Source: Candidatus Ruminococcus equi (GTDB taxonomy: Bacteria > Bacillota > Clostridia > Oscillospirales > Acutalibacteraceae). Taken from it: 64,000 nt of DNA. Position 1 is the stretch's first letter. Each line of letters opens with the position of its first letter. Of this stretch, positions 1 through 64,000 are shown one piece after another. A model generated the notes under the pieces. It was not told the DNA's origin. It saw nothing but the letters and a program-made list of their open reading frames with translations, and did not search any database. Made by a program: the position numbers and the translations under genes. The stretch is from the NCBI GenBank assembly GCA_018065465.1, contig JAGHTC010000058.1:1-64000 (forward strand), in the 5' to 3' direction.

Positions 1-72
1 AAATAATATATAAAAACAAGTTTTTTCAGAAATAAACAAAAATGGTGCAAAACAATGTTTGCACCAAAAATA

Positions 73-432
73 TCAATGTCCCAAAAGTCTGTCAAGCGTA
101 GCGGTCATTTTGCTGTTATTTTCTGTAAATCTCAAACTTGACAGTGTAGAAAATAATTCTATTTTAGAACATTCCACATAGAAGCAGGAATGGTTGAGAG
201 CAAAAGAACCGATAGCACGAAGAATGCTGTCGTAATATATCAAATTGTTACTTTCGTTTTCTAAATTAAGGCAAAGGGATAGAATTTCGATAATATAGCC
301 GTTTTGCTTTATTACCGCGTAGCCGATTTCTTTTTCGTCTTCGGCGCAGATAAAAGCGGTAATATTTTCGCTATTCTCGATATTTTCTTTTGATAATATA
401 TCTTGTCTTTCAGCGGGTAAGATTGTCAGCAT
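73..432 (-). CDS. hypothetical protein, possibly GNAT-like
   Basis: ORF downstream of rluB in the same direction; weak GNAT-like pattern (ICAEDEKEIGYAVIKQNGYIIEI). Confidence 0.5.
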   Translation of the reverse strand: MLTILPAERQDILSKENIENSENITAFICAEDEKEIGYAVIKQNGYIIEILSLCLNLENESNNLIYYDSILRAIGSFALNHSCFYVECSKIELFSTLSSLRFTENNSKMTATLDRLLGH

Positions 433-434
433 AG

Positions 435-1190
435 TTATTCTCCGAAAAAGTTTTGTGAGGGGTTAGGGTCAGCAGATAATTTCTTTACTTCGTCTGCTGT
501 TAAGTCGCGATAATCTCCGACTTTCAGCCCGCCTAATTTTACAGAGCCTACTGCGGTACGCTTCAACCTTGCGACTTCAAGTGATACGCTTTCGCACATT
601 TTGCGGATTTGGCGGTTTCTGCCCTCTCTTATTACTATTTCGAGAACGGCTCTGCCCTCTTCTTTTTTCACTACTCTGACTTGGGCGGGGGCGGTTTTTC
701 TGCCGTCGATTACAACGCCTTTTGACAATTTATTTATCTGTTCATCGGTGATTGTCGGTCTTACTGTAACGCGATAGACTTTGTTGACATGCTTTTTCGG
801 ATGCATAATGTGGTTTGCGAATTCACCGTCATTTGTCATAAGGAGCATGCCCTCGGAGTCTTTGTCAAGTCGTCCGACAGGGTAAATTCTTTCTTCAATA
901 TCTTTGACTAAATCGGCAACGCATTTTCTGCCCCTGTCGTCACTCATTGTTGTGAGATATCCGCGAGGTTTGTTCAGCATTATGTACCGATACGGAGTTT
1001 TTGCATTTGCAGTTACGCGCTTTGAGCCGACATATACTTTGTCGTTATACGGGTCGACTTTGTCGCCGATTTTTGCAACTTTACCGTTGACACGTACTCT
1101 GCCCTGCTCTATCAGTTCTTCACTTTTTCTGCGGGAAGCAACACCGCAATCCGCAAGCATTTTCTGCAATCTTACTAATTTTCTTTCCAA
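435..1190 (-). CDS. rluB: 23S rRNA pseudouridine synthase, RluB/RsuA family
   Basis: S4 domain (RLQKMLADCGVASRRKSEELI) plus GRLDKDSEGMLLMTNDG and EGRNRQIRKM motifs. Confidence 0.93.
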   Translation of the reverse strand: MERKLVRLQKMLADCGVASRRKSEELIEQGRVRVNGKVAKIGDKVDPYNDKVYVGSKRVTANAKTPYRYIMLNKPRGYLTTMSDDRGRKCVADLVKDIEERIYPVGRLDKDSEGMLLMTNDGEFANHIMHPKKHVNKVYRVTVRPTITDEQINKLSKGVVIDGRKTAPAQVRVVKKEEGRAVLEIVIREGRNRQIRKMCESVSLEVARLKRTAVGSVKLGGLKVGDYRDLTADEVKKLSADPNPSQNFFGE

Positions 1191-2305
1191 TGTAAAAATT
1201 CCTTTATTTTGTCTATTATATTCTTTGGCTTTACTAAGGGCTTTATTTCTTCACTTGATATTATCGGAATTTCGGCAATAATATTTTCGTTGTTTTCAAA
1301 AACAATTTTTCCTATTTCATCGCCAATATTTATCGGTGCATATAAAAAAGAAGGGATATATACTTTTTTGACTATACCTACTGCGTCATTTTTTGAAAGC
1401 ACAATATTATTTTCAAAATCAATTTTGGGAATAACGCTGTCTTTTTCCCCACCGAATACGGGTACGCTCGGTAAATTTTCGATATCTACTGAAAGCGAAG
1501 TATAGTTTTCATATCCGTAATCAAAAAGCGATATTTGGTCGTCCCAATCGTCGTGGTCGTTGAGCGTTACGCATACAAAAGTCAAATTGTCTTTTTCGCA
1601 GGCAGACACAAGGCAACGCCCTGCTGTCATTGTGTATCCTGTTTTTCCTCCGATACAGCAATCATACATAGACAAAAGTTTGTTGTGATTTTGATATGTA
1701 ACGGATTTATCAGGGGGATAAATGAAATCGACTTTCATACTTTTTGATTTTGTTATTTCTCGAAAAGAATTATTTTTTAACGCGTAAGTCATAAGCAAAG
1801 CCATATCGTAGGCACTTGAATAATGGTCTTTGTCATCAAGACCGCTCGGCGTTACGAAGTGGGTATTCTTCATACCTATTTCTTTTGCTTTTTCGTTCAT
1901 TATATCGGCAAAGCCATTGATACTGCCGCCGATTGTGATAGCGGCAGCATTGGCGGCATCGTTGCCCGATTGCATCATCATACCGATGCAAAGGTCGTAG
2001 AGGGTAACACATTCGCCGACTTCTAAATACATCGAACTGCCTTCTGCTATCATTTCTTCGGTAAACTTTACTTTCTTTGTCTTTACATCTTCCCTTTCCA
2101 AAGCGATTACGGTAGTCATCAACTTTGTTGTTGACGCCATGGGCAAAGGAAGGTCTTCATTATCTGAAAGTATAATTTTCTCGTTATTTGTGCAATAAAG
2201 AATGTAAGCCTGTGCAGAAACAGAAACACTTTCTGCACAGACTGATACACAAAACGCTGAAATTATAACAGAACTTACCAAAAGAAAAGTAATTACTCTT
2301 TTCAA
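1175..2305 (-). CDS. D-alanyl-D-alanine carboxypeptidase (DacF-like)
   Basis: Signal peptide, SxxK (ASTTKLMT), SGN (QSGNDAA) and KTG (GGKTGYT) motifs. Confidence 0.93.
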   Translation of the reverse strand: MKRVITFLLVSSVIISAFCVSVCAESVSVSAQAYILYCTNNEKIILSDNEDLPLPMASTTKLMTTVIALEREDVKTKKVKFTEEMIAEGSSMYLEVGECVTLYDLCIGMMMQSGNDAANAAAITIGGSINGFADIMNEKAKEIGMKNTHFVTPSGLDDKDHYSSAYDMALLMTYALKNNSFREITKSKSMKVDFIYPPDKSVTYQNHNKLLSMYDCCIGGKTGYTMTAGRCLVSACEKDNLTFVCVTLNDHDDWDDQISLFDYGYENYTSLSVDIENLPSVPVFGGEKDSVIPKIDFENNIVLSKNDAVGIVKKVYIPSFLYAPINIGDEIGKIVFENNENIIAEIPIISSEEIKPLVKPKNIIDKIKEFLHWKEN

Positions 2306-2351
2306 GATACCACCCCAATACAGAGTATTAGGGCAAAATGATATTTATTAC

Positions 2352-2771
2352 TTAAACATCAAAATCGGGGATGTCGTTTTCGAGGTCGGTTTTTCCGTTT
2401 TTCTTATCTTTTTTGAAGAAAGACGCAACTTTGTCGATAACATCGGGAACAGCATCAACTATTCTGTCTGTTGCAGTTTCGTGTGCCTCAACGGGAATGA
2501 GTCTTACATTTCCGCCTGAAATTGACAGGAAGGCAATCGGGTTAATTGTAACGCCTGCACCGGTACCGCCTCCGAAACACTCACGGTTGTCCTTTTTTGT
2601 CGGCAAATCGGAACCGCCGGAAGCAAAGCCGTAACTTACCTTTGAAATCGGAATTACGGTTGTGCCGTCGGGAGTTGTAATCGGGTCACCGATGATTGTG
2701 TTTACATCTACCAATTCTTTGATTTTTCTCAAAGTGGTATCCATAAGTCCGTTAATGGGATGGTCACTCAT
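2352..2771 (-). CDS. ytfJ: sporulation protein YtfJ / GerW family
   Basis: HPINGLMDTTLRKIKELVDVNTIIGDPI...GGGTGAGVTINPIAFL family signature. Confidence 0.9.
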   Translation of the reverse strand: MSDHPINGLMDTTLRKIKELVDVNTIIGDPITTPDGTTVIPISKVSYGFASGGSDLPTKKDNRECFGGGTGAGVTINPIAFLSISGGNVRLIPVEAHETATDRIVDAVPDVIDKVASFFKKDKKNGKTDLENDIPDFDV

Positions 2772-2809
2772 ATTTATCTCTCCTTAAATTGTATTATTTG
2801 TACTATATT

Positions 2810-3436
2810 TTATAATTTGGCTCTTGCAATAAGAATTTTTACTCCTGCAATAAGCAAATGATAAACTAAAAATATCGGTCTTGCATAAGCATATGAAGAA
2901 ACTTTGACTTTGCTTTTTGCATCGTCATCAAAATCAGGCATAACGCTGATTTTATAATCTTTTGTATCCGTAACCGAAAGAATGATATTCAAACTCGGGT
3001 AAATTACCGCACAAAGTTTTCCGTATTTCAGGGCTGTATCAGAGGCATCGCTGCCGACAATTACTATATCTACATCAAATCTTTTGATAACAATATGCTT
3101 GAAAACATTTTTCAACAGTCCGCTTGCTATACGCGCAAGGGATGTAAATATCGATACAATACCCGAAATGCCTTTTTTATCTTTCAGTTTTGAAAGGTAA
3201 GACTGTTTCTTCTTTTTTTCTTTTTTCTTTTCCTGTTGTTGCGGTTCTTTCTTTGGCTTTTTTTCCGCTTTTTTTGCTTTAGGTTTTTCTTCGGGAGCAA
3301 CTATGGTTTTCTTTATAAAAAGATACTTTACGGTTAATTTTAGTTTGTCCGAATATTCGAAAAAAATCTGTATTTTTACTAAAAGCAAAAGGAAAATAAA
3401 CAGCAAAACCGCAAGGACAATATACAAAGCAATCAA
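2810..3436 (-). CDS. DUF2953-family membrane protein
   Basis: N-terminal TM, Lys/Glu-rich linker; position between ytfJ and scpB typical of Clostridia. Confidence 0.7.
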   Translation of the reverse strand: MIALYIVLAVLLFIFLLLLVKIQIFFEYSDKLKLTVKYLFIKKTIVAPEEKPKAKKAEKKPKKEPQQQEKKKEKKKKQSYLSKLKDKKGISGIVSIFTSLARIASGLLKNVFKHIVIKRFDVDIVIVGSDASDTALKYGKLCAVIYPSLNIILSVTDTKDYKISVMPDFDDDAKSKVKVSSYAYARPIFLVYHLLIAGVKILIARAKL

Positions 3437-3445
3437 AGAATCACC

Positions 3446-4087
3446 CTACTCTTCTACTGCTAATTCTACTATTTCTTCAACAGATGCGGTTATTGTTTCG
3501 TCTTTGTTTTCATCTTCAGATGAGAAAATGGAAAGTTGGTTATCAACCTCAGTGTCTTCTATTGATTCGCCGTTTTCGGTTGTCGGTAAATCGGGTAACT
3601 CATCTATTGATGAAATTGAAAAACACCTTAAAAAGTTTTCGGTTGTGCCATATAAAAGCGGTCTGCCCGGAAGTTCAAGACGACCTTTTTCTTCGATAAG
3701 GTCTTTTGCTGTCAAACTTCCGATAACGCCTGAGCAGTCAACACCTCTGACTTGCTCAACAAAAGATTTCGTTACAGGCTGGTTATAGGCTATAACTGCC
3801 AAAACTTCGAGGGCTGCCTGCGAAAGCGGGATGTTCCTACGTAAGTCCATAGCCTTTCTGATATATTCGGCATATTCTTTTTTACTTACAAGCTGATAAC
3901 TCTTATCAAGTTTGATTACTGTTATTCCGCTGTCGCGGTTTTGGTATTCCTTGATAAGTTCATCTGCCATACGCTTAACAAATGATTCTGTTACTTCAAG
4001 AGTCTGTGCAAGGCGGGAAATCTCGACCGATGCACCTGATGCAAAAAGTATGGCTTCGATTGCATTTTGATATTCTTTTTCGGTCAT
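3446..4087 (-). CDS. scpB: segregation and condensation protein B
   Basis: ALEVLAVIAYNQPVTKSFVEQVRGVDCSGVIGSL and GRPLLYGTTENFL motifs. Confidence 0.95.
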   Translation of the reverse strand: MTEKEYQNAIEAILFASGASVEISRLAQTLEVTESFVKRMADELIKEYQNRDSGITVIKLDKSYQLVSKKEYAEYIRKAMDLRRNIPLSQAALEVLAVIAYNQPVTKSFVEQVRGVDCSGVIGSLTAKDLIEEKGRLELPGRPLLYGTTENFLRCFSISSIDELPDLPTTENGESIEDTEVDNQLSIFSSEDENKDETITASVEEIVELAVEE

Positions 4088-4863
4088 TTGCTCTCACCCT
4101 CCAACATATAGACATTAGCATTTTCGCCGTCGCCGTCGATACGGACACGCTTACCTTTGACAAGTTCCAAAACAGCAAGAAAAGTTGCGACAAGCTCGCT
4201 TTTTCCGTTTGACGCTTCAAAAAGTTCTTTATACTTCACTCTTTTTCCGTGCCAAAGGCGACGCATAACATGGATAATCCTTGAACTTACGGAAACGATT
4301 TTTTTCTGTACTATTCCTTCAAAAGCACTCTTTGGCGGGGGAAGTTTTCGTTTTCCTCTGCCTACTGCGCTGATGTAGGCTTTTACAATATCAATCGGCG
4401 GATGAACATGGTTATAGGTTAAGTCAAATTCCACCGGTGACGGTTCTTTTGTGAATGTGTCAAAGTCGTATAACGGCTTTAACATAAGGGCAGTTTCTCT
4501 GCACTGCTGATATTCAAGAAGTTGTCCTGTGAGTTCTTTTTTGAGTTCTTCTGCCTCTTCCTCGTATTTCGGAAGCAGGAAAACAGACTTGATATATACA
4601 AGTCGAGAAGCCATTTCGAGAAACTCGGACGCTATATCCATATCCGATTCTTTCATTTTGTTAATTTGCTCCATATACTGTTCGAGCAAATCGGAAATAC
4701 AGATATCGTAGATATCAATTTTATTCTTTGTAATTAGTGTTAATAATAAATCAAGCGGTCCTTCAAAGACATCGAATTTGTAAGTAAATTTGTTGCTGTC
4801 GATATCTTCCTGCAGCAATTCGTCATCGGGCAGTAAGGACACGGTATTCAGTTTTTGGTCCAT
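4084..4863 (-). CDS. scpA: segregation and condensation protein A
   Basis: FEGPLDLLLTLITKNKIDIYDI motif; overlaps scpB. Confidence 0.95.
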   Translation of the reverse strand: MDQKLNTVSLLPDDELLQEDIDSNKFTYKFDVFEGPLDLLLTLITKNKIDIYDICISDLLEQYMEQINKMKESDMDIASEFLEMASRLVYIKSVFLLPKYEEEAEELKKELTGQLLEYQQCRETALMLKPLYDFDTFTKEPSPVEFDLTYNHVHPPIDIVKAYISAVGRGKRKLPPPKSAFEGIVQKKIVSVSSRIIHVMRRLWHGKRVKYKELFEASNGKSELVATFLAVLELVKGKRVRIDGDGENANVYMLEGESK

Positions 4864-4881
4864 AACTGTCCCTCCGAAAAA

Positions 4882-5577
4882 TCATACAAAACCAAAAGGT
4901 AACGCTGTAAGCCAGTAAATAAAGTTCAAAAGTCCGTTTGAAAGGAAATTAAGCGGAACATCGAGAAGTCCTGTCCATAATAGGATAAATATAAGAATGA
5001 AAAAATACTGGTTATATCTGTAAATAGTTTCAACTACCGATTCGGGCAAAAATGCAAAAAGGATTTTCGAGCCGTCGAGAGGCGGTAGCGGGATAAGGTT
5101 GAATATAGCGAGTGTAACATTGACCTGAATATAATACTCAAAGAAAACAATAAGATATGAGCCAAAATCGGTAGAAAAGAAACTTTCGGGGCAGAATTTT
5201 AAAACTGCCATAAAGATAAATCCGCCGAATATACCTGCAACAATATTTGCAACAGGTCCCATCAAAGCACAAATAGCCATATAAAGACGGGGTTTCTTGA
5301 AATTTCGAGTATCAATCGGGACGGGCTTTGCCCAACCAAAGTTAAAAAGCAAAAGACACAAAGCACCAAACGGGTCAACATGGGACATTGGATTTAATGT
5401 CAATCGTCCACGGTACATAATATTTTTGTCGCCTAATAGATAAGCAGTTATTGCGTGAGCCCATTCGTGAAAAGGCAACACAAGGAAAATCACAATTAGA
5501 ATTGCGATAATCTGAACGATAGCACCTTGGAATGAAAGTGTACCGCGAAGTAAACTAAACAGCATATTATCCTCCAA
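4882..5577 (-). CDS. site-2 protease family (M50) membrane metalloprotease
   Basis: HEWAHA zinc motif and NLIPLPPLDGSKI motif. Confidence 0.92.
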   Translation of the reverse strand: MEDNMLFSLLRGTLSFQGAIVQIIAILIVIFLVLPFHEWAHAITAYLLGDKNIMYRGRLTLNPMSHVDPFGALCLLLFNFGWAKPVPIDTRNFKKPRLYMAICALMGPVANIVAGIFGGFIFMAVLKFCPESFFSTDFGSYLIVFFEYYIQVNVTLAIFNLIPLPPLDGSKILFAFLPESVVETIYRYNQYFFILIFILLWTGLLDVPLNFLSNGLLNFIYWLTALPFGFV

Positions 5578-5587
5578 ATTTGTGCAT

Positions 5588-5604
5588 TATTCTAAAAAAG
5601 AATA
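5588..5604 (-). repeat. copy of intergenic palindrome TTCTTTTTTAGAA (one-mismatch variant)
   Basis: TTATTCT-aaaaa-AGAATAA just upstream of the M50 protease start. Confidence 0.6.
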
Positions 5605-5765
5605 AAATGCCACATATAACAATACATTCTGTATTATACAACAGATTAACGAAAAATACAAGTATTTGAAAAAATTGAAAAAAGGTATTGCATTTTATAT
5701 ATTTTTCTGTTATTATGTATGAGTTATCGAATGTGATTTATTATCTATGAAGGAGGTGTTCAAGC

Positions 5766-5954
5766 ATGGCAAAATGTGATTTTTGCGGCAAAGATGTTAA
5801 ATTCGGCATCAAAGTCAGCCACTCACACAGACGCTCTAACAGAACTTTCAAGCCGAACGTTCAAAGAGTTAAGGCTATTGTTGACGGTTCGCCCAAACGA
5901 GTACACGCTTGCACCCGTTGCTTACGTTCAGGTAAGGTAACTCGTGCAGTCTGA
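5766..5954 (+). CDS. rpmB: 50S ribosomal protein L28
   Basis: MAKCDFCGKDVKFGIKVSHSHRRSNRTFKPNVQ; SD GAAGGAGGTG; promoter TTGCAT-N17-TATTAT upstream. Confidence 0.96.
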   Translation: MAKCDFCGKDVKFGIKVSHSHRRSNRTFKPNVQRVKAIVDGSPKRVHACTRCLRSGKVTRAV

Positions 5955-5966
5955 TTTGTGCAAATT

Positions 5967-6003
5967 AAGCCTCGGAACCTAACTTGTTCCGAGGCTATTT
6001 TGT
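5967..6003 (+). terminator. Rho-independent terminator of rpmB
   Basis: gcctcggaac...gttccgaggc followed by a T-rich tract. Confidence 0.8.
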
Positions 6004-6031
6004 TTTTTATGCTAAATTTTACAAAAGAATT

Positions 6032-6065
6032 TCGGCAGGGTATCTCTACCCTGCCGATTTTTTAT
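6032..6065. terminator. terminator hairpin downstream of alaS
   Basis: cggcagggta...taccctgccg with flanking A/T runs. Confidence 0.7.
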
Positions 6066-8692
6066 TTAAGCATATTTTCGATTATTGACTTGACGCTTGA
6101 AATTGCTAAATCTGCTTTTGATGTATCTTTTCCGCCTGCCATTGCGATATCGGGTTTTCCGCCACCGTTACCGCCTGTAAGAATGGCAACTTCTTTTACT
6201 ATATTGCCTGCTTTGAGCCCTTTTGCTATGGCGTTCTTTGAACACGCTGTGCAGAATGTCAACTTCTCGCCTATCTTCGAGCCGATAACAACTACGCTGT
6301 CTTCGTATTTCTCTGTTATCTGCTGACAAATACTGCGGAGCATATCGGCTGATGTATCTTTCATAATTTGTGATACAACTTTTATGCCGTCGATTTCCTC
6401 GGCGTCTGCTACTATTGAAGAAATTTTGCTTTGGGCAAGTTCTTGTTTGAGTGTTTCGATTTCTCTTTGCTTTTCTTTCAATTCATTTGATACTTTTTCT
6501 GCACCTTTTACAAGTTCTTTGTAGTTATTCAAATGCAAAACTTCGCTTGCATTCTTTACATCACTTTCAAGAGTAACAAGGTAATTTAATAGTCCTAAAC
6601 CTGTTACAGCCTCAATTCTTCTGACACCTGCGGCAACAGAGCCTTCTTGCTTGATTTTGAACAGTCCCAAATTAGCGGTATTTGTTACATGAGTACCTCC
6701 GCAGAATTCACGAGAGAAATCGCCTGCTGTGACTACTCTTACCACATTGCCGTATTTTTCACCGAACAAAGCGGTAGCACCGAGTTTCTTTGCTTCTTCT
6801 ATCGGCATTTCAACACAGGTTACGGGGATAGATTCCATAATCTTTTCGTTTACAATAAACTCGACTTCTTTTATCTCTTTATCCGTCATAGCAGAAAAAT
6901 GAGTAAAGTCAAAACGCATATACTCGGGGCAAACGAATGAACCTGCCTGCTGTACATGAGAGCCTAATACTTCTCTCAATGCAGACTGGAGTAAATGAGC
7001 AGCAGTATGATTACGCATAGTATTATTTCTCAAAATAAAGTCGATTTCAGACAAAACTGTATCGCCTACGGAAATAGTACCTGTCGAAACACAGCATATA
7101 TGCATAAATACTTTGTTGTGGTCTTTTTTGACTTCGTCAACATCAATTGTGCAGTTGCCTGCTTTGAATGTACCTGTGTCGCTGACCTGACCGCCGGACT
7201 CGGCATAAAATGGTGTTTTGTCAACAACTATGATGACTTTATCGCCCTCGTAGGCTGTATCTACGCGCTCGCCGTTTTTGATAATTGCAAGAATCTTTGA
7301 ATCACAGGAATATTCATCGTAGCCGACAAAGGCGGTGCTTTCCATATCCGACAAATCGACAGAATCGGAAAGCCAAGCGTCGGCACCTGCGTTTTTGCGT
7401 GCATCACGCGACCTGCGTTTTTGCTCCTGCAAAAGTTTTTGGAAAGTATCCAAATCAACTGTAATTCCTTTTTCTGCGAGGATTTCCTTTGTCAAATCAA
7501 TCGGGAAACCGAATGTATCATTGAGTTTGAAAGCGTCTTCGCCGGAAAGCATCTTGATGCTTTTGTCGTCTATTATACTTTGCAAAAGATTAAGTCCCTG
7601 GTCAATTGTCTTTGCAAAGTTTTCTTCTTCGACTTTGATAAGTTTAGTGATATACTCTTTCTTTTCGACAAGTTCGGGATAAGCGGTAGCATTCTCTTTG
7701 ATTACGGTATCGCATACTTTGTAAAGGAAAGGCTCTTTGTAGCCTAAAATTCTGCCGTGACGGGCGGCACGCCTTAGGAGTCTTCTCAAGACATAGCCTC
7801 TGCCCTCATTTGACGGCATAACTCCGTCTGCAATCATAAATGTAGTTGAACGGATATGGTCGGTAATAACACGCAGGGAAATATCGGATTTATCATCATT
7901 ACCATAAGATACGCCGACAATTTCGCTGACATGCTTCATAATATTTGCTACTGTATCAACGAGGAAAAGGTTATCAACGCCCTGCATTACGCAAGCAAGT
8001 CGTTCGAGTCCCATACCTGTGTCGATATTTTTCTGTGCCAAATCTGTATAGTTGCCCTGTCCGTCGTTATTAAACTGTGAGAAAACAAGGTTCCACACTT
8101 CAACAAAGCGGTCACAATCGCAACCTACGGCACAATCGGGCTTTCCGCAGCCTTTTTCTTCACCACGGTCAAAGTAAATCTCGGAACAAGGGCCACAAGG
8201 ACCTGAGCCATGCTCCCAAAAGTTGTCTTCTTTTCCAAGACGGACAATATGAGAAGGCTCTACGCCAACTTGTTTTGTCCATATTTCAAATGCTTCGTCA
8301 TCGTTTTCATAGATAGAAACATAGAGTTTTTCTTTCGGCATTTCCAATACTTCTGTGAAAAACTCCCACGCCCAGGCGGTAGCCTCTTTCTTGAAATAAT
8401 CACCGAAAGAGAAGTTGCCGAGCATTTCGAAAAATGTGCCGTGGCGTGCTGTAATTCCGACACGCTCGATATCGGGTGTACGGATACACTTTTGGCAAGT
8501 TGTTACTCGGTTTCTCGGCGGCTGAACTTCACCTGTGAAAAACTTCTTCATCGGTGCCATTCCGCTGTTGATAAGCAAAAGTGAATTATCATCTTTCGGT
8601 ATCAACGGGAAACTTTCGAGCCTGATATGTCCTTTACTCTCGAAAAAGCTCAAAAACTTTTCACGAAGTTCGTTAAGTCCTGTCCATTCCAT
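6062..8692 (-). CDS. alaS: alanyl-tRNA synthetase
   Basis: Full-length 876 aa; N-terminal LREKFLSFFESKGH, DHIRSTTFMIADGVMPSNEGRGYVLRR, HTAAHLLQSALR and GGTHV motifs. Confidence 0.98.
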   Translation of the reverse strand: MEWTGLNELREKFLSFFESKGHIRLESFPLIPKDDNSLLLINSGMAPMKKFFTGEVQPPRNRVTTCQKCIRTPDIERVGITARHGTFFEMLGNFSFGDYFKKEATAWAWEFFTEVLEMPKEKLYVSIYENDDEAFEIWTKQVGVEPSHIVRLGKEDNFWEHGSGPCGPCSEIYFDRGEEKGCGKPDCAVGCDCDRFVEVWNLVFSQFNNDGQGNYTDLAQKNIDTGMGLERLACVMQGVDNLFLVDTVANIMKHVSEIVGVSYGNDDKSDISLRVITDHIRSTTFMIADGVMPSNEGRGYVLRRLLRRAARHGRILGYKEPFLYKVCDTVIKENATAYPELVEKKEYITKLIKVEEENFAKTIDQGLNLLQSIIDDKSIKMLSGEDAFKLNDTFGFPIDLTKEILAEKGITVDLDTFQKLLQEQKRRSRDARKNAGADAWLSDSVDLSDMESTAFVGYDEYSCDSKILAIIKNGERVDTAYEGDKVIIVVDKTPFYAESGGQVSDTGTFKAGNCTIDVDEVKKDHNKVFMHICCVSTGTISVGDTVLSEIDFILRNNTMRNHTAAHLLQSALREVLGSHVQQAGSFVCPEYMRFDFTHFSAMTDKEIKEVEFIVNEKIMESIPVTCVEMPIEEAKKLGATALFGEKYGNVVRVVTAGDFSREFCGGTHVTNTANLGLFKIKQEGSVAAGVRRIEAVTGLGLLNYLVTLESDVKNASEVLHLNNYKELVKGAEKVSNELKEKQREIETLKQELAQSKISSIVADAEEIDGIKVVSQIMKDTSADMLRSICQQITEKYEDSVVVIGSKIGEKLTFCTACSKNAIAKGLKAGNIVKEVAILTGGNGGGKPDIAMAGGKDTSKADLAISSVKSIIENMLK

Positions 8693-8727
8693 ATATTTAT
8701 ATCTCCTTTAAAATAAATTGCATAATA

Positions 8728-8935
8728 AAAGCCTGCCCCAAATGGGACAGGCTAACCTGCGGTACCACCCAAATTGACGACAAAAGCCGTCCACTCGTTC
8801 TCCTTTAACGCAGGAATACGCCTTGCTTTCACAAGGAAACTCAGGGGTAGCATATCGAAACTGCGATAAGTGCTTTCACCGTCCGCACTCTCTCTGAAAA
8901 CGCAAAAATCGACTCGTCCCGTCAACGTTCACTTT
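8728..8935 (-). promoter_or_regulatory. T-box leader upstream of alaS
   Basis: T-box core GGGTGGTACCGCAGG (minus strand) followed by GCCTGTCCC/GGGGCAGGC terminator; preceded by promoter TTGACA-N17-TATAAT. Confidence 0.92.
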
Positions 8936-8938
8936 ACT

Positions 8939-8967
8939 ATTATATTGTTATGTAGGGGTGTTGTCAA
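8939..8967 (-). promoter_or_regulatory. sigmaA-type promoter for the alaS T-box leader
   Basis: minus strand TTGACA-acacccctacataacaa-TATAAT (17-bp spacer). Confidence 0.75.
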
Positions 8968-10177
8968 CAATTTTCTTTCTTATTACCGAGCCTGCCGGTA
9001 TCTCGGTGTCTACTTTCATCAAAAGCCTTTGCATCGGATGAGGTGCGCTTTCGACTTCGTTTCCTTCTTCATCGGTAAGGGACAACGCGGTTACGGTAAA
9101 GGGGATTCCCGACGGTGGCAAAACATCAAGTGTATCACCGACATAAAACTTGTTTCGCTGTGTGATAAGTGCGATATCTCTCCTGTTTTCTTCGCAAACC
9201 GCTACAGCGTTATACTTTCTGATGTATCCGCCGTTTTGGGTTTCCTGTCCCGGTTCTGTGCCGAAATAAAAGCCGGTTGAATATGCTCTGTGGCTGATTT
9301 TTTCGAGTTCTTCTTTTATCCACGGGGAAAGTTTATAGTCATCTTTATTTTCAAAATACTCGTCTACCGCTTTACGATATGCGTTAGTTGTCACGGCGGT
9401 GTAGTAGGCTGATTTTGCTCTGCCTTCTATTTTGAAAGAAGAAATTCCTGCTCTACAGAGTTTGTCGATATGTTCTATCATACACATATCTTTTGAGTTA
9501 TAAAGATATGTACCGTTTTCGCTTTCTTCAACGGGGAAAAACTGGCCTTCCCTGTTTTCTTCGAAAAGATGATATTTCCAACGGCAAGGCTGGGCACAAT
9601 CGCCACGGTTGGCATCTCGTCCGGTAAGATAACTTGAAATAAGGCATCTGCCGGAAAAAGAAACGCACATAGCACCGTGAACAAAACATTCTATCTCTAA
9701 ATCACTCGGAATCTTTGCACGGATTTCGGCTATTTCATCAAGAGAAAGTTCTCGTGCTAAAACAACACGCTTTGCACCTAAATTGTACCATACATTTGCA
9801 CTCTCAAAATTCACTACTCCGCCCTGGGTTGAAATATGCCTTTCAACATTCGGAGTGTATTTTTTTGCGAGTTCAAATACTCCGATATCGGCAATAATAA
9901 AGGCATCAACGCCACATTCTTCTGACATTGATAAAAAGTCGGGAATATCACCGATATCTTTATTTCGTGGCAAAGTGTTGCAGGTTAAATATACTTTTTT
10001 GCCTTTTTCGTGTGCTATATCACAGGCAGATTTTAATTCTTCTGTGGAAAAATTCTTCGGTGCTGTACGCATACCGAATGTTTTTCCCGCAAGATAAACC
10101 GCATCTGCACCGAAATTCAGTGCAGAATGCAAACATTCCATATCACCGCACGGTGACAAAATCTCGGGCTTAATCAT
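8948..10177 (-). CDS. peptidase U32 family protein
   Basis: PEILSPCGDMECLHSALNFGADAVYLAG, FVHGAMCVSFSGRCLISSYLTGRDANRGDCAQPCRWKY and SFKIEGRAKSAYY motifs. Confidence 0.94.
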   Translation of the reverse strand: MIKPEILSPCGDMECLHSALNFGADAVYLAGKTFGMRTAPKNFSTEELKSACDIAHEKGKKVYLTCNTLPRNKDIGDIPDFLSMSEECGVDAFIIADIGVFELAKKYTPNVERHISTQGGVVNFESANVWYNLGAKRVVLARELSLDEIAEIRAKIPSDLEIECFVHGAMCVSFSGRCLISSYLTGRDANRGDCAQPCRWKYHLFEENREGQFFPVEESENGTYLYNSKDMCMIEHIDKLCRAGISSFKIEGRAKSAYYTAVTTNAYRKAVDEYFENKDDYKLSPWIKEELEKISHRAYSTGFYFGTEPGQETQNGGYIRKYNAVAVCEENRRDIALITQRNKFYVGDTLDVLPPSGIPFTVTALSLTDEEGNEVESAPHPMQRLLMKVDTEIPAGSVIRKKIVDNTPT

Positions 10178-11609
10178 TTCCTGAAATCTGCAAATTGTAG
10201 AGGTGGTCGCTCATATTGGTTGCATAGTACGGAGTACCGCCGTCTTCGGCAGATGCGTGACAGAAATACAGATACTCTGTATCATACGGGGAAACAGCCG
10301 CTTTGAGTGCCTCTAAACTCGGGTTACAGATAGGTCCTGCGGGCAAACCGCTGAACGAATAAGTATCATATGAAGATGTAAACGAATCTTTTATAGAATC
10401 GGGAACATCACTCTTTTTACGATATGGATAGAATACGGTTGAGTCACAATCCAGTTTTGATACACCGGCGTCAGCGCCGTAAGAAAGACGGTTATGCAAA
10501 ATCGAACTGATGGTATACATATCTTCTTTATTTGCTGCCTCTGCCTGAATAATTGAAGCTATGGTTACAATCTCGTCTAATGAATAATCGGTATCATTTA
10601 TTTCGTCTATCAAAAGAGTTTTCTTCGAATTGCCGAAATATCTTTCTTTTGTGTGATTTACTTTATTGTCAAAGTTGCTGAGCATTTTGTAGACAGCTTC
10701 TTCGGGGTCTTCTGCAAGATAGAAATTATAGGTATCCGGGAAAAGATATCCCTCTAATTTGTAGTAACGGTCAGACGCGTTATCAATATCCTTTATAAAC
10801 GGAAAATCTTCGTCTAACTTATCGCTGTTACAAATATCAAGGAATTTCTGAACATCGGTGATAACTCCTTCTTCGTGCAACTTGTTGGCAATTTCCAAAA
10901 CATTCATACCTTCTGTAAGCTGTACGGTTACGATATCGGAACGGTTATTATTACTCTGCAAAAAGTTAATGATTGCTTCGTAGTCTTTGTCTGTTTCTAT
11001 CTCAAACTCGCCTTTACGAAAATCACTTTCGTCTGAGGTGATATTTGCATAGACTGCAAAATAGTCGGCTCTGTTAATAACTCCGTTTTCGGCAAGGATA
11101 GTTGCAATCTGGCTTATTGTCGGGTTTTCGGGAATGCTTATCTTGACTTTTGTCGGGTTTTTGTCTCTGCCGATAGCCAACATATCATTGACGCCGACCA
11201 TAATAACGGAAGCAAGAATAATTGCAACAAAAAGAATCATACTCAGCCAAACCCATTTGAAAAGTTTTTTGTTGCGTTTAGCCTTGGATTTTTCTATCTT
11301 TTTATCTTCTTTTTTCTGTTGCTTCAAAGCCTTCTTTGAATCGCGTTCAATACGCTTTTTGGTATCGGAATCGGAAAATGAATTTATCTCGTTTGTCCTT
11401 TTCTTTTTGCGCAACGGTGTACTGTCGGTACTGTATGATGTTTTTGAACCTTCATTGGAACTGCTCGGTTCAAAATTCGCATAATCATAGTCTCTCTCCA
11501 TTACGCTTTTATCAAAGTTTTTTTCAAACTCGTCCATTTTCTTGCGTCTTGTATTTTCTATTGAATCTTCGGAATAATTATTTTCTTTTTTATCGCTTAT
11601 ATCACTCAT
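10170..11609 (-). CDS. mltG: endolytic transglycosylase MltG
   Basis: YceG-like domain: IPENPTISQIATILAENGVI, LEGYLFPDTYNF, ASIIQAEA, YSFSGLPAGPICNPSLEA; start MSDISDKK preferred. Confidence 0.93.
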   Translation of the reverse strand: MSDISDKKENNYSEDSIENTRRKKMDEFEKNFDKSVMERDYDYANFEPSSSNEGSKTSYSTDSTPLRKKKRTNEINSFSDSDTKKRIERDSKKALKQQKKEDKKIEKSKAKRNKKLFKWVWLSMILFVAIILASVIMVGVNDMLAIGRDKNPTKVKISIPENPTISQIATILAENGVINRADYFAVYANITSDESDFRKGEFEIETDKDYEAIINFLQSNNNRSDIVTVQLTEGMNVLEIANKLHEEGVITDVQKFLDICNSDKLDEDFPFIKDIDNASDRYYKLEGYLFPDTYNFYLAEDPEEAVYKMLSNFDNKVNHTKERYFGNSKKTLLIDEINDTDYSLDEIVTIASIIQAEAANKEDMYTISSILHNRLSYGADAGVSKLDCDSTVFYPYRKKSDVPDSIKDSFTSSYDTYSFSGLPAGPICNPSLEALKAAVSPYDTEYLYFCHASAEDGGTPYYATNMSDHLYNLQISGND

Positions 11610-12213
11610 AATTATCCTCCTTTGATAGAATGGTGTCTTCACATATATATTTAGTAAAAGAATCGGTTACGATTGCATCTACTTTAATATCGTTTTCATA
11701 GGTATCTATCGCAACTTCGATGCTGTCGCTGTACGTTAAAGCGATTTTTTTGCCTTCGAATTTTGCAAAAAATCTGTCGTAACAGCCTTTTCCAAAGCCG
11801 AGCCTGTAGCCGTTTAGGTCACAGCAAAGCGATGGCGTTACACAAACAAAATCATCAAAATCAGTTATCTTTTCGAGACCGTCTTTCGGTTCGCAAACAG
11901 AAAACTTGCCGATAACCAAATCGTCTTTTGAATTTATCTTATAAAAACTCAAGGTATAATCATCATTGACTTTCGGCACTGCGACTGTCTTTTTGTTGGC
12001 AAAAGCGGCATTGATAATTCCGCTTGTATCAATTTCAAAGTCGCGTGCGATATAGACCAGAATACCTTTGCATTTTCTGTATTCATCGGTGAGAAGAAAT
12101 CGACTTTGAATTTCCAAATCTTTCTCTTTTTTTATATTTGGCTCTAAAGAACTTCGTTTTTCTTTATAAAATTTTCTTAAATCTGCCTTGTTCTTTTTAC
12201 CCTTATTACTCAT
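11602..12213 (-). CDS. 5-formyltetrahydrofolate cyclo-ligase
   Basis: CDLNGYRLGFGKGCYDRF motif. Confidence 0.93.
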   Translation of the reverse strand: MSNKGKKNKADLRKFYKEKRSSLEPNIKKEKDLEIQSRFLLTDEYRKCKGILVYIARDFEIDTSGIINAAFANKKTVAVPKVNDDYTLSFYKINSKDDLVIGKFSVCEPKDGLEKITDFDDFVCVTPSLCCDLNGYRLGFGKGCYDRFFAKFEGKKIALTYSDSIEVAIDTYENDIKVDAIVTDSFTKYICEDTILSKEDNYE

Positions 12214-12219
12214 AATAAA

Positions 12220-12759
12220 TCAAACCTGCATGGAATCAAAGACTTTTTTTGCAACACCTTCGGATTCTGCTTTACAAATGATTGCGTTAGCAAAATCAAA
12301 AGCACAGCCGGGGCCTTTTGCTGTTATAAAGTTACCGTCAACAACACATTTTTGAGCAGTCGGTTTTGCGCCGATTAGTTCTTTTTCAAAACCGGGGTAA
12401 CAGGTTACTTCTTTGTTTTTTAGCACGCCCATCCTGCCGAGCATTGAGGGTGCTGCACAAATAGCGCAGACTAAAAGCAAATTGTCTATGCAATAATTTA
12501 TTGCTTTCTTTACAAGTTCAGGCTTATCGAGATTTGTAACTCCGGGCATACCGCCGGGCAAAATCACGCCTTTCATATCATCAAAAGATACTAAGTCTTC
12601 TAAGAGCATATCTGCCTTTACGGTAATATTGTGATTACCTGTGACATATTCGCCGTTTACTCCGACAGTTTTAACACCTATTCCTGCCCTACGCAAAATA
12701 TCTACTGTAGCGAGTGCTTCGATTTCTTCAAAACCTTCTGCTAAAAAACAATAAAACAT
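12220..12759 (-). CDS. DJ-1/PfpI family protein
   Basis: FLAEGFEEIEALATVDILRRAGI and LVCAICAAPSMLG nucleophile motif. Confidence 0.93.
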   Translation of the reverse strand: MFYCFLAEGFEEIEALATVDILRRAGIGVKTVGVNGEYVTGNHNITVKADMLLEDLVSFDDMKGVILPGGMPGVTNLDKPELVKKAINYCIDNLLLVCAICAAPSMLGRMGVLKNKEVTCYPGFEKELIGAKPTAQKCVVDGNFITAKGPGCAFDFANAIICKAESEGVAKKVFDSMQV

Positions 12760-12768
12760 AATAACCTC

Positions 12769-13440
12769 TTAAATATCAAACATGCTGTTTAAAACATCAA
12801 AAATCTTTTTGCTGATACAGTCTATCGAAAGAATGCCGTTTTCGTCACAACAATCGATAACTTTCCAATCGAGTTTTTCTGCGGCAAGCAAAGCGGATTT
12901 GCGACAAGTCAAAAGAAAGTCAACATCCTTCTCGTGAATATCTTTTTTATTTTCGTCGCCGTTATACCTGTTGCTCATCAATTTTTGGGAAATATCGGGA
13001 TTTACATCCAAATAAATTACCATATCGGGTTTTGGGATACCGAGTTTGTTGTACTCGAAATCATACAACCAGTCGATGTAGTCCTTTTTGCTTTGTTCTT
13101 CTATCTTTGCCATTTGGTAGATTATATTAGAAGTTGTATACCTGTCTGCAACAATAAAATCCTGATTTTCATAATCAGACTTCCACGACTGCAAGTAAGA
13201 CGCAACTCTGTCAACGGCATAAAAAGATGAAGCGATATAAGGGTTTACATCTTCGGCATTATCTCCGAAATCACCGTTTAGATACATTTTTACAAGTGAC
13301 GACGAAGGACTTTCATATACGGGGAAAGTCAGTTTTGTGACCTTTTTGCCCATATCAATCAGTTTTTGACATAAAATTTCGGTTTGAGTTGCTTTTCCGC
13401 AACCGTCAAGACCTTCGATAACAATAAACTTACTTGCCAT
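12769..13440 (-). CDS. tmk: thymidylate kinase
   Basis: FIVIEGLDGCGKATQTE P-loop and VADRYTTSNIIYQ; start MASKF preferred. Confidence 0.92.
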   Translation of the reverse strand: MASKFIVIEGLDGCGKATQTEILCQKLIDMGKKVTKLTFPVYESPSSSLVKMYLNGDFGDNAEDVNPYIASSFYAVDRVASYLQSWKSDYENQDFIVADRYTTSNIIYQMAKIEEQSKKDYIDWLYDFEYNKLGIPKPDMVIYLDVNPDISQKLMSNRYNGDENKKDIHEKDVDFLLTCRKSALLAAEKLDWKVIDCCDENGILSIDCISKKIFDVLNSMFDI

Positions 13441-14230
13441 ATTTTTCCCTGACTTCTTTCGCTTTTTTGCAGGACATTTTGCCCTCGGGACAAGCACCTC
13501 TCAAACAGGCGGGACCTGAATTTTTGAACAATATCGGTGCGACTTCTTTGCAGAGCATCAACATTTGATGTGCAACTTCTCTTATCTCCCACTGGGCGCG
13601 ATTACAACAGCGAAGCTCAAAAAAGTTATTAAGTGAGCGAACATTAAATGTGCAGATAACTTTTGTTGTACAGGCGTTCGGCAGAATAAATCTTGCGTCT
13701 TCATTCGCCTTTTTGATAAATTCGGAACACTTTGCTTTATCAATATTTTTGAACTGTTCGATAATCTCGGTGTCGGTGCCTTTTAATTCTTCAGAAGAAT
13801 ATTCATTGATATAACCGACTACAAGACTGTCGCGGATTTCGGTATACGCCTTTGACTCCTGCTTTATAACTTCGTTGTAGAGTTTTAAGGCTTTTTCGTT
13901 CTTTTCAATCTGTGGCGGAGTGACATATTCGAACTTGTTGCCGTCAACATATCTTTGGGATTGCTGGGAATATGACGCTATTCTATGGCGTACAAGCTGA
14001 TGCGAACAAGCGCGGGAAATTCCTTCTATTCCGAAAGTAAAGGTAGCGTGTTCAACAGGGCTTGCGTGACCTATCTCGGTAAGCATATTGAGAAAACTCT
14101 CGGTTTTCTCTTCATCAAGACCGTTTTTTATATTTTCAATATCGGTTGCACTGTAACATAACTTTGCCGCCATGGCAACGGTTTGCTCGGGCATAGGTGT
14201 GTGTGCAAGTAAGGTAACTTTTACTGCCAT
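13430..14230 (-). CDS. thyX: FAD-dependent thymidylate synthase
   Basis: RHRIASYSQQSQRYV (RHR...S ThyX motif). Confidence 0.95.
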   Translation of the reverse strand: MAVKVTLLAHTPMPEQTVAMAAKLCYSATDIENIKNGLDEEKTESFLNMLTEIGHASPVEHATFTFGIEGISRACSHQLVRHRIASYSQQSQRYVDGNKFEYVTPPQIEKNEKALKLYNEVIKQESKAYTEIRDSLVVGYINEYSSEELKGTDTEIIEQFKNIDKAKCSEFIKKANEDARFILPNACTTKVICTFNVRSLNNFFELRCCNRAQWEIREVAHQMLMLCKEVAPILFKNSGPACLRGACPEGKMSCKKAKEVREKYGK

Positions 14231-14277
14231 AGGTATTCCCCTTTACAAAAAATTATACTTCTCATATTAACCAATGT

Positions 14278-14306
14278 ATTATAACACAATCTGTTACGAT
14301 ATTCAA
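14278..14306 (-). promoter_or_regulatory. thyX promoter
   Basis: minus strand TTGAAT-N17-TATAAT. Confidence 0.7.
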
Positions 14307-14324
14307 TAGAAAAAGTATATATTT

Positions 14325-14351
14325 TACACCATATATTGATATATGGGTGTA
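14325..14351. promoter_or_regulatory. inverted repeat upstream of the thyX promoter
   Basis: TACACC-ATATAT-tg-ATATAT-g-GGTGTA. Confidence 0.5.
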
Positions 14352-14366
14352 TTTGGTTCATTATTA

Positions 14367-14379
14367 TTCTAAAATAGAA
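14367..14379 (-). repeat. copy of intergenic palindrome (TTCTATTTTAGAA on minus)
   Basis: TTCTA-AAA-TAGAA on plus. Confidence 0.65.
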
Positions 14380-14380
14380 A

Positions 14381-14403
14381 TATCCGCAGTGAAAACTGCG
14401 GAT
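14381..14403 (-). terminator. terminator-like hairpin after azlD
   Basis: atccgcagt...actgcggat. Confidence 0.6.
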
Positions 14404-14407
14404 TTTA

Positions 14408-14707
14408 TCAATACATTAAACCTGCAAAAAGTGCTGCAAGTGATGCTGCAACCGATACAACGATAAGCGGTAAATCAAAATACGAGAGAAGCAATGCAAC
14501 CGCTGTACCGATACTCGCTGCAATCGGCTTGCCCGTTGAATAAAATATGGCGGGAAATGTCATCGCTGTTAAAACAGCATAAGGAAGATAATACAAAACG
14601 CTTTTTATAAATCTTGATTTTATCTGTTTTCTGAAAAAGGTAAACGGCAACATTCGTATAAGATAAGTTACAAGTGCCATAACACCGATATATACTGCTA
14701 TACTCAT
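14408..14707 (-). CDS. azlD: branched-chain amino acid transporter AzlD
   Basis: MSIAVYIGVMALVTYLIRMLPF; small multi-TM protein overlapping azlC; internal start of the listed ORF. Confidence 0.88.
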   Translation of the reverse strand: MSIAVYIGVMALVTYLIRMLPFTFFRKQIKSRFIKSVLYYLPYAVLTAMTFPAIFYSTGKPIAASIGTAVALLLSYFDLPLIVVSVAASLAALFAGLMY

Positions 14708-15399
14708 ACTTCTTCCTCCTCGCTGATAGGAAATACCAAAGCACATATTACAGAGGAAATCAAAGCACAGATAATTACGGAAAATCCTGCTGATATGAAT
14801 GTGCATACATAGGTGACAAACAACGACAAAGCAAGTGCAAAAAGTACAACAAATAACACACGGTAATTTTTCTTTGCAGGCGGGACAATGATAGCAATAA
14901 ACATAGCATAAAGCATAAGTCCTAAAGCATCGGTAACCTGAGAAGGCAAAAATTCGCCTGCAACTGCGCCAAGGAGCGTTCCCGATACCCAACCGACAAA
15001 AGATATGGTAATTAGTCCGTACATATATCTTGCATTGATTTTTCCTTTTTGTGCTGACGCAACGGCAAAAATCTCGTCGGTTATTCCGAACGATACGATA
15101 AGTCGCTGGGGAGTTTTGAAACTGCTGTCAAGTTTTTGTGACAAAGAAAAGCCCATAAGAGAATATCTTATATTAATGACAAGTTGACAAAATATCAGTT
15201 CGATTAATGTTCCGCCCGCTACAATTACAGACAATCCCGCTACCTGACCTGCGGAAGTCAGATTTGTAGCAGATATCATCACAGCCGACAAAACGGAAAG
15301 ACCTGATTTCATCACGAGAATTCCGAATCCGAATGATACAGACAAATAGCCGAGCATTATCGGTATTCCGTCAACTATTCCACGAGAAAAATTTTTCAT
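14704..15399 (-). CDS. azlC: branched-chain amino acid permease AzlC
   Basis: FSRGIVDGIPIMLGYLSVSFGFGILV, 231 aa multi-TM. Confidence 0.9.
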   Translation of the reverse strand: MKNFSRGIVDGIPIMLGYLSVSFGFGILVMKSGLSVLSAVMISATNLTSAGQVAGLSVIVAGGTLIELIFCQLVINIRYSLMGFSLSQKLDSSFKTPQRLIVSFGITDEIFAVASAQKGKINARYMYGLITISFVGWVSGTLLGAVAGEFLPSQVTDALGLMLYAMFIAIIVPPAKKNYRVLFVVLFALALSLFVTYVCTFISAGFSVIICALISSVICALVFPISEEEEV

Positions 15400-15520
15400 A
15401 ATATTACCTCACCTATTGAATGTATCACAAAATAAAAAAATAATCAAATTTTGCTCAATTTTAGCGAAAAATATATTGAATAGCAAAATTTATTATGATA
15501 TAGTGATGATGGGTGATAAT

Positions 15521-17137
15521 ATGGATAGATATAATCTTGATAATTTTCTTGAAAAAAAAGAAGAAGACCCACAGGTCGATAGTATTTTGGATGAAATAAA
15601 AAATGGAAATGACGGCAACAGTACCGAAGAAATCTCATCAAGCGAAGAAAATTTTGATGTTTCGGAAAACGATGCTCAAAAAAAAGACAATAGTTTTAAT
15701 CTAACAGATGACTTTTTTGATGAAACTGAAGAAAAAAGCAAAAAAGCAAAAATAAAGCCTTCTAAGAATAAAAACGGCAACAATGGTAATAAACGAAAAG
15801 CAATAATCATAATAAGCCTTGTTATCATTTTGATTATCGTAGGTATTATTGCAATCTGTTTCGGATTTAAAAATAACGGTAACAGCGGTAACTCAACCTC
15901 AAACAACGCCGAACAAGGCACACAAGTGCAAAGCGATACTGTACTTGCCGGCGCTAAAATCGATGCCGCACAATACAACTACGACAAAGCAATAGAAGCG
16001 GTCAAGGCTATTGACGGATATGATAACAACAAAGAACTTACAGAACTTGTTGCCACTTGGGAAAACGAAAAAGCAAACCTTGTTGAATTCCCATGCGATA
16101 AGGTTACTCATGTATTTGTTCACTCTTTGATTTATGATACATCTCTTGCTTTTGACGGAGATTTCTCTCAAGACGGATATAACCTTGTTATGACTACCGT
16201 TTCAGAATTCAATAAAATGATGCAGACAATGTACGAAAGAGGATATGTCCTTGTCAGTATGAAAGATATCTGTACATTTGACAGCGAGGGCAACCGCGTT
16301 GACCAAACTATTATGCTGCCGAAAGACAAAAAGGCTTTTGTACTTTCGCAGGATGACTTGTGCTACTATCACACACAAGACGGCGACGGTATTGCCGACA
16401 AGCTTATTATTGATGAAAACGGCGATGTAAAATGCCACTACACAGACGACAAAGGAAATGAAAGTATCGGCGACTTTGATATGGTTCCGATTATCGACAC
16501 TTTTGTTAAAGAACATCCCGACTTTTCTTACCACGGAAGAAAAGGTATAATCGCCCTTACAGGATACAACGGTGTTTTGGGATATCGTACAGATGAAGTT
16601 TACAAAACCCGTCCGGCAGATGAACTTGACCCCGACCAAGAACAATTTTTGAACAGAACTCCCGACTTTGACTTTGACAAAGAAGTCAAAGAAGCAACTA
16701 AGGTCGCAGACAGAATGAAAGAAACAGGCTGGGAATTTGCTTCGCACTCTTGGGGGCATGTAAATATGACGAACACCGATTTGGACCGTATCAAAGTAGA
16801 TACCGAGAAATTCCTTACAAGAGTTACTCCGATAATCGGTCAGACAGACTGCCTTATCTATGCAAACGGCGGAGATATCGCCGGTGTTGAAGAATACGAC
16901 TCAAACAACGAAAAATACACATATCTGCTCTCAAAAGGATTCCATGTCTTCTGCCCTGTTGACTCAACTATTTACTGGCAACAAAAGGGAGATAAATACT
17001 TCCGTATGAGCAGGAGAAATCTTGACGGATACAGGATGTACCACTCACCCGAACTGCTCGAAGACCTTTTCAATGTTGAGGAAGTTTTTGACAAGACAAG
17101 GCCCGTTCCCGTTCCCGATATGAGCCACTACGGATAA
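15521..17137 (+). CDS. membrane-anchored polysaccharide deacetylase-like protein
   Basis: Acidic cytoplasmic N-term, single TM (AIIIISLVIILIIVGIIAICFG), deacetylase-like core FVLSQDDLCYY...FASHSWGHVNM. Confidence 0.75.
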   Translation: MDRYNLDNFLEKKEEDPQVDSILDEIKNGNDGNSTEEISSSEENFDVSENDAQKKDNSFNLTDDFFDETEEKSKKAKIKPSKNKNGNNGNKRKAIIIISLVIILIIVGIIAICFGFKNNGNSGNSTSNNAEQGTQVQSDTVLAGAKIDAAQYNYDKAIEAVKAIDGYDNNKELTELVATWENEKANLVEFPCDKVTHVFVHSLIYDTSLAFDGDFSQDGYNLVMTTVSEFNKMMQTMYERGYVLVSMKDICTFDSEGNRVDQTIMLPKDKKAFVLSQDDLCYYHTQDGDGIADKLIIDENGDVKCHYTDDKGNESIGDFDMVPIIDTFVKEHPDFSYHGRKGIIALTGYNGVLGYRTDEVYKTRPADELDPDQEQFLNRTPDFDFDKEVKEATKVADRMKETGWEFASHSWGHVNMTNTDLDRIKVDTEKFLTRVTPIIGQTDCLIYANGGDIAGVEEYDSNNEKYTYLLSKGFHVFCPVDSTIYWQQKGDKYFRMSRRNLDGYRMYHSPELLEDLFNVEEVFDKTRPVPVPDMSHYG

Positions 17138-17171
17138 CTTTATAAATATATTGTATAATTCTTTTATGTCA

Positions 17172-17200
17172 TTGACAAAGAAAGCGATATATGGTATATT
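17172..17200 (+). promoter_or_regulatory. promoter of pyr operon
   Basis: TTGACA-N17-TATATT. Confidence 0.85.
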
Positions 17201-17225
17201 AGCGTGTAGATAAAATAATCTTTAA

Positions 17226-17329
17226 GTCGATACCGTGATATCGGCAAGATTTATATTACACTTTTCGGAGAATTTTGTTTTCCGTGTTTTGTTGCGATTA
17301 AGTCTTGCCGTTTCGGCAAGACTTTTTTT
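17226..17329 (+). promoter_or_regulatory. pyr operon transcription attenuator (anti-antiterminator / antiterminator / terminator)
   Basis: 17226-17245 7-bp hairpin with loop CCGTGA; 17242-17252 cggcaagattt pairs with 17300-17310 aagtcttgccg; 17301-17323 terminator stem agtcttgccg/cggcaagact plus T8. Confidence 0.85.
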
Positions 17330-17339
17330 GGAGGATAAA

Positions 17340-18548
17340 ATGGCTAAAAACGGAAATTTGGTTATTTTCAGAAATGATAACTGCAAAGATTTTGCACCCG
17401 CTGTTGCTACGGGTGACTTTGAGCCATTAAATAATTATTTCGTTTTTCCCGGCTTTTGCGATGTGCATGTGCATTTTCGTGAGCCGGGTTTTTCTTATAA
17501 AGAAACAATCCTTTCGGGTTCAAAAGCAGCCGCAAGAGGTGGATATACTTCTGTATGCACTATGCCGAACTTAAATCCCGTTCCCGATTCACTCGAAAAC
17601 TTAAACGTACAAAGACAGATTATTGAAAAAGACGCTGTGATTGATGTTTACCCCTACGGTGCTATTACTGTCGGACAAAAGGGCGAAGAACTTTCCGATA
17701 TGGAAAGTATGGCACAATATGTTATTGCTTTTTCCGATGACGGCAGGGGTGTTCAATCAGAAAAAATGATGCTAAATGCTATGGAAAGAGCAAAGAAACT
17801 CGGCAAAATAATCGTTGCCCATTGTGAAGATAACAGTCTGCTTTTCGGCGGTTATATTCATGACGGAATATACGCAAAAGAGCATAATCACAAAGGTATT
17901 TGTTCAGAAAGTGAATATGCACCTATAAAGCGTGATTTACTCCTTTGTGAAAAAACGGGCTGTGCATATCATGTGTGCCACATTTCGTGCAAGGAAAGTG
18001 TTGAATTGATAAGAAAAGCAAAATCTCTCGGAGTAAATGTTACCTGCGAAACCGCACCGCACTACCTTGTGCTTACTGAAAATGACCTTAAAGAAGACGG
18101 TAAGTTCAAGATGAACCCGCCTTTGCGTTCAATCGAAGACAGGAATGCACTGATAGAAGGCATTAAAGACGGCACAATTGATATGATAGCAACCGACCAC
18201 GCACCGCACAGTGCTGATGAAAAATCAAAAGGGTTAGCAAATTCTGCTTTCGGCATTGTCGGTATTGAAACAGCCTTCCCCCTGCTTTATACAAAACTTG
18301 TAAAAACCAACATCATCAGCCTTGAAAAGTTGATAGATTTGATTGCAATAAATCCGAGAAAGCGTTTTAACATTCCGTTTAATGATTCATACACCGTATG
18401 GAATCTTGATGAAGAATTTACGGTTAATCCCGAAGAATTTTTATCAAAAGGAAAGGCAACTCCGTTTGAGGGTGAAAAACTTTTCGGACGATGTGTTAAA
18501 ACCGTATTAGACGGTAAAGAAGTATATTCTATGTTAGGAGATAGATAA
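17340..18548 (+). CDS. pyrC: dihydroorotase
   Basis: FPGFCDVHVHFREPGF and IATDHAPHS metal-binding motifs; SD GGAGG before ATG 17340. Confidence 0.93.
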   Translation: MAKNGNLVIFRNDNCKDFAPAVATGDFEPLNNYFVFPGFCDVHVHFREPGFSYKETILSGSKAAARGGYTSVCTMPNLNPVPDSLENLNVQRQIIEKDAVIDVYPYGAITVGQKGEELSDMESMAQYVIAFSDDGRGVQSEKMMLNAMERAKKLGKIIVAHCEDNSLLFGGYIHDGIYAKEHNHKGICSESEYAPIKRDLLLCEKTGCAYHVCHISCKESVELIRKAKSLGVNVTCETAPHYLVLTENDLKEDGKFKMNPPLRSIEDRNALIEGIKDGTIDMIATDHAPHSADEKSKGLANSAFGIVGIETAFPLLYTKLVKTNIISLEKLIDLIAINPRKRFNIPFNDSYTVWNLDEEFTVNPEEFLSKGKATPFEGEKLFGRCVKTVLDGKEVYSMLGDR

Positions 18549-18549
18549 A

Positions 18550-21500
18550 ATGGCAAAAAAAAAAAGATATCAAAAAAGTGCTGATTATCGGCTCTGGTCC
18601 TATCGTTATCGGTCAGGCGGCTGAATTTGACTACGCAGGCACACAGGCTTGTCTTGCACTAAAAGAAGAGGGATACGAAGTTATTCTTTGCAACTCCAAT
18701 CCCGCTACGATAATGACAGATACTTCAATCGCCGATAAGGTTTATATGGAGCCTCTTACTCTTGAATATATTGCAAAAATTCTACGATATGAGCGTCCCG
18801 ACGCTATCGTCCCCGGAATAGGCGGTCAAACAGGACTTAACCTTGCTATGCAACTTGAGAAAAAGGGCATTTTAAAAGAATGTGAAGTTGAACTTCTCGG
18901 CACTTCAAGCGAGAGCATAAAGAGAGCAGAAGACAGAGAACTTTTCAAAGAAATGTGTCAATCTATCGGCGAGCCTGTTATCCCGTCACAAATCACATAT
19001 AATCTTGAAGAAGCAAAGATTGCGGCAAAAGAAATCGGATATCCTGTTGTTTTGCGTCCTGCTTTTACCTTAGGCGGTACAGGCGGCGGCTTTGCTTACA
19101 ATGAAGAAGAACTTGTTGAAATCGGAATAAACGCTTTCAAACTTTCTCCTGTTAATCAGGTGCTTATTGAAAAAAGCGTTCGCGGTTACAAGGAAATCGA
19201 ATTTGAAGTTATGCGTGACGCAAATGATAACGCAATTACTATCTGCGGTATGGAAAATGTTGACCCTGTCGGCGTTCATACAGGCGATAGTATTGTTGTT
19301 GCTCCTATACTTTCACTCTCAGACAAAGACCTCAAAATGCTAAACGACAGTGCAATTAAAATTATTCGTGAACTGAAAATCGAGGGCGGATGTAATGTAC
19401 AGTTTGCTCTCAATCCTAACACAAGCGAATACTACCTTATCGAAGTAAATCCCCGAGTTTCGCGTTCGTCGGCACTTGCATCAAAAGCAAGCGGATACCC
19501 GATAGCAAGAGTAACGGCAAAAGTTGCTGTCGGCATGCTTCTATCTGAAATTGCGGTTGCAGGCGGTACTGCCGATAACGAGCCAAAACTTGACTACATT
19601 GTTGCAAAATTCCCCCGCTTCCCATTTGATAAATTTACTACCGCTTTGAACACACTCGGAACACAGATGAAGGCAACTGGCGAAGTTATGGGTATCGGCT
19701 CAAATCTTGAAGAATGTATGCTCAAATCCGTTCGTTCGTTGGAAACAGGTGTTTGTCACTTTTATCTTGAAAAATTCGACAGTTTTTCGGACGACGAACT
19801 CTATAAATATCTCGAAGAATTCAAGGCTGACAATGTCTATGCTGTATTTGAACTTTTGCGCAGAAATGCAGATATAAAGAAAATTCACGAAGTCACAATG
19901 ATTACCGAATTATTCCTTGAGTCTTTCAAAAAAATCGTTGATATGGAAAACACTTTGAAAAGCAATATCAACAATATTGAAGTTTTGAAAAGTGCAAAAG
20001 TTATGGGATTTTCGGATGAATATATCTCGACTCTTTGGAATGTTCCCGAAATTGATGTTTATAATATGAGAAAAGAAAACAGTATTGTTCCTGTATTTCG
20101 TATGGTTGACACCCTGCATACAGGTAAATATATTGCATATCTCTACTCATCTTACAGCGGTAAGAATGATTCACGATTAACAGACAAAAAGAAAATTGTT
20201 GTACTCGGTGCAGGTCCTATCCGTATCGGTCAAGGTGTTGAATTTGACTATTCAACCGTTCACGCTGTACAGACTATACGCAGAGCGGGATATGAAGCTA
20301 TTATCATCAACAACAACCCCGAAACGGTATCTACCGACTACACAACTGCCGACAAACTTTACTTTGAGCCGCTTACTCCCGAAGATGTTATGGCGATTAT
20401 CGACTTTGAAAACCCAATCGGCGTAATTGCATCACTGGGCGGACAGACGGCAATAAACCTTGCAAAACCGCTTTATGACCGCGGTGTAAAAATCATCGGT
20501 ACCGACTGTGATGCTATTGAGCGCGCAGAAAACCGCGACAGTTTTGAAAAGATACTTGATGAACTTAATATTCCACAACCGAAAGGTCAGGCTGTTACTA
20601 ACATTGAAGACGGTATCAAAGCCGCAAAAGAAATCGGCTATCCTGTTTTGGTTCGTCCGTCATTTGTTTTGGGCGGTCGTGCTATGCAGATTGTTGCAAA
20701 CGAAGAACAACTCCGTCACTACCTCAAAACCGCTGTTGAAATCGACACGGACAAGCCTGTTTTAGTTGATAAATATATCCAAGGAAAAGAAGTCGAAGTT
20801 GACGCAATCTGCGACTCGGTTGATGTTTTTGTACCCGGCATTATGGAACTTGTTGAAAGAACGGGTATCCACTCGGGCGACTCGATAAGCGTTTATCCGA
20901 CTTACAGTATCAGCGATAAAGTTAAGGGAATCATCCTGCAATATGCAAAGAAACTGGGACTTGGAATCGGTATTGTCGGACTTTACAACATTCAGTTTAT
21001 TGTAGACAAAAATGACGATGTATATATTATCGAAGTAAACCCGCGTTCATCAAGAACTGTTCCTTTCCTCTCGAAATCGACAGGATATTCTCTTGCAGAT
21101 ATCGCAACAGATGTTATCCTCGGAAAGACTTTGAAAGAACAGGGAATTTTCACACTTTATCCGCAGGAAAAAGAAAGATACTATGTAAAAGTACCGGTAT
21201 TTTCTTTCAATAAAATCAAAGGCCTTGATGCCTACCTTTCACCGGAAATGAAGTCAACAGGTGAAGCAATCGGTTACGATAACAAACTAAACCGTGCGCT
21301 ATTTAAAGCACTTCAGGCTTCGGGAACAAAAGTGAAAAAATACGGAACAGTACTTGCTACAATAGCAGATAAAGACAAAGAAGAAGCCTTACCGCTTATC
21401 AAAAGATTTTATAACCTCGGATTTAATATTCAGGCAACTACGGGTACAGCAAAGTTTCTTATTGACAACGGAGTAAAAACTCATGTGCTTTGCAAAATCA

Positions 21501-21724
21501 GCGATGAAAGCGAAGAAATTCCGAATGCCATTCGTCAGGGACATATCGCCTATCTTATCAACACAAGAGATTTTGCTTCAACTTCACAAGCAAGCGACGG
21601 TATGAAAATCCGCGGACTTGCTACCGAAAACAACACCACTATTTTTACCTCTCTTGATACGGTAAAAGTTCTTCTTGATGTTTTGGAAGAAACAACTCTC
21701 ACTATCTCAACAATAGATGCGTAA
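18550..21724 (+). CDS. carB: carbamoyl-phosphate synthase large subunit; expected ATG at 18550 is +1 out of frame with the body (A11 tract 18555-18565)
   Basis: VLIIGSGPIVIGQAAEFDYAGTQA, duplicated ATP-grasp halves; in-frame ORF only from GTG 18578. Confidence 0.93.
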
Positions 21725-21733
21725 GGAGTAAAT

Positions 21734-22468
21734 ATGAAAGACTCTGTATTTGAAATTTATGAAAACTTTCCCTTAACCGACGATGTTTTTCAAATGAAGT
21801 TAACAGGTGATGTGTCGGATATCACAACACCGGGACAGTTTATCAATATCAAAATTGATTCGCTTTATCTTCGCAGACCTATCTCGGTTTGTGGCAAGGA
21901 CGAAAACTCGGTTACGATTATCTACAAGGTTGTCGGCAAGGGTACGGAAATTCTATCTAAAATGCAAAAGGGAGAAAAATTATCTGTACTTACGGGACTT
22001 GGAAACGGATACGACACCTCACTTTCGGGGGAAACTCCCCTGCTTATCGGCGGCGGTGTCGGAGTGCCTCCGCTCTATCTTCTTGCAAAAGAACTTATAA
22101 AACAGAATAAGAAAGTCAGCGTTATACTCGGCTTTAATAAAAAATCGGAAGTTTTCTATGAAAATGAATTCAAGAAACTCGGGTGCGATGTATCTGTTAC
22201 CACGGTTGACGGCAGTTACGGAATAAAAGGTTTTGTCACAAACGCGATAAAGAATGGATACTCCTACTTTTACACCTGCGGTCCTGAGCCGATGCTCAAA
22301 GCAGTTTACAAAAGCACAGACACATCGGGACAATTCAGTTTTGAAGAAAGAATGGGATGCGGTTTCGGTGCTTGTATGGGATGTTCGTGCAAAACGATTA
22401 CAGGATACAAGCGAATTTGCAAAGACGGCCCTGTGCTTAAAAAGGAGGAAATACTATGGGAAGATTAG
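21734..22468 (+). CDS. pyrK: dihydroorotate dehydrogenase electron transfer subunit
   Basis: FAD/NAD domain; C-terminal CGFGACMGCSCKT 2Fe-2S cysteine cluster. Confidence 0.93.
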   Translation: MKDSVFEIYENFPLTDDVFQMKLTGDVSDITTPGQFINIKIDSLYLRRPISVCGKDENSVTIIYKVVGKGTEILSKMQKGEKLSVLTGLGNGYDTSLSGETPLLIGGGVGVPPLYLLAKELIKQNKKVSVILGFNKKSEVFYENEFKKLGCDVSVTTVDGSYGIKGFVTNAIKNGYSYFYTCGPEPMLKAVYKSTDTSGQFSFEERMGCGFGACMGCSCKTITGYKRICKDGPVLKKEEILWED

Positions 22469-23364
22469 AAGTTGACCTTTGCGGTATTACTCTTTCAAAT
22501 CCTGTAATACCCGCGTCGGGTACATTCGGATTCGGCTACGAATTTGCCGAAATTTTTGACATAAACAAACTCGGAACTTTCTCTTTCAAAGGAACTACAA
22601 AAGAATCTCGTTTCGGCAATCCCACTCCGAGAATTGCAGAATGCACTGCGGGTATGATAAATTCTGTCGGACTTCAAAATCCGGGTGTTGAAAAAGTTAT
22701 CAGCGAAGAACTGCCGAAGCTGAAAAAATGTTTTAATAAACCCGTCATGGCGAATGTCAGCGGTTTTTCTGTTGATGACTACGCCTACACCTGCGAAAAG
22801 CTTGACAAAGAAGAACAGGTCGGATGGCTTGAAGTCAACATCAGTTGCCCGAATGTTCATAACGGCGGTATGTCGTTTGGCACAAATCCAAATTCGGCAA
22901 GCGAAGTTGTCAAAGCGGTTAAAAAAGTTACCACAAAACCCGTTATCGTAAAACTTTCGCCGAATGTTACGGATATCGTATCAATTGCAAAAGCGTGTGA
23001 AGATGCAGGTGCTGACGGTATCAGCCTTATAAATACTTTGCTCGGTATGAGAATTGACCTAAAGACAAAGAAACCTGTTATTGCAAATACAATGGGCGGT
23101 TTTTCGGGGCCTGCTATCTTCCCTGTTGCACTTAGAATGGTTTACCAGGTTGCAAAGGCTGTTAATATTCCCGTTGTCGGAATGGGCGGTGTATCAAGTG
23201 CGGAAGATGTTATCGAAATGATGCTTGCGGGTGCTACCGCTGTTGAAGTCGGGGCTGCTAATCTTATTAACCCTACCGCTTCACTTGAAATAATAAATAA
23301 TCTTGAATCAACAATGGACAAGTACAACATAAATAATTTAAAAGATATTATAGGAGGAGTTTAA
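22456..23364 (+). CDS. pyrD: dihydroorotate dehydrogenase (PyrDB type)
   Basis: VNISCPNVHNGGMSFG, VIVKLSPNVTDI, GMGGVSSAEDVIEMMLAGA. Confidence 0.95.
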   Translation: MGRLEVDLCGITLSNPVIPASGTFGFGYEFAEIFDINKLGTFSFKGTTKESRFGNPTPRIAECTAGMINSVGLQNPGVEKVISEELPKLKKCFNKPVMANVSGFSVDDYAYTCEKLDKEEQVGWLEVNISCPNVHNGGMSFGTNPNSASEVVKAVKKVTTKPVIVKLSPNVTDIVSIAKACEDAGADGISLINTLLGMRIDLKTKKPVIANTMGGFSGPAIFPVALRMVYQVAKAVNIPVVGMGGVSSAEDVIEMMLAGATAVEVGAANLINPTASLEIINNLESTMDKYNINNLKDIIGGV

Positions 23365-23365
23365 T

Positions 23366-24064
23366 ATGGGCAAAGATGTTATAGTCGCTTGCGATTTTGC
23401 AAGTGCTAAACAAACTTTTGATTTTCTTGACAAGTTTTCGGGAAGAAAGCCTTTCGTCAAAATCGGTATGGAACTTTTCTATGCAGAAGGTCCAAGCATT
23501 GTAAAAGAAATCAAAAAGAGAGGTCACAAGATTTTCCTCGACCTCAAACTTCACGACATTCCGAATACAGTAAAAAAATCTATGGCGGTATTATCTAACC
23601 TCGATGTAGATATATGTAACCTTCACGCAGGCGGAACAATCAATATGATGAAAGCAGCCCTTGAAGGATTGACAAGAGAAGACGGCACACGCCCGCTACT
23701 TATCGCCGTTACTCAACTTACTTCCACCGACCAGGAGTCTATGGAAAAAGATTTGCTCATCAAAGAGCCTATCGACAAGGTTGTTATGCACTACGCAAAA
23801 AACGCAAAGGACGCAGGACTCGACGGCGTTGTATGTTCGCCGCTTGAAGCACAGAAGGTGCATGATATCTGCGGAAAAGATTTTCTCACCGTTACCCCCG
23901 GTGTTCGCTTTGCAGACGGTGATATCGGCGACCAAAAGCGCGTTATGACACCAGCACAGGCAAAAGAAATCGGCTCTGACTATATCGTAGTCGGCAGACC
24001 GATTACAGCAGCAGAAAACCCTGTTGCGGCTTATGAACGCTGTATCAAAGAATTTTTAGATTAA
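23366..24064 (+). CDS. pyrF: orotidine-5'-phosphate decarboxylase
   Basis: FLDLKLHDIPNTVKKSM active-site motif. Confidence 0.96.
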   Translation: MGKDVIVACDFASAKQTFDFLDKFSGRKPFVKIGMELFYAEGPSIVKEIKKRGHKIFLDLKLHDIPNTVKKSMAVLSNLDVDICNLHAGGTINMMKAALEGLTREDGTRPLLIAVTQLTSTDQESMEKDLLIKEPIDKVVMHYAKNAKDAGLDGVVCSPLEAQKVHDICGKDFLTVTPGVRFADGDIGDQKRVMTPAQAKEIGSDYIVVGRPITAAENPVAAYERCIKEFLD

Positions 24065-24077
24065 GGAGATAGATACT

Positions 24078-24716
24078 ATGGATTACAAAAAACTTATTGC
24101 AAAAGATTTGCTGAAAATCAAGGCTGTATTTTTCAGCCCCGACAAGCCTTTTACTTGGGCAAGCGGAATTAAAAGCCCTGTTTACTGTGATAATCGTCTT
24201 ACACTTACCGCGCCGGATGTAAGAACTGATGTCGAAAACGGACTTGCACAACTTATTAAAGAAAATTATTCCGATGCAGAAGTGCTTATGGGTACTTCAA
24301 CCGCAGGTATTGCCCACGCCGCAATCACAGGTCACATTATGGGACTTCCGATGGGATATGTTCGCTCGGGTGCAAAAGACCACGGCAGACAAAACCAAAT
24401 CGAGGGTAAACTCGAAAAAGGTCAAAAGGTTGTCGTTGTTGAAGACCTTATTTCTACAGGCGGCTCTGTTCTTGAAGTTGTAAATGTTCTTCGCAAAGCA
24501 GGTGCAGAGGTGCTCGGCATTGTTTCAATATTCACCTACGGTATGCAAAAAGGTCTTGACAGAATGGCTGATGCAAATGTCAAGAACATCTCTCTTACCG
24601 ACTTTGATACAATCGCGGTTGTTGCCGCAGAAGAAGGATATATCAAACAAGAAGACATCAAGAGACTTATCGCATTTAGGAACAATCCTTCTGACGAATC
24701 TTGGATAGGAGCATAA
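24078..24716 (+). CDS. pyrE: orotate phosphoribosyltransferase
   Basis: [22 protein letters not shown] motif. Confidence 0.96.
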
Positions 24717-24717
24717 T

Positions 24718-25641
24718 ATGAAAAGTGTCATAGATATTGTCGACCTGTCACCGGAAGACATCGACGAACTTATACAAACCTCGCTTGATATAATTGATAA
24801 TCCGCAAAAGTACGCTCATATCTGCGACGGCAAAAAACTTGCTACACTCTTTTTTGAACCGTCAACAAGAACGAGAATGAGTTTTGAGGCGGCTATGTAC
24901 GAACTCGGCGGTCATGTTATTTCAATGTCGAGTGCGGCATCTTCTTCTGCAGCAAAGGGCGAAAGTGTTGCAGATACAGCGAAAGTTGTGTCTTGTTATG
25001 CCGATATCATCGCCATGCGCCATCCTAAAGAAGGTGCGGCTTTGGTAGCGGCTAACAACGCTGATGTTCCGCTTATCAACGCGGGCGACGGCGGACACTG
25101 TCACCCGACACAGACAACAGCGGACTTGCTTACAATCTACCGTGAGAAAGGTCGTTTTGATAACCTTACTATCGGTCTTTGCGGTGACCTTAAATTCGGC
25201 AGAACTGTTCATTCGCTCATCAACGCTCTTGCAAGATATAAGAATATAAATTTCGTTCTTATTTCTCCAATAGAATTAAAACTTCCGAGTTATGTCAAAA
25301 AAGATGTTTTGAGAAAGAACAATATTCCCTATGAACAGACAACCGACCTTGAAGGCTCAATCGGAAAACTTGACATTTTATATATGACAAGAGTACAGCG
25401 TGAGCGTTTCTTCAACGAAGAAGATTATTTAAGGCTCAAAGACAGTTATATACTTACTAAAGAAAAACTCAAAAATGCAAAATCCGACCTTTCGATTTTG
25501 CACCCCTTGCCCAGAGTTAACGAAATCAGCGTTGAGATTGACTCTGACCCGCGTGCGTGCTACTTCAAGCAGGCACTTAACGGAAAATATATGCGTATGG
25601 CACTGATACTCAAATTATTAGAGGAGGCAGGCACAATATGA
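24718..25641 (+). CDS. pyrB: aspartate carbamoyltransferase catalytic subunit
   Basis: [13 protein letters not shown] motif. Confidence 0.96.
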
Positions 25642-26063
25642 ATATAGACTCAATCCAAAACGGTATTGTTATTGACCATATTACCGCAGGCTACGGTATG
25701 AAACTTTATGAGCTTCTGCACCTCGATAATGTTGATGCTTCGGTTGCTATCATCAAAAATGCAACAAGCAAAAAGATAGGTAAAAAAGATATCATCAAAA
25801 TTGATGCAGATATTTCCATAGACCTTGATGTTATCGGCTATGTTGACCCGCAGGCTACTGTAAACATTATCAAAGACGGCGTGAAAGTCAACAAATATTC
25901 AATTGAGATGCCAAGGCAGTTGACAGATGTAATTAAGTGCAAAAACCCGCGTTGCATCACTCAAACTGAGCAGGAACTCAAACATATCTTCCACCTTACT
26001 GATGAAAAGAAAGGGATTTATCGCTGTATTTACTGCGAAACACAGGCTGATAAAAACGGATAA
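25638..26063 (+). CDS. pyrI: aspartate carbamoyltransferase regulatory subunit
   Basis: C-terminal Zn domain CKNPRCI...YRCIYCE. Confidence 0.94.
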
Positions 26064-26069
26064 AATTAA

Positions 26070-26101
26070 CGCCGAAAACCTTTTGGGTTTTCGGCGTTTT
26101 A
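26070..26101 (+). terminator. pyr operon terminator
   Basis: aacgccgaaaacc-ttt-tgggttttcggcgtttt. Confidence 0.85.
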
Positions 26102-26117
26102 CAATGAATTTGAAATT

Positions 26118-26435
26118 TTATTCTTGTTTTCCAAACAGTATTTCAATATAGTTTCGTCCACCGTATAAAACACGAACAATATATACTGTATCGTTTTCTA
26201 CACGATAAAATGATAAATAGTTCTCACAAACAAGATAGCGATAATTAGTCTCAATATTTATAACAGAAGAAATAGGATTTCCTATATTTGGAAAATCAGA
26301 AAGAGTTTTAATTCTTTCAATAATTTTTCGTATAGTATTATCGGCAGCAAGCGGATTTTCAAGTTCTTGTGAAATATATTCACTGATTTCTCGCAAATCG
26401 CGCAAAGATTCCGGTGAAAACTTAATCTCTGCCAT
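26118..26435 (-). CDS. type II toxin, RelE/ParE family
   Basis: MAEIKFSPESLRDLREISEYI...YIVRVLYGGRNYIEIL. Confidence 0.88.
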   Translation of the reverse strand: MAEIKFSPESLRDLREISEYISQELENPLAADNTIRKIIERIKTLSDFPNIGNPISSVINIETNYRYLVCENYLSFYRVENDTVYIVRVLYGGRNYIEILFGKQE

Positions 26436-26681
26436 TTATACACCAAGCTTTCCGACAGCATCATCAAAAGAAATCCAACCGTCTTTTTGGGCAGATTCCT
26501 CACCCTTTGACAATTCACTAAACAGGCGTAAAGTAGCTTTTGCTTTGTCAAATTCATCAATATCAATGATAACATATTTTCCTCTGCCGTTTTTTGTTAA
26601 ATAGACAGGTTCACCCTCAGCGATTTCACGGAGAACCTCGTTGTAATTTCGCAAGTCGGAAACAGGCTTTATATTCGGCAT
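26436..26681 (-). CDS. type II antitoxin, Phd/YefM family
   Basis: VSDLRNYNEVLREIAEGEPVYLTKNGRGKYVIIDIDEF; immediately upstream of toxin. Confidence 0.88.
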   Translation of the reverse strand: MPNIKPVSDLRNYNEVLREIAEGEPVYLTKNGRGKYVIIDIDEFDKAKATLRLFSELSKGEESAQKDGWISFDDAVGKLGV

Positions 26682-26800
26682 AACAGCACCTCCTAAATAT
26701 CGTTGTTATTATTATAACATAATTATTCGTAAAATTCAACTTAAAATTCTGAAATTCTTAAATAGCAAAGATAAAAAAGATATAATCGAGCTTTATATCT

Positions 26801-26827
26801 TGGTGGAGACTATTGGAATCGAACCAA
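26801..26827 (-). pseudogene. tRNA 3'-end relic (T-arm, acceptor strand and CCA only)
   Basis: minus strand TTTGGTTCGATTCCAATAGTCTCCACCA: TTCGATT T-loop, 4/5 T-stem pairs, 7-nt acceptor strand + A + CCA; no 5' half present. Confidence 0.5.
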
Positions 26828-26841
26828 ATAAAAAGAACATA

Positions 26842-27309
26842 TTATTTTGCCATATCTTCCAACGTTTTTCCTGTTATGCGGTAAGTTGTCCAATCGGTCA
26901 TCGGGACTGCACCCATAGATTTATAAAATTCTATGCTCGGGGTGTTCCAGTCAAGGCACCACCATTCAAGCCGTCCGCAACCACGTTCTACGGCTATTTG
27001 AGCAAGTTTAGTGAGTAAGGCTTTTCCATAGCCTTTTCCCCTGTATTCAGGCAAAACAAACAGGTCTTCGAGATAAATTCCCGCTCTGCCTAAGAATGTC
27101 GAAAAATTATGAAAGAATAAAGCAAAGCCGACTTTTTTGCCGTCTTCTACAGCAAAAATAACTTCTGCTTTTTTTAAATCGAAAAGCCAATGTTCCAGTG
27201 TCTTTTCGTCTGCGACAACTTCATCTGCCATCTTTTCATACTCGGCAAGTTCCTTGATAAATTTCAAGATGTCCGATACATCTTCCCTTTTGGCAAAAAC
27301 AATATCCAT
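26842..27309 (-). CDS. GNAT family N-acetyltransferase
   Basis: LEDLFVLPEYRGKGYGKALLTKLAQIA...NTPSIEFYKSMGA. Confidence 0.92.
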   Translation of the reverse strand: MDIVFAKREDVSDILKFIKELAEYEKMADEVVADEKTLEHWLFDLKKAEVIFAVEDGKKVGFALFFHNFSTFLGRAGIYLEDLFVLPEYRGKGYGKALLTKLAQIAVERGCGRLEWWCLDWNTPSIEFYKSMGAVPMTDWTTYRITGKTLEDMAK

Positions 27310-27390
27310 AATCCGCTCCTAAAACTTAATATAAAAATTATACAACAGGATATTTTTTTATTCAAGATAAATCTGTTTTGTGAAAAACTC

Positions 27391-27583
27391 ACGCTAACGC
27401 GTAATGATAATCGTTCATATTTCAAACGATGTTGTGCCTTTGGCACAGTGATGATATGGCTTACGCCATAGTGATATTTTGCTAAGCAAAAGTGATGTGA
27501 TGTGTTCAATAATGTCCACAGACACATCACTTGACGAAGTCAAGCATCACGCTGACAGGCATATCTCGTTTCGCTTGCGAAAC
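27391..27583. repeat. cluster of short tandem hairpins with AGTGATG-like linkers
   Basis: ACGC-taac-GCGT, TGTGCC-ttt-GGCACA, TATGGC-ttac-GCCATA, TTTTGC-taa-GCAAAA, GTGATGTG..CACATCAC, CTTGAC-gaa-GTCAAG, GTTTCG-cttg-CGAAAC. Confidence 0.75.
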
Positions 27584-27592
27584 ACATCGTTC

Positions 27593-27632
27593 AAAAAAAT
27601 CTCTTTTGTCTGATGACAAAAGAGATTTTTTT
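27593..27632. terminator. bidirectional terminator next to tRNA-Arg
   Basis: aaaaaaatctcttttgtc-tgat-gacaaaagagattttttt. Confidence 0.85.
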
Positions 27633-27634
27633 GT

Positions 27635-27711
27635 TGGCGTTCCCGAGAGGATTCGAACCTCCGGCCTACCGCTTAGGAGGCGGTCGCTCTATCCAACTGA
27701 GCTACGGAAAC
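27635..27711 (-). tRNA. tRNA-Arg (anticodon CCT)
   Basis: Cloverleaf GTTTCCG..GCTC/GAGC..ACCGC-CTCCTAA-GCGGT..GGAGG-TTCGAAT-CCTCT..CGGGAAC-G-CCA. Confidence 0.95.
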
Positions 27712-27818
27712 TTATTCGCTTTTCATTATATCAAAACTTTATCGAATTTACAATACCATTCTTACAACTTCAAAAGTTTATCTGTTTTACAATACTATTC
27801 TGCCCTACTTTGAAAATT

Positions 27819-28979
27819 CTACATCAACTGGTGAGAAGCATAACACAAAAAGCCGATAAGAAGACAGAACAACAGCATAATTATTATTGTCGGGATAAAG
27901 CGTTTTTTGCGTTGATAAAGCATAGCAATATATTCTCTGACAAAGGCGTTCGGCCAAAAGTACCATTTTGTTTTGCTTCCTATTCCCTCCGGTTCCAAAC
28001 CGACATTTATTGCAAATATTCCGCTACGGAAAACATGGTAATTTGTAGTGCAGAACGCAACTTTTGCTTCTTTGTTTTCTTTTTCTATCAATGCTTTTGA
28101 GAACTGCATATTTTCAAAGGTGTTTTTTGATTTATTCTCTACTAAAATTCTGTCTTCCGATATGCCTTTTTCAAGAAGATAATTTCTCATTGCTTCGGCT
28201 TCGGAAATTCTTTCATCGTTACCTTTACCGCCTGATACAACGAATTTCAATGTTTTGCCGGTTTTTTCGTACTGATTTTCTGCAAATTCAACGGCGCGGT
28301 CAATTCTGCCACGCAACAACGGCAATGGCTTATTATCTTTTGAAATCTGGCAACCTAAAATGATTATATAATCTTTGTCATACTCGGGGATATGGCGTGC
28401 TGCCTTGTATCCGTAGATAATAAGTCCGAGCATAATACATTCCAAAAGGCAGATAACACCCGAGATAAACAGAGGAATACCGAAATCAAAAATGATAACA
28501 TATTCTACACCCGACAGATAAATCGGGAAAATAATTCTTTCGTATACTACATCCCACGAAACAGGGACAGTCAAAGTAACGAAAATAAAGAACAAGCCGA
28601 GAAATGTTCCGAGAAGATTTTTCCATGAGCGTCCCTCACGAAATAAAAGTACAACATTCGAAACAGACACAAGAAGAAATAACACAAGTACAAACGGCAA
28701 AATGCAGATAGTAAATCTTTGTGAAATATTGGAAAAACCTCCGATAATATGCTGAAAACTGCTTAATTCATAGGGGTTTGCTACAAATGACTCAGCTATA
28801 CTCCATATGGTAATCAACAAAACAAAAGCAAGGAATACGGCAAAAGAAAGATAGCCAACATTTGAAAAATCGTAGAGGGTTTTTCGCCTTGTTTTTACAA
28901 GTGATTTTAGTGAAATAAAAAGTAACAGTGCTTCTAGAATCAAAGTTACCGAGCAGGATATTATATCAAGATATATCAA
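27819..28979 (-). CDS. multi-TM YdcF/DUF218 family protein
   Basis: YIIILGCQISKDNKPLPLLRGRIDRAVEFA...SGGKGNDERISEAEAM...VENKSKNTFENM. Confidence 0.9.
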   Translation of the reverse strand: MIYLDIISCSVTLILEALLLFISLKSLVKTRRKTLYDFSNVGYLSFAVFLAFVLLITIWSIAESFVANPYELSSFQHIIGGFSNISQRFTICILPFVLVLFLLVSVSNVVLLFREGRSWKNLLGTFLGLFFIFVTLTVPVSWDVVYERIIFPIYLSGVEYVIIFDFGIPLFISGVICLLECIMLGLIIYGYKAARHIPEYDKDYIIILGCQISKDNKPLPLLRGRIDRAVEFAENQYEKTGKTLKFVVSGGKGNDERISEAEAMRNYLLEKGISEDRILVENKSKNTFENMQFSKALIEKENKEAKVAFCTTNYHVFRSGIFAINVGLEPEGIGSKTKWYFWPNAFVREYIAMLYQRKKRFIPTIIIMLLFCLLIGFLCYASHQLM

Positions 28980-29138
28980 AACTATTCACCTTCTTATACA
29001 TACAATAAAAAGATTAGGTTATCTTGTCGCAAATCAAAGGCACAAAAATCTATATTCCAAAATACTATGTACTAAGTATAAAAGACAAAAACAGGTCAAG
29101 AATATTAGTAACTTAGGAAATCTTGGAGTGAAGATAAT

Positions 29139-29489
29139 ATGAATGTGAAGCGTGGAGATATTTACTACGCTGATTTATCACCCGTTATCGGAAGTGAGCA
29201 AGGCGGAATACGCCCTGTACTTATCGTACAAAATGACATCGGAAACAGGTATTCGCCTACGGTTATCGCGGCGGCTATCACAAGCCAGCAGACAAAAGCA
29301 AAACTGCCTACTCATATTGCACTCGGTGCAAATTCGGGCGGTCTTTCTAAAGACTCGGTTGTGCTATTGGAACAAGTCAGAACAATAGACAAAAAACGAC
29401 TTAAAGAAAAGATGGGGACTGTTCCCGATAACAGTATGAAAGCGATAAACGAGGCAATTTCCGTTTCGTTCGGCCTTACAACTACATAA
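29139..29489 (+). CDS. mazF: MazF/PemK family endoribonuclease toxin
   Basis: [33 protein letters not shown]. Confidence 0.95.
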
Positions 29490-29501
29490 TGCACGGCATT
29501 A

Positions 29502-29538
29502 TGAAAAACTCACCTTATGAAATCATAGGGTGAGTTTT
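29502..29538. terminator. terminator between mazF and metK (convergent)
   Basis: aaaactcacctta...tagggtgagtttt. Confidence 0.8.
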
Positions 29539-29543
29539 GTTTA

Positions 29544-30731
29544 TCACAAGGATTTTACTGCTTCTATGAGTTGTTCTGTTTTGTCGGTGTCTTCCCATTT
29601 AACATTCAGGTCTTCGCGTCCCATATGACCGTATGAAGACAACGGTGCATATTTGATGTTACGCAGATTAAGTTCGCGGATAATAGATGCAGGACGGCAG
29701 TCGAAAACTTTTATAACTGCATTTGCTAACTGCTCATTTGTATATTTAGATGTTCCGAAAGATTCAACCATAACGGAAACTGGTTTTGCAACACCTATTG
29801 CATAGGCAAGTTGAACTTCGCACATTTTGGCAAGTCCTGCGGCTACTACATTCTTTGCGATATAGCGAGCAAAATAAGCGGCACTACGGTCAACTTTTGT
29901 CGGGTCTTTTCCGGAGAATGCTCCGCCGCCGTGACGGGCAAAACCGCCGTAGGTGTCTACAATAATCTTTCTGCCGGTAAGTCCACTGTCGCCGTTAGGA
30001 CCGCCGACTACAAAGCGTCCTGTCGGATTTACAAAAATCTTTGTATCATCATCTAGTAATTCTGCGGGAATAACAGGCTTGATTACAAATTCGATGATAT
30101 CTTTTCTTATCTGCTCGAGAGATACCTTTTCATCGTGCTGGGTTGAGATAACAACGGTATCAATACGCTTAATTTTATCGTCGTCGTATTCAACGGTTAC
30201 CTGACTTTTTCCGTCGGGACGCAAATATGTAAGAGTACCGTTCTTGCGGACTTCGGTCAATTTCTTTGACAATTTATGAGCAAGGGAAATCGACAAAGGC
30301 ATAAGTTCTTCTGTTTCGTCACAAGCAAAGCCGAACATCATTCCCTGGTCACCTGCACCGATAAGAGAATCGTCGTCAGATTCGCCCTCACGGTTCTCTA
30401 TTGAACTGTTTACGCCCATAGCGATATCGGGCGACTGTTTATCAAGCATTATATTAACTGTGCAGGTATCACAATTAAAGCCGATGCCGTCGCTGTCGTA
30501 ACCGATAAATCTTATTGCTTCTCTTGCGATTTTTTCAACATCTATATCGCAATCGGCAGAAATCTCGCCCATAATATTTACTGTATCTGTTGTTGCTGTG
30601 GTTTCGCACGCAACATGAGCAAATTTGTCTTTTTCAAAAATAGCATCCAAAACAGAATCGGAAATTCTGTCGCATAATTTGTCGGGATGTCCTTCCGTTA
30701 CCGATTCGGAAGTAAAAAAGTGTTTAGCCAT
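29544..30731 (-). CDS. metK: S-adenosylmethionine synthetase
   Basis: [51 protein letters not shown]. Confidence 0.98.
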
Positions 30732-30766
30732 ATATCTTCCCCATTTCTATACAAAACAAAAAAATA

Positions 30767-30887
30767 CCGTTCGGTAAACCGAACGGAGATAAAACTCATC
30801 TTTCGGATTTACCGCAGGATTTAGCACCTTACAAATGCAGGTTGCCGGACTTCACAGGGCCTGTCCCTCAGTCGCTCTTGATAAGTG
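30767..30887 (-). promoter_or_regulatory. SAM-I (S-box) riboswitch with terminator
   Basis: minus strand CTTATCAAGAGCGACTGAGGGACAGGCCCTGTGAAGTCCGGCAACC...AAGGTGCTAAATCCTGCGG, then ccgttcggtaaaccgaacgg + T-run. Confidence 0.95.
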
Positions 30888-30941
30888 GTATATTTATTTT
30901 TTATTATAATACATCTACACAGGAAATTTGTCAATAAAAAA

Positions 30942-30965
30942 GCGGTTTGAAATCAAACCGCCGAA
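30942..30965 (-). terminator. terminator of the NrdD-like small ORF
   Basis: gcggtttga-aa-tcaaaccgc with A/T run. Confidence 0.75.
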
Positions 30966-30968
30966 AAA

Positions 30969-31262
30969 TCATGCAATTTCTTCGAGAGCAGTACCGCAAT
31001 CGAGTGAATGTTTTACTCTGTCTTCAACCTCGGCACGCTTTGCATCGTTGAAACGGTCAACTGTTCCTACAAGATAACCGGTAATTCTTCTTATTCTTTC
31101 GAAAGGAACATTGTCATATGTATAATTCATATCAACAAATTCACCGTCAACTGTAAATTCAACCGAAGTGATATACTTGTCGGGATTAGCCTCTTTCAAA
31201 GATTTTACATACGCATCGATTTCTGCTTGCGGCATTGTTCCGCCTTTAACTGTAACTGTCAT
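30969..31262 (-). CDS. small protein resembling the NrdD C-terminal glycyl-radical segment
   Basis: FERIRRITGYLVGTVDRFNDAKRAEVEDRVKHSLD resembles the C-terminal RxxGYL...RVKH region of class III RNR. Confidence 0.6.
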   Translation of the reverse strand: MTVTVKGGTMPQAEIDAYVKSLKEANPDKYITSVEFTVDGEFVDMNYTYDNVPFERIRRITGYLVGTVDRFNDAKRAEVEDRVKHSLDCGTALEEIA

Positions 31263-31424
31263 AATATTATCCCCTTTCACGAAATTTTATGTCCTAAATA
31301 ATCACATTATGTTGGCTACAGTTAGAATATTAACACAATATATAGTGGTTTTCAAGTAACAAATTCATATTTATTATTACAATATTTTAATCTTATTTTG
31401 CCAGAAAGAATAATAAAGGCTTCT

Positions 31425-31967
31425 TCATTCCATAGAGGAATTTTGGCTGTAAAAAAGTTTAGTTTTTGTAACAGCGGGCATAACAAGATACAAAACTATT
31501 GCGGTAAGTGTTCCTGTTACCAAAGCAGAAACGCAAAGGACGGGCGTATATGCAAAAACCGTTTTATCGGTAAGCGCTACAGAAACAAGCAGTTGCCCGA
31601 AGTTGTGAAAAAATGCTCCCGAAATACCGATACCGATATAACCAAAACGCATTTTCTTTGCCGATAACAGCAAAAACATTACAAGGCAACTCAAAACGCC
31701 GCCGCAAAGGCTCATCAAAAATGCAGTAAAGCCACGCATTATAAGAGCAAAAAATGCTTTGACAAGGCAGACAAACAAGGCACTTGGCAAATTCAATACC
31801 GACAAAGCAAACATAACGGCAATGTTGGAAAGTCCCAACTTCATTCCGGGCAAAAGAAAAGGAATGTCGGGGATGAGCATTTCTATATAGGAAAGGACAA
31901 GTGCAATAGAAGCAACTAGGGCAGTTTGTGTTATATATAATGTATCAGATGATTTAGTTTCTTTCAT
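31425..31967 (-). CDS. Gx transporter family / heptaprenyl diphosphate synthase component I-like membrane protein
   Basis: ALVLSYIEMLIPDIPFLLPGMKLGLSNIAVMFAL. Confidence 0.85.
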   Translation of the reverse strand: MKETKSSDTLYITQTALVASIALVLSYIEMLIPDIPFLLPGMKLGLSNIAVMFALSVLNLPSALFVCLVKAFFALIMRGFTAFLMSLCGGVLSCLVMFLLLSAKKMRFGYIGIGISGAFFHNFGQLLVSVALTDKTVFAYTPVLCVSALVTGTLTAIVLYLVMPAVTKTKLFYSQNSSME

Positions 31968-31971
31968 ATTA

Positions 31972-32367
31972 TCACCTTGCTATCGCGTCGGCTGAATCTG
32001 TTTTGCCTTCAATCGATAGGGATACTTTTGCAGGCAGACAAACAGAAGACGCACCGATATTTTTGATTTTTCCCGTATGAACGCAAAGCTTATCGGGACA
32101 TTCGGAAGAAAGAACGGACACGCCGTCAGGAGAATACTCAACCGTTACTTTCATATCACCGAGATATTCTTTTTCATATGTATCCGTAATTTTTGACAGT
32201 TCTACCCTATCGACCACTTCACCTTTTATTCTCACTACGGCGATAAGTTCATCGCTTTTTTGAAACGGCAATATAAAGCACATAACGGTAATCAAAATTA
32301 CAACCGCTATGCAAATAAGGTCGAGCGCAGAAAAGAGTTTTCGCTTTTCAACTTTGTTCATAATCAT
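31972..32367 (-). CDS. NusG domain II-containing protein
   Basis: Single TM plus SSECPDKLCVHTGKIKNIGASSVCLPAKVSLSIEG. Confidence 0.88.
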   Translation of the reverse strand: MIMNKVEKRKLFSALDLICIAVVILITVMCFILPFQKSDELIAVVRIKGEVVDRVELSKITDTYEKEYLGDMKVTVEYSPDGVSVLSSECPDKLCVHTGKIKNIGASSVCLPAKVSLSIEGKTDSADAIAR

Positions 32368-32449
32368 CCCTCAAATTCAGTATAGCATAGAAAACCTTGC
32401 CTGTAATTCCCTATTATCATAAAAAAATAAGTAATTTTTTGCTTTATTT

Positions 32450-32462
32450 TTCTAAATTAGAA
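32450..32462 (+). repeat. copy of intergenic palindrome (TTCTAAATTAGAA)
   Basis: TTCTA-AAT-TAGAA in divergent intergenic region. Confidence 0.65.
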
Positions 32463-32729
32463 TTGTCATTTATTATCCCACTTGTCATATTTTTCGAAAA
32501 ATGAATAAATAAATTACAAGTTGTAACCGTTAATTTTGACTGGATTTTTGTATTTGTTGTATAAAATTATGAACGAACTTTGAATTTTATTGGTATTTTA
32601 GCATTATTTTACCCCATGTACTTGAATTGTTCATAATTCTTTGATATAATAATGACAAATTTGTTACCAATATTTGATTTGAAATTTTTACTTACGACGT
32701 ATTATTCCGATTATATTGGAGGTTATATC

Positions 32730-34169
32730 TTGAAGATTACGAAAAGGATTATTTCAATACTCATTATTGTTGCAGTATTAACTACAGTATGTGTTATGAC
32801 AACTACGAGCTTCTCGGCAAGCGGTACAGGTACCGGTCTTGCTTCGTGGGCACTCAAAGCATACAACGAAGGTTGGAGTTATGTTTACGGCGGTTCTTCT
32901 GCCGGTGCAGTTGACTGTTCCGGACTTATTTATTCTTATGCCGGCGGTAACAGAGGCGGCGACGACCAGTACTATAACTCATCATACAGAGGCTCTGTAT
33001 CAAGCGGTATTCCGAATATTCACGGTCTCGGACTTTTCCAGCCAGGTCATGTCGGCGTTTATGTCGGCGGCGGTATGGCTGTTGATGCCCGCGGTGATGA
33101 ATACGGCGTATGCTATGAATCTGCGTACAGTCATCATTGGACTAACTACTTTAAAGTTCCCGGTGTCTCCTACCCTTCAACAGGCTGGGAAAAATTCCAG
33201 GGCGAATACTTCTACTATGAAGACGGCGAATACCTCTCTGATACTTCTAAAACAATAGACGGTGTTACATATTACTTCGACTCTGACGGTGTCTCATCAA
33301 ATGCACCGTCGAGCAACAGTTCATCATCTGAGAGTCAATCATCACAGCAGTCAACTTCTAATGTTCTTAAAAAAGGCTCAACAGGAGCAAAAGTAGAAAA
33401 ACTTCAGCAAAGACTTTATGACCTTGGCTACTATACAGGTCTTATAGACGGTGACTTCGGTGAACAAACCGAAAAAGCATTTATGCTCTTCCAAAAGGCT
33501 GCTGGACTTACACCTGACGGAATTGCAGGAAGTGATGTTGACTACCTTTATGCAGACGATGCACCTTCTTACAAAGAAGTCCTTAGCATCAGCAAAAAAG
33601 ACGATGAAGAAGTAGCACAAACATCGGAAGAAGCCGAAGAAGAAAAAGGCCAAGAGGAAAAAGAATTTACAGTCCTCAAAAACGGCGACTTTGATGAAAA
33701 AGTTGCTGATGTTCAGGAAAGACTTATCACCCTTGAATATTTAGAAGGTGAAGCAGACGGTTCTTTCGGTACTGCTACAGAAAAAGCAGTTAAGACTTTC
33801 CAAGGTGCAAACGGTATTACTCAATCAGGTGAAGTTGACAAGTTCACATACACCGTTCTCTTCTCCGACGAGGCAAAAGTAAATCCGCACCACGAAGAAG
33901 CAACACAGGAAGTTAAAGTTCAGAAAGAAACACAGGTTGCTACAAGAATAGCAAACACCGAAGCAGACCTCAAGACAAACGAACTTTCTCAAAAGGCTCT
34001 TTCCGGCGTTACTGATTCGCTTGGATTCTCGGCTGATAAAAACGGAAATAACTTCCAGTTTATTCTCTTGCTTGCTGCAATGATTTTAGTTATGACAATC
34101 ACATTCATCATTGTATATGCTCGCGAAAAGAAGAAAATGAAACGCAACAAACACCACAGATTCCAGTAA
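32730..34169 (+). CDS. NlpC/P60 family hydrolase with two peptidoglycan-binding repeats and C-terminal TM
   Basis: Signal peptide after TTG start with SD GGAGG; VDCSGLIYSYA, GHVGVYVGGG; KLQQRLYDLGYYTGLIDGDFGEQTEKAF PG-binding repeats. Confidence 0.9.
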   Translation: MKITKRIISILIIVAVLTTVCVMTTTSFSASGTGTGLASWALKAYNEGWSYVYGGSSAGAVDCSGLIYSYAGGNRGGDDQYYNSSYRGSVSSGIPNIHGLGLFQPGHVGVYVGGGMAVDARGDEYGVCYESAYSHHWTNYFKVPGVSYPSTGWEKFQGEYFYYEDGEYLSDTSKTIDGVTYYFDSDGVSSNAPSSNSSSSESQSSQQSTSNVLKKGSTGAKVEKLQQRLYDLGYYTGLIDGDFGEQTEKAFMLFQKAAGLTPDGIAGSDVDYLYADDAPSYKEVLSISKKDDEEVAQTSEEAEEEKGQEEKEFTVLKNGDFDEKVADVQERLITLEYLEGEADGSFGTATEKAVKTFQGANGITQSGEVDKFTYTVLFSDEAKVNPHHEEATQEVKVQKETQVATRIANTEADLKTNELSQKALSGVTDSLGFSADKNGNNFQFILLLAAMILVMTITFIIVYAREKKKMKRNKHHRFQ

Positions 34170-34177
34170 ATAAAAAT

Positions 34178-34207
34178 TTAAGCCCTCCGTCAAACGGAGG
34201 GCTTTTC
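34178..34207 (+). terminator. terminator
   Basis: aagccctccg-tcaaa-cggagggctttt. Confidence 0.85.
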
Positions 34208-34217
34208 TTATGCAAAT

Positions 34218-34694
34218 TTAATCTTCTGCACTTAAATCGGAAATACAATGCGGGCATTTTGTTGCTTCGATATCAATTTCGGATTTACAATACGGACATT
34301 TCTTTGTAGTAGGTGCAGGCTCTTCTTCGGGTTTCTTGCTGATAGAAGTAAGTTTGTTGATGCCTTTAACCAAAAGGAAAACTACAAATGCCATAATGAT
34401 GAAGTTGATAACGGCTGTGATAAATGCACCATAACCCCAGATTGATACTCCGAGTTCGGCTGCATTTGCCGATGTTACCATGGATGCATCTACGCCCTCG
34501 GGCAGTTTCAAAATCAAAAACTGCTCTGTAAAATCGATACCGCCTGTGAGCAAACCGATAAACGGCATAATCAGGTTGTCGATAAATGCGGTTACGATGT
34601 TTTGGAAAGCAGCACCGATGATAACGCCGACTGCCAAGTCCATTACATTGCCACGAAGTGCAAATTCTTTAAATTCTGCAAAAAACTTTTTCAT
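34218..34694 (-). CDS. mscL: large-conductance mechanosensitive channel with C-terminal zinc-ribbon
   Basis: EFALRGNVMDLAVGVIIGAAF; C-term CPYCKSEIDIEATKCPHC. Confidence 0.94.
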   Translation of the reverse strand: MKKFFAEFKEFALRGNVMDLAVGVIIGAAFQNIVTAFIDNLIMPFIGLLTGGIDFTEQFLILKLPEGVDASMVTSANAAELGVSIWGYGAFITAVINFIIMAFVVFLLVKGINKLTSISKKPEEEPAPTTKKCPYCKSEIDIEATKCPHCISDLSAED

Positions 34695-34720
34695 AACTTA
34701 TGTACCCCTTTATATAAAAT

Positions 34721-35959
34721 TTATTTTACGGCTTTGTGGAAAACCTTTTTGCCCTTTTTGATTACTACATAACCTTTTTCGAAATCTTTTAGTGAAAGTT
34801 TTGCAAAAATTTCGGTTACTTTCGCATCGTCAATCGAAACACCGCCTTGAGTAATAAGGCGTTTGCCTTCACCTTTTGACGGGATAAGAGAACATTTTAT
34901 CAGCAAATCGAGAACGGAAATTTCGCCTTCTGTGAAATCATCATCAGACAATGTGGTAGAGGGCATATTCTCGGTATCATTTCCCGATACAAACAATGCT
35001 CTTGCGCCTTCCTGCGCCTTTGTTGCCTCTTCCTCACCGTGAATAAGTTTAGTAAGTTCAAAGGCAAGGACTTCTTTTGCTTTGTTAATCTCGCTGCCCT
35101 CTAACTTTGCATACTCTTCGATTTCGTCAAGAGAGAGGAAAGTGAGCATTTTCATACATTTGATAACATCGGCGTCATCGACATTACGCCAATACTGGTA
35201 AAACTCGAAAGGTGAAGTCTTCTCGGCTGAAAGCCATACTGCACCCTTTTGTGTTTTTCCCATTTTTTTGCCTTCGGAATTAAGCAAAAGATTTATTGTC
35301 ATTGCGTAGGCGTCTTTTGAGAGTTTTCTTCTGATAAGTTCGGTACCGCCGAGCATATTGCTCCACTGGTCGTCTCCGCCGAACTGCATATTACAGCCGT
35401 ACTTCTGATACAAAGCATAGAAATCGTAGGACTGCATTATCATATAGTTAAATTCAAGAAAAGAAAGTCCCTTTTCCATACGCTGTTTGTAACACTCGGC
35501 ACGAAGCATATTGTTGACAGAGAAGCAAGCGCCGACTTCACGCAAAACTTCAACATAATTGAGGTCTAAAAGCCAATCGGCATTATTGACCATAAGAGCC
35601 TTATCATCGGAAAAGTCGATAAATTTGCTCATTTGCTCTCTAAAACAAGATACATTATGTTCTATTGTTTCTTTTGTCATCATCTGGCGCATATCGGTTC
35701 TGCCCGATGGGTCGCCTATCATTGCAGTACCGCCGCCGATAAGTGCAATCGGCTTGTTTCCTGCCATTTGCAGGCGCTTCATAAGGCACAGAGCCATAAA
35801 GTGGCCTACATGAAGGCTGTCAGCTGTTGGGTCAAAGCCGATATAAAACACTGCTTTGCCGTTGTTGACAAGTTCTCTGATTTCTTTTTCATCTGTTACC
35901 TGTGCGATAAGTCCTCTCGCTACAAGTTCCTCATATACTCCCATTTTGGTTTCCTCCAA
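34721..35959 (-). CDS. tyrS: tyrosyl-tRNA synthetase
   Basis: [36 protein letters not shown] (KMSKS-like). Confidence 0.96.
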
Positions 35960-36007
35960 GGTGATAATAGATTCAGTATATCTGCAAAACAGAAAAAGGT
36001 CAAGTGA

Positions 36008-37870
36008 CTATTTTCTTTTTCTGCTTTTATATTTTGTTGTTTTTTTCTTTTGTCCCTTTGAATATTTTTCAACCAAAGACTTTGGTGCATTGATAAGACA
36101 GTGCTCGTTGTTCCCTATCAGGTCTTGTCTATGCACTTTGCAAAGTGCTTCTGTTACAAGTTCTTTGTTTTCTTTTACATAATACTGTAACAGTGCTCTT
36201 TGCATAGCCTTTTCGTGCTTTGACTTCGGGACATACACTTCTTCTAATGTATATGGGTCAAGCCCCGTGTAATACATACAGGTTGAAACGGTTCCCGGTG
36301 TTGGGTAAAAATCCTGCACCTGGTCGGGAAAAATCCGCTCTTTCTTCAAAAACAGGGCAAGTTCCACGGCGTCTTTTAAGGTACTGCCGGGGTGTGAACT
36401 CATCAGATACGGTACAATGTACTGTTCTTTCTTCGCCCTTTTTGTTTTTTCATAAAACTTTTTGGAAAAGCGTTTGTAGGATTCTATGTAGGGTTTTCCC
36501 ATTTTATCAAGAACGGCAGAAGAACAATGCTCGGGGGCAACGCGGAGTTGTCCGCTGATGTGGTGAGTTACAAGTTCATCAAAAAATTCTTCGTCTTTGT
36601 CTTCGATAAGATAATCAAAGCGAATTCCCGAACGGATAAAGACTTTTTTGATACCATTTATCTTTCGCAGTTCTCGCAGGATTTCAAGGTATTCTTTGTG
36701 GGATACTTCTAAATTTCTGCATGGCTCCGGTGCAAGGCATTTTTTGCCTTTGCAAAGTCCCGCTTCCTTTTGCAACGAACAAGAGGGCATGCGGAAATTC
36801 GCAGTAGGTCCGCCGACATCGCTGATATAGCCTTTGAAATGCTCGTTATTTAAAAAAGATTTTGCTTCGTTTACTATGCTTTCTTTACTACGGCAGGTTA
36901 CTGCCCTGCCCTGATGATAGGCTATTGAGCAAAAATTACACGCGCCGAAACAACCGCGGTTGTGGGTAATCGAAAACTCAACTTCTTTTATCGCGTCGAC
37001 TCCTCCGACTTTTTCATATGACGGATGATACCATCTTTCATACGGCAAAGAATAGACATAGTCGAGTTCTTCTGTAGCAAGCGGGGGCATCGGCGGATTT
37101 TCGACTACTATCATATTGCCGTGACGCTGGATAAGTTTTCTTCCCCTTACCGCGTCGGCTTCGTCGAGTTCTTTTCTTGTTGAAATTGCATAATCTCGCT
37201 TGCTGTCACACACTCGTTCAAAGCACGGTAATTCAACAACTTTGTCTATGACATAGTCTGTTGTCTTCACGGCATAGCAAATGCCTTTTATATCAAACAA
37301 ATCGGATACTTTTGCACCGTTTTTCAGCCTTTTTGCAAGTTCTATTGTCTGATTTTCACCCATACCGTAGGAGAGAATATCTGCTTTCGTATCGAGCAAA
37401 ACAGAGGGCTTTACGCAATCGTCCCAATAGTCATAATGAGCAAATCTGCGTAAAGATGCTTCAAGTCCTCCGATAATAATGACAGAATCGGGAAACAATC
37501 TTCGAACTATATTTGAATAGACGGTCAATGCTCTGTCGGGGCGTTTGCCCGATATACCGCCTGCTGTGTAGGCATCTTTACTACGCTTTCGCTTGTTCAC
37601 TGTATAGTGGGCGACCATACTGTCGATATTTCCCGAAGTTATCAGAAAGCCGAGTTTCGGTGTACCGAATTGGAGAAAGTCTTTGTCATCCTTTACATTC
37701 GGCTGTGGCAAAACAGCAACACGGTAGCCTTTGTCCTCTAATACGCGAGAAATAATAGATACACCGAAAGACGGGTGGTCAACATAAGCGTCGCCTGTTA
37801 TATAGACAAAATCTACGCTGTCCCATCCGCGCTGTGACATTTCTTTTGCATTAATCGGCAAAAAAGCCAT
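36008..37870 (-). CDS. YgiQ family radical SAM protein
   Basis: SITHNRGCFGACNFCSIAYHQGR CxxxCxxC motif; 620 aa. Confidence 0.95.
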   Translation of the reverse strand: MAFLPINAKEMSQRGWDSVDFVYITGDAYVDHPSFGVSIISRVLEDKGYRVAVLPQPNVKDDKDFLQFGTPKLGFLITSGNIDSMVAHYTVNKRKRSKDAYTAGGISGKRPDRALTVYSNIVRRLFPDSVIIIGGLEASLRRFAHYDYWDDCVKPSVLLDTKADILSYGMGENQTIELAKRLKNGAKVSDLFDIKGICYAVKTTDYVIDKVVELPCFERVCDSKRDYAISTRKELDEADAVRGRKLIQRHGNMIVVENPPMPPLATEELDYVYSLPYERWYHPSYEKVGGVDAIKEVEFSITHNRGCFGACNFCSIAYHQGRAVTCRSKESIVNEAKSFLNNEHFKGYISDVGGPTANFRMPSCSLQKEAGLCKGKKCLAPEPCRNLEVSHKEYLEILRELRKINGIKKVFIRSGIRFDYLIEDKDEEFFDELVTHHISGQLRVAPEHCSSAVLDKMGKPYIESYKRFSKKFYEKTKRAKKEQYIVPYLMSSHPGSTLKDAVELALFLKKERIFPDQVQDFYPTPGTVSTCMYYTGLDPYTLEEVYVPKSKHEKAMQRALLQYYVKENKELVTEALCKVHRQDLIGNNEHCLINAPKSLVEKYSKGQKKKTTKYKSRKRK

Positions 37871-37903
37871 CGTGTTTCTCCTTGCTATAATTCTTCATTA
37901 GAA

Positions 37904-37916
37904 TTCTAAAAAAGAA
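37904..37916 (-). repeat. copy of intergenic palindrome (TTCTTTTTTAGAA on minus)
   Basis: between ftsK stop and ygiQ start. Confidence 0.6.
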
Positions 37917-37918
37917 TA

Positions 37919-40528
37919 TTATTCTTCATCTTCAACATCATCGATATCGCTATCATCGACGCTGCCGAGCATATTGTTACGCTCAAGCCACTCGTTGTAG
38001 GTCATTAAAACATCTCTTGCCTTTGAGCCTTGGTGAGGACCTACTATACCCATTTGCTCCATATCGTCTATCATTCTGCCTGCTCTTGCGTAGCCGACTT
38101 TGAGTCTTCTTTGCAAAAGTGAAGTTGAAGCCTGTCCTGCTTCGATAACGACCTTGATTGCTTCTTCCATAAGAGAATCAACTTCGGGAGCATTCTGGGA
38201 CTTTTCGTTATCTTTTGTTTTTCCGCTTAATTCTTCGCTTGCAATCTTGCGGATTTTCTGCTCAACTTCTTCGTTATACTGGGCACGGTGTTTTTCTTTA
38301 ATATATGTTGTGACGCGCTCGATTTCTTCGTCTTTTGCAAAACAGCCCTGAACACGCAGAGGTTTATTTGCACCAACGGGAGAATAGAGCATATCACCAT
38401 TACCGATAAGTTTTTCGGCACCGCCATTGTCGAGAATGGTTCTTGAATCGACATTCGAGCTTACTTTCAATGCAATACGGCTGGGGATGTTCGCCTTGAT
38501 AACGCCTGTGATAACATTTACAGATGGTCTTTGGGTTGCGATAATCAGGTGCATACCTGCAGCACGAGCCATCTGTGCAAGACGACAGATAGCCTCTTCA
38601 ACCTCGGCAGGGGCCGCCATCATCAAATCGGCAAGTTCGTCTATAGCTATGACAGTTCTGCACATATATTCTTTCGGAACTTTCAGTCCTTCGACTTCAA
38701 GACAAACCGCTTCCTTTTCTTCGTCTGTCATAGAGTCGTTTGTATTTTCTTCAATATATTCTAAGTTTCTCTTGACCAGTGCATTGAACGAATTAATATC
38801 TTTGCAGTCATATTCCGAGAAAGTTTTGTATCTGTTGAGCATTTCGGAAACAGCCCAATTGAGCGCGCCTGCTGCTTTCTTTGCATCGGATACAACGGGT
38901 ACCAAAAGATGCGGAATACCCTTGTACTTTGAAAACTCAACCAACTTCGGGTCAATCAAGAGAAGTTTTACTTCATCGGGAGATGACTTGAAAAGTATGC
39001 TCATCAAAAGAGAGTTAACGCAGACAGATTTACCTGAACCGGTAGTACCTGCTATAAGCAAATGGGGCATCTTTGACAAATCGGTAATAACGATATTGCC
39101 GGAAATGTCTTTTCCCAAAACACAAGCAAGATTACTCTTATTATTTTTAAATTCATCTGAGTCGATAAGTTCGCGCAAAGATACTGTACTTATTACCTTG
39201 TTCGGAACTTCGATACCGACAGCGGCTTTGCCGGGAATCGGTGCTTCGATTCGAACACCGTTAGCGGCAAGATTTAGTGCAATATCATCGGAAAGATTGG
39301 TTATCTTTGAAATTTTTACGCCTGCTGCAGGTTGAAGTTCGTATCTTGTTACAGACGGTCCGCGGCAGATATTTGTTATACTCGCGCTTACGCCGAAACT
39401 CTTTAATGTTTCAACAAGTTTAGTTGCGTTGTTCTGCATTTCGTTCATCGCAGAAGCACCCTCGGAATCAACAGCGGGGTCAAGAAGTTTTACAGGCGGA
39501 TAGGAATACTTCGGCTTTTTCTCCGCTTTTGCTGTTTTTACTTCTTTTTCAAAGCGGGTGGTCTCGGAATCTATATCAACATCAATCGGTACTGTCTGTG
39601 GGTCTGCCTGCTTTGCACCTTCTGCGTAAGATTTTGTGTTCTTTTGCTTTGAGATTCTTTTTGCAACTTCGGTAGCATCGAGTTCATCATCGGACATAAT
39701 ACCATGGTTTGCGTTGTTGATTATGTCGATAATCTGCTGGTCTTCGATATCTTCTTTTGTCTTTGCTCTTTTCTTTTTCTTCTCTTTTTCAAGAGGGATA
39801 TCTATGCTGTAATTGTCTGTTGCCTTTTTGCTGCCGGCATAATACTTTGTATCATCGGTAACACTTGTTTCTGCTTCTTCCTCTTTTTGAACAATACGCT
39901 CACGCTTGTGTTCTCTGTGCTTTTCATAGCGTTTTTTAGCGACATTTGCTACATCGACAAGGGTTATTCCCGTCAAGAGCATAACGAGGACGATAATAAC
40001 AAGGACGGTAATAATAATCGCAGGGGCATTTGTAAACCAAAGCCTGAACGGATAGCCAAGCACACAGCCCAAAAGTCCGCACATACTGATATGTTGTGAG
40101 GAATTAAGATACGATTGCGACAAAGCCTCGAGATATGTATTTTCGTTATAATCTATTTTTGCACACAAATAGAACAAGGTACAGACAAATAAAAGAATTA
40201 ATACTGACAAAGCGACTTTTGCACCTTTGTGGGACATTTGCTTTTCTTTTGCAGTCATTATACCGAGATAGAGAAAAACAAATGGAATCAAGGCAAAGCA
40301 AAAGCCGAATACTCCGAAAATAAACGAACGGACAGCAAGCCAGACATTGTCGCCTTCGATAAGAAGCAAAGCAAAGAACAGCACTGAACAAGCACAGAGA
40401 AGAATAGCCTTTATCTGTGGGTTAATCCCTGTTTTTTGTGGCTCTTCCTGATGCTTTTTTGTCTGTGGTTTTTTGCTTGTATTCGGTTTTTTTGAGGTTG
40501 TTTTTTTAGTCGATTTACTACTTGCCAA
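37919..40528 (-). CDS. ftsK: DNA translocase FtsK/SpoIIIE
   Basis: [19 protein letters not shown]-loop, [24 protein letters not shown], gamma domain; TTG start with SD AGGAG preferred. Confidence 0.95.
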
Positions 40529-40556
40529 ATCAACCACTCCTGTATTTGAACTTTAT

Positions 40557-40569
40557 TTCTAAAATAGAA
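40557..40569 (-). repeat. copy of intergenic palindrome (TTCTATTTTAGAA on minus)
   Basis: directly abuts uppP stop codon. Confidence 0.65.
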
Positions 40570-41505
40570 TTATACAATCGGAACACCTGTAAAGAGATTG
40601 CAACCGCTTTGCATTTCGATAATGCTGATAACAATTACGGCAATACCGACAACAGCGGTATAAACAATAAAAATAATCATCTTGTTGGTTTTCAAAAGCC
40701 ATTTGAAAAGTACAATGGCAAAATAGCCGACAACTGTGGCTGTAACTACGCCGATAATAATCGGGAGAATATCAACATTTAATCCCGCAGGTGAATCAAG
40801 GCATTCTTTGAACTCGAGAAGGGCTGCCGCAATAATAGACGGAACTGCCATAATGAATGTATAGTCAAGGGCAGTCTGCTTATTTACTCCGCGAATTTGA
40901 GCAGTGGCTAAAGTCGAACCCGAGCGGGAAAGTCCCGTAAAAACTGCCGATACAAATTGAGTAAGACCGACAGTTATTGCATCGCCTACTGTCATTTCGG
41001 TACGACCGCCGTTTTCGCCCTCTTTGCTGTGTTTGCCGACATTTCTGTTGGAAATTCTGTCTCCGAGTGTCAACAAAACTGATGTTACGACCAGAGCAAT
41101 ACCGACAACGATAAAATACTTTGGACCTGTGAAAAGGTCAGCCAAATCTTTGATTTGCATATCGGTAGTGGGAATCGGTGTAAAAAGCAGGAACAACGGA
41201 ACAAGACCGATAATCAGCATTATTATCATTCTTCTGTCGTGGCTCATATTCTTCCACGAAAACTTGCCCTTAAAGATATCGCCTATAAGACAGAAAAATT
41301 CTTTGATAAGTCTCCACAAAAGTTTGTAATAAAAAACGCAGACGGCAACAAGAGTGCCTATATGTAACATTACATCAAAGAAAAGGTTAGGCTCGGTTGC
41401 GCCGAAAATATGTTGTGTAATCGTAAGATGTCCTGAACTCGACACAGGCAAAAACTCGGTTAGTCCTTGAACGACACCTTGTATAAACGATTCAAAAATT
41501 CCCAT
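40570..41505 (-). CDS. uppP: undecaprenyl-diphosphate phosphatase
   Basis: GVVQGLTEFLPVSSSGHL and GLSRSGSTLATAQIRG. Confidence 0.96.
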   Translation of the reverse strand: MGIFESFIQGVVQGLTEFLPVSSSGHLTITQHIFGATEPNLFFDVMLHIGTLVAVCVFYYKLLWRLIKEFFCLIGDIFKGKFSWKNMSHDRRMIIMLIIGLVPLFLLFTPIPTTDMQIKDLADLFTGPKYFIVVGIALVVTSVLLTLGDRISNRNVGKHSKEGENGGRTEMTVGDAITVGLTQFVSAVFTGLSRSGSTLATAQIRGVNKQTALDYTFIMAVPSIIAAALLEFKECLDSPAGLNVDILPIIIGVVTATVVGYFAIVLFKWLLKTNKMIIFIVYTAVVGIAVIVISIIEMQSGCNLFTGVPIV

Positions 41506-41538
41506 ATAATTCTCCTTATGTAACACCCGAAAGGGTGA

Positions 41539-42285
41539 TTATTTATTATTTTCTTCTATCATATTGTAAAGGCAATCAAGAGCGGAAGAAAAAGTTCCCA
41601 CTTCGTCAATGAGTCCGTATTTCACGGCTTCTTCGCCTTCTAAAATAGTACCGATATCGGTAACAAGTTCGCCTGTGTTGAGTACAAGCTCGTTGTACTT
41701 TTCGCGGGATATATTTGAGTTTTCTTCGACAAAAGCGGTGATACGCTCTTGCATACGGCGAAAGTACTCAAAAGTTTGGGGAGCGCCGACTGTCAGCCCG
41801 GTTGTCCTCACGGGATGAACCGTCATCGACGCGCTTTTTACGATGAAACTGCGGTTTGTTGCCACAGCAAGCGGAATGCCGATTGAATGTCCCCCACCGA
41901 GCACGATGGATACAGACGGCTTTTTCATACCCGAAATAAGTTCGGCTATCGCAAGTCCCGCTTCAACATCGCCGCCCGCGGTATTCAAAAGCACCAATAG
42001 TCCGTCGATTCTTTCACTTTCGTCAATCGCGACAAGTTGGGGTATGACGTGTTCATACTTTGTGGTTTTGTTCTGAGAGGGCAAAACATAATGCCCCTCT
42101 ATCTGCCCTATTATCGTCAGGCAATAGACGACCTTTTCATTTCGGCTGATGATAACGCTGCCTGTATTATATACAGAGTCGTTATGCTCTTCGCAAAGCA
42201 ACGAGTTATCATCGGATTTTTCCTCTGATGCTTCGTGTTCATCGGGATTTTCGATATATGTTGAAACAAATTCTTTTCTGCTCAT
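41539..42285 (-). CDS. ClpP-like serine protease (TepA type)
   Basis: [47 protein letters not shown]. Confidence 0.88.
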
Positions 42286-42456
42286 TTTATGCACCTCAAG
42301 AACAGTTTTCCCATAATGCACAAAATGATGTATACACACATTGAATTATACCACTATTTAGTGTATTGTTCAAGAAAAATAATGAAATTTCTATAATATA
42401 ATATTATTTTCAAAAAAATATAGTATTCTATTCTTAACAAATTTTCGGAGGACACT

Positions 42457-43701
42457 TTGAATACTAATACAATTTACGGCATAATCGTTGTTATTTTGAT
42501 TATGCTTTCGGCTTTTTTCTCCTGTGTTGAAACAGCATTTTCGTGTGCCAATACAATAAGATTGCAATCACTTTGTGACCTCGGCAACAAGAAAGCAAAA
42601 AATGCTCTTTGGGTTACCGACAGATTTGACAAAGCACTGACCGCCATACTTATCGGCAACAATGTGGTAAATCTCGGATGCTCCTCGCTTGCTACCGTTA
42701 TTTGTCTTGATATTTTCGAAAACTATGGTGCCGCTATAGCAACAGGTATCGTTACGCTTTTGGTACTTACTTTCGGCGAAGTTATTCCTAAATGTTTCGG
42801 CAGAGAAGCAAGCGACTCTATCGTGCTTCATACTGCGTTTATACTCAAAATATTCACCTGTGCTTTATATCCGCTTGTTTATTTCTTTCTTGGAATTAAA
42901 ACTGTAGTTATGAAACTTGCAAATATCAAAAAGGACGCACCGACAGTTACGGAAGACGAACTCAAATACATCATCGAATCAAGCGAAAAAGAAGGTATCC
43001 TCGAAAGTGAAGAATCTAAGATGGTACAATCTGCACTTGAATTTGACGAAAAAACCGCACTCGAAATACTCACTCCTCGTGTTGATGTGGTTGCTATTGA
43101 CATTGACGACGAAAAAGAGAAGATACTTTCCGTTATTATGGATGAAAGATATTCGAGAATCCCTGTTTACAAAGAGTCCATCGACAATATCGTAGGCATT
43201 TTGCACACAAGAGATTACCTTGAAAAAATTGCAAATAATGATAAGGTTGATTTAAATTCGCTTATCACTGCCCCACACTTTATCTATAAATCAGCAAAAC
43301 TTTCTTCCATACTCAACGACTTCAAAGAAAACAAACTTCATATTGCTATCGTTACAGACGAATACGGCGGTATGCTTGGTATTGTCACAATGGAAGATTT
43401 GCTTGAAGAAATTGTCGGGGAAATCTGGGACGAAGACGAAGAAGAAATCACCACATACACTAAACTCAAAGACGGCAGATACATTGTATCGGGCGATATG
43501 GACACAGAAGACCTTTTCGAAATTTTCGGCATCAAAGATGATGAAAACATAAAAAGTATTTCTGTCGGTGGGTTTATTGCCGAAAGGCTCGGCGACATTC
43601 CGAAAAGAAACTGCAAAGTAGAATACAAAAACCTGCTCTTTACTGTCAGAAGAATTAAAAACAACAGAATTATTACCGCACTAGTGCAAAAGAAAAATTA
43701 A
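42457..43701 (+). CDS. CNNM/CorC (HlyC) family transporter
   Basis: DUF21 TM region, CBS pair (LTPRVDVVAID, IPVYKESIDNIVGILHTRD), CorC domain; TTG start after SD. Confidence 0.92.
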   Translation: MNTNTIYGIIVVILIMLSAFFSCVETAFSCANTIRLQSLCDLGNKKAKNALWVTDRFDKALTAILIGNNVVNLGCSSLATVICLDIFENYGAAIATGIVTLLVLTFGEVIPKCFGREASDSIVLHTAFILKIFTCALYPLVYFFLGIKTVVMKLANIKKDAPTVTEDELKYIIESSEKEGILESEESKMVQSALEFDEKTALEILTPRVDVVAIDIDDEKEKILSVIMDERYSRIPVYKESIDNIVGILHTRDYLEKIANNDKVDLNSLITAPHFIYKSAKLSSILNDFKENKLHIAIVTDEYGGMLGIVTMEDLLEEIVGEIWDEDEEEITTYTKLKDGRYIVSGDMDTEDLFEIFGIKDDENIKSISVGGFIAERLGDIPKRNCKVEYKNLLFTVRRIKNNRIITALVQKKN

Positions 43702-43766
43702 CCCATACTATTGACTGAAAATAAAAGTGAATATAAAATATACACATAAACTTTAGGAGGACAACT

Positions 43767-44108
43767 ATGAACGACTGCATTTTCTGTAAAATCATAAGCG
43801 GAGAAATTCCGTCAAACAAAGTCTATGAAGACGACAAAATTCTTGCTTTCTACGACCTTAACCCGATGGCACCTGTACATGTACTCATTATCCCGAAAGT
43901 ACACATCTGCTGTGCCGATGAATTAAACGAAAATAACTGTGAAATTATCGGTTATCTTTTCTCAAAAATCCCGCAGATTGCAAAATCTCTCGGTCTTGAA
44001 AACGGATATCGCGTTGTCAACAACTGTAAAGAAGAAGGTTGTCAATCGGTATTCCACATTCACTTCCATTTACTCGGCGGAAAACAACTCAGCGTAAACA
44101 TGGCATAA
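43767..44108 (+). CDS. HIT family protein
   Basis: CIFCKIISGEIPSNKVYEDD; C-terminal HIHFHLLGG. Confidence 0.95.
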   Translation: MNDCIFCKIISGEIPSNKVYEDDKILAFYDLNPMAPVHVLIIPKVHICCADELNENNCEIIGYLFSKIPQIAKSLGLENGYRVVNNCKEEGCQSVFHIHFHLLGGKQLSVNMA

Positions 44109-44121
44109 TTCTATATTAGAA
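44109..44121 (+). repeat. copy of intergenic palindrome (TTCTATATTAGAA)
   Basis: directly abuts the HIT stop codon, 16 nt before comEC. Confidence 0.65.
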
Positions 44122-44137
44122 ATATATTTGAATTGCG

Positions 44138-46312
44138 GTGAAAATTATGAAACGGTTGCTTGCTCAGATAGGACTTATCGGCTTTTCTGTGCTTGCAGTC
44201 GTTTTTTATTTGCCGAGAACAGCCATATATATCATTATGGCGGCAGCAATACTTGTATCGGTTATTTTCATCGTTTTCAAGAAATTTCGAACTACTGTAT
44301 TTTTACCCGCTGTTGCGCTTACTGTCTTTTTATCTTGCCTTTTAAACATTTCCTACACTGCTTTGGTTGTTGATAAACAGACAGACAATTATGCCTACGG
44401 TACGCATAGAGTTGCCGCTACTTTGTCAGACGAAAGTTATACACAATACGGTAGGTTCTACTACAAAATGAAGGCAAATGAGATAGACGGCAGAGAATGC
44501 AATATTAACTTTTTACTTACCACCGCAAATGAACTTGAGATAAATACATTTGATACAATAGAGTTTTCGTCTTCTTTTGCTGTGAACACGAACAACTACT
44601 TTAAGGCAAAAGGATATTTTCTGAAAGTCGATTCGCTCTATGAAGACTTTGATTACAACGTCACAAAAACGGATAACAAGCCGCTTTATTACTATGCTGT
44701 GAAAATCAGAGAATATGTCAGAAATGCACTTGACAGCACCCTTGATAAAGAAAGTTCCGCTTTGTGCAAAACTGTGTTTATCGGCGACAAATACAGCCTT
44801 GACAAAGATACAAAAGAACTCTTTGTCAAGACAGGTTCGACATATTTTATTGTTGTTTCCGGTATGCACTTTTCGGTAATAACAGCGTTCTTCCTCTTTC
44901 TTTTTCAAAAACTGTTTAGAAAAAGGAAAATATACATCAGTCTTACTGTATTGCTAATTATAGTATATATGGCGGTAACAGGATTTTCGGGTTCGGTACT
45001 TCGAAGCGGTATTATGATGCTTGTTGCCCTTTTGGCTCAAACAATAAAAAGAGATGTTTACCCGCCAAATTCACTCGGTTTTGCCGCTTTGGTGATTATA
45101 CTTATTTACGGCCCATACTGTGCGGGTGATATCGGAATTTTGCTTTCATTTACCGCCACATACGGTATTATTAAATGGTCAATGCCTTTATACAACAAAA
45201 TCAAAATAACAAAAGACGGAAAAATCTATACTGTTCTCAACAAAGTGTTTGCGGCATTTTGTGTTTGTATCTGCGCTAATATACTTACTCTTCCTATATC
45301 ACTGTTGGCATTCAAAGGCATATCACTTATTACACTTTTATCGGGAATGGTACTCTCTATTCCTATTGAACTGATACTTATACTTTCCCTTGCAATTTTT
45401 GCATTGTTTTACATCCCGATACTCACATTCATTACCATACCTCTTTCTTTTTTAACGAACATAATCTGCAAATTTATCCTTTGGTTTGTCGGCTTTTTCT
45501 CCTCTTTCAATTTCTCTTTTGTATATATCACAGACTCGCTTGTATACATTTTTATCGCCATGGTTGTTATTCTCGTTATTGTTATGCTGTGCTACACAAG
45601 AGAATATCATCTCGTAAAATATGTAGTCCTTATGGCTGCACTAATATTCTGCGCAGGCTTTGCTTCATCTGTATTTTTGAAAAGCGATACAGAACTGACT
45701 GTATTCTCCGCTAATGATGATGTGGCGATAATGTTCAATGATGACTCAAACTACGCTATGCTTGACTTAAACCTAACATCAAAAAGTCTCTCCGAAATTA
45801 TTGAAAAAGCAGAACAAAAAACACCAAAATTTGAATTTATCGGCGTTACAAAAGGACAAAGGGCAACAAATAATGCAAGGATTTTTTCAAAGGAATTTGC
45901 AATTTCCAAAGTAATGCTGTATGATATAGACAGCGTATATGCGGACAAAATCAAGTGCGAAAATGTAGACTTCTTCCCCGATAAATATACTGCTGTTTTT
46001 TCAGACAATATCACAGCAACATATTTGCGAACTTCAAAATGTATGGTGCAATATATCACAAACGGCAATATTTCTATTCTTGTCATTCCATACGATACAG
46101 ATATAAAAGAAATCGAGCAGGAATACCGAAGTGCAGATTATATTGTACTTTCACAAATCCCGAAAAATTATGCACTTTTGTCATGCAATAAACTGATTAT
46201 TTCCAACTATAAAAACACATCAAAACTAATTGCAAAAGAACTGACTGCAATATATAACAGCGTGATGTTTACATCAGACGGTGATGTTATTCTCGATATG
46301 GAGGTGGAATAA
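44138..46312 (+). CDS. comEC: ComEC/Rec2 family competence protein
   Basis: Competence domain: SALCKTVFIGDKYSLDKDTKELFVKTGSTYFIVVSGMHFSVITAFF...TGFSGSVLRSGIMMLVAL. Confidence 0.88.
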   Translation: MKIMKRLLAQIGLIGFSVLAVVFYLPRTAIYIIMAAAILVSVIFIVFKKFRTTVFLPAVALTVFLSCLLNISYTALVVDKQTDNYAYGTHRVAATLSDESYTQYGRFYYKMKANEIDGRECNINFLLTTANELEINTFDTIEFSSSFAVNTNNYFKAKGYFLKVDSLYEDFDYNVTKTDNKPLYYYAVKIREYVRNALDSTLDKESSALCKTVFIGDKYSLDKDTKELFVKTGSTYFIVVSGMHFSVITAFFLFLFQKLFRKRKIYISLTVLLIIVYMAVTGFSGSVLRSGIMMLVALLAQTIKRDVYPPNSLGFAALVIILIYGPYCAGDIGILLSFTATYGIIKWSMPLYNKIKITKDGKIYTVLNKVFAAFCVCICANILTLPISLLAFKGISLITLLSGMVLSIPIELILILSLAIFALFYIPILTFITIPLSFLTNIICKFILWFVGFFSSFNFSFVYITDSLVYIFIAMVVILVIVMLCYTREYHLVKYVVLMAALIFCAGFASSVFLKSDTELTVFSANDDVAIMFNDDSNYAMLDLNLTSKSLSEIIEKAEQKTPKFEFIGVTKGQRATNNARIFSKEFAISKVMLYDIDSVYADKIKCENVDFFPDKYTAVFSDNITATYLRTSKCMVQYITNGNISILVIPYDTDIKEIEQEYRSADYIVLSQIPKNYALLSCNKLIISNYKNTSKLIAKELTAIYNSVMFTSDGDVILDMEVE

Positions 46313-47388
46313 TGGCTCTTTTAAAAGAAGACGAATTCAAAAAAATGCTTTCATCTAGTAAATTTGAAAGTGTTTATCTTCTTTACGGTGAAGAAAAATT
46401 TCTTGTGTCACATTATACCGATTTACTTACTAAAAAAGTTGCACCTATAATAAATGAATTTAACTTCCACCTTTTTGATGATGATGCAGATATTTCGGAC
46501 ATTTCGGTCGCGGTAAATGTTATGCCCTTTATGAGTGAGCGAAATGTTGTCAAAATCGTTGATTTTGATTTCAATAAATTCAATAAAGACGACTATGACG
46601 CTTTTTTGAAAATACTGAAAAATATTCCCGATACAACTATAGTCATCATAACAATGCCGACGCTCGACGAAAAGCAAGCAAAGAAAAAGGAAGACGATGA
46701 AGAAAAAGGCAAAAAGTCTTTTGCAAAACTGAAAGACTATGTCACAAAGCACGGGGTTTGTGTGAATTTTGAACACAGGGCTGAACTCAAGCTTGAAAAA
46801 ACTCTTTGCAAATGGGCTAAAGACGGCAACTCAAAAATGAGTGAACTCACCGCGAGCAAACTTATAAACTTCGTCGGTACCGACCTTACATCTTTGCACA
46901 GCGAAGTTGAAAAGCTCTGTGCTTTTGCAAACGGTGAGGAAATCACCGAAGAAATGATAGAAAAACTCGTCACAAAAAACCTTGAAGCACAGATATTCAG
47001 CCTTTTTGATTTTATTGTAAGAGGTCAATCGGACAAGGCGATGACAACACTTTCTACTTTGTTTTTTCAAAACGAAGCACCTATCGCGATTATCACAATA
47101 CTTTCAAATGCCTATGTTGACTTTTATCGTGCAAAAGTTGCAAGGGAAAGTTCTATCTTCCCCGATGATTTTGCAAAGGAACTGAAGTACCCATCTAACA
47201 GAGTATGGGTGCTGAAAAATATGCTCAACAAATACGGCTATGTGACGACATCAGCAATAAGAAAGAGTATTGAAGAAATCACAAATGTTTACGAAAGACT
47301 TGTGTCTGTCAGTACAAATGCACAGACCGAACTTGAAAAACTTGTTGCAAAGTTGATTTTATTTGCAAAGGACAAAACCGATGAATAG
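46312..47388 (+). CDS. holA: DNA polymerase III delta subunit
   Basis: VYLLYGEEKFLVSHYTDLLTKK N-terminus; size and C-terminal domain. Confidence 0.9.
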   Translation: MALLKEDEFKKMLSSSKFESVYLLYGEEKFLVSHYTDLLTKKVAPIINEFNFHLFDDDADISDISVAVNVMPFMSERNVVKIVDFDFNKFNKDDYDAFLKILKNIPDTTIVIITMPTLDEKQAKKKEDDEEKGKKSFAKLKDYVTKHGVCVNFEHRAELKLEKTLCKWAKDGNSKMSELTASKLINFVGTDLTSLHSEVEKLCAFANGEEITEEMIEKLVTKNLEAQIFSLFDFIVRGQSDKAMTTLSTLFFQNEAPIAIITILSNAYVDFYRAKVARESSIFPDDFAKELKYPSNRVWVLKNMLNKYGYVTTSAIRKSIEEITNVYERLVSVSTNAQTELEKLVAKLILFAKDKTDE

Positions 47389-47995
47389 CGAAAAAATCGA
47401 GATAAAAGAGGCTGTTATAGTCGAGGGCAAATACGACAAAATCAAACTGCAAAGTTTTATTTCTTCACCTGTTATTGAGACTAACGGATTTCGTATTTTC
47501 AAGGATAAAGAAAAGCAATCCCTCATAAGAAAGATTGCTGATACACGCGGAATACTTGTTATAACCGACTCCGATTCGGCAGGCTTTATGATACGAAACT
47601 TTTTAAAAGGTTTTGTATCAGACGACAATATTAGGCACGCTTATATTCCTAACATCAAAGGAAAAGAAAAGCGCAAAGAAGAACCTTCAAAAGAAGGCTT
47701 CTTAGGTGTTGAGGGGATAGATATTTCCTTGATAACAGAAGCAATAGAAAAAAGCGGCGCCACAATAATAGGTAAAAGTGATATCAAAGAAAGCGGAACA
47801 AAAATTACGAAAACGGACTTTTTTGAACTCGGGCTTTCGGGAAGAGAAAATTCACATAATTTGCGAAAAAAAGTTCTTTCTTCCCTATCTCTTCCCGAGT
47901 ATCTCAGCACAAACGCTATGATAACGGCAGTAAACTGTTTGTTTACAAAAGATGAATTTGTAAAATTTATTGAAAGCATAAAATTAGCCATCTGA
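47381..47995 (+). CDS. rnmV: ribonuclease M5 (TOPRIM, DUF4093)
   Basis: EAVIVEGKYDKIKL and LVITDSDSAGFMIRNFLKG TOPRIM motifs. Confidence 0.9.
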   Translation: MNSEKIEIKEAVIVEGKYDKIKLQSFISSPVIETNGFRIFKDKEKQSLIRKIADTRGILVITDSDSAGFMIRNFLKGFVSDDNIRHAYIPNIKGKEKRKEEPSKEGFLGVEGIDISLITEAIEKSGATIIGKSDIKESGTKITKTDFFELGLSGRENSHNLRKKVLSSLSLPEYLSTNAMITAVNCLFTKDEFVKFIESIKLAI

Positions 47996-48016
47996 AAAAA
48001 TTCAGATGGCTTTTCT
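47988..48016. terminator. convergent terminator
   Basis: agccatctga-aaaaat-tcagatggct followed by T run. Confidence 0.8.
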
Positions 48017-48017
48017 T

Positions 48018-49325
48018 TTATCTGTATCTTCTTTTTTCTGCTTCAATTTTTTGGCGTTTTCGTGATGTTCTTACTATAATAATAACTGCCGCCAAGAGTA
48101 AAACCACAACAATTATCAGCACAATATGATTTCGAACGAAATTGAAAATAACATGGGCAATATAGTTTGTTACATGCCAGTCTATATCTTCGTTGCATAC
48201 TATATCGCAAGTACCGATTTTTTCTCCGTCATAATATACGGTGAGCGTTCCTGCTTTGTCGCCTTTTTTTATCGGGGCAAAGACTTCATCTTCTGCACTT
48301 ATATCGGCTTTTACAAGCTCTTTGTTGTAATTTTTCGGCAAAAGGCATTTTATATCCGTATTAGGTACAAGGTCAACATATCTTGCACCCCATACATTAT
48401 TTACCCACGCTCTGCCTAATTTGTCTTCGGGTGAATACAAGGTTGCATACGCAATATTGTTAAACGCCCAATCGTAAAAGTCTATTGTGTCATACATTGC
48501 ATAATTTATCTGTTCTACCTGTGAATACGGTGAGCCGAGAATTACACAAAGATAGTTATAATTATCTTTTGTAGCGGTAGATACAAGACATTTTCCCGCT
48601 TCGTCGGTATATCCTGTTTTTATACCTGTTGCATATTGGTAGTAATACTTGCCGTCTTCCTGGGTACTGTCGATAAGGAAGTTACTTGTTTTTATTTTTT
48701 CTGAAAAGCCTTTCGGCAAATATGAAGCAGTTGATGTTATTTCTGTAAAAGACTTTGTTGTCATCGCATATTTTGTTATAGTTGCAAGGTCTTTTGCTGT
48801 TGTGTAATGCTGTGAATTATACAGTCCGTGAGGGTTTACAAAATGTGTGCTGTCGCAATTAAGTTGAGCGGCCTTTCGATTCATCATATCAACGAAACCC
48901 GAAACACCGTGACCGACATAATCGGCAAGCACCAAAGCGGCATCGTTACCCGACGGCAACATTAATCCATACAGCAAATCTTTTACGGAAAACTGCTCTC
49001 CCATATGATACTCAAGCCCCATAATAGAACTTTCGGGGTCAAGAGTTGACAACGCGCTCTCGGTTATGGTAACCATAGTGTTGTCAAAATCGGGAACATT
49101 CTCCGCTACTATTATGTAGGTCATAATTTTTGTTGTAGATGCGGGAGAAACTTTGGAGTCGGCACTTTTTTCATACACAACTGCGCCGGTGTCAAGGTTT
49201 TCAAGATAAACTGCTCCTGCTGATGAAAGTATATCACAACCGAAATCAGCAGCAGATGCAGGCACAAGTGCGATAATTGAAATTATTATGAGTATAGCAA
49301 AAACAAGTGAAATAACCCTTTTCAT
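48018..49325 (-). CDS. D-alanyl-D-alanine carboxypeptidase with C-terminal TM
   Basis: PASTTKIMTYI, SGNDAALVLADYVG, KTGYTDEAGKC. Confidence 0.94.
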   Translation of the reverse strand: MKRVISLVFAILIIISIIALVPASAADFGCDILSSAGAVYLENLDTGAVVYEKSADSKVSPASTTKIMTYIIVAENVPDFDNTMVTITESALSTLDPESSIMGLEYHMGEQFSVKDLLYGLMLPSGNDAALVLADYVGHGVSGFVDMMNRKAAQLNCDSTHFVNPHGLYNSQHYTTAKDLATITKYAMTTKSFTEITSTASYLPKGFSEKIKTSNFLIDSTQEDGKYYYQYATGIKTGYTDEAGKCLVSTATKDNYNYLCVILGSPYSQVEQINYAMYDTIDFYDWAFNNIAYATLYSPEDKLGRAWVNNVWGARYVDLVPNTDIKCLLPKNYNKELVKADISAEDEVFAPIKKGDKAGTLTVYYDGEKIGTCDIVCNEDIDWHVTNYIAHVIFNFVRNHIVLIIVVVLLLAAVIIIVRTSRKRQKIEAEKRRYR

Positions 49326-49350
49326 AAAACACCCATCCTTAAAGAATATG

Positions 49351-50073
49351 TCAAGTATCCTTTTTCTTAATTGAAAACTTCTTTTCTTCGCCTGATTTGA
49401 GTCTAACTATATTTATACGATGCTCGACAATTACGAGCAAGCCCATTCCCAAAGCACAGGCAGAAGACACGATGATATATCGCCATGTAAGTTCATTTAT
49501 AATACCAATCTTTCCCCAGAAAAAGTCGTAGCATCTGAAAAAGAAGGTGACAAATCCAAAAGATGCCGCGGCGATTATCGAAGAAAGTGAAACATATTTT
49601 GAGATAAGCAAAACGATAATAAATATTCCGAGAGTTACAAGGCCGACACGCCAGTCTACCATAATGGCAAGAGCCTCGGTAGTGACTACGCCTTTTCCAC
49701 CTTTGAACTTGAAAAATATCGGATACATATGTCCCAAAGCACAGAAAAGGCCTGCAAGATATTTTCCGTATGTTTCGTACTCATAGATAGAAAGTTCTGT
49801 ACCTGCGTGAACATTCTTAAACAGCCAGAAACCTATGAATACGGCGAGAACACATTTTGCAAAATCCAAAACAAAAGTAAGTATTGCGGGTACTACACCG
49901 ACACATCTTAGTACATTTGTCATTCCGGCGTTTCCCGAGCCCATTTCACGAATGTCTTTTTTTATTGCTATCTTTGTGATAATTATAGAGAAACTGAGAC
50001 TGCCTAGCAAATATGCAATTACTGCTATTGCAAGGCAACGAAACAGCGTATCCCACGAAATAAAACCAATCAT
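49351..50073 (-). CDS. plsY: glycerol-3-phosphate acyltransferase PlsY
   Basis: GSGNAGMTNVLR, GHMYPIFFKFKGGKGV. Confidence 0.96.
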   Translation of the reverse strand: MIGFISWDTLFRCLAIAVIAYLLGSLSFSIIITKIAIKKDIREMGSGNAGMTNVLRCVGVVPAILTFVLDFAKCVLAVFIGFWLFKNVHAGTELSIYEYETYGKYLAGLFCALGHMYPIFFKFKGGKGVVTTEALAIMVDWRVGLVTLGIFIIVLLISKYVSLSSIIAAASFGFVTFFFRCYDFFWGKIGIINELTWRYIIVSSACALGMGLLVIVEHRINIVRLKSGEEKKFSIKKKDT

Positions 50074-51389
50074 TTATCGTTTCTCTCCCTGATGACAAGT
50101 CTAATCGGTGTACCCGACAAGTCAAATGCTTCTCTTATTCTGTTTTCCAGATATCGTTGATACGAGAAATGGAACAACTCGGCATTATTGCAAAAGCAGA
50201 CGAATGTCGGCGGTTTTACTGATGCTTGTGTTATGTAAAAGATTTTCAATCTTTTTCCTTTATCGGTCGGCGGTTGAACTCTTGTTGTCGCCTGTGCAAG
50301 AATTTCGTTGAGCATACCCGTCTTTATTCTTGTGGCGGTAGTGTTCGCACTGTGGACAATATTTTGAAAAAGGTTGTCTAACCTCTGCCCTGTCTTTGCT
50401 GAAATAAAAACTGTCGGCGCATAACTCATAAAGGCAAAATCTCGTTCGATATCCTTTTTGAATTTGCTCATTGACTTGTCGTCTTTTTCGATTGCGTCCC
50501 ATTTGTTTACGGCGATAACGACTGCCTTGCCTGCGTCACTTGCCATACCTGCGACTTTTGTATCCTGTTCGGTAACTCCAGTCTCGGCATCAAGCATAAT
50601 AACGCATACATCACTGCGGTCAATAGCCATTTTTGAACGCAAAATACTGTATTTTTCAACGGCATCGTTGACTTTGCTTTTTCTACGCATTCCTGCCGTA
50701 TCAATAAAGACAAAAGTGCCGTGTTTGTTCTCAATTTTTGTGTCGATAGAATCACGCGTTGTACCTGCTATATCGGAAACAATACAGCGGTCTTCACCGA
50801 CAATTTTATTTATCAGTGATGATTTGCCGACATTCGGTCTGCCGATAACGGCGACGGAGATAACCTCGCTGTCTAATTCCTCTTCATTATCATTCGGCAG
50901 ATTTTTGAACACTGCGTCGAGCAAATCACCTGTTCCGTGGCCGTGGACGGAACTGACTTCGATAGGCTCAAGTCCCATATTGTAGAACTCGTAAAACTCG
51001 GGTGCAGGCTCGCCTATGGTATCGCATTTATTAACACACAGAACAATAGGCTTTGAGCTTTTCAAAAGCATTTGGCAAACTTCCAAATCGTTTGCGACAA
51101 GTCCGGTGCGTACATCACAGACAAGGATGATAACATCGGCTGTGTCAATCGCAAGTTGAGCCTGTATTCTCATTTGTGAAAGTATTACATCATCGCAGAA
51201 AGGTTCAATACCGCCCGTATCAATCAAAGTTGCTTTTCTTCCCTGCCATTCGACTTCGCCGTAAATTCTGTCACGGGTTACGCCGGGAGTGTCGTCGACT
51301 ATGGAAACACGCTGTCCGACAAGTTTGTTGAACAATGTGGATTTTCCGACATTCGGTCTGCCGACAATGGCAACAACGGGCTTTGGCAT
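50070..51389 (-). CDS. der: ribosome biogenesis GTPase Der (EngA)
   Basis: Two G domains: GRPNVGKSTLFNKL and GRPNVGKSSLINKI; KH-like C-term. Confidence 0.98.
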   Translation of the reverse strand: MPKPVVAIVGRPNVGKSTLFNKLVGQRVSIVDDTPGVTRDRIYGEVEWQGRKATLIDTGGIEPFCDDVILSQMRIQAQLAIDTADVIILVCDVRTGLVANDLEVCQMLLKSSKPIVLCVNKCDTIGEPAPEFYEFYNMGLEPIEVSSVHGHGTGDLLDAVFKNLPNDNEEELDSEVISVAVIGRPNVGKSSLINKIVGEDRCIVSDIAGTTRDSIDTKIENKHGTFVFIDTAGMRRKSKVNDAVEKYSILRSKMAIDRSDVCVIMLDAETGVTEQDTKVAGMASDAGKAVVIAVNKWDAIEKDDKSMSKFKKDIERDFAFMSYAPTVFISAKTGQRLDNLFQNIVHSANTTATRIKTGMLNEILAQATTRVQPPTDKGKRLKIFYITQASVKPPTFVCFCNNAELFHFSYQRYLENRIREAFDLSGTPIRLVIRERNDK

Positions 51390-51390
51390 T

Positions 51391-52701
51391 TTACTCTCTC
51401 CTTTCTGTTAGTACGGCACAGACAAAATCTTCGCCGTTATTATTTATCGGGGTTACTTTTATATCAAGTGCTTTTTCAACATCTTCTACAGATGTATCAT
51501 CTAAAAACAGGTCATTTTCAAAACGGAGCATAGATGACGAAATAAGAAGTTCGTCGCCTAAGTCCTTATCTTTTAAGCCGTTTATTAAGTCTTTTCCGAC
51601 AATCAAACCGCTGACATTGATTTGTTCACCGAAAAAGTTATTTACGATAGGATAAACATTTACAAAAACATTTTCAAATTTGCTGTGAATTTCATCGGCT
51701 AATTCGCTAAGATACGGTGCAGCCGAAACACCGCAGGCAACAGATACTTTTCTTTTTATGTCTTTGCTACCCTCACGCTCAAATAAAGCGTCCTTTACTT
51801 CTTCTTTGAGCAAAGCGATAAGTCCGACACCGTTTTCGAGTGCAGGAAAATCCTCGTAAAACTCGTAGGGCGGAATTTCTCTGTTCGCTTTTATGTAGAG
51901 TTCATCTGCTGCAAACGCTACCCTGTGGCCGTATTTTTCCATACATTTCTCGCCGAAATGTTCGACTATGTCGAGGGTTTCTTCCGCCTTTTTCTTATCA
52001 AAAGGCTTTATAGGATAGAGGTTTTCACGATATTTTGTGAGTCCGACAGGGACAACAGCAATCATATTTACGCCCATATCGGTCAAATCTTTCAGGGTAC
52101 TTCTCAATTCTTCACCATCATTTATATCGGGGCAACAGACAATCTGGCAGTTGATTTCGATATTATTCTCGGCAAAGCGTTTTAATACCGATAAAGACTC
52201 ACCCGCAAAGCGGTTGTTCATCATTTTGCACCGCAGTTCTTTGTTCGTTGTATGAACAGAAACATTTATCGGGCTGATGTGCATTTTGATAATTCGGGAA
52301 ATTTCGTGTTTGGATAAATTCGTCAGTGTTATGTAGTTTCCGAACAAAAACGAAAGCCGAGAATCGTCATCTTTAAAATACAGTGTATCACGCAGGCCTT
52401 GGGGTAATTGGTCGATAAAACAGAAAATACATTTATTTTTACAACTGTGCTCTTTGTCGATAAGATAAGTTTCAAACTCCAAACCGAGTTCGTCATACTG
52501 GGACTTTTTTAGTTTTATCTTCTTTTCTTTGCCATATATGTCAAGGATAACGAGAGTCAGTTTTTCTTCAAACTGATAAAAACGATAATCAAGTACATCG
52601 ACAATTTCGTTTCCGTTTATGGAAAGCAAGGTATCGCCTGACTTGATTTTGCATTTTTCGGCAGGGCTGTGCCTTTCTACGCTTTTGATTTTTACAGACA
52701 C
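51391..52701 (-). CDS. DUF512 family protein (PDZ-like + radical-SAM-like)
   Basis: PAEKCKIKSGDTLLSINGNEIVDVLDYRFY; EHSCKNKCIFCFIDQLPQGLRDTLYFKDDDSRLSFLFGNYITLTNL. Confidence 0.9.
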   Translation of the reverse strand: MSVKIKSVERHSPAEKCKIKSGDTLLSINGNEIVDVLDYRFYQFEEKLTLVILDIYGKEKKIKLKKSQYDELGLEFETYLIDKEHSCKNKCIFCFIDQLPQGLRDTLYFKDDDSRLSFLFGNYITLTNLSKHEISRIIKMHISPINVSVHTTNKELRCKMMNNRFAGESLSVLKRFAENNIEINCQIVCCPDINDGEELRSTLKDLTDMGVNMIAVVPVGLTKYRENLYPIKPFDKKKAEETLDIVEHFGEKCMEKYGHRVAFAADELYIKANREIPPYEFYEDFPALENGVGLIALLKEEVKDALFEREGSKDIKRKVSVACGVSAAPYLSELADEIHSKFENVFVNVYPIVNNFFGEQINVSGLIVGKDLINGLKDKDLGDELLISSSMLRFENDLFLDDTSVEDVEKALDIKVTPINNNGEDFVCAVLTERRE

Positions 52702-52767
52702 ATTATCCCACCTCTCATTTGTCATACAAAAGGTGGCGGTCAGAATTCCTGCCCGCCACATCAAAAA

Positions 52768-52953
52768 TTATTCTTCTTCCTTGTTGATTACCTGTCTGCC
52801 ATTATACATACCGCAGTTGAGGCAAACCTTATGAGGAGCCTTGTACTCTCCGCAGTTGGGACAGGTCGAAAGTGCGGGAGCGTCGAGTTTCCATACATTG
52901 CTTCTTCTCTTATCGCGTCTTGCCTGAGAGTGTTTATTTGTTGGTACAGCCAT
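52768..52953 (-). CDS. rpmF: 50S ribosomal protein L32
   Basis: MAVPTNKHSQARRDKRRSN; CPNCGEYKAPHKVC. Confidence 0.96.
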   Translation of the reverse strand: MAVPTNKHSQARRDKRRSNVWKLDAPALSTCPNCGEYKAPHKVCLNCGMYNGRQVINKEEE

Positions 52954-52982
52954 TATAAATACCTCCTTACAAATGTATATAA

Positions 52983-53474
52983 TTATTCAAAGAATTGCTT
53001 AAGTGCTTCGAGCCGAGGGTCAATTTCCTGTTTGTCACATTCACAATCGCCGTTGTTTAAGTTGTGTCCACATTTTTGACAGAGACCTTGACAGTCTCCC
53101 TTGCAAAGATACTTAGTCGGCAGATTGAGCAAAATATCGGACGCAACGAGGTCATCGAGTTCCACGCTCATATTCGGTGTTTCAATATAGTCGTCATCAT
53201 CGTCACAAAGACTTTCGATAAGTTTGTGAGAAAAGTCAAAAGAATAATCGGTTTTAACATCTTCAAAGCAACGGTCACAAGGACGGGTATATTCAAAATT
53301 CACTTTTAAATCAAGTGTTACTATACCTGCTCTGTTTTGTGCTTTGGCAAAAACCGAAACGGGAGATGTGAATGGATAAATCCCGTCGAGTTCGATATTC
53401 GACATATCTAGTTCGTATTCCGTTTCTTTTTCTGTATCGAAAGTCAAAAATACTTCTTTGAGTTCAAATAGCAT
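52983..53474 (-). CDS. DUF177 (YceD) family protein
   Basis: CDRCFEDV...CKGDCQGLCQKCGHNLNNGDC; upstream of rpmF as usual. Confidence 0.92.
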   Translation of the reverse strand: MLFELKEVFLTFDTEKETEYELDMSNIELDGIYPFTSPVSVFAKAQNRAGIVTLDLKVNFEYTRPCDRCFEDVKTDYSFDFSHKLIESLCDDDDDYIETPNMSVELDDLVASDILLNLPTKYLCKGDCQGLCQKCGHNLNNGDCECDKQEIDPRLEALKQFFE

Positions 53475-53573
53475 AATAACCTCCGACACACAATAACGCA
53501 CACTAAAACACTATTTGTTATTATATATAACTATAAGGCGAATGTCAATAACAAAATTGCAAAATAAAGAGAA

Positions 53574-53870
53574 AAAACGCCTTGTAGGCGGCTTCAATTA
53601 GGGATAAATAGTCTGAAAATGTGAATATCTGCGAATAACTGCTTCAAAAATACTCGACATACGACAGTATGCCGAGCATTTTGTTCATTGTTCTTCATCC
53701 AAAATTCATCATTTTCAGATGCTTTGCAGTTTAAACGAGAAAAAATCTGTGCATGGTGAAATAAAAAAGTGCAGATATACTGTCGTATATTAAGCTTTTT
53801 TATAAGCCACTGTGCGATTTTTACCGTTTTAAACCTGTTTGCTCCCTAATTGAAGCCGCCCAAGCGTTTT
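53574..53870. mobile_element. MITE-like non-coding element with long terminal inverted repeats
   Basis: 53587-53604 GGCGGCTTCAATTAGGGA and 53843-53860 TCCCTAATTGAAGCCGCC (18/18 inverted), outer arms aaaacgccttgta / caagcgtttt also inverted; no ORF inside. Confidence 0.65.
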
Positions 53871-53879
53871 GCATAAAAA

Positions 53880-54413
53880 TCAAACATCTATTTCAAAAGT
53901 TGCTACATATTCATTAAACATTGAATCGTATTCCCGCATTGTTATCATAAATTTACCCTTGTTATCAAGTGCAACGACATCCTGTGCTTCGCAGGATTCT
54001 CCGACTTTTATGGTTTTCGGAAACTTTATTTCGTCGGTAGTGTAATATGAATATCCTTCTTGGTTCTTCGAATCGACAACATTACCGGACACAAACATAT
54101 AAAGTCCTTCCAAAATGTCATCTTCAAAGCCTAAATTCTCGTATTTATAATCAATCAGATACACAGCCTCGGGACTCAGTCCCTCGTTATATTCGGGTTG
54201 AGGCTGTACCTCTTTTACGCCTGTTATTGTAAAAGAGAGCAAATCGGGTACTGTCCATGTTTCACCGATTTTGTAAATTTTCGAATCGGATTTTCGGCTG
54301 ATTTCCACTTCATCTTCAGTTGCGATATCGGTGTTATCTTCAATTTTCTTTGTACAGCAAGCGAGCGACAGCGTAAGTACCAAGATAAGTAATAAGGCAA
54401 GAACTTTTTTCAT
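53880..54413 (-). CDS. putative lipoprotein, DUF4352/DUF5067-like
   Basis: MKKVLALLLILVLTLSLACCTKK lipobox; 178 aa. Confidence 0.75.
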   Translation of the reverse strand: MKKVLALLLILVLTLSLACCTKKIEDNTDIATEDEVEISRKSDSKIYKIGETWTVPDLLSFTITGVKEVQPQPEYNEGLSPEAVYLIDYKYENLGFEDDILEGLYMFVSGNVVDSKNQEGYSYYTTDEIKFPKTIKVGESCEAQDVVALDNKGKFMITMREYDSMFNEYVATFEIDV

Positions 54414-54430
54414 AAAAACCTCCGCAAATA

Positions 54431-54463
54431 GCAAGGCTCATAAGATTACTTATGAGCCTTTTT
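54431..54463. terminator. terminator hairpin
   Basis: aaggctcataag-atta-cttatgagcctttttag. Confidence 0.7.
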
Positions 54464-54505
54464 AGTTGATATTAAGATTTTATGCTGTAATTGTATATAA
54501 TATGC

Positions 54506-54922
54506 TTAGATTTCCTGACAAACTGCTTTGAGTCCTGCGGGAAGTTCAGCCTCATTTGAAGATACAAGCAAAGTTATGTTAGCCTCGGATTCCTCTGAAA
54601 GGTCGTGCAAACGGGTAACAAAGTTTTCGATACCGTCTACACCGTCTGGGCAAATCTTGAATGTAGAATCAACAAAGATGTCGGTAACATCGTAGTTTCC
54701 TGCACAAATACCGCTCAAAAATCCCAAGAGCATATCGTAGCCGTGTACTCCGTATACATCGGTGTCGATGAGTCTTGCTTTATGAGTGACATCGTAGGTA
54801 AGTTTTGCACCTTTTTCGATGACAACTACATTTCCCGAAGACTTTGCAACTGCCTCGTTAGCAAGTTGGATAAGTCTTTTTGTTTTTCCTGAGCCTTTTT
54901 TTCCGATAATTAATGTAACCAT
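54506..54922 (-). CDS. small P-loop ATP-binding protein of unknown function
   Basis: MVTLIIGKKGSGKTKRLIQLANEA Walker A; VTDIFVDST possible Walker B. Confidence 0.75.
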   Translation of the reverse strand: MVTLIIGKKGSGKTKRLIQLANEAVAKSSGNVVVIEKGAKLTYDVTHKARLIDTDVYGVHGYDMLLGFLSGICAGNYDVTDIFVDSTFKICPDGVDGIENFVTRLHDLSEESEANITLLVSSNEAELPAGLKAVCQEI

Positions 54923-54962
54923 AATTATATATCCTCCTGTGTTTTATATAATCGTAACTAAA

Positions 54963-56300
54963 TTATTTTAATCTCGCTTCGAGCGCTGCTTTCTGGTCTT
55001 CGTAACCGGGCTTGCCGAGCAAAGCGAACATATTTTTCTTGTAACTTTCAACGCCGGGCTGGTTAAACGGATTTACTCCCAAGAGATAGCCGGAAATTGC
55101 ACAGGCTTTCTCAAAGAAATAGATGAGATAACCGAGTTCGAATTCGCCCATATCGGCAACATTCAAAACGATGTTGGGAACACCGCCGTCGTTGTGAGCA
55201 AGTACGGTACCTTCAAATGCTTTTCTGTTTACAAAGTCCATTGTCTTGCCTGAAAGGAAGTTCAAACCGTCGACATTTTCGGGGTCGGTGGAAAGAGTGA
55301 TTTCTCTTTTGCACTTATCAAACAAAACGACTGTTTCGAAAAGATTTCTTCTACCGTCTTGGATGTACTGCCCCATAGAGTGCAAGTCCGTTGAAAAGAC
55401 AACGCTTGCAGGGAAAATACCTTTGTTATCTTTGCCTTCGCTCTCGCCGTAGAGTTGTTTAAACCATTCGTTCATAAGAGTAAAAGCAGGTTCATAAGAA
55501 ACAAGAATTTCGGTAGTCATACCTTTTCTGTAAAGAAGGTTGCGAATAGCGGCGTATTTGTAGCAATCATTTGTGAACAAATCGGGATTGTCAAATTCGT
55601 CCTGTGCTTTCTTTGCACCATCCATCAAAGCGTCGAGGTCGGCACCGGAAACGGCAATCGGGAGAAGTCCTACTGCCGTGAGTACCGAGTAACGACCGCC
55701 GACATCATCGGGTACAACAAATGTTTCGTAACCCTCACGGTCGGCAAGTTGTTTTAGTGTACCTCTTGCTTTATCGGTAGTGCAGAAAATTCTTTCTTTT
55801 GCACCGTCTTTTCCGTATTTCTTTTCGAGGAGTTCTCTGAATACTCGAAAAGCGATAGCCGGCTCGGTTGTTGTGCCGGATTTGGAAATCATATTGATAG
55901 ATACATCTTTACCCTCGCAGATTTCGATAAGTTCAGCAAGTGCTGTTGAACTTATGGAATTACCTGTGTAGTAAATTTGCGGAGTATCTTTGCAAAGTGC
56001 GTTGTAATTCGGGGATTTCAAAAATTCGATAGCAGCCCTTGCGCCGAGATACGAACCGCCGATACCGATAACGATAAAGATATCGGAATTGTTCTTGATT
56101 TTTTCTGCGGCTTTTTTGATTCTTGCAAATTCTTCTTTGTCGTAATCGGTAGGAAGTGTAAGCCAACCGATAAAGTCGTTGCCAAGTCCTGTACCGCTGT
56201 GCAAAGCCTCGTGTGCAAGTTTAACCTGCGGTGCAATCGCTGTGTATTCGTCCTCACGGACGAAGCCTGTTAGATGTTTGTCGCTGAGTTTTGTAGGCAT
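54963..56300 (-). CDS. pgi: glucose-6-phosphate isomerase
   Basis: [57 protein letters not shown]. Confidence 0.97.
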
Positions 56301-56429
56301 CCTATGCCCTCCTTAATATTCCCAAGAAGAACTATACAGTCCATCTATTGTATTATTGTGTCCATTATACAATATTTGGGGTATATTTGCAAGATTTATT
56401 ACATGATTTTTCTGTGAATATTCGGTTAA

Positions 56430-56442
56430 TTCTAATATAGAA
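56430..56442 (-). repeat. copy of intergenic palindrome (TTCTATATTAGAA on minus)
   Basis: 5 nt past the carboxypeptidase stop. Confidence 0.65.
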
Positions 56443-56447
56443 TTATT

Positions 56448-57599
56448 CTACATCTTTACAAAAGCACTAAGGATTTTTGATAATACCGATGAAAACGACA
56501 CTTTTTCAACATCACAGCCAGCATATATACTTATTGATGCGACTTCTTTTCCGTCTAGAGAATATACTATTTTGCCTACTTTATCATCCTTTTTTATCGG
56601 TGCTTCGACACTCTCGGGCATTTCGAGTTCCTCTTTTACAGAATCTTTTTTGCCTTTTTCCACCACTATATTGACATTATCGTCACAATAAAGTTCTACG
56701 AATTCTTCCATACCGTTTTCGACTTTCAGCGGGGATATCGCACTGATATCGGGCTTTATTGTTACCGATTCACAATTTGCAAAACCGAAATCGAGCAAAG
56801 ATGCCGCTTCTTTAAATCTCGCTGTACCGCTCTCTGCACCCAAAACTACGGCACAAAGGGAAAGTCCGTTTCGCTGTGCTGTTGCGGTTATGCAAGAGCC
56901 CGCCTGCGAAGTTGTACCTGTTTTCAGCCCTGTTATACCGTTGTAGGTTTTCAAAAGTTTATTTGTATTTACAATTTGGGTTTCTCCGCCACGCAGGGTA
57001 TCAAGCCAAATTGATGTATAGTCAAAAATCTTTTTGTGCTTTATCAATTCGCAAGACATTATGCCGACATCGTATGCAGAGGTAATATGCCCTTCTTCGT
57101 CAAGTCCGTTGCAGTTTTTGAAAATGGTATCTTTCATACCGAGTTCTTTTGCTCTGTCGTTCATTTTGGCGACAAAATCGTCTTCGCTCCCGCAAATATG
57201 CTCGGCAAGGGCAACGGCACAATCGTTTGCAGATGCTACGGCTGTTGCCTTTATCATATCGTCAACCGTCATCTGCTCGCCTTCTTCGAGCCAGATATCC
57301 GAACCGCCCATCGAGGCAGCGTGCGAGGATGAAGTTACCGTTTCATCAAGAGTAATCTTTCCTTCGTCTAATGCTTCCATAACAAGCAAAAGTGTCATTA
57401 CTTTTGTTATGGATGCACAGGCTCTTTGTTCGTGTGCATTTTTCTCAAAAAGAATTTTACCTGTTGTGGTTTCTACCAAAACAACACTCGGTGAAGTAAT
57501 TTCCTCTTCGGACAACGCACTCACAGGCAAAGAAGACAAGACAAATAATAATGCAAGAATAATCGGTAATACCTTTGAAAATAACTTTTTTACTGACAT
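56448..57599 (-). CDS. D-alanyl-D-alanine carboxypeptidase
   Basis: CASITKVMTLL, ASANDCAVALAEHI, GLKTGTTSQAG. Confidence 0.94.
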   Translation of the reverse strand: MSVKKLFSKVLPIILALLFVLSSLPVSALSEEEITSPSVVLVETTTGKILFEKNAHEQRACASITKVMTLLLVMEALDEGKITLDETVTSSSHAASMGGSDIWLEEGEQMTVDDMIKATAVASANDCAVALAEHICGSEDDFVAKMNDRAKELGMKDTIFKNCNGLDEEGHITSAYDVGIMSCELIKHKKIFDYTSIWLDTLRGGETQIVNTNKLLKTYNGITGLKTGTTSQAGSCITATAQRNGLSLCAVVLGAESGTARFKEAASLLDFGFANCESVTIKPDISAISPLKVENGMEEFVELYCDDNVNIVVEKGKKDSVKEELEMPESVEAPIKKDDKVGKIVYSLDGKEVASISIYAGCDVEKVSFSSVLSKILSAFVKM

Positions 57600-57646
57600 A
57601 AAAACACCCCTTACAATGTATGTAAGAGGTGCTGACTTTATACTAT

Positions 57647-58114
57647 TTATTCAATAATACAGACACAATGAGCGGATATCCCCTCGCATCTTCCCGTAAA
57701 GCCCAAATGCTCTTCGGTGGTGGCTTTTACGGAAATCTGTGAGATATCGACCTCACAGGCATTCGCGATGTTTTCTCTCATTTTTTCGATATAGGGCAAA
57801 AGTTTTGGTTTTTGGGCAATAACGGTGGCGTCTAAATTCACAAGAATATAGCCGTTATTACGCAGAATTTTTACAACTTCTTTCAAAAGTTCAAGGCTGT
57901 TTGCACCTTTATACTTTTCGTCGGTATCGGGAAAATGTTTTCCGATATCACCAAGGGCAGCAGCACCCAAAAGAGAGTCCATAACGGCGTGCAGAAGCAC
58001 ATCGGCATCGGAATGTCCCAAAAGACCTTTTTCAAAGGGAATTTCAACCCCGCCCAAAATCAGTTTTCGGTTTTCTGTAAGTTTGTGAACATCGTAGCCG
58101 TGTCCTATTCTCAT
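57647..58114 (-). CDS. ispF: 2-C-methyl-D-erythritol 2,4-cyclodiphosphate synthase
   Basis: [45 protein letters not shown]. Confidence 0.97.
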
Positions 58115-58809
58115 AGCAAGCCCATCTTTCTTTTTGATAAAATAGCCAAAGCAAGGGTAATGTCGCTTTGAGTAGTGAGTTTGATATTCGTTGACTTTCC
58201 GAGGACTACCTCAACTTTTTCGCCGAGCATCTCGACCATTGAGCAATCATCGGTGACAGATAATGAATTATCAAGAGTGTTTTTCAAAGCACGAAGATAC
58301 AAAGATTTTTCAAACACCTGCGGAGTTTGAACGGCAAAAAGCCTTGACCTGTCGGGAGTATCGACTACGGTCATATTTTTTGCGACTGTCTTAATCGTAT
58401 CTGTTACATGAGTACCGAGTGTTGCCGCCTTGCAAGCGTAGGCACGCTTTACGACATCTTTGATTTCTTCATCTGTGACAAGTATTCTTGCGCCATCGTG
58501 AATGGCAACGAACTTTGTTTCTTCGGATGTAGCGTTAACACCGTTTTTCACGCTTTCTGTACGGTTATCACCGCCCAATACAACTTTATTTACCTTTGTA
58601 TATCCTTCGCAAATCTCACTCATCTGGTCAAAATCTGCTTTCCTGCATACTACGATAATCTCGTCAATAATCGAACAAAACTGGAACGCAGAAAGAGTAT
58701 ATTCGATAGCGAGGTTGTCTTCAAGCGGTAAAAAATGTTTTGGGACGGACAAGCCCATTCGAGTTGAATTTCCCGCCGCTACGATAACGGCAGAAGTAAA
58801 ATTTCCCAT
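58111..58809 (-). CDS. ispD: 2-C-methyl-D-erythritol 4-phosphate cytidylyltransferase
   Basis: [33 protein letters not shown]. Confidence 0.96.
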
Positions 58810-58822
58810 AATTATTCCTTTA

Positions 58823-58835
58823 TTCTAAAATAGAA
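58823..58835 (-). repeat. copy of intergenic palindrome (TTCTATTTTAGAA on minus)
   Basis: directly abuts the metY stop codon, 13 nt before ispD start. Confidence 0.65.
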
Positions 58836-60101
58836 TTATATTTTGTCAAGAGCCTGTTTCAAATCTTCGATAATATCATCGGCGTTTTCGATACCGACAG
58901 AGAAACGAAGCATATTCGGTGAAATACCTGCATCGACAAGTTGTTCATCGGAAAGCTGGCGGTGAGTTGTTGAAGCAGGATGCAAAACAGAAGTTCTTGC
59001 ATCGGCAACATGGACAACGATTTTTGCAAGTTTCAGGCTTTCCATCAACTTGCACGCCTCGTCTTTTCCACCCTTTACGCCGAAAGAAATTACACCGCAG
59101 GTACCGTTGGGCATATATTTCTTTGCGAGAGTATAGTATTTACTTGATTCGAGTTCGGGATAGTTTACCCACTCGATTTTGTCGTTACCCTCTAAAAACT
59201 TTGCAACTTTCAACGCGTTTTCACAATGCTGTTTTACACGAAGATGCAGAGTTTCGAGTCCCAAATTCAGGAGAAAAGCGTTTTCGGGGGATGCCTGTGT
59301 TCCCAAGTCGCGCATAAGGTGAGTTCTTGCTTTTGTGATATATGCGGCTTTGCCAAATTGCTCGGTATAAACTACGCCGTGATAGGTTTCGTCGGGAGTT
59401 GTAAGCATAGGATAGTCGCCTTTTGTCCAATCAAAGTTACCGGAGTCAACAATAACTCCGCCCAAAGATACAGCGTGACCGTCCATATATTTTGATGTTG
59501 AATGAACTATGATATCTGCTCCCCATTCGAACGGACGGCAGTTAATCGGAGTTGCAAAAGTGTTGTCGATAATAAGCGGAACATTGTGGGCATGGGCAGC
59601 CTTTGCAAAAAGTTCGATATCAATTACATCGAGTGACGGGTTTGTTAAAGTTTCTGTAAATACAGCCTTTGTATTTTCTTTGAAAGAATTATTCAAATCT
59701 TCTTCGCTGATAGTCGGCTCAACAAAAGTAAAGTCGATACCGAGGTCGCGGAGAGTTTTATTGAAAAGGTTAAATGTACCGCCGTAAACCGCTGCGGAAC
59801 AGATAACATGGTCACCTGTGTTGCAGATATTCAAAATGCTGATTAAACTTGCGGCTTGTCCTGCGGATGTTACCATCGCACCGACACCGCCTTCTAATGC
59901 GGCAATTTTTCTTTCTACTGCGTCGAGTGTCGGGTTAGCAAGGCGGGTATAGAAAAAGCCGTCTTCTTCTAAATCAAAAAGTTTGCCGAGAGTTGCTGCA
60001 CTATCGTAAGCATAGGTAGTGCTTTGATAAATCGGCAAAACACGGGGTTCACCGTTTTTCGGCTCGTAGCCTGCTTGTACACATAAAGTTTCAATATTCA
60101 T
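58836..60101 (-). CDS. metY: O-acetylhomoserine sulfhydrylase-type PLP enzyme
   Basis: ETLCVQAGYEPKNGEPRVLPIYQSTTYAYDSA; DIIVHSTSKYMDGHAVSLGG PLP lysine. Confidence 0.93.
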   Translation of the reverse strand: MNIETLCVQAGYEPKNGEPRVLPIYQSTTYAYDSAATLGKLFDLEEDGFFYTRLANPTLDAVERKIAALEGGVGAMVTSAGQAASLISILNICNTGDHVICSAAVYGGTFNLFNKTLRDLGIDFTFVEPTISEEDLNNSFKENTKAVFTETLTNPSLDVIDIELFAKAAHAHNVPLIIDNTFATPINCRPFEWGADIIVHSTSKYMDGHAVSLGGVIVDSGNFDWTKGDYPMLTTPDETYHGVVYTEQFGKAAYITKARTHLMRDLGTQASPENAFLLNLGLETLHLRVKQHCENALKVAKFLEGNDKIEWVNYPELESSKYYTLAKKYMPNGTCGVISFGVKGGKDEACKLMESLKLAKIVVHVADARTSVLHPASTTHRQLSDEQLVDAGISPNMLRFSVGIENADDIIEDLKQALDKI

Positions 60102-60105
60102 ATTA

Positions 60106-60636
60106 TCAACCTCCGAAAAGTTTTTTAATCAATTCCATAACATAATCCGTGCCGAAAACGGCAAGGGCGATAAGCGCCAAAAACAGTATTGCAGTAATAA
60201 CTTTTACTGTTGTGCGTTTTGCTCTGCTCATCGGCTTTTCTTCTTCAAAAGAATTATTATCTTTATATTTCTCTATCATTTGAGTAATTTCGGGAAGCAA
60301 AACTTGAGGCTCAACCTTTACGCTTTCGATAGAAGTTGCGAGTTCGATTGCTTTCGGTAAAGCGGAAAAAGGTACGACTACGGCGATGTTGGAAAGTTTT
60401 ACATCGTAGCCTGTTACAAGGTCATTCGAAACGCCCTGCGGCTGGATATTCTGCTCAACAAACGGGATGTCGTTATCTTTCAAAATACCCGTGAGCAAAG
60501 CACGCTCGGTACCGCCGACCACGGAAAGTCTTACAGGCTCGTTTATGTCAGTTATCTCTTTCAAATTCTTTTTGCATTCGGGACAAATGTTGTCATTTGA
60601 TGAAAAGAGTTTTTTACACGCGTTGCAATATTTCAT
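60106..60636 (-). CDS. zinc-ribbon / DUF2007-like membrane protein
   Basis: YCNACKKLFSSNDNICPECKK, C-terminal TM. Confidence 0.7.
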   Translation of the reverse strand: MKYCNACKKLFSSNDNICPECKKNLKEITDINEPVRLSVVGGTERALLTGILKDNDIPFVEQNIQPQGVSNDLVTGYDVKLSNIAVVVPFSALPKAIELATSIESVKVEPQVLLPEITQMIEKYKDNNSFEEEKPMSRAKRTTVKVITAILFLALIALAVFGTDYVMELIKKLFGG

Positions 60637-60701
60637 CCATACTCCCCCATTCTTTCCTATAATATATCACATCATTTCCCCCTTTGCAAGAAAAAGAAAA
60701 T

Positions 60702-60731
60702 GACTGCAACACATTTTGTCACAGTCATTAA
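60702..60731 (-). terminator. terminator-like hairpin after dpaB
   Basis: minus ATGACTGTGACA-aaat-TGTGTTGCAGTCAT-TTTC. Confidence 0.55.
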
Positions 60732-60734
60732 AAA

Positions 60735-61304
60735 TTATCTGAAAATCGGCTGGGGTTGGATGCCGTTTTGCACGCTTTTGACACTTTCTTCTATCAATTC
60801 AAAATGTGAGATAAGCGAATTCGGTTTTTCAATAGGTGCATCCTGGCTCATCGGAACGAAGTAAATGTTTTTTGTATTTAAAAGTTTTCCGATATTTTGA
60901 GCCGATGCGCCCAAGGCGTCATTTGATGCTATGCACAAAAGGACAGGTTTTTCTACCCGAAGATGCGATTTCACCGCCATAGTTACGGGGGTATCGGTAA
61001 TGCCGTTTGCAATTTTTGACAGGGTGTTTCCCGTACACGGTGCAACAAGCATTATATCGCACATAAATTTCGGTCCTATCGGCTCTGCCGACACTATTGT
61101 ATGAACAATACTCTTTTGTGCTATATTTTCAATTTCGCTTATAAATTCTTTTGCTTTTCCGAATCTTGTGTCTGTGCTATATGCAGTATCTGACATTATC
61201 GGCAGGATATCATAGCCGTTGTCTTTGAGTTTTTTCATCTCATCTACTGCTTTTCTAAAGGTGCAAAACGAGCCGCACATTGCGTAGCCGATGCAAGTTT
61301 TCAC
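60735..61304 (-). CDS. dpaB: dipicolinate synthase subunit B
   Basis: IGYAMCGSFCTFRKAVDEMKKL; flavoprotein-like MLVAPCTGNTLSKIANGITDTPV. Confidence 0.94.
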   Translation of the reverse strand: MKTCIGYAMCGSFCTFRKAVDEMKKLKDNGYDILPIMSDTAYSTDTRFGKAKEFISEIENIAQKSIVHTIVSAEPIGPKFMCDIMLVAPCTGNTLSKIANGITDTPVTMAVKSHLRVEKPVLLCIASNDALGASAQNIGKLLNTKNIYFVPMSQDAPIEKPNSLISHFELIEESVKSVQNGIQPQPIFR

Positions 61305-62164
61305 CCTGTTTCCTCCTTGAACATATTTATTATCGTATTTTTTATTACCTCTCCCGCAAATTTCGGTGCATATTTCCCGGGTAAAGACAATGCTTGTATC
61401 GCCTTTATATCATAAAGCGATGCCGCTTCGAAATCTACTCCGCCGGGAAGTGATGCTAAATCAATCACCAAAGCATTTCTTGCTATCATTTTGAGTGTTT
61501 TTGCATCAAACACCAATGCGGGAACTGTATTAAATATTATATCAAAGGGGAGTTCTCTTTTTATTTCATAAGTGTTTACGGCATTATATTCTTGCGTTTC
61601 TATATATGAAAGGTCGCTTTGTTTTCTTGCGCTTACGGTCACATCTGCACCCATATCGTATAGCCTTTTTGACAACACTTTTCCTATCTTTCCGAAACCG
61701 CAGACAAGGCATCTTGAACGAAAAATCGTGCCTTCAAAATTGTCTATTGCTATCGACAACGCACCTTCTGCCGTGGGTACGGCATTTTGGATAGCAAAGT
61801 CTTCCCTTGATGAATAATCAAAGACATTTTCCTCTTTCAATGCAGGAAAATTTTCGAGCAATTTTTCTTTCATTGAGGTATATACTGTCTTTTCGTTTAA
61901 GAGTGCTGACAAATACTCGGTGCATTTTATATCGTTTTCGCTATATGGTGCAAAGATTTTCTCACCTTTTATGCACGGCAAAGGTAGCACAACTTTATCA
62001 CAAAGAATGATATTCTTTTCAAGTGGCAGTTTTTTTACCGCTATATTTTCGCAAAGGTTATCAAATCCCGTTACCGATACATCGTAACCGTCTGACAAAA
62101 AGGCTTTTGCACAAAAAAGCATTCGCCTGTCACCGCCGATTACGGCAATTTTTGTATTCTCCAT
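61301..62164 (-). CDS. dpaA: dipicolinate synthase subunit A
   Basis: KIAVIGGDRRMLFCAKAFLSDGYDVSVTGF; CLVCGFGKIGKVLSKRL. Confidence 0.93.
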   Translation of the reverse strand: MENTKIAVIGGDRRMLFCAKAFLSDGYDVSVTGFDNLCENIAVKKLPLEKNIILCDKVVLPLPCIKGEKIFAPYSENDIKCTEYLSALLNEKTVYTSMKEKLLENFPALKEENVFDYSSREDFAIQNAVPTAEGALSIAIDNFEGTIFRSRCLVCGFGKIGKVLSKRLYDMGADVTVSARKQSDLSYIETQEYNAVNTYEIKRELPFDIIFNTVPALVFDAKTLKMIARNALVIDLASLPGGVDFEAASLYDIKAIQALSLPGKYAPKFAGEVIKNTIINMFKEETG

Positions 62165-62233
62165 ACACTCACCGCTTTGATAAAATATTACACGATATAA
62201 TATGAAAGACAAAGTGCATTAGTGAATACAAAG

Positions 62234-62265
62234 AAAAAGCCAGACAGGGTATTCCCTGCCTGACT
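62234..62265 (-). terminator. terminator of DUF1540 gene
   Basis: aaaaagccagacaggg-tatt-ccctgcctgact. Confidence 0.75.
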
Positions 62266-62283
62266 CGTCTTCTGTAATTTTGA

Positions 62284-62472
62284 TTAGAAACAGCAAGAGC
62301 GGTCTTTACACGCAAAACTGTTGCAATCCGTACACTGTACATTTGTCGGGTTTTTCTCGTGGGTTGCTACTTCGATTGAATCAAGAGAACAGTAGTTTTC
62401 TTTTTCGCAATGATGCTTACAATCCTTTACTGTACAATGAATGGAACGATTTGCAAAAGACTTGGTATCCAT
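62284..62472 (-). CDS. DUF1540 domain-containing Cys-rich protein
   Basis: MDTKSFANRSIHCTVKDCKHHCEKENYCSLDSIEVATHE. Confidence 0.88.
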   Translation of the reverse strand: MDTKSFANRSIHCTVKDCKHHCEKENYCSLDSIEVATHEKNPTNVQCTDCNSFACKDRSCCF

Positions 62473-62583
62473 AGTTTTCACCTCAAAATCTTTTTGGCAT
62501 TCGCCGTAGTTATTATTTGCCCTATGCTCTCTTTTATTCTCACATTTTCTTTTTTTCAAAATATTATATATTGAGGTGTTATT

Positions 62584-62937
62584 ATGTTCGTATTTATCAT
62601 TATTCTCGGATTTTTTGCAATTATCGGAATTTCGCACACCATAATGAGTCTTGTATACTTTTTTATGTCGTCAAAAAATGAAACGGAAGTTATGTTGATT
62701 ATACCTAAAATTGAAAATCCAGATAAAGCCGAAAGCATACTTCGCAGCGCTATTTCGAAAGGATGCAAATGCAAATTGCAAAAAATCGTTTGCATTACCG
62801 ATGACTTTGACAAAGAGACAATGGAGATTGCATCATATATCAGCCGTGACTGTTCGACAATACGCTTTATGACAAAAGATGAATTTTCAATGAAACTTTT
62901 TAAAGATGAAGATGACACGAAAAGCACAGAGAAATAA
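62584..62937 (+). CDS. hypothetical single-TM protein
   Basis: 117 aa ORF with N-terminal TM, upstream of recD2. Confidence 0.6.
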   Translation: MFVFIIILGFFAIIGISHTIMSLVYFFMSSKNETEVMLIIPKIENPDKAESILRSAISKGCKCKLQKIVCITDDFDKETMEIASYISRDCSTIRFMTKDEFSMKLFKDEDDTKSTEK

Positions 62938-63038
62938 ACATATTTCTAATAAAGCACACATTTATTTTTTTAAATATGCTATTATTAAAATGGTAATATT
63001 TATTAGTTGATTATATTTCTTCAAAGGAATTTTAAATT

Positions 63039-64000
63039 ATGAACCCCAATGAACAAATGCTTGAACTTTGCGGACAAGTTGAAAATATAGTATATCGAAA
63101 TGAACAAAACGGCTACACCGTAATTGAACTTATCGGTGAAGACAGTATGCTGACCGCTGTCGGAATTATGCCGATGGTTTCTGTCGGTGAGAGTGTACGA
63201 CTTTTAGGCACGTTCAAAAGCCATCCGTCATACGGAGAGCAGTTTTCCGTTTCCGCTTGTGAAAGAAGTCTTCCCGAAAACCTTGACGGAATACTGAAAT
63301 ACCTTTCAAGCGGGGCAATAAAAGGTATCGGACCCGCTACGGCAACAAGGCTTGTTAATGAATTCAAGGCAGAAACGCTGTCTGTACTTGAAAACGAACC
63401 CGAAAGAGTTGCAAAAATGAAGGGTATCACTTTGCAAAAAGCAAAAGCTATCAGCGAACAACTCAAACAGGCTGTTGGGATAAAAGAACTGCTGTCTTAC
63501 CTTTCGGCGTATTCGATTACGCCGCAAAGTGCGGTTATGTTTTGGAAACGCTATGGAAACAACGCTATTTCGGTTATTGAAGAAAATCCATACACTTTGT
63601 GTGAAGACGGATTCGATGTATCTTTCGAAACGGCTGACCTTATCGCAAAATCGCAGTCACGCCCAAATGATGAGAGGGTTCGTGTTCGTGCGGGACTTGC
63701 CCATGTTCTTATGCACAACAGGCTAAACGGTCACACGTGCTTGCCCTACGACAAGTTGTGTCAAACCGCTTCACGACTTCTTGAAGTCGAATATGAAGTG
63801 ACATCTTCCGCACTTGATGAAATGATAGAGGATAACTCGCTTACACTCGAAACATTTGACAACAAGGATTTTGTATTTACTAACCCGCTGCATCTCAGCG
63901 AAACTTACATATCCGCAAGACTACAAATGTTGTTACGATTTCCTGCTGTTAAAATCTCGAATGTTGACAAGCAGATAGAAGCGATAGAAAAAGAAAACGG
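63039..64000 (+). CDS. recD2: ATP-dependent RecD2-like helicase (5' part, runs off window)
   Basis: MNPNEQMLELCGQVENIVYRNEQNGYTVIEL...GAIKGIGPATATRLV...NPYTLCE; frame open to window end. Confidence 0.88.
   Translation, partial: MNPNEQMLELCGQVENIVYRNEQNGYTVIELIGEDSMLTAVGIMPMVSVGESVRLLGTFKSHPSYGEQFSVSACERSLPENLDGILKYLSSGAIKGIGPATATRLVNEFKAETLSVLENEPERVAKMKGITLQKAKAISEQLKQAVGIKELLSYLSAYSITPQSAVMFWKRYGNNAISVIEENPYTLCEDGFDVSFETADLIAKSQSRPNDERVRVRAGLAHVLMHNRLNGHTCLPYDKLCQTASRLLEVEYEVTSSALDEMIEDNSLTLETFDNKDFVFTNPLHLSETYISARLQMLLRFPAVKISNVDKQIEAIEKEN

Follow-up and report, generated by a model that had tools for sequence, protein, structure and literature searches.

Between a DUF177 gene and a lipoprotein gene of Candidatus Ruminococcus equi, in the 64,000-nucleotide stretch analysed here (the window), lies a non-coding segment bounded by terminal inverted repeats (TIRs), and the question is whether such a segment is mobile, a structured RNA, or both. 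The original prediction had left this as a MITE or a large structured RNA. We assign a probability of about 0.87 to its being a non-autonomous structured MITE of a Clostridia family that inserts into the hairpin loops of intrinsic terminators. Copies of the element are dispersed, lie in terminator loops, have empty orthologous counterparts and preserve a Y-shaped pairing.

A 274-bp element with dispersed copies

The perfect 18-bp TIRs and the two inner dyads from which the element had been recognised are present (Table 1), and the lack of coding capacity is confirmed, as no ORF of at least 60 aa overlaps it. Perfect 18-bp inverted repeats within 300 bp of each other occur at two places in the window, one being the element and the other (27592/27616, spanning 27592-27633) a compact hairpin. 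Short, non-coding and bearing TIRs, the element is on these features a MITE. Just downstream of it, a sequence that matches the promoter pattern TTGACA-17-TATAAT perfectly (53548-53520, minus strand) faces the DUF177 gene.

Table 1 Features of the element and of its insertion site in the window.
Feature	Position	Strand	Basis and remarks
Mobile element, 274 bp	53587-53860	+	T-end left, G-end right; limits from the C57 and C81 copies and the family alignment
Left TIR, T-type end (GG..TTAGGGATAAAT)	53587-53604	+	Sequence GGCGGCTTCAATTAGGGA; family alignment
Right TIR, G-type end (GG..TTAGGGAGCAAA on the minus strand)	53843-53860	-	Exact inverse of GGCGGCTTCAATTAGGGA
T-arm, long imperfect hairpin (limits approximate)	53611-53721	+	Helices 2-6 of the consensus structure; covariation; fold
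Hairpin at T-arm tip, core ATACGACAGTAT (53659-53670)	53653-53676	+	Dyad CTCGaCATAC-gaca-GTATGcCGAG; core at element position 73 in most copies
G-arm, second long imperfect hairpin (limits approximate)	53730-53834	+	Helices 8-10; covariation
Hairpin at G-arm tip, core ATACGACAGTAT inverted (53777-53788)	53775-53790	-	Dyad ATATAC-tgtc-GTATAT; core-position comparison across the family
Host intrinsic terminator, left arm (AAAACGCCTTG)	53574-53584		Pairs with 53861-53870 in the fold
Host terminator, right arm (CAAGCGTTTT)	53861-53870		Lies some 10 bp past the stop codon of the lipoprotein gene (53880, minus strand)

Two more copies are present among the 98 contigs of the genome, 92% (contig C57) and 91% (contig C81) identical and aligned over 53587-53863. 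All three occupy unrelated loci: the window copy lies downstream of the lipoprotein gene, one of the others upstream of eno and the remaining one between convergent ybbR-like and rodA genes. Searching with the TIR pattern recovered relatives within the same order, and a scan of 84,980 genomes with this pattern gave 34 stretches, mainly in Oscillospiraceae/Clostridia assemblies of gut origin (goat, buffalo, yak and horse). A few matches in Acidobacteria and elsewhere lack a second end and look like chance. Where both ends were available, they were spaced 240-277 bp apart.

A model of the T-half matched, patchily, in 17 of 120 genomes of the genus, in 2 of 399 genomes of the phylum sample (both in the same order) and in 47 of the 391 sampled genomes of the class, the last figure including weaker matches (to positions 25-142 only) that represent related two-armed elements with other ends. 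The search for further copies advised by the original prediction thus yielded two in the genome and a patchy presence in relatives. The two findings that it had named as speaking against its own reading, a single copy or one conserved locus, are contradicted by the three genomic copies, the patchy relatives and the empty orthologous sites of other copies; a conserved cis RNA at one locus was rejected. The family consists of small gene-less mobile elements of largely gut Clostridia that sit in terminator loops, and it was not found in the libraries searched. No Rfam match was found, which led us to reject a described structured RNA family, and a plasmid or phage origin was discarded for want of a real match.

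The copies split intrinsic terminators at the loop

The TIRs had been thought to continue outwards as imperfect repeats of about 30 bp, formed by AAAACGCcTTG and its counterpart on the right. These outer sequences differ in every copy and are the arms of a host terminator. The flanking inverted repeat is the insertion target, a point that had been missed. The flanks change from copy to copy, left and right are complementary to each other, and A- and T-runs bound them: they are a bidirectional intrinsic terminator split at the loop. On the minus strand, the left arm of the window copy reads CAAGGCG, the 3' arm, and runs into TTTTTT. The three genomic copies have different flanks, each self-complementary, as in AAAAAAGACCGC-[element]-GCGGTCTTTTTT on C81 and AAAAAGGGCGGAC-AAA-[element]-AAA-GTCCGCCC on C57.

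Over 34 complete copies, true flank pairs have a duplex energy of -15.0 kcal/mol and mismatched ones -7.7 kcal/mol, and none of 20,000 permutations reached the true value. The 21 copies found by TIR gave -14.2 versus -8.1 kcal/mol and, independently, the 13 further copies, from other families and found by a covariance model, -16.4 versus -7.5 kcal/mol (0 of 20,000 permutations in each set). Clear flank pairing was missing in about 5 of the 34.

Empty sites were found in G155, a sister species, where the orthologues of three G099 insertions are plain terminators without the element. The orthologue of L084 reads GCATCCCGAGGC-GAAT-GCCTCGGGATGC-TTTTTTT, with an alignment that spans the junction, and for those of L046 and L049 the alignment covers one side; because orthologous terminators differ in sequence between species, the pre-insertion bases cannot be read directly from them. 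The lipoprotein gene beside the window copy is not conserved in the genus, and the empty sites thus come from other copies.

At the junctions, the two end bases of the element are variable but complementary to each other in 32 of 34 copies. The next 2 bp outwards are the same on both sides in 22 of 34 copies, where 12.4 would be expected, and are mostly TT or AA; a short, AT-biased target duplication of 2 bp (AA/TT) is probable. A 3-bp duplication was dropped, since only 1 of 34 copies has it next to the element.

A Y-shaped fold conserved by covariation

The fold at the window copy has a z-score of about -10 with both RNA and DNA parameters, far beyond chance. Once oriented, the copies show two distinct end types, GGGATAAAT and GGGAGAAATC, and can be aligned end to end. 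Their consensus is a Y, made of a TIR stem and two arms of about 110 nt. Each arm carries its hairpin core some 72 bp in from its end, and the cores of both arms stand in inverse orientation at a fixed spacing. That the dyad cores are inverse copies of each other had been observed before; as the family keeps the core at this distance from each end, their placement is not accidental.

The covariance model used was R2; R1, built from mixed halves, gave almost no pairs. Across 18 sequences and 77 pairs, 93.3% of the cells are paired, compared to 40-50% when the partners are slid by 1-3 columns, the pairing figures being somewhat favoured because the structure was derived from these same 18 sequences, and double changes occur at 44 of the 77 pairs. 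The covariation score is 0.391 versus 0.151 in shuffles, none of the 500 shuffles reaching it, and of the two controls the slid one deserves more weight, since shuffling takes no account of relatedness. Among pairs that the structures of the two strands share, the numbers of G-U and A-C cells are similar (17 and 13, respectively), and the strands do not differ in mean folding energy. With neither strand favoured, the fold is indicative of DNA, or of transcripts from either strand, and leaves a dedicated one-strand RNA gene unsupported.

Source of the mobility and of the fold

The reading that comes closest to the one preferred here, possible if short of an even chance, is that of an ordinary MITE cut down from an IS, in which a DDE transposase prefers palindromic targets, as with IS1397 and ISKpn1 in REP palindromes and IS1272 in inverted repeats, and the inner structure is incidental. 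The TIRs, the uniform size of 240-277 bp and the short AA/TT repeats agree with it, and palindrome-targeting IS are known (PMC1525189, PMC5678879). However, a passive deletion derivative would need neither the strong covariation of the arms nor their fixed spacing across families, and no IS with these ends came to light. The transposase with the same TIRs that the original prediction proposed to look for was not found: the pattern scan of 84,980 genomes, a TIR search of five carriers and the nearly complete G768 (covered up to the last ~0.7 kb of contig C1) revealed no family member with a transposase gene, a weak negative because draft assemblies often break at these repeats. For a MITE, a parent IS sharing its ends is usual but no strict requirement. 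The solitary matches in G768 are decayed copies. Pairing of distant ends also yielded no autonomous IS with the same ends; the one candidate, about 2 kb long (G815:C41), differs in its ends and contains an ordinary methyltransferase-like gene. DUF772 (PF05598), the sole IS family model tested, is absent from the element's own genome.

Long quasi-palindromes undergo strand switching, which copies one arm onto the other, and being prone to it they could in principle acquire covariation by mutation instead of selection. The lack of strand preference in the pairing would fit, but we consider this origin unlikely, as such correction would tend to remove the unpaired positions and the unpaired core loop GNCA, which are found at fixed places across families. 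A structured RNA made from one strand, with spreading genes and the RNA as functional product, would explain the covariation and the fold z-score but is highly improbable given the missing Rfam match, the balance of G-U and A-C cells and the equal energies. Of what had been predicted, mobility stands on the dispersed copies with TIRs at unrelated loci and structure on the covarying fold, while pairing that prefers neither strand gives no support to a dedicated one-strand RNA gene.

Proposed mechanism

For a structured MITE that targets terminator loops, an enzyme supplied in trans would recognise the TIRs, perhaps the arms too, and would cut in the loop, often leaving a 2-bp AA/TT repeat. The folded-back element would then rejoin the two halves of the host terminator, and many copies may bring terminator-like hairpins of their own. 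Because of this reunion and these hairpins, insertion would do little harm to termination; retained termination is a prediction from folding. In the window fold, the host terminator arms close the base of the Y, so that termination of the lipoprotein transcript may survive. A terminator loop would be a near-harmless landing site, offered at hundreds of places per genome. That a class-wide gene-less family uses terminator loops, with a fold kept from one bacterial family to the next, suggests an as yet undescribed mobility enzyme and offers a directly testable case of structure-guided insertion. A fuller version, in which a Y-shaped single strand or a cruciform is the moving form, has its arms recognised by the enzyme, enters an extruded terminator loop and leaves the terminator working, seems doubtful to us.

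Comparison with known systems

The element is compared with, and not filed under, IS1272, the REP-palindrome IS and group IIC introns because each differs in a defining point. IS1272 (IS1182 family), which transposes by "inverted-repeat replacing", also targets inverted repeats or stem-loops of varying sequence (PMC5678879). However, it replaces the target stem-loop, whereas both target arms remain as flanks in the element family, and no link of the element to such a transposase was found; derivation from IS1182/IS1272 was rejected on the retained arms and the absence of PF05598, the one family model tested, from the genome. IS1397, ISKpn1 and other IS resemble the element in inserting specifically within palindromes, those of REP (PMC1525189), but they need particular REP sequences and encode a transposase, whereas the element is non-coding and its target is a terminator of varying sequence. 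Assignment to the REP/RAYT repeats, defined as 20-40 bp with a GTAG or CGTC tag at one end, fails on the 274 bp and the TIRs.

Group IIC introns prefer terminators and insert beside the stem. Like the element, they choose structured DNA targets (PMC10190682). The element differs in having TIRs, in lying inside the loop and in lacking a ribozyme or reverse transcriptase; with no Rfam match and no ORF at the element, neither ribozyme domains nor an intron-encoded protein were found, and an intron was rejected. The repeats BOX, RUP, SPRITE, ERIC, NEMIS/Correia and bcr1 are structured and MITE-like. They are small, dispersed, non-coding and foldable as is the element, but insertion in terminator loops is not among their descriptions in the excerpts available, where SPRITE appears as a terminator-like repeat (PMC10969869). 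What distinguishes the element family is its Y fold with inverse cores; from bcr1, ERIC and NEMIS it is set apart by descriptions, not by sequence.

Related elements and assembly breaks

The related two-armed elements with other ends (L155, L156, L159, L162, L163, L166 and L228) have a variable outer stem TARGC..GCYTA and an inner AGTCGAAYCC resembling a tRNA T-arm, and are perhaps a sister family with another target.

The family accounts for some of the intergenic repeats at which gut Clostridia assemblies break, with contigs ending inside elements. This is the case for contigs C4/C41 (L020/L048) and C186/C182 (L038/L051) of G115, where each pair of contig ends looks like both ends of one copy, with matching terminator arms. 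Contig ends of G768 also fall inside elements of the family, and this genome further contains a TPP riboswitch (L175, 17246-17353).
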